A stretch of DNA of 35,624 nucleotides, from NCBI GenBank assembly GCA_947463095.1, contig CANHRE010000023.1, positions 1-35,624 of the forward strand, in the 5' to 3' direction. The notes beneath the pieces were generated by a model. It saw only the letters and a list, made by a program, of their open reading frames with translations. It made no database searches and was not told where the DNA came from. The stretch is from Flavobacteriales bacterium. Lineage in GTDB: Bacteria > Bacteroidota > Bacteroidia > NS11-12g > UBA955. Position numbers and translations under genes: made by a program. Positions 1 to 35,624 of the stretch are shown in pieces (the first letter of the stretch is position 1; each line of letters starts with the position of its first letter).

Positions 1-1203
1 CTGATCCTGTAAGAATTGCTGGGCGATGGCCCTGCCGAACAACTCGGCATCTGTTGCCGGCTTGCCATAAGCGTAGTCCTGTAACTCGGTATTCTCAAAC
101 ATCACACAAAGCAGCAGGTGCTTTTGACGGAGTTTGCGCAGCAAGGGCAGGGCCTCCTCGAGCATAGGCAGGCTGTCAAAATGGGTGAATAAAACCAGGA
201 GGCTGCGTTGCCGGATGAGCTTGGTCACGGCGCGGTACAACAGTTCAAAATCGGCTTCGCGGTTGCGGGGCTGTTGCTGGTAGAGTGCCTCTTGGATGTT
301 CCTCATATGGCCGGGTTTTCTGTCGGCAGGCACAAAGCGCCCCAGAACATCGGAAAAGGTCATCAGACCGGCCTTGTCGTACTTTTGTATGGACAGGTTG
401 CACAGGGTGAGGCTGCTGTTGATGGCATAGTCCAGCAGACTCATCTGCTGAAAGGGTGCGTGCATCATGCGGCTTTTATCCAGGATGCAATACACCTGCT
501 GAGCCTGTTCATCACCGTATTGGTTCACCATCGGTTTTCCCCGGCGGGCAGTGGCCGACTGGTTAACCATGCGCGCGTCATCGCCCTGCCGGTATTCCCT
601 GATATGTTCGAATTCATAACCATGGCCCAGCTTACGCTGTTTCCTGATGCCATAATGCGAGGCGGTGTGGGGCAGAGCATGCAGGCTGTATTGTTTCATC
701 TGCGCCACGCTGGGGAACACGTTTACGGAGCTTGCTTCATCCAGGGTAAGCCTGCGCTGCATGAGGCCCAGTGGTGAGCTGATGTATACGCGCAGGAAAC
801 CGAAATCATGCCGTCCGCGTTGAACTGCTCTGAGGTGGTAGCTGCAGTTCAGTGATTGCCTTGCGACAAGCCTGCAGTTGATGCTGTGGCCGGGAAGGTG
901 CAGCGCCGGAGGCTGCTCATCATAGATGCGCAGCCTCCAGGTTTTACCGGTATGGTTGTGAAGGCTGATGTTCACCGGATGTTCATCACCCAAACCCCAG
1001 GTTTTGCGGTGGCTTCGCTGCGCAGAAACAGGTTGTTCCGTGCCGAATACAACTACGAGGTCAAGCAGGAGGACAAGTGCGCAAAGCCCGGCGGCGCCGG
1101 GGATAAATAGCCAGATGACGGGCCAGAGGTAAGCCGCCATGAACAGCACTGTAAACGTGCCGGGAATCAGATAAAAACGCCGAGGCAGGAACAGGTTGCC
1201 CAT
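1..1203 (-). CDS. DUF58 domain-containing protein (partial, 3' end outside window)
   Basis: The reading frame is open from an ATG at 1203 to the left edge, giving about 401 codons with no stop. The N-terminus has two hydrophobic stretches (about residues 12-30 and 33-54), then a beta-rich region. The DUF58 signature lies at about residues 190-225: an EFEHIREYRQGDDAR-type block followed by a SATARRGKPMVNQY-like block. After it comes an ILDKSRMM segment that resembles the first metal-binding loop of von Willebrand A folds. DUF58 proteins are membrane-anchored VWA-like proteins that are usually encoded beside a MoxR ATPase. Here the start lies five bases after the moxR stop, so the two are surely cotranscribed. 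The molecular role of the family is poorly defined; envelope or protein-complex assembly is the usual proposal. The C-terminus is not visible. Confidence 0.93.
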   Translation of the reverse strand, partial: MGNLFLPRRFYLIPGTFTVLFMAAYLWPVIWLFIPGAAGLCALVLLLDLVVVFGTEQPVSAQRSHRKTWGLGDEHPVNISLHNHTGKTWRLRIYDEQPPALHLPGHSINCRLVARQSLNCSYHLRAVQRGRHDFGFLRVYISSPLGLMQRRLTLDEASSVNVFPSVAQMKQYSLHALPHTASHYGIRKQRKLGHGYEFEHIREYRQGDDARMVNQSATARRGKPMVNQYGDEQAQQVYCILDKSRMMHAPFQQMSLLDYAINSSLTLCNLSIQKYDKAGLMTFSDVLGRFVPADRKPGHMRNIQEALYQQQPRNREADFELLYRAVTKLIRQRSLLVLFTHFDSLPMLEEALPLLRKLRQKHLLLCVMFENTELQDYAYGKPATDAELFGRAIAQQFLQDQ

Positions 1204-1208
1204 GGTGT

Positions 1209-2192
1209 TTAGCGCGGCACTTCGATGCTGCGGAATAAGGCTTCAATAACGTCTTCAAGCAACACGCCGTCCATGTCGCTTTCGGGCTTCAGGATGAGGC
1301 GGTGGTTGAGCACAGGACCTGCCATGCTGCGGATGTCATCGGGGGTGATGTAGGTTCTGCCTTCCATTGCCGCAGCAGCCTTGGAAGCCCTCACCAGGGC
1401 GAGGCCGGCGCGTGGCGAGGCGCCCAGGTACAAATCCGGATGCCTGCGCGAGGCTTCCATAGCTTGGGCTACATAGCGCAGCAGCTTATCTTCAACATGC
1501 ACCTGTGCTACGGCCTTGCGGCAACGGATCAGCGTTTCTGTATCAAGGACAGCCTCAAGGGTGTGCTGAAGACTGCCGTTGAAGTCACCGTGGAAGCGGC
1601 TGAGTATGGTAAACTCATCATCCGCGTTGGGGTAGCTAACCAATATGCGGAACAGGAAACGATCCAGTTGGGCTTCTGGCAACCGGTAGGTGCCTTCCTG
1701 CTCAATGGGGTTCTGGGTGGCCACAATCATGAAGGGCTGGGGCATGGGATAGGTTTTACCGTCGGCGCTCACCTGCTGCTCTTCCATCACCTCAAAAAGC
1801 GCTGCCTGGGTTTTTGCCGGTGCCCTGTTGATTTCATCAATAATCACCATGTTGGCAAATACAGGTCCCGGCTTGAAGGTGAATACCGAATCGCGCAACT
1901 GGTACACCATGCTGCCGGTAACGTCGGCGGGCATCAGGTCGGGGGTAAACTGAATGCGTGTTGAATGCAGGTCAAGGGCCCTGGCCAGCAAACGCGCCGA
2001 GAGGGTTTTTGCCAGACCGGGAACGCCTTCAATGAGCACATGGCCATTGCAGAAAAGGCCGGCAAGCATCAGTTGTACCATGGCTTCCTGGCCTGAAAGT
2101 ACCTTGTTTAGTTCGCTGAACACCTGAGTGGCTGCTTGTTGCACCACCGCGGTAAAGTCCTGTTGCTCAGGTTGATTGGGATGAAAGTCCAT
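1209..2192 (-). CDS. moxR: MoxR-family AAA+ ATPase
   Basis: 327 residues, the usual MoxR length. Walker A is GVPGLAKT at residues 56-63, Walker B is IIDE at 117-120, sensor 1 is ATQN at 158-161, and a DRF motif with the likely arginine finger is at 177-179. The MoxR-specific EEQQVSADGKTY and EQEGTYRLPEAQ blocks are intact, so the enzyme looks active. MoxR ATPases are cytoplasmic chaperone-like machines that act with VWA-domain partners; the DUF58 gene directly downstream is the probable partner. The start overlaps the end of the DUF4350 gene by 26 bases, pointing to translational coupling within a five-gene minus-strand operon. Substrate unknown. Confidence 0.97.
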   Translation of the reverse strand: MDFHPNQPEQQDFTAVVQQAATQVFSELNKVLSGQEAMVQLMLAGLFCNGHVLIEGVPGLAKTLSARLLARALDLHSTRIQFTPDLMPADVTGSMVYQLRDSVFTFKPGPVFANMVIIDEINRAPAKTQAALFEVMEEQQVSADGKTYPMPQPFMIVATQNPIEQEGTYRLPEAQLDRFLFRILVSYPNADDEFTILSRFHGDFNGSLQHTLEAVLDTETLIRCRKAVAQVHVEDKLLRYVAQAMEASRRHPDLYLGASPRAGLALVRASKAAAAMEGRTYITPDDIRSMAGPVLNHRLILKPESDMDGVLLEDVIEALFRSIEVPR

Positions 2193-3471
2193 GATTTTTC
2201 TTGTGAAATTGGGAATAGAATGCGCTGAGGCCTTCAGCCCAGCTGTGCAGGTCAGCCGCGCGTAATGGTGTTTGTGATTCCAGCGTGAGGGCTTTGCCGA
2301 TCAGTTTGTTGATGAAGATTTCATCCATGCCGCTGTGCGCTACCAGGTCGGGTATGAAGTCCGGATCACCCGGTTTGCTGCGCAGCGAATAGGCGCGCCT
2401 TGTAAAACCTTGGAAATGCTGCCATTGTATGGTAAACAGCTTCTTGTAGTTCCCGCTGCGGTAAAACATGAGGCCAAGCAATCCCGCGTATTCCAGACTG
2501 CTGTTTCTCATATCGGGTGGGCTCGGGATGATGCGTTGCATGCTCCTGGCGCCAAAAAGCAGCAGCAGGCCAATGCCCGCCAACAGCGTGTACCACGCAG
2601 CGCGAAGTGCTGGCTGCGACTGTATGTAAACCAGCGGATTGCCCGAACTGTTTCCCGAAGGTTCATAGTCTTGTCTGGGTAGTTTGGCCGCCTCATCCCA
2701 AATGAGCGTATGTGCCGGGTTGAAATGGCGCATCACCTCCATGGCGTAGTGCATGCCTTCCGCTGTAAACAACTGCCGGTTGCCGAAAACCATGGGGTTC
2801 AGATGCAGATAACAAAATCCTTCCCCTATGCGTAGCCGGAAGAAATAGGGCTCTCCGTATTGGTTGTCGCCCAAAATGGCTGCCTTGTCTTTTAGCGGGC
2901 CGCTGAACTGCAGCGCGGTAGAATCGCTGAGCTTGATGTTTCCAAGCGCTATGGAATTCCAGTTGTATGCCTTAAACGTATCGCGCTCGAAATAACGGAA
3001 GCGAAAGAGGCCCTTTGCTATTTCCGGATGTCTGAGCCTCAGCAGCATGGTTGTTTCATGACGGGTTTTAAAGCGCCAATCTAGGTTCAGCGACTTCAGC
3101 AGCGCCGCTGGGATTTCATTGGTGATGAGGAACAGACTGTTGCCTTTGGAAGCATAGCGCAGCAATAGGTTTAATTCGCTTTCCAGGTAATAGGGTTTTT
3201 CGCCGGCAAAGAGGTAAACGGATGGCTTTGTAGCCCATTGTGTGCTGTCATGCAGCAGGCCGACGGATGTTCCGTTTTTCCGAATGGTTTCCGTTTGGGT
3301 GAAATACTGTACGCAACGGCGGTAAAAATGCGACAGGTCATAGGGCTGTTCCTTGTCCATGCGCAGGCTCTGCTGCCAGTTGTATGTATTGTCTTTCCCC
3401 AGGAACAGCCACAGGATCAGGCCTATGGCTGCCAAGGTCGCAAAGAGCAGGAGGTTCCGGAAGTAGTACAT
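2167..3471 (-). CDS. DUF4350 domain-containing membrane protein
   Basis: 434 residues. One membrane segment lies at about residues 7-24 and a second at about 291-308, so the region between is probably periplasmic. Residues 43-120 fit DUF4350: a predicted alpha/beta region with PSVYLFAGEKPYYLES followed by LLRYASKGNSLFLITNE, a pattern related to glutamine-amidotransferase-like folds. After the second membrane segment a cytoplasmic tail of about 125 residues is rich in aromatic and basic residues. The family is regularly found between DUF4129 and MoxR genes in Bacteroidota, exactly as here. It overlaps moxR downstream by 26 bases and starts four bases after the DUF4129 stop. No enzymatic function is known. 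Confidence 0.85.
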   Translation of the reverse strand: MYYFRNLLLFATLAAIGLILWLFLGKDNTYNWQQSLRMDKEQPYDLSHFYRRCVQYFTQTETIRKNGTSVGLLHDSTQWATKPSVYLFAGEKPYYLESELNLLLRYASKGNSLFLITNEIPAALLKSLNLDWRFKTRHETTMLLRLRHPEIAKGLFRFRYFERDTFKAYNWNSIALGNIKLSDSTALQFSGPLKDKAAILGDNQYGEPYFFRLRIGEGFCYLHLNPMVFGNRQLFTAEGMHYAMEVMRHFNPAHTLIWDEAAKLPRQDYEPSGNSSGNPLVYIQSQPALRAAWYTLLAGIGLLLLFGARSMQRIIPSPPDMRNSSLEYAGLLGLMFYRSGNYKKLFTIQWQHFQGFTRRAYSLRSKPGDPDFIPDLVAHSGMDEIFINKLIGKALTLESQTPLRAADLHSWAEGLSAFYSQFHKKNHGLSSQST

Positions 3472-3475
3472 GGTT

Positions 3476-4186
3476 TTACCTCTTGTACGGTTTTATCTGG
3501 GCAAGGCAGGCGTGGAAAAGGCCCGCATAATGGCGGTATTCTGCCTCCTGTGGCTGACGACCGCCATACCTGCAGTGCTCATGGATGAGGGAAAGGGAAG
3601 CAAGCTGCGCAGCGAAAGGACTCTGGGCGCATTCCTGAAGTATTTGCCTTGCTGTTTTATGCCGGCTTAGTTGAATCCATGATGCATCCTGTAGGGTCAA
3701 CAGCAACAGTTGATAGTGGCATCGGATGGCTTCACTGTATGCGCCTTTTTCCTCCAGTTCTGGAACAGATTCCTGAAGCTGCTGAGGGCTGAGCGGCTGT
3801 TCGTGGGCTGCAGTTGAGGCATCATGTCGGAGTGGGCCTGCACGTTCAGCACTGCGCCTATTTCGTGTGGTGAACATGAGGTAGCCCAACGCCAGCAGCA
3901 TGAAAATGGTTAACGTTATAACGGTGGTTCTGAACCAGGATTGACTCCAAAGGGCGGAGCCCGAATTTCCTTTGGTCGTAAATTCTTTGTTGGCCGGAGT
4001 GGCGGCTTCGCGGTAATCGTTACGGGCGCGCGCCTGTTCTATGGATTGTGCGTTAGGTGCAGCGCCATGAAGCAACTCCCCTTCGTATCGGTCTTGCTCC
4101 GTTGCCGCAGAATACAAGGCCGCGGCCCAAACCAATAGCAGGAATAGTGTCGCAAAACGAGCAATGTTATTCTGCTTCAAAGCCAT
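3476..4186 (-). CDS. DUF4129 domain-containing membrane protein
   Basis: 236 residues. A membrane segment or uncleaved signal lies at about residues 10-27, a periplasmic stretch follows, and a second membrane segment at about 87-106 ends in a basic TTRNRR patch. The C-terminal part (about 148-225) matches DUF4129: a helical domain with YSEAIRCHYQLLL, SRHKTARQIL and a HEHCRYGG...EAEYRHY block. In the family this C-terminal domain is predicted cytoplasmic. It overlaps the upstream SpoIIM-like gene by 20 bases and leaves four bases before the DUF4350 start. Probably part of the membrane assembly used by the MoxR/DUF58 pair; this is inferred from context only. Confidence 0.83.
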   Translation of the reverse strand: MALKQNNIARFATLFLLLVWAAALYSAATEQDRYEGELLHGAAPNAQSIEQARARNDYREAATPANKEFTTKGNSGSALWSQSWFRTTVITLTIFMLLALGYLMFTTRNRRSAERAGPLRHDASTAAHEQPLSPQQLQESVPELEEKGAYSEAIRCHYQLLLLTLQDASWIQLSRHKTARQILQECAQSPFAAQLASLSLIHEHCRYGGRQPQEAEYRHYAGLFHACLAQIKPYKR

Positions 4187-5969
4187 GAATGGTGCGGCGC
4201 GGTTTCATGTTGCGAATTTCATTGAGCAGGGCGGGGGCTTCATGGATTTCCCTGAGGGTGAAGGCCAGGAAGCTGAAAGATAGCAGCATCAGTCCTGCCA
4301 GTAAACTCAGAACGAAATAATAAAAGATGCCAAACATCCATAGGCTCAGTTCAACGTTGATGCTTGCATGCCACGACATCCAGCCGGCTATGGTTTCAGC
4401 AAGAGGCGATAGGGGAATTATATAGGCAAAAAAGAGCAACCCGAGCAACAACAGGTAAACCGAGAACGTGCGCGGAAGGCTGCCGGCGTAGCGGATAAGC
4501 AGGGTGAAGGCCTGCAGTGGCCGGCCACGGGTAATCCATATGCCCAGGCACATCCACAACAGCAGTAAGGGTACAAGGAACAGCAATGTGGTCCAGGCTT
4601 CAGCGTGCAGCAGGAGCAAGGCAATGCTGATGGGCAGGGCTATGATTCCGCAGCGGCGCAGCGCGAAGCTGAAGGCGGGCTCTTGGATCTGGAACCAGCT
4701 GCGACAGCTGATGCTGAATGCGGTTATCAAACCGCTAAGCCACAGCAGGCTGGGCAGCAACAGTTGGGGGAAAGTACCCAACACAAATCCGGATTCCGGA
4801 TGTGTGTAAAGCAGAATACCGAAGCTGCTGCCAAGGCTCCAGCGGATTACAGCGTACAGCAAAACTGCTGCAAGAAATGCCATGGACAGGAATCCGGTTG
4901 TCAGCCGGCGCAGCATCAGCATCGACTGAAACAACATGCTGCCCGGACTGTGAATGCGCTGAACGTCGGGCTCAAGGAAGCCGCTTTGTTCAGGTACGGG
5001 TTCCTTTGTTGTGTTGGCTGTGCTGTTGTGAAATCTGTTCCAGGGAATCCATACAAAATAACCAATCATACCGCAAAAGGATCCGGCAATGATGGAAAAG
5101 CGAAGCAGGGCAGACATGTCGCCGTAGCGGGTGATGAATGCTTCAAGCCAGGCTGCCAGCAAGATGATGGGTACACATCCCATCATGAGTCGGATGCTGC
5201 GCCGTGCAGCGATATAAAAGCTACGGCGGCGGCTCATGGTTCCCGGAAAAAGCAAGCCGCTGCCCAGGCTCAGCCCTGCGCTTCCGGCCAGCACCATGCC
5301 AAGTATTTCCAATGTGCCGTGCAACCAGACCGTGAGGTTGAATTCCCATGCCAATCCGCGGCTGTAAAAGAAATACATGAAGGTGCCCAGCATAATGCCG
5401 TTGGACAGCAAAATCATCACCGTACCGAAGGCCAGAAAGGCCCCCATCACATAAATGAGGGCCACCACCTTCAGGTTGTTGACGGCTATTGTGAAGAACA
5501 TAGAGCCGGGGTCTGATGACTTGTAGATGCCCAGCGGGTCGCCCGCAGCAATAAGTGCCTTGGTTTTCTGAACATAGTCAGCTCCGAAAATCAGTTCGGG
5601 GAACTCAGGGTATTTGGCACTGCTCAGCATGCCAATCAACACTGCCAGCAATAAGATACCCGCAGCAATGGCCATGGAATGACGCGCCTGATAACACATC
5701 AAGGGTATCTCGTCCAGCCAGAATGACCTGAAGCGCTCTCTCCAGGGTGCTCTGGTTCTGAGCAGGGGTTCATATAAACGCGTGGCGAGGTTGTTCAGGT
5801 AGTGTTTGATGCTGCGCTGCCTGTAATGGGTACGCGCATAAGAGAGGTGATCGGTAGTTTCAGAAAGTGCATCCCGCCACGCCAGCGGGTCACGGCTTGC
5901 TGAAACAGTGCGCAATTCAAGTTCCCGCCACGTATTTTTGTGTTTGCGAATAAAACGGGATTCCCTCAT
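4167..5969 (-). CDS. SpoIIM-like (DUF95) membrane protein with extra C-terminal membrane domain
   Basis: 600 residues. The first roughly 325 match the stage II sporulation protein M family as found in non-sporulating Bacteroidota: a soluble helical N-terminus (MRESRFIRKHKNTWRELE), a first membrane helix at about 98-117, then several helices with the conserved FNLTVWLHGTLEILGMVLAG segment. The family usually ends near there. Here the frame continues without interruption for about 270 more residues with at least six further hydrophobic segments (about 350-590), which looks like a second membrane protein fused in frame. The start ATG at 5969 lies 30 bases from the start of the divergent RDD gene. 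A weak minus-strand -7 element (TATTCTTG, reverse complement of 5976-5983) sits seven bases upstream of it. First gene of the operon running to the left edge. Confidence 0.85.
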   Translation of the reverse strand: MRESRFIRKHKNTWRELELRTVSASRDPLAWRDALSETTDHLSYARTHYRQRSIKHYLNNLATRLYEPLLRTRAPWRERFRSFWLDEIPLMCYQARHSMAIAAGILLLAVLIGMLSSAKYPEFPELIFGADYVQKTKALIAAGDPLGIYKSSDPGSMFFTIAVNNLKVVALIYVMGAFLAFGTVMILLSNGIMLGTFMYFFYSRGLAWEFNLTVWLHGTLEILGMVLAGSAGLSLGSGLLFPGTMSRRRSFYIAARRSIRLMMGCVPIILLAAWLEAFITRYGDMSALLRFSIIAGSFCGMIGYFVWIPWNRFHNSTANTTKEPVPEQSGFLEPDVQRIHSPGSMLFQSMLMLRRLTTGFLSMAFLAAVLLYAVIRWSLGSSFGILLYTHPESGFVLGTFPQLLLPSLLWLSGLITAFSISCRSWFQIQEPAFSFALRRCGIIALPISIALLLLHAEAWTTLLFLVPLLLLWMCLGIWITRGRPLQAFTLLIRYAGSLPRTFSVYLLLLGLLFFAYIIPLSPLAETIAGWMSWHASINVELSLWMFGIFYYFVLSLLAGLMLLSFSFLAFTLREIHEAPALLNEIRNMKPRRTIHGFEAE

Positions 5970-5999
5970 CCTTTACAAGAATAAACCAATGACGTGTAC

Positions 6000-6722
6000 A
6001 TGCGCAACCTGGTCGTCAACACCCCTGGGAATGTTCGTATAGAATATGCGCTTGCTTCGATAAAGCAACGCATCACCGCATTCGTGCTGGATGTCTTGTT
6101 TTTGGTTTCTTTTCTTGTGTTGGTTCTGGTACTTCTTCAGGTTTCGTCTCTTTGTTCCGAGGACATCAACAACGCCATCCTTGTGGGGATTTTCCTCAGC
6201 TACACATTGATTTGCGAGTGGTTGATGTTTGGATATACCCCGGGTAAACTGGTATTGGGAATCCGGGTGATGCGCCTGGATGGGAGGCCGATGGAGTTCG
6301 CGGATTATTTGTTGCGCTGGTTGTTTCGCAGCGTAGATATTTATTCTTCCGCAGGAACCATAGGGCTGGCCATGGTGGGCAGCACCCCTTACAGACAGCG
6401 TTTGGGTGATGTTCTTGCGGGAAGTGTGGTGGTGCATGGCGGTTATGGTCAGTCGCCGAAGCTGAATGAGCTCTTGAAGATGCCGGTGAAAAGCGATGCT
6501 GAGGTGCAGTTCCCTAAGGTGCGTCTGCTGAGCGAGGAAGATGTATTGTTTTTGCGAAATGTGCTGATTCGCGTGCAGCGCCATCCGAACAAAGCACACA
6601 AAGAAGCACTCGAAACATTGGCTGCAGCCATGGAAATCCGACTGGATATCCGCACAGGGGGCATGGAGCCAAGGCTCTTCATACAACAGCTGGTAGAGGA
6701 TTACGTGGCCCTTACCCGCTAG
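6000..6722 (+). CDS. RDD family membrane protein
   Basis: 240 residues from the ATG at 6000; a GTG at 5994 in the same frame would add two residues and is less likely. The RDD domain covers about residues 12-150. Motifs visible are SIKQRITAFVLDVLF at the first helix, GYTPGKLVLGIRVMRLDG between helices, LLRWLFRSVDI, and YRQRLGDVLAGSVVVHG. Three hydrophobic segments are seen. The C-terminal roughly 85 residues are soluble, charged and helical (LSEEDVLFLRNVL). RDD genes are common next to SpoIIM/MoxR clusters, where this one lies divergent with only 30 bases between the starts, so the two promoters must overlap. The stop shares its last base with the first base of a possible GTG start of the next gene. 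Confidence 0.92.
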   Translation: MRNLVVNTPGNVRIEYALASIKQRITAFVLDVLFLVSFLVLVLVLLQVSSLCSEDINNAILVGIFLSYTLICEWLMFGYTPGKLVLGIRVMRLDGRPMEFADYLLRWLFRSVDIYSSAGTIGLAMVGSTPYRQRLGDVLAGSVVVHGGYGQSPKLNELLKMPVKSDAEVQFPKVRLLSEEDVLFLRNVLIRVQRHPNKAHKEALETLAAAMEIRLDIRTGGMEPRLFIQQLVEDYVALTR

Positions 6723-7630
6723 TGTGCCTAAGGACATACCTTTGCAGCACTTTGCAGCATCGTTTATTTCCCCTGTTCATTGTTGTTGTTCTCGGCCTGG
6801 TCTGGGGCTCTTCCTTTATCCTTATTTTTATGGGATTAAAGGCTTTTGCACCCGTACAGGTTGCAGCGCTGCGCCTCATGTTCGCCGGATTTTTTATGAT
6901 GCCGGTGGTATGGATGTACCGCAAGGAAGTAAACCGCGACGCATTGAAATTCTTATTCTTGTCTGGCCTGATAGGCAATGGCATACCCGCATTGCTCTTT
7001 GCCACTGCCGGTAAGATGATCCCCTCGGGCATCAGCGGAGTGTTGAACAGCCTTACGCCGCTGTTTACGCTGTTGTTCGGTTCCTGGTTTTTCGGCGTGG
7101 CCATCCTAAAGCGACATATCTGGGGCGTATTCTTTGGATTGGCCGGCGCAGCAATCTTGTTGCTTCCCGGGTATTTCATGAAAGACGAAAAAATCATGAA
7201 TCCTCTTGGTGGTATTTTAGCCATCGTTGCCACCATGTTGTATGGCATCAATGTGAACATCATCAAGCAAAAACTCGGCCACCTAAATCCCTTTATTGTA
7301 AGTGCATATCCCCTAGGATTTATGGCCCTTTGTGCCCTGCCTGTTTTTATAGCCTCCGGCCCGGGGCGCAACTTTGCTGAACATGAGGCCGTGGCCTGGT
7401 CATCAGTGGGTTACCTGGCCGTTTTAGGCATCGTTGGCTCGGCGCTTTCGCTCATCATCTTTAATATACTCGTGCAGCGCACTACGGCATTATTCGCTAG
7501 TACCAATACATTTATCATTCCCGTGGTTTCTGTTGCCTGGGGATTGGTATTCCATGAGCCGTTCGGATGGAATGTATTGCTTGGATTGCTGCTGTGTTTT
7601 ATAGCCATCTGGCTGGTGATGAGAAAATAA
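6722..7630 (+). CDS. EamA/DMT-family transporter
   Basis: About 302 residues with ten hydrophobic segments in two EamA repeats. Family landmarks are GLVWGSSFILIFMGLKAF in helix 1, LRLMFAGFFMMPVVW in helix 2, GISGVLNSLTPLFTLLFG in repeat 1, and ASTNTFIIPVVSVAWG followed by a FHEPFGWNVLLGLLL-type end in repeat 2. DMT proteins are inner-membrane exporters of small metabolites such as amino acids; the substrate cannot be told. No ATG precedes the first helix. The GTG at 6722 overlaps the RDD stop by one base, while a TTG at 6752 lies directly after a perfect TACCTTTG promoter element at 6737-6744 and may be the true start. The gene may therefore have its own promoter and a very short leader. Confidence 0.93.
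   Translation: MCLRTYLCSTLQHRLFPLFIVVVLGLVWGSSFILIFMGLKAFAPVQVAALRLMFAGFFMMPVVWMYRKEVNRDALKFLFLSGLIGNGIPALLFATAGKMIPSGISGVLNSLTPLFTLLFGSWFFGVAILKRHIWGVFFGLAGAAILLLPGYFMKDEKIMNPLGGILAIVATMLYGINVNIIKQKLGHLNPFIVSAYPLGFMALCALPVFIASGPGRNFAEHEAVAWSSVGYLAVLGIVGSALSLIIFNILVQRTTALFASTNTFIIPVVSVAWGLVFHEPFGWNVLLGLLLCFIAIWLVMRK
6737..6744 (+). promoter_or_regulatory. Bacteroidota -7 promoter element upstream of EamA gene
   Basis: TACCTTTG matches the TAnnTTTG consensus exactly. It lies after the RDD stop and inside the longest possible version of the EamA frame, arguing for the TTG at 6752 or a later start. No clear -33 element is visible, so the call rests on the -7 match and position. Confidence 0.45.
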
Positions 7631-7809
7631 CTCGGTTCTCTTTAGTACATTGATATATAATGCCGGTGGCACGTTATTCCGCTAGTTTTTTTGTGGTGTT
7701 TTTAACATGTTGACAACTGCAGTATTAAATGAACCTTAATTATGAGTTTATTCAATGGTATTGTCAAAAGGTTTAATACGATGAATTGTGAAATCATGTG
7801 GATAAGTGT

Positions 7810-7817
7810 TATATTTG
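7810..7817 (+). promoter_or_regulatory. -7 promoter element of the large T9SS protein gene
   Basis: TATATTTG matches TAnnTTTG and lies 18 bases before the ATG at 7836. A TTG at 7786-7788 is 21 bases upstream, the expected place for a -33 element. The upstream 7631-7809 stretch is AT-rich and shows nothing else I can name. Confidence 0.65.
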
Positions 7818-7835
7818 CCCAAACAATCGCACAAC

Positions 7836-10418
7836 ATGAAAAAAATTCTTCTAGTAATTGCCGGTGTTGCTGCTTATGCGAGCGGCCTCAGCGCCCAATG
7901 TGGTGATGGAATCAATACCGTAAAGACATTTACGCCGAGCGGATCCTCATTCTCAGCCAGACAATGGAACACAGCGGCCAACTGGTCGCCATCCGGTGTT
8001 CCGGACTGTGATGATGATGTAAGGATTTGGAATGGTATTGCTTACGTTACCTCCGATGTTACTGTTCGCGACATTCGTGTATTTCGCCAGACAACTCCAA
8101 CAGCAGGCATTGGCAAGCTGCGTATAGAGGGGAACTTTTCTGTTTCTTGTCGCAACCTTGTGCTTGATGAAGCGGATGTTGAGTCAAGCACAACAGCACA
8201 ATCAAGAATTACAGCAGACTCTGTGTCCCTTGTAAAGAATGCGCAGATGACCATTCGTTTCCTTACTGTAAAGCGCAGGATTGCCCAGGGAAACAGCAAA
8301 GTGAATATGATGGAATACGGCATCGCTGACCTGAAACATGTGGTACTAAACGATTATGCCACCTTTACCGCTCCTTCAGGCTGGCAGATGAACAACAATA
8401 CCCGAGTGGATGTTCGCGGTGACTTCTTCATTGCCGAACTGGCCAAGTACACACACAACAATGGCCTGTTGCGTTTTATCGATACTGGCAGGAACATGAT
8501 CAACACATCTGGTACTACAGGTAAAATCCGGGAATTCTGGAACATTGAAATCAACAAGAAGCTGGACGGTGCCGGCGACATCACCGAGCCCGGTCGCCTG
8601 AGAACACCCTTTGCATCCACCGAGCGCTGGATTGCCCTGAACAAACTCCACCTGAAAGAAGCTTGTCTGGAACTTTGGAGCACCAGCGAATACATTGAAG
8701 TTCGTGATTCATTGGTGATTGATCCTACCATGTCCAATAATGCACCCAACCGCGGCTTTGGTTTTAACGGCCAGCCGGGTGCCCAGGGTGGCATGTACAT
8801 CCTGATGACCGGTACTAAAAACGGCAACATCGTTTCCAACGGTTCTATGCAGGGTATGTACCACATCAAAATCAACAAGAATACCAGCTCATTGAAGGTG
8901 ATTGTTACCGGAAACCGTCAGGAAATCGGTTCTAATACACATTATGTAGATGTTACTCAGGGCATTCTTGAGTTCGACGGAAGGGGCAATTGCCGCATCA
9001 ATGCCAACACAGTTCCTACCGGTCTGATTGTGCGCAGTGGTGGTCGTCTGGTGGCCCCTGACAATGATTCATTGTTCTTTAACGGCTGCTGGAGCTTCAA
9101 CAATACAAACAGCTTCAATGCCCAATTAAGTACCGTAGTGCTGGACGGTAAAGGCAACAAAAGTAGCTTTACCCATACCCTGGATACCATTTACCTGAAC
9201 AACCTGATCCTGCGTACCAGCGGTGCTACACCAGGTTCTCCTGCCGCACTGACCTGGAATTCTACCCAGGACCGTATGTACGTGCGTGGCAACCTGACCA
9301 CCGATGACACCGCCGGTGCATACATGGGTAACGTTCAATTATTCATTGAAGGAAACCTCAACGCAAAGCAGACTCAGGCAAATTCAGGCAGTCGTTTCCC
9401 CGATCGTGTGCTTTTCGTGGGCAGCAACAACCAGACCGTTACCCTGAGCACTGCGGCAAGAGCAGCCTACGGCAACACCATCACCTTTAACAAGCCAAGC
9501 GGAAGTGTTACACTGAACTCCCCTATGGAAGTTCGCGATGTAACTTTTACTTCAGGCTTGGTCAATACAACTGCTACCAACAAGCTGTTCATCAATCGTC
9601 CTGATTTTATCCGCGGCGGAAATTCATCCTCCTACGTGAATGGTCCTGTTCGTGTGTTGAACGGCGGTTCAAGCACTTTGTGGAATGCAGGTGCCAACAC
9701 TACTGGTAACGTACCTGTTGGTGCAGGTGGGAACTATCGCCCCATCGCCTTCAGTGGTGCCGGAAACGATGAATTTGAAATTACCTACACGGCTTCAAAT
9801 GCGAAATCTACCGACGCCCTTTCTTCACCAATTGATGAAATCACTTCTACCGATATGTGGCGCATTGACCATGTTAGCGGTACCAGCAACTACAAGGTGA
9901 AACTGTTCCTTACCGGCAAACCCGGCGCTTGGAACAATACCGAAGTACGTATTGCTGCGCAGGCTGACGGATCAGCTCCCTGGTACAATCAGGGTGGTAC
10001 TTACTACAGCTCTGACAACATGATTTGGAGCACCAACGTGGACATTACCAAGAGTTATATGCTCTTCACCCATGGCCGCGATGTTCCTGCTCCTATGATG
10101 CTGGTGAAAGAAGGTGTGAGTGGCCGCGAAGTAGCTACCGTTAAGGCTGCAGCCAACGAAGTAGCACCCGCCAACACTGCCCAGCCTGTGAAGTTCAGCG
10201 TGTATCCGAATCCCGTTCAGGATGTTTTGTCCTTCCAGATTCAGCAAGCTGATAAAGGTGTAGTTACCCTGAGCGACATGAGCGGTAAAATGCTCGGTAT
10301 GTATAATTCTGCTGAGGTGAAAACTATTGACATGAGCAAGCTTACTCCTGGAATGTATCTGGTGAGCTTTACCGATGGTTTGAATAAGATTACCCATCGC
10401 GTGGTGAAAAACCAGTAA
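7836..10418 (+). CDS. Large secreted protein with T9SS type A sorting domain
   Basis: 860 residues from the ATG at 7836. A GTG at 7806 in the same frame lies inside the promoter and is rejected. Residues 1-21 form a signal peptide (MKKILLVIAGVAAYASG, cleavage near SAQ). Just after it is a TAANWSPSGVPDCDDDV segment, the pattern that opens many beta-helical surface proteins of Bacteroidota. The middle is a long series of short beta-strand-like segments rich in Asn, Thr, Ser and Gly (for example GILEFDGRGNCRINANT and NLILRTSG), probably a right-handed beta-helix. The last roughly 75 residues are a sorting domain (FSVYPNPVQDVL, then SDMSGKML and LTPGMYLVSF). The protein should be exported by Sec and then carried across the outer membrane by T9SS. 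Adhesin or structural function is a guess; no catalytic motif recognised. Confidence 0.9.
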   Translation: MKKILLVIAGVAAYASGLSAQCGDGINTVKTFTPSGSSFSARQWNTAANWSPSGVPDCDDDVRIWNGIAYVTSDVTVRDIRVFRQTTPTAGIGKLRIEGNFSVSCRNLVLDEADVESSTTAQSRITADSVSLVKNAQMTIRFLTVKRRIAQGNSKVNMMEYGIADLKHVVLNDYATFTAPSGWQMNNNTRVDVRGDFFIAELAKYTHNNGLLRFIDTGRNMINTSGTTGKIREFWNIEINKKLDGAGDITEPGRLRTPFASTERWIALNKLHLKEACLELWSTSEYIEVRDSLVIDPTMSNNAPNRGFGFNGQPGAQGGMYILMTGTKNGNIVSNGSMQGMYHIKINKNTSSLKVIVTGNRQEIGSNTHYVDVTQGILEFDGRGNCRINANTVPTGLIVRSGGRLVAPDNDSLFFNGCWSFNNTNSFNAQLSTVVLDGKGNKSSFTHTLDTIYLNNLILRTSGATPGSPAALTWNSTQDRMYVRGNLTTDDTAGAYMGNVQLFIEGNLNAKQTQANSGSRFPDRVLFVGSNNQTVTLSTAARAAYGNTITFNKPSGSVTLNSPMEVRDVTFTSGLVNTTATNKLFINRPDFIRGGNSSSYVNGPVRVLNGGSSTLWNAGANTTGNVPVGAGGNYRPIAFSGAGNDEFEITYTASNAKSTDALSSPIDEITSTDMWRIDHVSGTSNYKVKLFLTGKPGAWNNTEVRIAAQADGSAPWYNQGGTYYSSDNMIWSTNVDITKSYMLFTHGRDVPAPMMLVKEGVSGREVATVKAAANEVAPANTAQPVKFSVYPNPVQDVLSFQIQQADKGVVTLSDMSGKMLGMYNSAEVKTIDMSKLTPGMYLVSFTDGLNKITHRVVKNQ

Positions 10419-10441
10419 TTTATCTTTCAAGCGACTTGTTG

Positions 10442-10469
10442 AAAAACCCCGGGACTCCCGGGGTTTTTT
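10442..10469 (+). terminator. Rho-independent terminator
   Basis: Perfect stem CCCCGGG (10447-10453) / CCCGGGG (10457-10463) with loop ACT. The stem is extended by an A-run before it and a six-T run after it. It starts 24 bases after the stop of the large T9SS protein gene and ends its transcript. Confidence 0.93.
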
Positions 10470-10541
10470 ATTTTACCGACTGTCGGTTCCCGTTCAAGGA
10501 AACATCATATTTCTGCACCCTTTTTATGAACTTTGCGGTAC

Positions 10542-12092
10542 ATGTCCATCAAAGTAAAATCTGATCACATCCTGAAAAGCCTGCATGTGCCGGCCCGCGC
10601 TGAAAGTGTATGCACCGGAAGCAACTGGATTACCGCTGTAGGATCCATCGAACGCGACATCATCAGCCCGGTGGACGGAAAGAAAATTGGCAGCGTGGTA
10701 TTTGCAACCGATACCGAATATGAAGCCGTGTTGAAGCGTTCTGTGCAGGCTGCAGAAATGTGGAAGCAGTTTCCTGCACCCCGCCGTGGTGAAGTTGTTC
10801 GCCTGATAGGCGAGCAGTTCCGGGAGCATAAGCAGGAATTGGGAGCACTGGTAAGCCTGGAAATGGGCAAAAGCCTGCAGGAAGGCCTGGGTGAAGTTCA
10901 GGAAATGATTGACATCTGCGAATTTGCTGTAGGGCTGAGCAGGCAATTGTATGGTTTGACCATGCACAGCGAGCGCCCCGGTCATCGCATGTATGAACAA
11001 TGGCATCCTCTGGGCGTTACAGCGGTTATTTCTGCCTTCAACTTCCCTGTTGCTGTGTGGAGCTGGAATGCCATGATAGCGGCCATCAGCGGAAACGCCA
11101 CCATCTGGAAACCCAGCGAAAAAACCCCCCTCAGTGCCGTTGCCGTGATGAACATGGTGGCCAGGGTTATCCGAGAACAAGAACTTCCGGAAGGTATATT
11201 TACCCTGATCAACGGCGATGCGCGCATCGGACAGGCGCTGGCAGCCGATTCAAGGGTGGCCATGATTTCAGCAACCGGAAGCACCCGTATGGGCAAGGCC
11301 GTGGCTGAAACCGTAGCCAAAAGAATGGGTAAGTCGCTGTTGGAACTCGGTGGCAACAATGCCATCATCATCACACCAAATGCTGACCTCGACCTGGCAC
11401 TGCGCGCCGTAGTTTTTGGCGCCGTAGGTACAGCCGGCCAACGCTGCACCACCACCCGCAGGGTCATCATCCACGAATCTGTTTACGATGCATTCAAAAC
11501 TCGACTCCTGAAAGCCTATGCACAGCTGAACATCGGTAATCCTCTGGACGAAAAGAACCATATTGGACCGCTCATTGACAAGCAGGCGGTAGAGGCTTAT
11601 GTACGTGCCCTAATCCACCTGAAGCAGGAGGGCGGAACGCTGATATACGGCGGTAAAGTGCTTGAAGGAACGGGATATGAAGGCGGCTGCTATGTGGAGC
11701 CGGCCATCTGCGAAGCCAGAAATCATTACGCCATCGTTCAGGAGGAAACCTTTGCGCCCATCCTGTACCTGATGCCTTATCAGGAGCTGCACGAGGCCAT
11801 CGCCATGCAAAATGATGTGAAACAGGGCCTAAGCAGCGCCATCTTTACCAAGGATCTTTCCGAAGCAGAGCTGTTCCTGTCAGCACAAGGCAGCGATTGC
11901 GGTATTGCTAACGTGAATATCGGTACCAGCGGTGCGGAAATCGGCGGCGCCTTCGGCGGTGAAAAAGAAACCGGTGGCGGCAGGGAAAGCGGCAGCGATA
12001 GCTGGAAGGCCTACATGAGAAGGCAAACCAATACCATCAACTACAGCAAGAACTTACCTCTGGCTCAGGGTATCCGCTTCGATATTGATTAA
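10542..12092 (+). CDS. amaB: ALDH7-type aldehyde dehydrogenase (aminoadipate-semialdehyde / piperideine-6-carboxylate dehydrogenase)
   Basis: 516 residues from the ATG at 10542; an in-frame TTG at 10533 is rejected. Family motifs are SFNFPVAVWSWNAMIAA, SATGSTRMGKAVAE, KSLLELGGNNAIII with general-base Glu268, and VGTAGQRCTTTRR with catalytic Cys302. GQRCTTTRR, the SGAEIGGAFGGEKETGGGRE block and the LPLAQGIRF end are hallmarks of the antiquitin (ALDH7) group rather than of generic ALDHs. Family members oxidise alpha-aminoadipate semialdehyde, in equilibrium with piperideine-6-carboxylate, to aminoadipate using NAD(P)+ in lysine breakdown; related aldehydes are possible substrates. Cytoplasmic. 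A partial -7 element (GAACTTTG, 10528-10535) precedes it. The next gene starts 14 bases after the stop, so it leads a three-gene run. No other lysine-degradation gene is in the window. Confidence 0.93.
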   Translation: MSIKVKSDHILKSLHVPARAESVCTGSNWITAVGSIERDIISPVDGKKIGSVVFATDTEYEAVLKRSVQAAEMWKQFPAPRRGEVVRLIGEQFREHKQELGALVSLEMGKSLQEGLGEVQEMIDICEFAVGLSRQLYGLTMHSERPGHRMYEQWHPLGVTAVISAFNFPVAVWSWNAMIAAISGNATIWKPSEKTPLSAVAVMNMVARVIREQELPEGIFTLINGDARIGQALAADSRVAMISATGSTRMGKAVAETVAKRMGKSLLELGGNNAIIITPNADLDLALRAVVFGAVGTAGQRCTTTRRVIIHESVYDAFKTRLLKAYAQLNIGNPLDEKNHIGPLIDKQAVEAYVRALIHLKQEGGTLIYGGKVLEGTGYEGGCYVEPAICEARNHYAIVQEETFAPILYLMPYQELHEAIAMQNDVKQGLSSAIFTKDLSEAELFLSAQGSDCGIANVNIGTSGAEIGGAFGGEKETGGGRESGSDSWKAYMRRQTNTINYSKNLPLAQGIRFDID

Positions 12093-12106
12093 TCCCCACT
12101 GGGTAC

Positions 12107-13237
12107 ATGAGGTTTAACCTACTCTTTTTGTTGTGCGGCACCGCCGGAACGCTTTCGGCGCAGTACGACAGGGGTATTCAGGTGCAAAGCTACGGCGGCT
12201 TCGTATTTCCGCATCATGAGGAAATGAAGCGCATGGAACAACATGTGGTGGGCCTTGAAGCTGCATGGTATGCCAAGGGAACGGGCTTTAAAGCCATGGA
12301 TCGCCACTTCTGGAGTCCAAGGCTGGGAGCAGGTATGCTCTTTCTGCGTATGGGTGATAGCCTCAACGGTTCGGTGTTCAGCCCCTTGGGTATTATCGAG
12401 TTTAACCTGAAAGAGCGTGCCCGAAGCACCACCACCATGCGCTGCGCCGGCGGCATCGGATACTTTACGCGCCCCTTTAGTCTGGATGGAAACTTGCGCA
12501 ACCGCGCCAATGGCAGCCACCTGAATGGCTTGATGCAGGTGCTCGTTACACGACGGCAGTATGTGGGAAAAAACGCAGAAGCCTCTTTCGGCGTAGGCAT
12601 TACCCACTTCTCTAACGGAAACTGGAAGTTCCCTAACTGGGGCGTGAACATGTTGCTGGGACAGGTTGGCGTTTCCTGGTTCTTTGCTCAGACCCCAGCC
12701 AACAGGCCCTCCTGGCCATTGTACAACGCAGATACGCCGAGCCTCCGCGGATTCTGGAATGTATCTGTACGCACCGGTCGCCGCCAGATTGCCGTTGATG
12801 ATAACCGCAACTTCAACATGTTTATGGGCGAAGTGGTGTACCATCATCCGCAAAGCAGAAGCCGACTCTGGCGCCTTGGGTTGAATTATTTTTTCGACCC
12901 TATTTATCCTTATACCAAATTCGGTCCCTGGCCCATTAAAAATCGTGCCCTGGGTTCCGTTTCGGAACTTTCGCTGCTGTTTGGACATGAATACCGCGTA
13001 GGCCGCGTGGGCATCATCGCCGATGCAGGCCTATATCTGTACCGCCCTACCGACAGTAAACGCATGTACTACGAAGCTGTGGGTTTTAAATACTACCTTA
13101 ATCCTCATGTGGTGCTGATGAACCGCTTAAGGGTGCATCTGTTCACGGCGGACTATATCGAATGGGGCGTGGGCTTCAATTTGCCCGATAAACAGATTAA
13201 GAAACCATTATTCAAAAAGGAGTTTGTTTTATTCTGA
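12107..13237 (+). CDS. Acyloxyacyl hydrolase / lipid A 3-O-deacylase (PagL-like) outer-membrane protein
   Basis: 376 residues with a signal peptide at 1-18 (MRFNLLFLLCGTAGTLSA). The key block GITHFSNGNWKFPNWGVN carries His167, Ser169 and Asn170. It matches the HxSN...PNxGxN signature of PagL-type deacylases, where His and Ser act with an acidic residue. The rest alternates hydrophobic and polar residues and ends in an aromatic strand, consistent with an outer-membrane beta-barrel. At 376 residues it is about twice the length of Pseudomonas PagL, as is usual for the Bacteroidota relatives. The likely role is removing a 3-hydroxy acyl chain from lipid A, altering the outer leaflet; activity is inferred. 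It is 14 bases downstream of the ALDH7 gene and 3 bases upstream of the Rossmann gene. Confidence 0.8.
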   Translation: MRFNLLFLLCGTAGTLSAQYDRGIQVQSYGGFVFPHHEEMKRMEQHVVGLEAAWYAKGTGFKAMDRHFWSPRLGAGMLFLRMGDSLNGSVFSPLGIIEFNLKERARSTTTMRCAGGIGYFTRPFSLDGNLRNRANGSHLNGLMQVLVTRRQYVGKNAEASFGVGITHFSNGNWKFPNWGVNMLLGQVGVSWFFAQTPANRPSWPLYNADTPSLRGFWNVSVRTGRRQIAVDDNRNFNMFMGEVVYHHPQSRSRLWRLGLNYFFDPIYPYTKFGPWPIKNRALGSVSELSLLFGHEYRVGRVGIIADAGLYLYRPTDSKRMYYEAVGFKYYLNPHVVLMNRLRVHLFTADYIEWGVGFNLPDKQIKKPLFKKEFVLF

Positions 13238-13240
13238 TAC

Positions 13241-13888
13241 ATGATACATAAGACTAAAACAGCTGTGCTGGCGGGAGCCGGCGGTGCCACTGGCCGGGTG
13301 CTGCTTGGTATGTTGCTGGAGCATCCGGATTATGTAAAGATTATTGCCCTTGTACGCAAGAAGCTGGACATAAATCATGAACGCCTGGAACAGGTCTTGG
13401 TGAACTTTGATAAGCCAGAAGAACTGTGCATCCCCTGCGATGAGGTGTTTTGCTGCCTGGGAACCACGATGGCGAAGGCAGGAAGTAAGGAGCAATTTTA
13501 TAAAGTGGATCACGATTATGTGCTGTCGCTTGCGAGGGAAACAAAAGCCGCCGGAGCCCGTGCCATGTTTGTGGTATCGGCTGTTGGTGCCGATGTGCAT
13601 TCCCTGATTTTCTACAACCGCGTAAAAGGGGAAACGGAGCGTGACCTTGCAGCAATTGGATTTGAACATTTAAACATCTTCCGTCCGGGGCTGCTGATGG
13701 GTGAACGAAAAGAACGGCGCAGGGGAGAAACCTTCGCCAAGGCCATTTACAGCATCATCAATCCGCTGCTTCCAAAATCCTGGAAGGGCATCCAATTGGA
13801 GCAGTTGGCTGCCGCCATGGTGCATGCTGCAGCGCAGAAAACTTCGGTAAGGGTAAGAATAATACCAAACCGGGAAATGGTTTCATAA
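13241..13888 (+). CDS. NAD(P)-binding Rossmann protein, HTATIP2/TIP30-like atypical SDR
   Basis: 215 residues. The dinucleotide-binding loop GAGGATG spans residues 12-18 right after the first strand. Further landmarks are VFCCLGTTMAKAGSKEQFYKVD, a strand ending in FVVSAVGAD, and a FYNRVKGETE segment giving a Tyr-x3-Lys-like pair, then FRPGLLMGER. This order is that of the HTATIP2 (CC3/TIP30) and Fmp52 branch of atypical short-chain dehydrogenases. Substrates are not established for bacterial members. The ATG is three bases after the PagL-like stop, so cotranscription and probable coupling are clear. No terminator is visible in the 118 bases that follow. Confidence 0.85.
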   Translation: MIHKTKTAVLAGAGGATGRVLLGMLLEHPDYVKIIALVRKKLDINHERLEQVLVNFDKPEELCIPCDEVFCCLGTTMAKAGSKEQFYKVDHDYVLSLARETKAAGARAMFVVSAVGADVHSLIFYNRVKGETERDLAAIGFEHLNIFRPGLLMGERKERRRGETFAKAIYSIINPLLPKSWKGIQLEQLAAAMVHAAAQKTSVRVRIIPNREMVS

Positions 13889-14006
13889 GGTTAAGCCAGC
13901 CTGATAAGTAGATTAGACGGTCATGTGTTTAATTAGTTGTGTTCATAAACATTCTCTCTTTTTATTGTCAGAAATTGATATCATTGTATTCACCAATTTA
14001 AAAACC

Positions 14007-14645
14007 ATGAACAAAACCTCACTGAAATTCGGTTTGATTCTGCTGGCTGCGGCTTCGCTGACTTCATGCACCGTGCAAAAACGTTACCACAACAACGGCT
14101 GGAATGTGGAATTAGGGCTTTTCAAAAAGGACAAACAGGCGCAGCCTGCCGCCAAACAAGAAGCCCGTGTAGCTGCACAACAAGCGGCTCCCGTAAAACA
14201 AGATGAGACCCAGGTTGCATCAGCACCTGTAGTTACCATGCCTGAAGTGGCTGCTGTTGCAGTAACTCCTGCATTGGATGCAGCACGGTCAATGGCTGCT
14301 CCTAAAGCCACTGCCCCTGCAGTGAAGTACCATGCCGCTGCTGTTGCACATCCTGTTGCCGTTGTGAACGCAATGAGTGAAAAGACGGTGAAGCAGATCA
14401 AGAGCGCACCTCTTCAAAAACAAACCACAACTGCTGCTGCAGCTGGCGGTAAGAGCTGGTTGGTGGCCTTAGTGCTCGCTTTATTCCTCGGAGGTTTGGG
14501 CATCCATCGCTTCTACCTGGGTTATACCTGGCAGGGTGTGGTTCAACTGCTTACCCTTGGTGGATTCGGCATTTGGGCGCTTATCGATTTAATCCGCATC
14601 ATCATACGCGATCTGAAGCCGAAGGATGGAGATTATACCGATTAA
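14007..14645 (+). CDS. TM2 domain-containing lipoprotein
   Basis: 212 residues from the ATG at 14007. A longer frame from 13923 exists, but only the 14007 start gives a proper lipoprotein signal (MNKTSLKFGLILLAAASLTSC, lipobox Cys21). After the Cys comes a VQKRYHNNGWNVELG segment, a pattern recurrent in Bacteroidota lipoproteins of this kind. An Ala/Gln/Pro/Val-rich linker covers about residues 45-150. The C-terminus is a TM2 domain: a first helix (WLVALVLALFLGGLGIHRFYLG), a short turn and a second helix (GGFGIWALIDLIRIII). TM2 proteins are small membrane proteins of unknown function. A terminator follows 29 bases after the stop, so the gene appears monocistronic. Confidence 0.88.
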   Translation: MNKTSLKFGLILLAAASLTSCTVQKRYHNNGWNVELGLFKKDKQAQPAAKQEARVAAQQAAPVKQDETQVASAPVVTMPEVAAVAVTPALDAARSMAAPKATAPAVKYHAAAVAHPVAVVNAMSEKTVKQIKSAPLQKQTTTAAAAGGKSWLVALVLALFLGGLGIHRFYLGYTWQGVVQLLTLGGFGIWALIDLIRIIIRDLKPKDGDYTD

Positions 14646-14674
14646 CTGAACATCTTTTAGTAAGAATAACATGG

Positions 14675-14704
14675 AAAGCCGGCAATTTGCCGGCTTTCTT
14701 TTTG
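14675..14704 (+). terminator. Rho-independent terminator after TM2 lipoprotein
   Basis: Stem AAAGCCGGCA (14675-14684) / TGCCGGCTTT (14688-14697) with loop ATT, followed by CTTTTTTT-type U-rich bases. The start of the next gene's promoter overlaps its end. Confidence 0.92.
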
Positions 14705-14711
14705 TCCGTTC

Positions 14712-14719
14712 TACCTTTG
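14712..14719 (+). promoter_or_regulatory. -7 promoter element of second EamA gene
   Basis: TACCTTTG is a perfect TAnnTTTG match only four bases before the GTG start at 14724. A TTTG at 14686-14689, 22 bases upstream, could serve as the -33 element and lies in the loop and descending arm of the preceding terminator. The transcript would be leaderless or nearly so. Confidence 0.6.
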
Positions 14720-14723
14720 CCCT

Positions 14724-15623
14724 GTGTCGAAAGCCCAAAGCCAAGCCTTGTTACGCCTGCACCTAGCCGTGCTGCTCTGGGGTTTTACTGCCGTACTGGG
14801 GAAGTTGATTTCCTATGCTAGTTTTAACCTGGTATGGCACCGTATGTTCCTCACCACCCTGATTTACCTGTTCATGCCGGCGGTATGGAGGGGTTTTCGT
14901 ACACTGGATTTACGTCATCTGCGGGTGTTTGCCGGTATTGGTGTATTGATAGCACTGCACTGGGTAACCTTTTATGGCAGCATCAAAATTGGCAACAGCG
15001 TGTCGCTGGCGCTGGGTTGCTTTGGCGCGGTGAGTTTTTTCGCGGCCATTCTGGAGCCCCTCATCACGCGCAGCCCCTTCCGCAAACACGAATTGCTGCT
15101 GGGCTTATTGGTGCTGCTGGGTCTGGCCCTGATCTATCAGGCGCGTCCCCGCGAACAAGTAGCCGCTGCCAACTTCATGGCCGCCGCCGGTGTGGGTATC
15201 GTTTCGGCGTTCCTGGCTGCCTTGTTCAGCGTACTCAATAAAAAATACCTGAGCACCCACAGCACCTTGAGTGTTTCCACCGTAGAACTGGGTTCAGGGT
15301 TTTTGTTTCTCAGCCTCTTGCTGCCCTGGCTGGCTGGTCCTGGTTTCGTTTGGGTTCCTCAGGGTTGGGATATCCTATGGGATTTATTGCTGGCGCTGAT
15401 TTGTACCAATCTGGCGTTTTTCCTCGGTACCGATGCGCTCAAGCATGTTTCCGCCTTCACCGCCAACCTTGCCGTGAACCTGGAACCCGTATATGGAATA
15501 CTGTTTGCGGCCTTCTTGTTTAAAGAATACGAAGTGTTGAACATGTGGTTTTATGCCGGTGCGGGTGTCATCCTGCTGTCGGTCATCCTGCAACCCGTCA
15601 TGAAGAAATATGCAGCCCATTGA
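14724..15623 (+). CDS. EamA/DMT-family transporter
   Basis: 299 residues starting at GTG 14724; no ATG is available before the first helix. There are ten hydrophobic segments in two EamA repeats: LHLAVLLWGFTAVLGKLI opens repeat 1, and LICTNLAFFLGTDALKHVSAFTANLAVNLEPVYG is the well-conserved end of repeat 2, shown here as two short landmarks, TDALKHVSAF and NLEPVYG. The latter is typical of metabolite exporters of the RhaT/YdcZ-like superfamily. Inner membrane; substrate unknown. It is only distantly similar to the other EamA protein at 6722, so this is not a recent duplication. The end overlaps the nitroreductase start by 14 bases, implying a two-gene operon. Confidence 0.93.
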   Translation: MSKAQSQALLRLHLAVLLWGFTAVLGKLISYASFNLVWHRMFLTTLIYLFMPAVWRGFRTLDLRHLRVFAGIGVLIALHWVTFYGSIKIGNSVSLALGCFGAVSFFAAILEPLITRSPFRKHELLLGLLVLLGLALIYQARPREQVAAANFMAAAGVGIVSAFLAALFSVLNKKYLSTHSTLSVSTVELGSGFLFLSLLLPWLAGPGFVWVPQGWDILWDLLLALICTNLAFFLGTDALKHVSAFTANLAVNLEPVYGILFAAFLFKEYEVLNMWFYAGAGVILLSVILQPVMKKYAAH

Positions 15624-16182
15624 CCAGATCATCCACCAGCGCAGAAGTCATTTCCTGCCTGATTTCAGCGGGGATAAAGTCCCTGATTCCCTGATTCACA
15701 GATTGCTGGAAAACGCACATCAGGCGCCTTCGCACAAGGCTACGTTTCCCTGGCGCTTTTGCGTGTTCAGTGGTCCTGCCCTGGAGCGGCTCAGTATGGA
15801 AATGGTGCATTGGCAGGAGCAGCAGCCCGATGCGGCTGTCTTCAGCCCTGAAAAACGCGCAAAAATTTTAAGCTATCCGCAGAAGCTGAGTCATGTAATC
15901 GGGCTCGGGGTTCATATCAGCGGAAAAGTTCCGGCTTGGGAAGAAGACGCGGCCCTGGCCATGGCGGTGCAGAATATCTACCTGACCCTGGTTGAAGAAC
16001 CTCATGCTGCCGGGTACTGGAGCACGGGCAATGGAACAGGTTCAGAAACCATGAGTAAACTATGTGGTTTTGATACAGAAACCATACACCGGGGCTGGTG
16101 CTTGATTGGTCATGTGGAAACCAAGAGAACCCAAGCGGGAAGGCCGCCGCTTGAGCAGGTGGTGAACTGGTTTGCCCGCTGA
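15610..16182 (+). CDS. Nitroreductase family protein
   Basis: 190 residues, typical for small FMN-dependent nitroreductases of the YdjA type. The FMN-binding start is IIHQRRSHFLPDFSGDKV with the RRS signature, followed by LLENAHQAPSHKATFPWRF. Later landmarks are AALAMAVQNIYLTLVE and GYWSTGNGTGSE. These enzymes reduce nitro compounds or quinone-like acceptors with NAD(P)H; the natural substrate is usually unknown. Cytoplasmic dimer expected. The ATG lies inside the last codons of the EamA gene, so translation is probably coupled. The stop is eight bases from the end of the convergent FG-GAP gene, with no terminator between. Confidence 0.9.
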   Translation: MQPIDQIIHQRRSHFLPDFSGDKVPDSLIHRLLENAHQAPSHKATFPWRFCVFSGPALERLSMEMVHWQEQQPDAAVFSPEKRAKILSYPQKLSHVIGLGVHISGKVPAWEEDAALAMAVQNIYLTLVEEPHAAGYWSTGNGTGSETMSKLCGFDTETIHRGWCLIGHVETKRTQAGRPPLEQVVNWFAR

Positions 16183-16190
16183 GTTCCTGC

Positions 16191-17648
16191 TTACTTCGTA
16201 AGGTTGCGGAGCAGTACAAAGGGTATCTTGTTCTTTGCCCACATACTTGTAAATGCAGTGACAGGACTTGTTTCCATGGTCATTGAGCCTAAAATGATAT
16301 CGGTATCACCATCACTGTCCACATCGTCTGTATCCATCAACATCCACCTGCCGGCCTGGTGCAGTCTTGGGATATAGGTGTATTTTGGACGTGATGCATC
16401 GTTGGGGTCAATGATTACAAAGCCAAGGTCAGGATTTTTTATCCAGTCGGGAAAGAAGGAAATACAGGCAAATTCTAAACGCCCATCACCGTTATAATCT
16501 CCGGGATGTACCGCATAGGCGCCGGGCAAAGGGAAAAAATACTGCTGTTTATAGTCCAAGGTCTTTTCTTGCCTGAATACATAAACTCCGTGGTAAGGTT
16601 TGATGATGGCAGGAAAATCGGCATTATCGCCTGCAGTATAAAGGATTTCTTCAATCCCGTCTTTGTCCATGTCAAACAGCTTCATGCTGCTGGAGCCATA
16701 GGAGGCTGGAAATTGCATTAATGTTCGGGTGTTGAAGGTGCCATTGCCGTTGCTCAGCATCAGGTCAATCCGTTCATTGGCCTGGGCGAATAAAACCAGG
16801 ATATCCATATTTCCATCCTTGTTGAAATCGCGCAGTTCAACGCTGATGGCACCGGGGGAAGACTGGAGCATGATTCGCTTCATTCTGCCGTTTGGTTGTG
16901 AAAGGAGCAAGGACAGCCCACCGGAGTACCTACCGAACTCGCATACCACAAAATCAGGCTCGTCATCGTGGTTCCAGTCGTGCGCGCGCATGCATACAGG
17001 TCGCCGCAGGCTATCGGCAATAACTACGGCGCGTTCTATAGCGCATAGAGGTTGTTTCAGCAGCATGCCGAGCGCCTCATCGTTGGGTGAGAAGCTGCCC
17101 ATGAATAAAGAGTAACAGTGCTCTTTCCAGCGAAGAACATCCACGCCGCCCTCAGCAATCTCGCCGGCTTTAGCAATGCTGAAATCGCGGCGCAATTCCA
17201 TCCAGCTTTTATTGTTTGCGTCGGCAAGGATGATGCCTCCGTTCCCGGCAGAGCGCAGCAAGGTGAGTGAGGGAATTCCGAAACGGCTGGGGGGGATTAC
17301 CACCTGGAAGCCGCGCAAGGTTTCCGGGTGGGGTATTGCAGGTTCTGCCAGTGCATCAGGTGCGTTTTTCAGGTAATACTCCACAATCGATTTCCAGATT
17401 TTATGGCTGATACCGCCCTTGGGAGTTCCGGATCCGTTTGTGTCGGCAAACATGAATGAGGCCATGCTGGGAAGGATGTGGTTGGCCCACTGTGATTCTG
17501 GTAACAGACCCGGTTCCGGAAAGGCATGGCATCCTGTGCAATATTGCCTTGCTGCTGCTGCACCGTATTCCTTTGATGCATTGTTGCAGGAAGTGAGCAG
17601 TGCTATACCGCAGATGTATTTTATCACGTTCACAGCGTGAATAGACAC
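16191..17648 (-). CDS. Lipoprotein with N-terminal CxxCH heme motif and FG-GAP/VCBS repeats
   Basis: Up to 485 residues. No ATG is near the N-terminus: GTG codons at 17648, 17633 and 17627 are all possible, and the longest is given. The N-terminus has a lipobox (GIALLTSC, Cys21 in the long form). Residues about 35-43 read RQYCTGCHAF, a covalent heme-binding CxxCH, followed by EPGLLPESQWANHI, a short cytochrome-c-like domain. Four calcium-loop repeats follow: DFNKDGNMDILV, DMDKDGIEEIL, DYNGDGRLEFA and DVDSDGDTDIILG, typical of FG-GAP/VCBS beta-propellers, so residues about 120-480 probably form a propeller. Likely anchored in the outer membrane or periplasm. Function unknown; an exported redox or ligand-binding protein is inferred. 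An inverted repeat overlaps its start region. Confidence 0.85.
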   Translation of the reverse strand: MSIHAVNVIKYICGIALLTSCNNASKEYGAAAARQYCTGCHAFPEPGLLPESQWANHILPSMASFMFADTNGSGTPKGGISHKIWKSIVEYYLKNAPDALAEPAIPHPETLRGFQVVIPPSRFGIPSLTLLRSAGNGGIILADANNKSWMELRRDFSIAKAGEIAEGGVDVLRWKEHCYSLFMGSFSPNDEALGMLLKQPLCAIERAVVIADSLRRPVCMRAHDWNHDDEPDFVVCEFGRYSGGLSLLLSQPNGRMKRIMLQSSPGAISVELRDFNKDGNMDILVLFAQANERIDLMLSNGNGTFNTRTLMQFPASYGSSSMKLFDMDKDGIEEILYTAGDNADFPAIIKPYHGVYVFRQEKTLDYKQQYFFPLPGAYAVHPGDYNGDGRLEFACISFFPDWIKNPDLGFVIIDPNDASRPKYTYIPRLHQAGRWMLMDTDDVDSDGDTDIILGSMTMETSPVTAFTSMWAKNKIPFVLLRNLTK

Positions 17649-17657
17649 AGTGAACGT
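17626..17657. repeat. 8-bp perfect inverted repeat over the start of the FG-GAP lipoprotein gene
   Basis: ACGTTCAC at 17626-17633 and GTGAACGT at 17650-17657, separated by 16 bases. All candidate GTG starts (17648, 17633, 17627) fall within or next to it. It could be an operator for a dimeric regulator or an mRNA hairpin covering the start; it is read from sequence only. Confidence 0.5.
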
Positions 17658-17828
17658 TTCATGCAGTTGATGGGAAAGTTATGCCATTGTAAACGAAGCA
17701 ATAATGGAATTTGAAGCGCTTTAAATTGGCATAATGGGAAGGCTCACAAGTTAAAACAGCGGTAACAAACAGATATATACGACCTAATAAGGCCCGAGGA
17801 ATTTTGCTGCACCGAAATACCAAAACAT

Positions 17829-19691
17829 ATGAAAAAACATCTTCTTTTGTTCAGTGCCATGCTTGCCTCTGCAGCATTGACTGTGGCGCAGATTCCGTTT
17901 CCCGTTTCTATTGATACAGCATGGACGGCAAAAACCATCTGGATGCCTAAAAGTCCTTTGAAATCGCAGGTAATCTTCACCGGTGGTGTGGATGTGGTGA
18001 AAACCACTGCAACCTACGGTAATCCCGCAGGCCAAACCTACGCAAAGCAGTGGCACGATTTCATCGGCTTCACGCCTGACAAATCGAGCAGCGGCGACCT
18101 GGGCTGGGTTTCTGTGAACCACGAAATGACCCAGCGCAACGACTATGTGGGCGATGGCGGTGGAATGACCGTGTTTAAGCTCAAGCGCACTGATGGCGAC
18201 AAGCTGGAAGTGGTTGAGCAAAGCCTTGCCGATGGCCGCAAGGGCAAGTTCTTCAACGTTGATTTCGCCAACACCGTAGGTGAAACCGGCATGAATTGCG
18301 GCGGTATTACCGATCGCGCAAATGGCCGTATCTGGACTGCCGAAGAATGGATGCAAACCAGCAACCGTACTTTTTCTAATGGTGGTGCCAACTTCCGCGA
18401 TACAAGCAACTTTACCATTGGTGTAACAGCGCCTGCAGGTTTCCCCGGTTTCAATGGCAAGGTTATCAAGCGCTTTCAGAACGTAAACTGGATGGTTGAA
18501 ATCGATCCGGTAAATGCCAAAGCGATCCGCAAGCAATACAACTGGGGCCGCGCCGGCTGGGAAGGTGGCGTAGTGCTGCCAGACAATAAGACCGTGTTCC
18601 TGTTTGAAGACGGTTCACCCGGAATCCTCGCCAAGTTTGTAGCTACCAACGCCGGCGACTTCACCAGCGGTCAGCTTTATGTTTACAAGCACGACGCTCC
18701 AAGCAAGTGGATCACCATCGAGAACAACCTCGACACCTTGCTCGAACTCAATACAGTTGCTGTTCGCCGCGGTGCCAGCATGTTCAATCGCCTCGAATGG
18801 GGTGCGTACCATAACGGTAAAATCTACATTACTGAAACCGGCCGTGATGCATTTACCTACAACAGCGGTATCGCGAAGAGTGGTGTAATCAGCAAAGGTT
18901 TGGTTGACGGCTACAAGGCCCGTTACCGCGTGATGACCGGCAACAGCTTCCCCGGTACCGATGCCCAGGCTGCCGATTCCGTGCGCAATGGCCGCTTCTT
19001 CGATTACTATGGCCGTGTGCTCGAATTCAACCTCGCTACCAATGAAGTGCGTTCCTTCCTCGAAGGTGGTCCTTATTTCGCCACCTCAAATTCCCAAGTG
19101 CGCACCGCCGGTTATCCGATGGTTCACTTCAGTAACCCTGACGGTCTGGATTTCATGACGGTTAAAGGGAAAACTTACATGATGGTACAGGAAGATTTGA
19201 ATGGCACTTCTTTTAACCGTATGCCTGCCGGTCTGCCCATCACCTGCGAAACCTACTTCCTTGACATGGACTTAGCCAATCCAACACTTGCTGACTTGGT
19301 GCGCATCACTGCCTGTTCGCCTGGCGCTGAAATGACCGGTGCAATCGCGATTGACAGCAAGACCATGCTCATCAACCAGCAGCACCCGGCTGTAACCAAT
19401 ACGCCTCCTTACGACAACTCACTTACTTATGCCATCACCGGTTTTGACGGTACGCCTGCCCTTTCAAACGAGAAGTTCTTCGACGGCACTGCGACCTTCA
19501 CCGTGTATCCTAACCCTACTGCCCGCGAACTGCACCTCAGCCGCCGCATGGACGTTGCCATTTACGACGCCCTCGGCAAGCGTATCCGTGTTGAGCGCGA
19601 TGTGGAACTGGTGAATGTGAGCGACTTCACACCCGGTGTGTATTTCATCCGCAATACCGAAGGCGAAACCCTGCGCTTCGTAGTAGAATAA
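17829..19691 (+). CDS. PhoX-like (DUF839) secreted protein with T9SS sorting domain
   Basis: 620 residues with a signal peptide at 1-20. The core resembles PhoX/DUF839 proteins: WVSVNHE at 93-99, MNCGGITDRANGRIWTAEEW at 155-174, GWEGGVVLPDNKTVFLFEDG, and RLEWGAYHNGKIYITETGRD. From memory of PhoX alkaline phosphatase, the NCxGG cysteine and nearby acidic residues bind iron and calcium; Cys157, Glu99 and Glu172-173 are candidates here. The last roughly 75 residues are a T9SS sorting domain (FTVYPNPTARELHL, VSDFTPGVYFI). The protein should be displayed at the surface or released. Phosphatase activity is probable but unproven, since many DUF839 proteins are uncharacterised. A hairpin 24 bases after the stop separates it from the peroxidase gene. 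Confidence 0.85.
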   Translation: MKKHLLLFSAMLASAALTVAQIPFPVSIDTAWTAKTIWMPKSPLKSQVIFTGGVDVVKTTATYGNPAGQTYAKQWHDFIGFTPDKSSSGDLGWVSVNHEMTQRNDYVGDGGGMTVFKLKRTDGDKLEVVEQSLADGRKGKFFNVDFANTVGETGMNCGGITDRANGRIWTAEEWMQTSNRTFSNGGANFRDTSNFTIGVTAPAGFPGFNGKVIKRFQNVNWMVEIDPVNAKAIRKQYNWGRAGWEGGVVLPDNKTVFLFEDGSPGILAKFVATNAGDFTSGQLYVYKHDAPSKWITIENNLDTLLELNTVAVRRGASMFNRLEWGAYHNGKIYITETGRDAFTYNSGIAKSGVISKGLVDGYKARYRVMTGNSFPGTDAQAADSVRNGRFFDYYGRVLEFNLATNEVRSFLEGGPYFATSNSQVRTAGYPMVHFSNPDGLDFMTVKGKTYMMVQEDLNGTSFNRMPAGLPITCETYFLDMDLANPTLADLVRITACSPGAEMTGAIAIDSKTMLINQQHPAVTNTPPYDNSLTYAITGFDGTPALSNEKFFDGTATFTVYPNPTARELHLSRRMDVAIYDALGKRIRVERDVELVNVSDFTPGVYFIRNTEGETLRFVVE

Positions 19692-19714
19692 GTTCTTTCC
19701 AATTAACCTATTGA

Positions 19715-19751
19715 GCGACCGGTGATTCCGCAAGGAGTCTCCGGTCGTTTT
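19715..19751 (+). terminator. Long hairpin with GCAA tetraloop (probable terminator)
   Basis: The outer stem is GCGACCGG (19715-19722) with CCGGTCGT (19741-19748). After a T/T mismatch an inner stem follows, GATTCC (19724-19729) with GGAGTC (19734-19739), closed on a GCAA loop. Only four T follow, so it may terminate partially or stabilise the upstream mRNA. Confidence 0.7.
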
Positions 19752-19781
19752 GTGAAACCCGATTACCAGCAAAACCCGAAA

Positions 19782-21710
19782 ATGAACCGCCTTTACCCGA
19801 TGCTGGCCATAGTGCTTGCAGCCATAGTTTTCTATTCTTTCCGCCAGTCAGGTGCCGAAGTCCAATCGGCCGATGTGCTTACAGCCCGTTACAATCAACG
19901 TCTGGACAGTTTTCGGCAGCGTCTGGATCTGTTTATCAGCCAACTTGAATCAGCGGGGAACAAGAAGAAACCCGATCTAGCGCAACTCAATCAACAGTAT
20001 CGGGCTTTGCGTCTGGCTTTCAAGCGTTGGGAATACCTGGCTGATTACAAAGACGCTCAATTCGTAAAAGACCATGTAAACGGGGTTCCGCTGCCCAAAC
20101 CCGAGCGCAACAGCTTTGGCCTGAACACCGTCGAGCCGCATGGTTTGCAGGTGATGGATGAAGCAGCCGCTGAGATGATCAATCCGGAACAGCGGATGGA
20201 ACTGCGGGCACAGGCGAAGATTTTACAAGAGTCGCTGCATCAATACCGCCCCGATTTCCGGATTTATCCTTCCGATGTTTTTGAAGCTTCTCGCCAGGCC
20301 ATTTTGCGCGCACTCAGCATGGGGCTCAGCGCGTTCGATGTGCCCGGACTCGGTAATTCATTGCCCGATACCCGTGAAGCACTTCATGCGGTATGGGATG
20401 ACTTGAAATACCTCGGCACCATTGCCCCGCATACTGCTTTCCTTTCCATGCAACAGAAATTCCCGCTTGCCCTGGTTTACCTCGAACAGCACAACGACTT
20501 CGACCGTTTTGACCGCGCCGGCTTCACCCGCGATTATCTTTTGCCTCTGTACCGGCTCTGCGGAGAATGGCATCGTGCTTCCGGATTTGAACTGCCCGAG
20601 GAAAGACGCAGCCAGCCGGTTGCTGTGAATTATGCAGATGATGCTGTTTTTTCTGATGGATTCCTCAACCCTTATTGGTACAGCCAGGTTCCGGCAGCAC
20701 TTGAAACGCCGGAGATGAAAGAACTGGGCCGGCTGTTGTTTTACGATCCTATTCTTTCGCACGACAATCAGCGGGCCTGTTCCGGTTGCCACGCGCCGAG
20801 CAAGGGCTTTGCCGATGGATTACCCAAGAGCTTGTCCGGAGACCGTAAATCGTTCGTGCAGCGCAATGCGCCCGGACTGCTGAATTGCGTTTACAGCGAG
20901 CGTTTCTTTCACGACCTGCGCGCCGAATCGCTGATTGATCAGCAGGAACATGTGATCAGCGACCCCAAGGAGTTCAATACCGATTACTTCAAAATCATCG
21001 AAAAACTGTCCGGCAGTAGTACGTATAAGCGCATGTTCAGGGAAGCTTTTCCCGAGCAAGGCGATGGGGCCATGAGCGCCCAGAACCTGCGCCTGGCCAT
21101 TGCCCAATACGTGGCTGGCCTGCGCAGCTTTAACTCCGGTTTCGACCGCTGGATGCGTGGAGAAACCGAGGAGTTAGATCCGCTTGTACGTGAGGGCTAT
21201 AACCTTTTCATGGGGAAGGCTGCTTGCGGAACCTGTCACTTTGCGCCTGTGTTCAACGGCACAGTGCCACCGCTTTATCAGGAAACCGAAAGCGAGGTGC
21301 TGGGTGTTCCGGAGCATCCGAATGCCAAACCCTTGAAAATAGATTCAGACCCAGGGCGCGGTGCAGGAAGGTTAAAAGAAGGCGCTCCTTATTACTTGCA
21401 TTCCTTCAAAACACCCACCGTGCGGAACATCGTCGCCACGGCACCATACATGCACAATGGCGCTTATAACACATTGGAATCGGTAATGGATTTCTATAAC
21501 AGGGGAGGCGGAATCGGCCATGGATTGGAAGTGCCTTTTCAAACTTTACCCTCTGAAAAACTAGGGCTAAGCAAAAAAGAAATCAAGGCAATCATCGCAT
21601 TTATGAAGACATTAGAAGACAATCCGTTTACTCACGTTATCCCCGTCTCACTACCCAAAATTGAGGTGACGCCAGAGTTGAACAATCGTAAGCCGGGTGG
21701 GGTGTTTTAG
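19782..21710 (+). CDS. Di-heme cytochrome c peroxidase (MauG/CCP-like) with long helical N-terminal domain
   Basis: 642 residues from the ATG at 19782; an earlier in-frame start at 19722 lies in the hairpin and is rejected. An N-terminal hydrophobic segment (about 4-20) is a signal or membrane anchor. Residues about 30-305 are a soluble helical domain with LRLAFKRWEYLADYKDAQF and NTVEPHGLQVMDEAAAEM. The peroxidase part starts near 310 (KELGRLLFYDPILS). Heme motifs are CSGCH (333-337) and CGTCH (482-486). The FKTPTVRNI and APYMHNG blocks near the C-terminus are typical of the family. Canonical CCPs have about 330 residues, so roughly 300 are extra. It reduces hydrogen peroxide or oxidises partner proteins in the periplasm. 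It lies 90 bases after the PhoX-like gene, probably partly cotranscribed. Confidence 0.92.
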   Translation: MNRLYPMLAIVLAAIVFYSFRQSGAEVQSADVLTARYNQRLDSFRQRLDLFISQLESAGNKKKPDLAQLNQQYRALRLAFKRWEYLADYKDAQFVKDHVNGVPLPKPERNSFGLNTVEPHGLQVMDEAAAEMINPEQRMELRAQAKILQESLHQYRPDFRIYPSDVFEASRQAILRALSMGLSAFDVPGLGNSLPDTREALHAVWDDLKYLGTIAPHTAFLSMQQKFPLALVYLEQHNDFDRFDRAGFTRDYLLPLYRLCGEWHRASGFELPEERRSQPVAVNYADDAVFSDGFLNPYWYSQVPAALETPEMKELGRLLFYDPILSHDNQRACSGCHAPSKGFADGLPKSLSGDRKSFVQRNAPGLLNCVYSERFFHDLRAESLIDQQEHVISDPKEFNTDYFKIIEKLSGSSTYKRMFREAFPEQGDGAMSAQNLRLAIAQYVAGLRSFNSGFDRWMRGETEELDPLVREGYNLFMGKAACGTCHFAPVFNGTVPPLYQETESEVLGVPEHPNAKPLKIDSDPGRGAGRLKEGAPYYLHSFKTPTVRNIVATAPYMHNGAYNTLESVMDFYNRGGGIGHGLEVPFQTLPSEKLGLSKKEIKAIIAFMKTLEDNPFTHVIPVSLPKIEVTPELNNRKPGGVF

Positions 21711-21837
21711 GGAGTTTTGGAGTTGGGGTTCTGTCAAAGCGGGCAGCTGGAAACCTTGAACTATCCTACGAACCCTGTTTGCAAGAATCTAAACATCGAG
21801 CACATTACCCACTCCCTAACTTAAAAACACCCAACCC
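21695..21837. repeat. Imperfect inverted repeat spanning the gap between convergent genes
   Basis: GGGTGGGGTGTTTT at 21695-21708 pairs with AAAACACCCAACCC at 21824-21837 with one mismatch. With a small gap, further similarity (a TAGGGAGT-like stretch on both arms) extends inward. The left arm overlaps the end of the peroxidase gene. The 138-base gap 21711-21848 otherwise shows no gene. Confidence 0.4.
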
Positions 21838-21848
21838 CCCAAACCAAT

Positions 21849-23327
21849 TCAATACGCCCTCGCAAAAACCACTCGGCCTTTACTTGGCTTGCCGCTGAGG
21901 ATGCAGGTGCCATTTTCCTCATGTTGATCCAAAGGAATGCAGCGTATGGTAGCCTTGGTGAGTTCCTTGATTTTCTCTTCGGTTTCACCGCTGCCATCCC
22001 AATGTGCAACAGCGAAGCCTTCTTTTACGTCGATGGCTGAAACAAAATCTTCCCAGGTGTTTACCGTGTAGGTTTTGGCTGATCTGAAGTCCAGGGCCCG
22101 TTGATACAGGTTTTTCTGGATGTCGTTCAGCAGCTGCTGAATATGGGTTTCTATACCGGCAAAGGGTAGGTTTTCTTTGGTTTTAAGGTCGCGGCGTGCC
22201 ACTTCGACGGTGCCGTTGGCCAGGTCACGTGGGCCTATAGCAAGGCGCACAGGCACACCTTTCAGTTCCCACTCTGCGAATTTGAAGCCTGGTTTCTGGG
22301 TGTCGCGATCGTCGAATTTGACGCTCAGCCCTGCGGCTTCCAGCGTTTTTTTCAAGGGAAGTACGGCGTCGGCAATCAGGTTGAGTTCTTCTTCGCTCTT
22401 GTAAACAGGTACGATGACTACATGAATGGGTGCCAGTTTTGGAGGAAGTACAAGTCCTTCATCGTCGCTGTGTGCCATGATAAGCGCACCCATCAGTCGG
22501 GTAGAAACACCCCAGCTGGTAGCCCAAACATGTTCCAGGCCGCCCTCACGGGTCTGGTAGCGCACGTCGAAGGCCTTGGCAAAGTTCTGCCCCAGGAAGT
22601 GGCTGGTGCCCATTTGAAGGGCTTTGCCGTCCTGCATCATGCCTTCAATACAAAAGGTTTCGTCTGCCCCTGCGAAACGCTCGTTTTCGGTTTTTACACC
22701 GCGAATTACCGGTACGGCCATCCATTCTTCAGCGAATTGCGCATATACATCCAGCATTTTGCGGGTTTCGTCTAATGCTTCTTCCTTGGTCGCATGTGCG
22801 GTATGCCCTTCCTGCCAAAGGAATTCCGCGGTGCGCAGGAACAGACGGGTACGCATTTCCCAGCGCACTACGTTCGCCCATTGGTTAATCAGGATGGGAA
22901 GGTCGCGGTAGCTGCGTATCCAGTTGCGGTAGGTGTTCCAGATGATGGCTTCGCTGGTAGGGCGAACCACCAGTTCTTCTTCCAGTTTTGAATCAGGGTC
23001 GGTAATAAGACGGCCGGGCCTGTCAGGATCCGCTTTCAGACGATAATGCGTTACAACGGCACATTCCTTAGCGAAGCCTTCCGCATTTTTCTCTTCCTTT
23101 TCAAAAAGGCTTTTTGGCACAAAGAGCGGGAAATACGCGTTGCTGTGCCCCGTTTCCTTAAACCTGCGGTCCAGTTGGCGCTGAATGTTTTCCCAGATGG
23201 CATAGCCGTAGGGTTTGATGACCATGCACCCTTTTACGGCACTGTGTTCCGCAAGGTCTGCGTTCTTTACAAGGTTATTGTACCATTCGCTGTAGTTCTC
23301 GCTGCGCTTTACCTTTTCAAAGGCCAT
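21849..23327 (-). CDS. proS: Prolyl-tRNA synthetase (short, archaeal/eukaryote-like type)
   Basis: 492 residues, the size of the class II ProRS that lacks the bacterial insertion (editing) domain. Motifs include [17 protein letters not shown] near the N-terminus, [20 protein letters not shown] (motif 2 region), [16 protein letters not shown], and [27 protein letters not shown], given here as the short landmarks [14 protein letters not shown] and [11 protein letters not shown]. The anticodon-binding domain follows from about residue 300, and the protein ends with a C-terminal zinc-like domain finishing in ...VVFARAY. It charges tRNA-Pro with proline in the cytoplasm. The ATG at 23327 lies 33 bases downstream of a minus-strand TACCTTTG element. 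Most Bacteroidota carry this type. Confidence 0.98.
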
Positions 23328-23360
23328 AGTTGTGGAATGTTTTTTGTAGATTTATTCCTG

Positions 23361-23368
23361 CAAAGGTA
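23361..23368 (-). promoter_or_regulatory. -7 promoter element of proS
   Basis: The reverse complement reads TACCTTTG, a perfect TAnnTTTG match 33 bases upstream of the proS ATG. No convincing -33 element is visible. It lies in the 71-base divergent gap between proS and the Trp/Pro-rich lipoprotein gene. Confidence 0.6.
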
Positions 23369-23398
23369 GCCCAATTGCCTGTGCAGGAGATATTTGAT

Positions 23399-24349
23399 AT
23401 GAGAACCGTGTTCACCATTGTGGTTGCGGGGTTGTTACTGGCAGCCTGCCAAATGAAGCATCCCGCTCAGCAGAATCGATTTGATGATGCGTATTACCTA
23501 CCCGGACAGGATGATGCCTACCTGGAAGTGCTTTCACAGCAGGAAAAAACTGCTGCGGGACAGGCCGCGTCCGGATCCTACGGAAGCACCTATTCGGACC
23601 GCTTCAGAAATTTTGGTTCCGGCGCTTATTCCGGTCCCTATGCCCGTTCCAATCCTTATTATGGGAACCCTTATTCGGGCTGGGGCGGATTCGGCTATAC
23701 GCCCTACGGCCCTTATGGTTATGGTTACGGCGGCTGGAACCAACCCTGGGGCTGGAACCAACCTTGGGGATGGAATCAGCCCTGGGGCGGCTATAACCCT
23801 TGGATGAACCCCTGGAACATGCATGACCCCTGGTGGAATCATCGGCATCATTACAATCAATTTCCTCCACCCAAGCCTGTGCCACAACCGCAGAATCCGG
23901 GAAACCGTCGTCGCATGAGCACGCCCAATCAAACCCTGCCCACCGGACCGGGCGGAGATAATCGGGTGAACCAGCCTTTGCGTCAGGCCCCTGCACCCTC
24001 AACAAATCCTTCCAGGCCGGCCCCGAATCCGCGCAATCAAACGCCAACTCCGGATGTGCCGCAGCCTCAAAGGAACCCGCAGCGCACTGCACCGGAAACA
24101 AGACCAAGAAATCAGCAGCCGGTACCACAGCAACAAACTGCACCGCAGCGGCAACCTGCCGGGGGAAATAATCCTCCACCTGAATCAAAGCCTGCTTCGC
24201 GCATGAGCAGCCCCAACACACCCGCTCCATCGCCTTCCAGAAATTGGAACAGTTCGCCCTCCTCAAGTCCTTCACCAAGCATGAGCAGCCCCTCATCTAC
24301 ACCGCGTTCATCTGGGGGCCAGGGTGGTTCGGGAGGGCGCAGGCCATGA
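23399..24349 (+). CDS. Gly/Trp/Tyr- and Pro/Ser-rich lipoprotein
   Basis: 316 residues from the ATG at 23399, preceded by a GCAGGAGA purine stretch. A longer in-frame start at 23330 would read through the proS promoter and is rejected. The signal MRTVFTIVVAGLLLAAC gives lipobox Cys17. Residues about 30-110 are rich in Gly, Tyr, Ser and Ala. Residues about 111-150 carry tandem GWNQPW repeats and then NPWMNPWNMHDPWW. From about 160 to the end the chain is Pro/Asn/Gln/Ser-rich and surely disordered, ending GGQGGSGGRRP. Related low-complexity lipoproteins occur in Bacteroidota, but I recognise no family. The stop overlaps the next start as ATGA, so the two are translationally coupled. Confidence 0.82.
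   Translation: MRTVFTIVVAGLLLAACQMKHPAQQNRFDDAYYLPGQDDAYLEVLSQQEKTAAGQAASGSYGSTYSDRFRNFGSGAYSGPYARSNPYYGNPYSGWGGFGYTPYGPYGYGYGGWNQPWGWNQPWGWNQPWGGYNPWMNPWNMHDPWWNHRHHYNQFPPPKPVPQPQNPGNRRRMSTPNQTLPTGPGGDNRVNQPLRQAPAPSTNPSRPAPNPRNQTPTPDVPQPQRNPQRTAPETRPRNQQPVPQQQTAPQRQPAGGNNPPPESKPASRMSSPNTPAPSPSRNWNSSPSSSPSPSMSSPSSTPRSSGGQGGSGGRRP
23732..23803 (+). repeat. Four 18-bp tandem repeats encoding GWNQPW
   Basis: Units are at 23732-23749, 23750-23767, 23768-23785 and, degenerate, 23786-23803. The unit reads ggctggaaccaaccctgg with synonymous changes in units 2 and 3. It is in frame within the lipoprotein gene. Copy number may vary between strains. Confidence 0.85.
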
Positions 24350-25878
24350 AGTGCTCCTTGAAATATAAATACCGCTTGCTGGCACAAATGGCCCTTTGGT
24401 CTGCTGCTGCCCTGCAGGCCCAGAACGAAAGTGATGCCATACGCTACAGCTCCGGCTATTATTTCGGTACGGCGCGCAGCATGGGCGTAGGCGGAGCAGT
24501 GAGCACGCTGGGTGCAGATGCTTCTTCCATAACGCTGAACCCGGCCGCCCTGGCGCAATACCGCAGCTCCGAATTCAGCGGAACCCTTTCGTTCCAAAAT
24601 GTGAGCAACAAGGCGGAATACATCAACACCATTACCCGTGATTCCCGCTTCAACATGAACTTCCCGAACATGAGCCTGGTGACTGCCAACCAGCGCTACA
24701 AAAACGGGAAACCCCTGCAAGAAGGATGGACCAATTTCACCTTAGCCTTCGGAGTGAACCGCAGCCATGATTTTCAGACCAGAACCTTCTTCCGCGATAC
24801 CAACCGCTCCTCCAGCATCACAGATTATTTCGCGGAGCTGGCCAAGGGGTCTACTGTGGCTGATTTCCCCTCGGGAAGCCTTCAATCTATTGCCTGGAAC
24901 GCTTATGCCATTGACCAGTTATCAGGCACCAATGATCGATATGAAAGTGCATTCAAGGGCAGCGCTCGCTACCTGAAGCAGGAAGGAATTATGGATACCC
25001 GCGGTTCGATTATCGACTGGCACGGATCGTTCGGGGCCAATTACAGCAATAAATTATACCTGGGCATTGGGCTGGTGTACAGCCACCTGCGCTTTATTGA
25101 AGATTTATCCCTCACCGAAACAGATTTAAAACTAGATCCCACCATCAAAGACCTGAAGCAACTGGAGGTGGTGAACAACAATACCGACCGCGGCGGGGCT
25201 GTGGGCGCGCGAATAGGAATGATTGTGCGACCTACCGATCAACTCAGAATAGGTATAGGAATTCAAACACCCCGCAGCTTCCAGATCAACAGGACTTATA
25301 CTTATCAGGTACAAACGTATTTTGATCCGGGTGCATCAACTGTTACTTCGCCTGAACCGGCCTTTACGGACCCCGCGAATACATATGATTATAAAGTTAT
25401 TACCCCATTCAAGGCCAATGCGGGTGCTACGCTCTTGTTCGGCAAGGCCGGATTTATTGCAGCCGATGCGGAGTTCGTAGATTATACCACTGCGAAGCTA
25501 AAAGCCCGCGATTATGGTTTTCTGAGTGAGAATGCCAATATCAGGCTGTATTACCGACAGGTGCTGAATGTGCGTGTAGGCGGTGAGTTGGTGGTGGATA
25601 TGTACCGTTTCCGCCTCGGCTATATGAACAATCCGAATCCTTTTGCCAACAACGTAAATATTCCGTATTCGCGGAACCTTGGTTTTTCTGCTGTTACAGG
25701 TGGATTTGGCATCAGGGAGGCGAAGTACTTCCTGGATTTGGCCTTCATGATGGGTAAACGTGCCGATTTTTACACGCCGTATTTCCTGCAAGATGGCAAC
25801 GGAAAAAAGGCTTACACGGTGACCAACAATTACAGGAACTGGAATTTCCTGGTTACCCTCGGGTTTCGACTGGAGTGA
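24346..25878 (+). CDS. OmpP1/FadL-like outer-membrane protein
   Basis: 510 residues from the ATG at 24346, which overlaps the lipoprotein stop. An in-frame start at 24244 would lie inside the lipoprotein gene and lacks a signal peptide. Residues 1-24 are a signal peptide (LAQMALWSAAALQAQ). The segment MGVGGAVSTLGADASSITLNPAAL is the FadL-family N-terminal plug signature; its core is GADASSITLNPAAL. The rest alternates strands and loops and ends with an aromatic strand (YRNWNFLVTLGFRLE), as a barrel should. FadL proteins let hydrophobic compounds such as fatty acids cross the outer membrane; the substrate here is unknown. Cotranscribed with the low-complexity lipoprotein and ended by a strong two-way terminator. 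Confidence 0.85.
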   Translation: MKCSLKYKYRLLAQMALWSAAALQAQNESDAIRYSSGYYFGTARSMGVGGAVSTLGADASSITLNPAALAQYRSSEFSGTLSFQNVSNKAEYINTITRDSRFNMNFPNMSLVTANQRYKNGKPLQEGWTNFTLAFGVNRSHDFQTRTFFRDTNRSSSITDYFAELAKGSTVADFPSGSLQSIAWNAYAIDQLSGTNDRYESAFKGSARYLKQEGIMDTRGSIIDWHGSFGANYSNKLYLGIGLVYSHLRFIEDLSLTETDLKLDPTIKDLKQLEVVNNNTDRGGAVGARIGMIVRPTDQLRIGIGIQTPRSFQINRTYTYQVQTYFDPGASTVTSPEPAFTDPANTYDYKVITPFKANAGATLLFGKAGFIAADAEFVDYTTAKLKARDYGFLSENANIRLYYRQVLNVRVGGELVVDMYRFRLGYMNNPNPFANNVNIPYSRNLGFSAVTGGFGIREAKYFLDLAFMMGKRADFYTPYFLQDGNGKKAYTVTNNYRNWNFLVTLGFRLE

Positions 25879-25896
25879 GGATGGGAATTCATATAC

Positions 25897-25933
25897 AAAC
25901 AAAAAACCCGCCGGAGATGCGGGTTTTTTGTTT
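25897..25933. terminator. Bidirectional terminator between convergent genes
   Basis: A perfect 15-bp stem: 25897-25911 (AAACAAAAAACCCGC) pairs with 25919-25933 (GCGGGTTTTTTGTTT), loop CGGAGAT. It has A-runs on one side and T-runs on the other, so it works for the FadL-like gene (+) and the Omp28-like gene (-), each of which ends within 20 bases. Confidence 0.95.
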
Positions 25934-25948
25934 AAGAGTATTGTTCGA

Positions 25949-26761
25949 TTACTGGAGTTTGCCGATCCAGGAGTTGGCAACGGTGAACTTAGAAGTGGTA
26001 GGGTCTTGTTTCCAAAGAACCAGGTTCACATGCATTTTAGCTTTATTCCAGTTGTTGTTCAGGGCACCGAAGAAGGTGAAGTTTTTCACTTCCCACTGAG
26101 CCGCATTGTCGGCCAGCATTTCGCCGGTGGCGCTGGTGCCAAGGGTAAGGCGCAGCACGTGGTCGTGGATGTTCTTATTGGCGCTCATGTCGCTGGACTG
26201 AGTGGCGGAAATGCCGTCTTCGGTCAGGTAAGCTGCGATGAAGTACTTGCCGGAGGTAGGAGTGATGGCTTTGAAAAACTGGGTTTGAGCTTTAACGGTA
26301 ATGTCATTGCCAGTCAGTTCGGTAGTGAACTTCATGTTCGCTTCAGGAGTCAGGGCCAGCTTCTGGTCAACATTGGTGGCGCAGCTTGAATTGGTGATGC
26401 CGTTTCCAACGATGGAAGAGAAAATTGTTCCGCCGCCACCGATGAACATGGTAGGAACTGAAGAAACACCAAAAGTGCCGGCCAGTGCATTGGCAGAGGC
26501 ACAATTCATTGGATCAGCAGTACCGCCGTTCACCTGGCAGGAGATGATCTGTGCTTTGTCACCATAAGCTTTGGTGATGTACTCTTTGCCGGGCTTGCCA
26601 TAGGCGCCGCATGGACCACACCAGGTGCCGCCAAAATAGAAAACAGTAGCTTGCTGTGTCTGAGAAACTACTGCGGGATTTGGTTCCGGTTTCGGATCTT
26701 TTTTGCAGGATGCAAAGGTTACCAAAACGGCAGCCGATGCAAAAAGGAGTGCGTTTTTCAT
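25949..26761 (-). CDS. Omp28-related lipoprotein with thioredoxin-like CxxC motif
   Basis: 270 residues from the ATG at 26761; an upstream in-frame start at 26815 is not supported. The signal MKNALLFASAAVLVTFASC gives lipid-anchor Cys19, followed by KKDPKPEPNP. The thioredoxin-like core has FYFGGTWCGPCGAYGKPG with Cys48 and Cys51, then later SVPTMFIGGGG with the cis-proline of thioredoxin folds. A second domain (about 135-270) resembles the C-terminal half of Omp28-related proteins (HDHVLRLTLGTSATGE, WNKAKMHVNLVLWKQD). The CGPC active site suggests disulfide exchange or reduction in the periplasm, though Omp28 proteins are not well studied. It is divergent from the T9SS-sorted Omp28-like gene at 26888. 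Confidence 0.88.
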   Translation of the reverse strand: MKNALLFASAAVLVTFASCKKDPKPEPNPAVVSQTQQATVFYFGGTWCGPCGAYGKPGKEYITKAYGDKAQIISCQVNGGTADPMNCASANALAGTFGVSSVPTMFIGGGGTIFSSIVGNGITNSSCATNVDQKLALTPEANMKFTTELTGNDITVKAQTQFFKAITPTSGKYFIAAYLTEDGISATQSSDMSANKNIHDHVLRLTLGTSATGEMLADNAAQWEVKNFTFFGALNNNWNKAKMHVNLVLWKQDPTTSKFTVANSWIGKLQ

Positions 26762-26887
26762 TGATATTTGAGTGTTAGATGGTTGTTTCAGTGCGCCAAA
26801 ATAGTAAAAAAACACAAGCGGCGAAGTATTCCCCCCAATAAAATGACGCTATCTGTTTCTTTTCACGCCATCGCGTTTCTTTGCAGG

Positions 26888-28987
26888 GTGAAGCAATTAA
26901 TCAGTTTGATTACGGCTATAGTTACCCTTTTGTCCGGTGCAACTGCCCAACAATATCATCTGGTGGATTATGGCCGTTCTGGGCCCATTCCATTCCTGAT
27001 GCAGGGTTTTTCCGTTGCCGAAGACGATGTCAGTGCTGAAGCCGACGCCGGCTGGAACTTCTGGCTGGGCGCTGCTACTGCCCCTGAGCGTTCCACACCT
27101 CTGCCGCTTGGGTTCAGCCTTACCCTGAACGGAAATGCCTATACGCATGTGCGTGCTGCAAGCAATGGGTATATCTGCTTCGATACAGCAGCAGCCGTTT
27201 TTTCTGGTTCAGGCGCCGCATCGCTGCCCATAGCCACTTTGCCATCACCGGCCTTGTACTTTGGCGGTTTGTCGCTATCCGGAAGCAACGACCGCCTGCT
27301 TTACCGCTATACAGGAACAGCGCCCAACCGCGCGCTTATGCTGAAATGGTATTCTGCAACTTCAGGTAAGGCTTATGTTTATGCTTCTGCAGTCATCATG
27401 GAACAGGGTATGCTGTGGACCGGCCTGATGCATGTTGGCAGCAACACGCCTGCTTATCAGGCACCTGTGCTTTCTTTAGGCTTTCAGCTTTCCGGAACGG
27501 AAGCCTACATGATGCCTGGTTCACCGAATATCACCCCCGATTCTGCTTTATTCAGTTCTTCCGCTTCGGACAATCACTATGTGGCCTATGTTCCGGGAGT
27601 GCAGCCCAGTGCCGATGCGCAGTGGATTCAGTGGCCCGGGAAAATTTACGCCACCCTGGGTAAGCCGGCGCTCTTCGAAGCCCGTATTGCCAATACCGGC
27701 ATCAGAACCTTATCAAAGGTGAGCCTTGAATATAATATATTGGGACAGCCCGGCACCTGGAAACAAACAATCCCGGTTTTACTCGATTCGGTAAACCGTG
27801 TGGGTGTTTTGCGCGATACACTCCCGCAGCCCTCAGATACAGGCGTATATGTGCTCGAGGTGCGCTTCAGCAGTTTTAACGGAGTTCCTGTTTCAACGCC
27901 ATGGCAGTTGAGCCCTGTGTATATCCTCGATGGCGGCAAAAGGACAAAGCGCCGCAGTCTTGCTGAGATGCAAACAGCTTCGTGGTGCGCTGTATGTCCG
28001 GCGCATTTTAGTGACCTGCGCAACCTGGAGGCCCGTCATCAGGCCGTATCATTGTTTCATCATACCGGTGATGGCATGGCACACGACAGCTTCAGCAATC
28101 TGGGCACCCTTGAGGTTCCCTCTTTCAGCCTCAACGGTGTAACGGCTAAAAAAGCCGATACTGCAGCATGGATAAAAAACATTCAGGAAGCCACAGCCAT
28201 CGGAGCACCCTGTACCCTAAAGGTTACGAAGGCTGCACTCAGCGGTTCTAACGTATTGAGTTTTGACGTGGAAACTCGTTTTACCGATATATACCAGGGC
28301 GACTTGCGCCTGATGGTAGCCCTGCGGGAACGCACGGTACGCGGAGGCGGCCTTCCTTTTGATCAGTTTATCGCTGCGGAAATTACAGCCAACCCCAATT
28401 CACCGTACTATAAATATCCATCCCAAACAGGTGGTTTCAAGCACCCAGATGTTGCCTGGCGGTTTCTTACTCCCTACCGTGGAACGCAGACGTATATGCC
28501 TGCCGGTCAGTTCTACAGCGGAACATCCTATGCGCGCTCTTTCAGCATGCCGCTTCCCGCTGTTACCAGCATTCTGATTCCAACCACTGCTCCTTATCCC
28601 GATGCCAACTCCAATGCGGCCGGGCGCTACAAGCCGGCGGAAACGGACATTGTTGCGGTACTGTGGGACCACAGTAATCCATTGCAACCGCAGGTGTTGC
28701 AGGCGGCGGTTCAACCGCTATGGGATGCTGTGAACAGCTCTGCGGAGCATCAGGAAACTGCAGGTTTTATGATGTGGCCAAATCCGGCGAGCAACAATGT
28801 TTTTCTGTACTTCCCTGCCACGGTTGGCGGGTGTTTTGCTTATGAAATGCTGGATGCTTCCGGGCGGGTATGTTTCGCAGGAACGGCGGCACAGCGGGAA
28901 CACATGGTGGATGTAAGCCGACTGAAGCCTGGTGTTTACTGGGTGCGCGCCTGTGGTAAGGCCCAAAAGCTGGTGTTGGCACCCTGA
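26888..28987 (+). CDS. Secreted Omp28/thioredoxin-like protein with T9SS sorting domain
   Basis: 699 residues from GTG 26888, chosen because it gives a clean signal peptide (MKQLISLITAIVTLLSG, cleavage near TAQ). The in-frame ATG at 26768 would add 40 residues before it. Residues about 25-230 are beta-rich with ASNGYICFDT, as in lectin-like or surface domains. The region from about 355 resembles Omp28: RRSLAEMQTASWCAVCPAHF with Cys367 and Cys370, then LEVPSFSLNGV with a likely cis-proline. The C-terminus is a sorting domain (MMWPNPASNNVFLYF, VDVSRLKPGVYWVRA). CAVC is an unusual redox pair compared with CGPC in the neighbouring lipoprotein. The end is two bases from the end of nadC, with no terminator between. 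Confidence 0.85.
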   Translation: MKQLISLITAIVTLLSGATAQQYHLVDYGRSGPIPFLMQGFSVAEDDVSAEADAGWNFWLGAATAPERSTPLPLGFSLTLNGNAYTHVRAASNGYICFDTAAAVFSGSGAASLPIATLPSPALYFGGLSLSGSNDRLLYRYTGTAPNRALMLKWYSATSGKAYVYASAVIMEQGMLWTGLMHVGSNTPAYQAPVLSLGFQLSGTEAYMMPGSPNITPDSALFSSSASDNHYVAYVPGVQPSADAQWIQWPGKIYATLGKPALFEARIANTGIRTLSKVSLEYNILGQPGTWKQTIPVLLDSVNRVGVLRDTLPQPSDTGVYVLEVRFSSFNGVPVSTPWQLSPVYILDGGKRTKRRSLAEMQTASWCAVCPAHFSDLRNLEARHQAVSLFHHTGDGMAHDSFSNLGTLEVPSFSLNGVTAKKADTAAWIKNIQEATAIGAPCTLKVTKAALSGSNVLSFDVETRFTDIYQGDLRLMVALRERTVRGGGLPFDQFIAAEITANPNSPYYKYPSQTGGFKHPDVAWRFLTPYRGTQTYMPAGQFYSGTSYARSFSMPLPAVTSILIPTTAPYPDANSNAAGRYKPAETDIVAVLWDHSNPLQPQVLQAAVQPLWDAVNSSAEHQETAGFMMWPNPASNNVFLYFPATVGGCFAYEMLDASGRVCFAGTAAQREHMVDVSRLKPGVYWVRACGKAQKLVLAP

Positions 28988-28989
28988 GC

Positions 28990-29853
28990 TTAGGTCAGCA
29001 GGGTTTTCATGCTGATGTCAAGGCTTTTCACCGAGTGGGTGAGGAAGCCCAGTGATATAAAGTCAACCCCCGTGGGAGCATAACCTTTGATGTTCGACAT
29101 ATTGATGCCACCGGAGGCTTCGGTTTCCATGCGTCCGGCCACCAGTTGAACCCCTTCTTGAACCAGTTCGGGGCTGAAGTTGTCGAACATGATTCTTTGA
29201 ATGCCGGTAAAGCGCAAAACCTCCTGTACATCCTTCAGGTTGCGGGTTTCCACTTCAATGGCCAGTTTTTTCCCGGTGCGTTCCAGGTATTCCATGGTTT
29301 TTTCTATTGCTGCGGAAATGCCCCCTGCATGGTCAATGTGGTTGTCTTTCAGCATAATCATATCGAACAGGCCGAAGCGATGGTTATGGCCGCCGCCAAG
29401 GGTAACAGCCCATTTCTCCAAAGGACGAAGGCCTGGCGTGGTTTTGCGGGTGTCGAGCAGTTTTACTGGATAGGGTTTTACTGCATCTACGGCCTTTGCC
29501 GTAGTGCTGGCAATGCCGCTGAGGCGCTGCATGCAGTTTAGTATAAGACGTTCAGCACCAAGCAACGACTGTATTCTGCCGCTGGCAGTGGCCACACGTG
29601 TGCCCTGTTCAACGGTGCTGCCGTCGGGGTAATGCACGTCAAGGCGGGCATCAGGATCAAGCGTATTGAGGATTCTGGCAGCCAGGTCCAGTCCGGCAAC
29701 GATGCCCGGCTCTTTGTACAGGATAACCGCTGAGCCATGAGCCTGGACGTTGATAGCGGCAAGGGCACTATGATCTCCATCTCCCAGGTCTTCCTGTAAA
29801 GCGCGGTTGATGAAATCGTGGATGTATGGGGTGTTGAAGGAAAAAGGCTCCAT
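28990..29853 (-). CDS. nadC: Nicotinate-nucleotide diphosphorylase (carboxylating)
   Basis: 287 residues, full length. Family motifs include ALQEDLGDGDHSA, ERLILNCMQRLSGIAS, LDTRKTTPGLRPLEKWAV, GGGHNHRFGLFDMIMLKDNH, EVETRNL, and EASGGINMSNIKGYAPTGVD with the phosphate-binding end DFISLGFLTHS. The enzyme converts quinolinate and PRPP to nicotinate mononucleotide, CO2 and pyrophosphate in de novo NAD synthesis. Substrate-binding Arg, His and Lys residues in the RKT and HNHR blocks are present. The ATG lies seven bases after the DUF4783 stop, so the two genes form an operon. nadA and nadB are not in the window. Confidence 0.98.
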   Translation of the reverse strand: MEPFSFNTPYIHDFINRALQEDLGDGDHSALAAINVQAHGSAVILYKEPGIVAGLDLAARILNTLDPDARLDVHYPDGSTVEQGTRVATASGRIQSLLGAERLILNCMQRLSGIASTTAKAVDAVKPYPVKLLDTRKTTPGLRPLEKWAVTLGGGHNHRFGLFDMIMLKDNHIDHAGGISAAIEKTMEYLERTGKKLAIEVETRNLKDVQEVLRFTGIQRIMFDNFSPELVQEGVQLVAGRMETEASGGINMSNIKGYAPTGVDFISLGFLTHSVKSLDISMKTLLT

Positions 29854-29860
29854 GAAGCGC

Positions 29861-30250
29861 TCAGGGTTCTATTTTTAGCTCCTGGATTTCCAGGCCCGTT
29901 GCGCCTTTCTTCATGAACAAACTGACACGGAAGCCGCCATTTGCTGTTTCCAGCTTGAGGATGGCATAATATGCCCCGTTGTCGCTGCTTCCCTGGCTGT
30001 TGATGGTGCAGCTTTTCGGAGGATGGCTCTGGAAGAAACGCGATAAAATCATCGTCGCTTGAGCTTTGCTGTAGTACCCATCGCCCTGCGGCGTAAGCAG
30101 TTGAATGCTGGAATGCATCTGATTTCCAATAGATGCAGCATCACCCTGGGCAAACCACTGGCGCAGGTTGTCTATGTCGCCTTGCGGGGTACCCAGGCTT
30201 TGAAGGGAAAGCATACCCGTGAATAATAAACTGTTCAAAAACTGGAACAT
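29861..30250 (-). CDS. DUF4783 domain-containing exported protein
   Basis: 129 residues from the ATG at 30250; an in-frame upstream start at 30319 would overlap the HAD gene and break the signal peptide. The N-terminus MFQFLNSLLFTGMLSLQSLG looks like a signal peptide, so the protein is probably periplasmic. The body has one small alpha+beta domain of the NTF2-like kind: DIDNLRQWFAQGD, LLTPQGDGYYSKAQATMIL, FFQSHPPKSCTINSQG, and an amphipathic end FRVSLFMKKGATGLEIQELKIEP of which VSLFMKK and LEIQELKIEP are the most regular. It is the usual neighbour of nadC in Bacteroidota, but its function is unknown. Driven by a perfect minus-strand -7 element at 30284-30291. Confidence 0.87.
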   Translation of the reverse strand: MFQFLNSLLFTGMLSLQSLGTPQGDIDNLRQWFAQGDAASIGNQMHSSIQLLTPQGDGYYSKAQATMILSRFFQSHPPKSCTINSQGSSDNGAYYAILKLETANGGFRVSLFMKKGATGLEIQELKIEP

Positions 30251-30283
30251 GGTGGTTTCCGTTTTATTAATCCAATTTTGTGC

Positions 30284-30291
30284 CAAAGATA
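30284..30291 (-). promoter_or_regulatory. -7 promoter element of DUF4783-nadC operon
   Basis: The reverse complement reads TATCTTTG, matching TAnnTTTG, 33 bases upstream of the DUF4783 ATG. Its outermost base is the first base of the divergent HAD gene's ATG, so the two promoters and starts overlap. Confidence 0.6.
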
Positions 30292-31013
30292 TGTCCGGGT
30301 CGAAACCATTCGCACACATTCGCTACATCCTTTTTGATTTGGATGATACCTTGTGGGATTTTGAGCGCAATGCCGAAGAGGCGCTTACAGAGTTGTTTCA
30401 TCGCCACCACCTGCAGCGGCGCACAGGACAGGGGCATGAAGTGTTTCTTCAGCACTACCAGAAAATCAACAGGGAATACTGGAGCTTATATGAACGTGGG
30501 CTGGTGGACAAGCACCGGCTCCGCACCGAGCGCTTCACCGAGGCGTTCCGTGCTGTGGGCCTTCCCGACGCCGAGCATCCGGAACGGGCCTGGGAGGAAT
30601 ACCTGGAAATATGTCCTCTGAAAACCAACCTGGTATCCGGTGCACGTGAATTGCTGGACCAGCTGCATGGACGTTATACCATGGCTTTAGTCACCAACGG
30701 TTTTGAGGCCGTTCAACGCACCAAAATCAGGGTTTCCGACCTGGAGCGATATTTTGAAGTAATGATCAGCAGTGAATCCTGCGGTCATCCCAAGCCTTCA
30801 CCTTTGATTTTTCAGGCAGCCTTGGAAGCCATAGGCGGCAATCCCTCTGAAACGCTGGTTATTGGCGACAAGCTGGATACCGATATTCAGGGCGCGTGGG
30901 CTGCCGGCCTGCAATCTGTTTGGTACTGTCCGGGGCAGCCGCTGGATGCTACCGAACACATTTCAGCCGTTCAGGTACAAAGCCTGTCCGAAATTCCGGG
31001 ATTGCTGTTCTAG
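30291..31013 (+). CDS. HAD hydrolase, YjjG-type noncanonical pyrimidine nucleotidase
   Basis: 240 residues from the ATG at 30291; in-frame starts at 30219 and 30249 would run through the divergent gene. HAD motif I is FDLDDTLWDF with nucleophile Asp16 and Asp18, motif II is MALVTNGFEAVQ, motif III includes HPKPSPLIFQ, and motif IV is VIGDKLDTDIQGAWAAG. A helical cap lies between motifs I and II. The overall order, length and NGFEAVQ...KPSPLIF pattern match YjjG, a cytoplasmic 5'-nucleotidase that removes noncanonical pyrimidine nucleotides, and the enzyme appears complete. Other phosphatase substrates are possible. It stands alone with 61 bases before the next gene and no visible terminator. 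Confidence 0.87.
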   Translation: MSGSKPFAHIRYILFDLDDTLWDFERNAEEALTELFHRHHLQRRTGQGHEVFLQHYQKINREYWSLYERGLVDKHRLRTERFTEAFRAVGLPDAEHPERAWEEYLEICPLKTNLVSGARELLDQLHGRYTMALVTNGFEAVQRTKIRVSDLERYFEVMISSESCGHPKPSPLIFQAALEAIGGNPSETLVIGDKLDTDIQGAWAAGLQSVWYCPGQPLDATEHISAVQVQSLSEIPGLLF

Positions 31014-31074
31014 GGCCACCGATCCTCAATCAGTCCTTGTTCAAAACCGGCGATGGTTGTAAATTGCAGCCTTC

Positions 31075-31764
31075 ATGAAAAAAGCAATTCTATTTTCCGT
31101 TTTGATTGGCGGCACGGGTTATTTGTTCGCCGGAAACAACCCATTTAAAACACGGGAATCCAGGAACAGCACCTTTTATGTTCCCCATTCGGATATTACA
31201 GATTGTGCCATTCATATTGAATCATTAATTGCTGACACCCTGCACCTCGCCTACGAGCGCATCGGCTTGAGTTTACCTACCGGCTGGGCTGCGAACATGT
31301 GCGACAACGCCAACTGCTACGGTGATGTGCGCGAGGCCGGATCTATGGCGCCATTCAAGGCTCCTGTCGAAGCGTATATCAAAATTACCGTGGCCCCACA
31401 AGGTCTTGCGGGCACTGCCGTGGTTCAATACGCCGTATGGAACATGAAAGCGCCGACACAACGTGATACGCTTACCTTCAATATCGTGGTGAACTGGGGC
31501 GCGGGGATTCAGGCCTCTGCGCCTGCCGATGAACCGACTGTATATCCTAATCCTGCCGGAGAAATCATGCATGTGGCCAATCCCTCCGCAGAACATATGC
31601 AGTGTGTGCTGCATACTTTGGAAGGAAGGCAGCTGGGTCCTGAACTCACCGTTCAACCCGGTAATAGTGCCGCAATTCCTGTAAACCACCTTCCCACCGG
31701 TATCTATCTGGTAACCCTGAAGTCACCGGTATACCGCAAAACGGTTCGGGTGGTTCATCCCTGA
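31075..31764 (+). CDS. Small secreted protein with T9SS type A sorting domain
   Basis: 229 residues. The signal peptide MKKAILFSVLIGGTGYLFAG is clear. Residues about 30-150 form a beta-sandwich-like domain with two Cys pairs (DITDCAIHIE; NMCDNANCYGDV) and LAYERIGLSLPTGW. The C-terminal 75 residues are a sorting domain (PTVYPNPAGEIMHV, then HLPTGIYLVTLKSP). The compact domain and NMCDNANCYG segment resemble the extracellular domains found in small Bacteroidota T9SS cargo that precede the sorting tail; no enzyme motif is seen. The VWA gene begins 28 bases downstream, so they may share a transcript. Confidence 0.87.
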   Translation: MKKAILFSVLIGGTGYLFAGNNPFKTRESRNSTFYVPHSDITDCAIHIESLIADTLHLAYERIGLSLPTGWAANMCDNANCYGDVREAGSMAPFKAPVEAYIKITVAPQGLAGTAVVQYAVWNMKAPTQRDTLTFNIVVNWGAGIQASAPADEPTVYPNPAGEIMHVANPSAEHMQCVLHTLEGRQLGPELTVQPGNSAAIPVNHLPTGIYLVTLKSPVYRKTVRVVHP

Positions 31765-31792
31765 GCTTCCATTCTGTTAAAATCAATCCAGG

Positions 31793-33883
31793 ATGCAATG
31801 GTCTATTGAAGCCGGCGCCTGGCTGCTGCTGCCGATATTGTTGCTTTCGGCGGCCCTCACCTGGCTGCTTTACCGCAATCATCCGTTTAAAAGAGATGAT
31901 GGCAGCACGCCGCGTGTGGTGTGGCTGATGGCCCTTTTTCGTTTCCTGGCGCTGTTTCTGGTGTTGATGTTGTTGCTTTCACCGGTCATCAGGCTAAGAA
32001 AGAATCAGGTAGAGCAGCCGCTGTTGCTGGTGTTTACAGATCAGAGCCACTCCATAGGTGCCCTGGCCGACAGTGCAAACATTGCCCAGTGGTATCAATC
32101 CCAACTGGACGGAGTAGCCGCAAACGTGTTTGGAGCTTCATCGGTGCGGATCATCCCGTTTGGCTGTGGCATTGAACAGAAACAAGGCGGATTGCAGCAG
32201 CCCTGCACCGATATGGAACGGGCCTTCCGTGAGGCTGCCGACCGCTTCGCCGGACAACACATAGGCGCGGTAGTGCTGGTCAGCGACGGTGTAGCCACCT
32301 CCGGGTTGAATCCGGCTTATTTGAAAAATCCATTTCGTGCGCCGCTCTATACCCTGGGCCTGGGCGATACGGCCGTAAAAAAAGATCTTTTCGTGCGCAA
32401 AGCGGAAGCCCCGCGTGTAGTATTTATGGGCAACGAGCTTAGTGTGGAAGCGGACATCAGCGCGAAGGGATTTAATGGCAAGGCGCTCCAGGTGCAATTG
32501 CAGGAGCAGGGCAATATTGTTGCCAGGCAAACGGTCCAGCCATCAGGCAATCCGCCTTATGCCAGGGTACGTTTTCCTGTACAGGCAACCACGCCGGGCA
32601 TGCGACAGTTTAAAGTGGTGGTGCTTCCTGAAGCAGGGGAATGGTCTATGCGCAACAACAGCGCTGCCGTGCTGACCGAAGTGGTGGATGAAAGGCAGAA
32701 AATAGCGCTGGTATACTCGGGGCCACATCCTGATATAGGAGCCATGAAATCTGCCCTAGCCGGTGCACCTGCTTTTGAAACCCGGGTGTTCGACCTTGCA
32801 GCCTTTCGCACGCAGCCCGTGGAAACGTATGACCTGATTATTTGGCACCAAATACCCGGTTTTATTGCAGATGCCGGTGTGATACATGAACGCGCGGCCG
32901 CGGCAGGCGTAAACATGTTTTATGTGTTGGGTCCTTCATCGAGGCTGGATGCGCTTTCCCGGCTGGAGCCAGCCCTTAGGATTACAGCACCGGGTGCCCG
33001 CAGTAACGATGCCCAAGGGGTATGGAATACTGCTTTCAGCGGCTTTACGCCCGAGCCGGGCTGGGAAGAAGCCATGGCTACGATGCCTCCTATGCAGGTG
33101 CCTTTTGGAAGTTATGCCCGCAGCGAAGCGCTGGAGGTACTTGCCTGGCAGAAAATAGGCTCGGTGCTCACTTCAAATCCGCTGATTGCCTTCAATACCT
33201 CGGAAAAGCGGAAAACCGGCTTTCTGCTAGGCGATGGCCTGTGGCGCTGGCGGATGCATCAATATGCCCGCAATCAAAGCCACGAATCATTCGACCGTTT
33301 TTTGTTGCGCTTATTGAGATACTGCGCAGTGCGCGGAAACAGAAAACTTTTTCGCGTGGAACCGTTGAAACAAGTATTCAGCACAGAAGAATATGCTGTA
33401 TTTGATGGTGTGTTGCTGGATCGCTCTATGACCCCTGTGGCCGGAAAGCGCATCGAGGTGCAGTTGGAAGGCCCATCAGGTTACCGCAAGTCCCTGACCA
33501 TGAGTCCTTCCGGTACATCATACCGTCTGGAAGCCAGCAACTTGCCTCCGGGTACCTACAGCTACAGCGCCGGCATCGATGGCATGCCCGGTCAATCGGT
33601 TAAAGGTTCTTTTGTGGTGATGGAACAGCAACGGGAGCTCCAGCAGTTGCAGGCCGACTGGCAGTCGCTGCGGCTCATGGCAAGGAACAACGGAGGATTG
33701 TTTGCAGAGGCAGCCGCGGCAGAAAAACTGTTTGACCAAATCAAGGCACGCAATCAGATAAAGGCACTGCTGCGTTCTGAAATAAAAGTAACCGATGCCC
33801 TGGATTCGGGGTGGTATATGCTCGCTGTTTTGCTGTTGCTCTGCGGAGAATGGATGCTGCGGAGGGTATTTGGTGCATATTGA
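31793..33883 (+). CDS. VWA-domain membrane protein
   Basis: 696 residues. Membrane segments lie at about 10-26, 43-64 and 674-692. The VWA domain follows the second: LLLVFTDQSHSIG with the MIDAS DxSxS at residues 83-87, then AVVLVSDGVATSG with Asp165. Residues about 190-290 look like a beta-sandwich. Residues about 290-500 form an alpha/beta region (QKIALVYSGPHPDIGAMKSAL, of which LVYSGPHPDIGA is the core) like the glutamine-amidotransferase-like fold in large VWA membrane proteins. Such proteins are common in Bacteroidota and partner loosely with MoxR/DUF58 systems; the function is unknown. It is not adjacent to a MoxR gene here. The last membrane helix puts the C-terminus in the cytoplasm or periplasm depending on topology. 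Confidence 0.82.
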   Translation: MQWSIEAGAWLLLPILLLSAALTWLLYRNHPFKRDDGSTPRVVWLMALFRFLALFLVLMLLLSPVIRLRKNQVEQPLLLVFTDQSHSIGALADSANIAQWYQSQLDGVAANVFGASSVRIIPFGCGIEQKQGGLQQPCTDMERAFREAADRFAGQHIGAVVLVSDGVATSGLNPAYLKNPFRAPLYTLGLGDTAVKKDLFVRKAEAPRVVFMGNELSVEADISAKGFNGKALQVQLQEQGNIVARQTVQPSGNPPYARVRFPVQATTPGMRQFKVVVLPEAGEWSMRNNSAAVLTEVVDERQKIALVYSGPHPDIGAMKSALAGAPAFETRVFDLAAFRTQPVETYDLIIWHQIPGFIADAGVIHERAAAAGVNMFYVLGPSSRLDALSRLEPALRITAPGARSNDAQGVWNTAFSGFTPEPGWEEAMATMPPMQVPFGSYARSEALEVLAWQKIGSVLTSNPLIAFNTSEKRKTGFLLGDGLWRWRMHQYARNQSHESFDRFLLRLLRYCAVRGNRKLFRVEPLKQVFSTEEYAVFDGVLLDRSMTPVAGKRIEVQLEGPSGYRKSLTMSPSGTSYRLEASNLPPGTYSYSAGIDGMPGQSVKGSFVVMEQQRELQQLQADWQSLRLMARNNGGLFAEAAAAEKLFDQIKARNQIKALLRSEIKVTDALDSGWYMLAVLLLLCGEWMLRRVFGAY

Positions 33884-33929
33884 TGAAGGAAAACACCATA
33901 CACTATTTTCTATTCTGAAGATTGTGTAT

Positions 33930-33937
33930 TAAGTTTG
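33930..33937 (+). promoter_or_regulatory. -7 promoter element of rpsO
   Basis: TAAGTTTG matches TAnnTTTG, 13 bases before the rpsO ATG at 33951. A T-rich TTTTC at 33906-33910, 19 bases upstream, might act as the -33 element. Confidence 0.65.
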
Positions 33938-33950
33938 CAACCCGAAAAAA

Positions 33951-34220
33951 ATGCAACTGACAAAAGAAGCAAAGAAAGAAATCTTCACCAAATTTGGTGG
34001 CAGCCCTGCAAACACCGGCAGCACTGAAGCTCAGATTGCCCTGTTCACGGAGCGCATCAACCATATCAGCAAGCATCTGCAGGAGAAGCGTAAAGACCAT
34101 TCCGCAGAACTTAGCCTGGTGAAGTTGGTAGGTAAACGCCGCGCGTTGTTGAATTATCTTGCCAAACAGGATGTATTCAAATACCGTGCATTGATTAAAG
34201 CACTTGGAATTCGTAAGTAA
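33951..34220 (+). CDS. rpsO: 30S ribosomal protein S15
   Basis: 89 residues, exactly the usual S15 length. The sequence opens MQLTKEAKKEIFTKFGG and has the conserved DTGS-like segment as NTGSTEAQIALFTERINHIS, followed by HLQEKRKDHSAELSLVKLVGKRRALLNYL and ending ALIKALGIRK. Landmark pieces are TGSTEAQIALFT and VGKRRALLNYL. S15 is a primary 16S rRNA-binding protein in the small subunit platform. It sits directly before pnp, a gene order conserved across bacteria, with a hairpin terminator between. Confidence 0.99.
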   Translation: MQLTKEAKKEIFTKFGGSPANTGSTEAQIALFTERINHISKHLQEKRKDHSAELSLVKLVGKRRALLNYLAKQDVFKYRALIKALGIRK

Positions 34221-34252
34221 GCAAAGCCTTACTTTCTCAACTTATTGTTAAG

Positions 34253-34280
34253 AAAAGCCCCTTTTCAAGGGGCTTTTTTT
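34253..34280 (+). terminator. Rho-independent terminator between rpsO and pnp
   Basis: Stem AAAAGCCCCTT (34253-34263) / AAGGGGCTTTT (34267-34277) with loop TTC and a seven-T run (34274-34280). Ends 25 bases before the pnp ATG. Probably partial, allowing some readthrough into pnp. Confidence 0.92.
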
Positions 34281-34305
34281 GTAATAACCAAAACGAACAA
34301 CTTAT

Positions 34306-35624
34306 ATGGATAAGCAAATACATACCCTAAGTTTCGACACGGGTGATGGTAAAATCATCCAGCTCGAAACCGGCCGTCTGGCCAGACAAGCCCACGGAAG
34401 CGTTGTGCTGAAGGTGGGTAACACCATGCTTCTGGCAACTGCTGTGAGCAATTATGAAGCTAAAGAAGGCATTGATTTCATGCCTCTAACCGTAGATTAT
34501 CAGGAGAAATTTGCGGCCGTGGGCCGTATTCCCGGTAGTTTCCACCGCCGTGAAGCCCGCCCCAGCGACTACGAAGTGCTGATTAGCCGCCTCATAGACC
34601 GCGCTCTGCGCCCACTGTTCCCTGAAGATTACCATGCCGATACCCAGGTGCTGGTGTATTTGATCAGCTCTGATGAGAACATCCTACCCGACCAGTATGC
34701 TGGTCTGGCGGCCTCAACAGCCATCATGCTGAGCGATATCCCCTTTAATGGTCCCATCAGCGAAGTGCGCGTAGCCCGAATCAATGGTGAATTTATCCTG
34801 AACCCTACTAAGGATGTGCTGGAAAAGAGCGACATAGACATGATTGTTTCCGGTACCATGCACGACATCAACATGGTGGAAGGAGAAATGAGCGAAGTCA
34901 GTGAAGACGATATGCTAAAGGCCATGCAGTTTGCCCATGAACATATCAAGCTTCAGTGTTCCAAGCAAATGGAACTGGTAGCCATGGCCGGTGGCAGAAC
35001 GGTACGCGAATACTCGCATGAGGTGAATGACGCTGCCCTGCGCGATAAAGTGCTTGCCGATTGCGGTCCCGGCATCCGCGCTGTAGCTGAAAGCGGTAAA
35101 CCCAAAACCCAGCGCCGTGATGAAACCAAAGCCATTCTTGAAGAATACCTGAAAGGGCTTGAAGGCACTGATGACGCAGATTTGAAGAAACCTTTGGTGA
35201 AGAAATACTTCCATGAGGCAGAGTATTATGAGATGCGCAAGATGATTCTGGAAACTGGCAAGCGCCTGGATGGCCGAAATGCTACCCAGATTCGCCAAAT
35301 TGATTGCATCACCGATTACCTGCCAGCCGCCCATGGATCTTCCGTGTTTACACGCGGAGAAACGCAGGCACTGGCTACCGTAACACTGGGTGGCAAGTTG
35401 GACGAGCAGCTGTTGGACAGCCCCATGCTGCACGGACACAGCCGCTTTATGCTGCACTATAATTTCCCGCCCTTTAGTACCGGTGAGGCTAAGCCCATGA
35501 GGGGTACCGGCCGCCGCGAAATAGGTCATGGAAACCTGGCCCTGCGCGGTCTGAAAAAGATGATGCCCGCAGACTTCCCTTATGTGGTGCGTATTGTGAG
35601 CGATGTGCTCGAATCAAATGGTTC
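34306..35624 (+). CDS. pnp: Polyribonucleotide nucleotidyltransferase (PNPase), partial
   Basis: 439 codons visible from the ATG at 34306; the frame runs off the right edge. The first RNase PH domain has LETGRLARQAHGSVVLKVG, VDYQEKFAAVGRIPGSFHRRE and LISRLIDRALRPLFPE. The alpha-helical linker lies at about residues 210-290. The second RNase PH domain then begins (RLDGRNATQIRQID, HGSSVFTRGETQAL) and includes FPPFSTGEAKPMRGTGRREIGHGNLALRGL, of which STGEAKPMRG and RREIGHGNLA are the conserved core. The KH and S1 domains lie beyond the edge. PNPase degrades RNA 3' to 5' by phosphorolysis. The rpsO-pnp order is conserved; expression may depend on readthrough of the hairpin. Confidence 0.98.
   Translation, partial: MDKQIHTLSFDTGDGKIIQLETGRLARQAHGSVVLKVGNTMLLATAVSNYEAKEGIDFMPLTVDYQEKFAAVGRIPGSFHRREARPSDYEVLISRLIDRALRPLFPEDYHADTQVLVYLISSDENILPDQYAGLAASTAIMLSDIPFNGPISEVRVARINGEFILNPTKDVLEKSDIDMIVSGTMHDINMVEGEMSEVSEDDMLKAMQFAHEHIKLQCSKQMELVAMAGGRTVREYSHEVNDAALRDKVLADCGPGIRAVAESGKPKTQRRDETKAILEEYLKGLEGTDDADLKKPLVKKYFHEAEYYEMRKMILETGKRLDGRNATQIRQIDCITDYLPAAHGSSVFTRGETQALATVTLGGKLDEQLLDSPMLHGHSRFMLHYNFPPFSTGEAKPMRGTGRREIGHGNLALRGLKKMMPADFPYVVRIVSDVLESNG

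Follow-up and report, generated by a model that had tools for sequence, protein, structure and literature searches.

A recurring bacterial gene set, present in a 35,624-nucleotide stretch of Flavobacteriales DNA (contig CANHRE010000023.1, hereafter the window), suggests a phosphatase with its own redox partner, which makes or keeps it active. Three genes are concerned. A FG-GAP lipoprotein is encoded on the reverse strand (16191-17648); across a divergent intergenic region (17649-17828), two forward-strand genes encode a PhoX-like protein of 620 aa (17829-19691) and a di-heme peroxidase, whose reading frame is open from a GTG at 19722 (19722-21710). Close homologues of the latter use an ATG, here at 19782, giving a fused enzyme of 642 aa (19782-21710) and the 90-base gap to phoX reported in the preliminary description, whose gene calls and coordinates were correct when the open reading frames were rechecked. 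The set is real and recurs, the one-heme lipoprotein being found in some species only. We give about even credence to the idea that the locus combines a surface phosphatase of Pi starvation with a private periplasmic partner for redox or iron maturation.

The pairing of phoX with the fused gene is one line of evidence. Of 80 loci drawn from databases, 78 have phoX followed by the fused gene and two are contig ends, and the two genes adjoined in 14/14 relatives within the order. Among the matches listed for 108 genomes of the order, all 31 fused genes adjoined a PhoX-domain gene, whole or as a fragment at a contig end, with a small mono-heme gene in between in one case. A sample of the phylum (148 genomes) gave 21 of 25 fused genes beside a PhoX-type gene or one gene from it, two of these pairs being separated by a gene or by a 633-base gap. 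Elsewhere in this sample, one fused gene (L241) adjoined a purple-acid-phosphatase-like gene, of another ferric phosphatase family, and one (L238) had no phosphatase alongside. Recurrence in the 80 loci, the order genomes and the phylum sample rules out chance adjacency of the pair, which was kept across several PhoX architectures and in both gene orders. Exported PhoX-domain proteins also exist with no fused gene nearby (L100, L101, L103, L217-L222, L225, L226, L258 and L259), meaning that the partner is not always needed; that every exported non-twin-arginine PhoX requires one is thereby ruled out. Both twin-arginine PhoX genes that were read had no fused neighbour: the genome of the first (L260, genome G195) does carry one at another site, next to a Sec lipoprotein PhoX (L246); for the second (L231, genome G037) the contig ends at PhoX and a fused-type match is absent from the genome. 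Contig-end PhoX genes (L105, L216, L227, L233) were counted neither way.

Judging from profiles, fold and tail, the middle gene is predicted to encode a beta-propeller phosphatase of the PhoX superfamily, with a Sec-like signal and a T9SS tail. The tail is a T9SS type A sorting domain (residues 559-619, about 19503-19685, forward strand), as described earlier, and scored over cut-off with both PF18962 (E 1.5e-7) and TIGR04183 (E 3e-7); a simple xPNP tail motif was found in 59 of 79 relatives. PF05787 did not match the locus protein alone, even at E<=10, but the earlier DUF839/PhoX-like label was upheld by other means. Relatives 37-39% identical to it (L080, L083) matched PF05787 at 1e-41, the family profile retrieved PDB PhoX (3zwu/4amf, E 1e-13), and the AlphaFold model had PhoX 4a9v/3zwu_A as best Foldseek PDB matches (E 8.4e-18, TM 0.52-0.55). 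We took C179, E273, E387 and D479 as Fe/Ca positions of PhoX. Two further positions, D292 and R385, are named in the accessible part of PMC11098088. These six, only part of the full Fe/Ca ligand set, map in that order to C157, E245, E323, D438, D261 and R321 of the locus protein; among the aligned PhoX-like proteins the first five were each kept in 46/46, and R321 in 45/46. Pseudomonas fluorescens PhoX (3zwu, 4a9v) has the fold and the mapped metal-ligand positions in common with the locus protein and is not known to have a T9SS tail. It is exported by Tat (PMC4223295), whereas the signal here is Sec-like, and the literature consulted mentions no dedicated di-heme partner for it. With the profile of class A7, the lipoprotein PhoX proteins, no PhoX turned up in the PDB; membership of this class is based on PF05787 matches in 2 of 9 members scanned and on an hhalign alignment to A3 (probability 97.5, E 8e-12).

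The third gene encodes, by sequence and model, a MauG/MbnH-like di-heme enzyme with an EfeO/imelysin-fold N-terminal domain. The earlier reading, a peroxidase carrying a pair of CxxCH motifs and, at the N terminus, a helical domain, was borne out: the protein matched PF03150 (E 7e-41), sequence and alignment place the motifs at residues 333-337 (20778-20792) and 482-486 (21225-21239) on the forward strand, and in the structure model (pLDDT 90.5) the di-heme domain has a CCP_MauG fold, with cytochrome c peroxidases among the best PDB folds. Its best profile match was MbnH (6e1c, E 1.3e-48). NCBIfam equivalog cut-offs were missed, at 168.8 of 362.85 bits for the MbnH family and 153.2 of 443.85 for MauG, so that the enzyme is not filed as either of these. 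Tyr572 (21495-21497, forward strand), which is Tyr in 48/48 relatives, aligns with the Tyr of MbnH and with a Met of cytochrome c peroxidases; we take this Met to be an axial ligand, and its replacement by Tyr to be a MauG/MbnH trait. Gln387 and Glu397, at positions that presumably act in peroxidase chemistry, were each kept in 48/48; the position that we take to be the inter-heme Trp of peroxidases varied (His 20, Tyr 19, Trp 7, Leu 2, n=48). MbnH and MauG (3l4m) likewise have a di-heme domain with Tyr at the peroxidase-Met position, but the fused enzyme differs from both by its extra EfeO-like domain and phosphatase neighbour, besides the missed cut-offs. MbnH acts on MbnP, and the substrate of MauG is methylamine dehydrogenase, whereas the neighbour of the fused enzyme is a phosphatase.

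Two other roles for the enzyme have to be weighed here. The di-heme domain could oxidise a Trp, Tyr or Cys side chain of PhoX and so create a cofactor from the protein itself, in the manner of MauG acting on methylamine dehydrogenase. The invariant Tyr, the MbnH match and the tight pairing with one client class are in line with this, but the inter-heme position is variable, the L241 client resembles purple acid phosphatase, and Trp294 and Trp324 of the 620-aa T9SS class are not Trp in the 480-540-aa lipoprotein class (170 aligned columns, compared by eye); we regard such a modification as unlikely, though worth keeping in mind. Alternatively, the enzyme may clear H2O2 near the Cys-ligated ferric centre, being co-expressed only to shield PhoX. 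This would agree with the conservation of Gln387 and Glu397 and with the cytochrome c peroxidase folds, but three further di-heme peroxidase matches are found on other contigs of the source genome, and general detoxification requires no private EfeO-like fusion, which makes a purely protective peroxidase quite improbable.

The N-terminal domain of the fused enzyme (model residues 12-274, 19815-20603, forward strand) shows, on model comparison, the two four-helix-bundle fold of Imelysin/EfeO (M75), with VIA Z scores of 22.2-23.1 to 3at7, 5y4c, 7wgu, 7q1g and 3pf0; the scores to EfeO, EfeM and Algp7 were 22.4-23.1. PF09375 matched 7 of 48 fused enzymes at E<=1 (best 2.3e-5). The GxHxxE motif was absent from the domain in the 48 fused enzymes, all of which have GxQxx[DE], and M75 membership is therefore one of fold only. 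As the metal His is Gln in 48/48, and one acidic-site Glu is Lys in 47/48, iron binding by this domain is doubtful. The available part of PMC3143127 describes a His-less variant of the motif, IPPA, and thermofluor assays in which imelysin-like proteins bound neither ferric ion nor heme; it also notes a small group of fused imelysin forms. EfeUOB/M and imelysin-DUF1111 systems resemble the fused enzyme in having an EfeO/M75 fold with a heme peroxidase (PMC3143127 and PMC9174327, accessible parts), whereas the fused enzyme has the His to Gln and Glu to Lys changes, a PF03150 peroxidase domain and a PhoX neighbour.

A phoX-mauG pair has been described before, in Flavobacterium. In the accessible text of PMC8812569, Flavobacterium PhoX showed no activity when expressed by itself in P. 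putida, phoX loss lowered inducible phosphatase activity, and a cofactor role of MauG type was suggested; that of PMC8115612 reports that Pi depletion induces both phoX and the mauG-like gene of F. johnsoniae. These genes (Fjoh_2478/Fjoh_2477) resemble the locus in that a PhoX-like phosphatase lies beside a PF03150 MauG-like gene. By the published description, their PhoX is a predicted lipoprotein, like the A7 class, whereas PhoX is T9SS-tailed here, and the portions available of both papers do not mention the EfeO/imelysin fusion, a mono-heme partner or spread beyond Flavobacterium. The role in surface phosphate chemistry proposed earlier for all three genes is thus backed by this Pi-starvation induction (PMC8115612, in part) for the phoX/mauG-like pair, the FG-GAP lipoprotein being linked more loosely. 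No description of an EfeO-type/di-heme fusion beside PhoX was found in the accessible text of the open-licence PMC literature. New here are the fusion of EfeO type, the range of PhoX architectures with which it occurs, the mono-heme partners and the inter-gene hairpin.

Returning to the maturation partner, a possible course of events is as follows. Given its signal, the PhoX-like protein would cross the inner membrane unfolded, by Sec, and its folding, to judge by fold and ligand positions, probably takes place in the periplasm, about an Fe/Ca centre of PhoX type; T9SS would then move the folded protein to the surface, as the tail suggests. Canonical PhoX is a Tat substrate and is argued to receive its iron in the cytoplasm (PMC4223295, accessible part). 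This route would not be open to the PhoX-like protein, which would need help outside the cytoplasm. The fused enzyme may supply it, the EfeO/imelysin-type domain docking the client or the client's iron, and the MauG/MbnH-like domain carrying out an oxidation that would complete or restore the phosphatase ferric centre, while the mono-heme FG-GAP lipoprotein may exchange electrons with the di-heme domain. Past gene linkage, folds and residue conservation, these steps are what we infer. A wider proposal, which we put forward tentatively and rate below an even chance, is that the fused protein is the founding example of a periplasmic ferric-centre chaperone, oxidising and loading iron into Sec/T9SS-exported phosphatases of Bacteroidota in place of the cytoplasmic iron loading of Tat export. 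Its clients would be PhoX, phytase-PhoX hybrids and even purple-acid-phosphatase-like proteins, and mono-heme proteins would be interchangeable electron partners. PhoX-type phosphatases are important in organic-phosphorus turnover. If the fused protein is required, activity assays performed without it would mislead, and co-expression would be the direct test; the scheme, if true, would also show by what means a Sec/T9SS cargo that needs iron can be matured beyond the cytoplasm.

The lipoprotein does join a CTGCH segment (residues 37-41, about 17526-17540, reverse strand) to FG-GAP repeats, which follow it (PF13517, E 9.4e-27), as first described; the CxxCH and a Met 21 residues onward (Met62) were invariant in 23/23 aligned family members. 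Recurrent adjacency, whose absence would by the earlier description refute a shared role, holds for the phoX/di-heme pair and not as a constant for this gene: intact copies were near the pair in 22 of 80 loci (fetched flanks up to 6 kb, four arrangements, a broken copy at L175 not included), and the gene adjoined PhoX in 3 of 14 relatives within the order. Seventeen other loci of the 80 had a different mono-heme protein nearby. CxxCH ORFs amounted to 40/284 within 2 kb versus 4/251 at 2-6 kb, nearly all of them being the FG-GAP and Cu-monooxygenase-like proteins. The FG-GAP lipoprotein is a recurrent partner, not a universal one, with a looser link than that of the pair. A universal mono-heme partner is ruled out: of the phylum-sample loci, L254 alone has such a protein close to the fused gene. 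This rarity speaks against the maturation scheme, as does the scarcity of period-11 repeats upstream of FG-GAP genes. At L256 of that sample, a two-CxxCH ORF lies some 5.5 kb from the fused gene.

Between phoX and the di-heme gene lies a strong hairpin that resembles an intrinsic terminator, having GCAA as its loop and also a short run of T (19715-19748, forward strand; folding z of the gap -5.16). Of the PhoX/di-heme gaps, 61 of 65 contained a hairpin; for other codirectional gaps the figure was 31 of 103. The hairpin may keep the amount of the partner below that of the phosphatase; it could also separate two transcripts. A terminator scan of 16000-22000 gave 5 terminator-like sites versus 7.5 expected, the hairpin not among them, and a Sigma-70 scan of the same interval gave 6 promoter-like sites versus 5.9 expected. 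Rfam returned nothing at gathering scores over the whole window, and a Bacteroidetes-type promoter pattern occurred upstream of 2 of 76 PhoX genes (shuffled mean 1.56).

The divergent region (17649-17828) contains a direct repeat, TTAAAA (17751-17756) and GTAACA (17762-17767), whose 11-base period we take to be PhoB-box-like spacing. TTAACA-like period-11 repeats were found upstream of 32/75 PhoX genes versus 24/154 control upstreams, cleaned of PhoX upstreams (an earlier, overlapping control gave 33/76 versus 43/179), and upstream of only 2 of 22 FG-GAP genes. Such repeats would also suit independent members of a Pho regulon, co-located for co-regulation only and not interacting physically, the di-heme enzyme handling iron or electrons in Pi starvation. 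Its EfeO-like domain and the co-induction in F. johnsoniae (PMC8115612, accessible part) point the same way, but the fused gene accompanies PhoX through a range of architectures and in either order of the two genes, which goes beyond the usual linkage within a shared regulon, and we consider mere co-regulation improbable. Period 22 stood out as well (29/75 PhoX upstreams versus 18/154 controls), and PhoX upstreams were slightly A+T-richer than the controls, 66.5% versus 63.3%.

In the window, the PhoX-like gene with its T9SS tail (17829-19691, forward strand) is followed by the fused di-heme gene (ATG at 19782, to 21710, forward strand), and the FG-GAP lipoprotein gene occupies 16191-17648 on the reverse strand. 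The genes flanking this set, one of the nitroreductase family and the other prolyl-tRNA synthetase, look unrelated to it. Elsewhere in the window, 12107-13237 (forward strand) matched the PagL-like lipid A deacylase family (PF09411).

The PhoX-like label given to the middle gene in the preliminary description was confirmed. PF05787 did not match the window protein alone, while relatives at 37-39% identity were matched at 1e-41; a profile of 10 sequences of the family retrieved PhoX from the PDB at 1e-13, and the AlphaFold model (pLDDT 85.7) had PhoX 4a9v/3zwu as top matches. As PF05787 was also blank over the whole of the window's genome, PhoX tallies resting on it can undercount Bacteroidota. 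Residues were mapped through HMMER alignments, the number being the chain index plus 4. The positions C179, E273, E387 and D479, which we take to be the PhoX ligands, correspond to C157, E245, E323 and D438 of the window protein. R385 and D292, named in PMC11098088, correspond to R321 and D261. All were kept in 46 of 46 relatives, except R321 (45 of 46). The window-type family looks Sec-exported, since a crude test found a twin-arginine ahead of the hydrophobic core in just 1 of 79 relatives.

In the order (108 genomes), a full-length PhoX relative was present in 14 genomes besides the window's own, and in each of these the fused gene adjoined it, including one (G031) where PhoX is split across two contigs. 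Strong fused-gene places (E≤2.2e-63) numbered 31, partial copies at contig ends (G102:C108 and L224) being excluded, and among the matches listed all 31 adjoined a PhoX-domain gene. The partner was a 620- or 1281-aa PhoX type upstream in 15 places, a 1700-2035-aa phytase-like/PhoX hybrid upstream in 14, and a 1460-1480-aa PhoX downstream in 2, with a 133-aa mono-heme gene intervening in one of these (L084). Nine of the 14 hybrids matched PF05787, three of them also in the Pfam scan; the other five are contig-end fragments, assigned by homology. At L091:3727-8835, L087:10071-15167 and L098:10853-16960, a T9SS protein combines PhoX segments with a phytase-like domain in one chain. At L074-L077 (for example L074:7723-11568) the PhoX partner is about 1280-1300 aa long, and the two members scanned (L074, L075) have choice-of-anchor I and lamin-tail domains within the PhoX region. 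Genes that by eye resemble arsenic genes (ArsR-like, ACR3-like), near phytase-PhoX or PhoX genes at five loci (L086, L087, L217, L224, L232), possibly reflect a phosphate/arsenate link.

A scan of GTDB species genomes with alignment A1, built on window-type PhoX relatives, returned 187 relatives; in the best 80 of these the fused gene lay directly 3′ of PhoX in 78, and the other two stop at a contig edge. Hits were titled Bacteroidota, plus Kapaibacterium and Ignavibacteria, and one was labelled Thalassovita. With only the EfeO-like part as query, a search of 148 genomes of the phylum found 25 fused-gene places in 24 genomes, window included, and 21 of them were near a PhoX-type gene. These were the window, L253-L257, L249-L251 (with a 306-aa gene between the pair in L251 and a 633-base gap in L249), and 12 places with a lipoprotein PhoX of about 480-540 aa (L234-L237, L240, L242-L247, L252). 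In this lipoprotein class, PF05787 matched L246 and L252 among nine members scanned, an 11-member alignment compared with A3 (window-type relatives) by hhalign gave a probability of 97.5, and L234 was assigned by eye from its translation. As for the other places, L239 and L248 are at contig ends, the fused gene of L238 is without an adjoining phosphatase, and that of L241 adjoins a purple-acid-phosphatase-like gene rather than PhoX. The L241 protein (L241:1842-5198, reverse strand, directly 3′ of the fused gene) has 1118 aa and the purple-acid-phosphatase motifs DxG, GDxxY, GNHD and GHxH.

The converse fails: exported PhoX-domain proteins lacking a nearby fused gene are common (L100, L101, L103, L217-L222, L225, L226, L258, L259). 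Two full-length twin-arginine PhoX proteins were read, a small sample. One, L260, has no fused gene near, while the Sec lipoprotein PhoX of the same genome (G195, locus L246) has one. The contig of the other, L231, stops at PhoX, as happens at L105 and L233, and the best di-heme match of its genome (G037; E 1.4e-31) is not of the fused type.

The helical N-terminal domain noted earlier in the peroxidase is present. The model of the fused enzyme (pLDDT 90.5) has two parts, of which residues 12-274 have an EfeO-family fold (Algp7, Z 23.1 and 22.8; EfeO, 22.6; EfeM, 22.4; IPPA, 22.2). In the PDB, a 48-sequence profile of this part retrieved EfeM, Algp7, EfeO and an additional alginate-binding protein, all at E≤1e-4; beyond these, matches began at E≥1. 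Relative to the EfeM metal-site residues given in PMC9174327, His126 is replaced by Gln123 (48/48), Glu129 by Asp/Glu126 (48/48), Glu189 by Asp186 (46/48, Glu in the other 2) and Glu90 by Lys81 (47/48). Given these substitutions, the first metal site is retained but altered, and the acidic site is weakened.

The remainder resembles MacA, MbnH (Z 31.8), cytochrome c peroxidases and MauG (Z about 28). Its scores fall short of the NCBIfam cut-offs for both MauG and the MbnH family, which makes it a relative of these equivalogs rather than a member. Tyr572 stands at the peroxidase Met position in 48 of 48 relatives, and Gln387 and Glu397 are invariant.

What does this enzyme do to PhoX? We rank maturation or oxidation of the iron centre first, for three reasons: what the clients have in common is that they are ferric phosphatases whose export does not use Tat; the enzyme has an EfeO-type fold fused to it; and the L241 client resembles a purple acid phosphatase. 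The main points against this reading are the many partnerless PhoX proteins and the changed metal residues in the EfeO-like domain. Oxidation of a PhoX side chain, of the MauG type, is ranked second.

Parts of this picture are already known. Fjoh_2478 (PhoX-like) and Fjoh_2477 (MauG-like) are induced on Pi depletion (12.50 and 9.58, FC column; PMC8115612). The pair forms an operon in all Flavobacterium genomes, and Flavobacterium PhoX alone gave undetectable activity in P. putida and may require a cofactor (PMC8812569). The Tat/iron argument is given in PMC4223295, and PMC3143127 links imelysin-like proteins to di-heme peroxidases, mentioning a small fusion group. In the portion of the open-licence PMC literature covered, no account was found of the mono-heme partner, of an EfeO-type domain next to PhoX or of this broader distribution.

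Of the three neighbouring families in the window, the PhoX/fused-gene pair recurred as adjacent genes; the FG-GAP gene was met less often, in 22 of the 80 PhoX loci (flanks up to 6 kb). It was divergent upstream in 11, codirectional upstream in 6, codirectional downstream in 4, and downstream on the opposite strand in 1. In the order, it adjoins PhoX in the window and, of the 14 relatives, in three (G069, G070, G074), lies about 20 kb away in G049 and G053 and on a different contig in G001, and had no strong match in the remaining eight. CxxCH and a Met 21 residues beyond are invariant in the family (23/23). A second FG-GAP/cytochrome-family match occurs in the window's genome at G000:C6:15535-16959.

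Another 17 of the 80 loci have a different mono-heme protein near the fused gene (L108:3952-5286 and 16 further loci), on the same strand and downstream in 14; a Cu2_monoox_C domain (copper type II monooxygenase, C-terminal) was identified in the single member scanned. The two kinds never share a locus; for independent loci this would have a probability of 0.002, but the loci are not independent. With the phytase-PhoX type, a small cytochrome c-like gene is 3′ of the fused gene in 13 of 14 loci, the 14th being a contig end. CxxCH-bearing ORFs made up 40 of 284 within 2 kb versus 4 of 251 at 2-6 kb, and apart from the FG-GAP and Cu loci, just two loci had one. L254 was the only locus of the phylum sample with a mono-heme neighbour. 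A mono-heme partner is thus common in some lineages but can be replaced or dispensed with.

TTAACA-type direct repeats with an 11-base period, the spacing used by PhoB, were found upstream of 32 of 75 PhoX genes versus 24 of 154 controls, and of only 2 of 22 FG-GAP genes. Between PhoX and the fused gene, the window has a hairpin with a T-run (z -5.16), as do 61 of 65 such gaps of at least 40 bases in relatives, compared with 8 of 65 shuffled sequences and 31 of 103 gaps between other codirectional genes. This hairpin may set a high ratio of PhoX to fused enzyme; alternatively, it could separate two transcripts.
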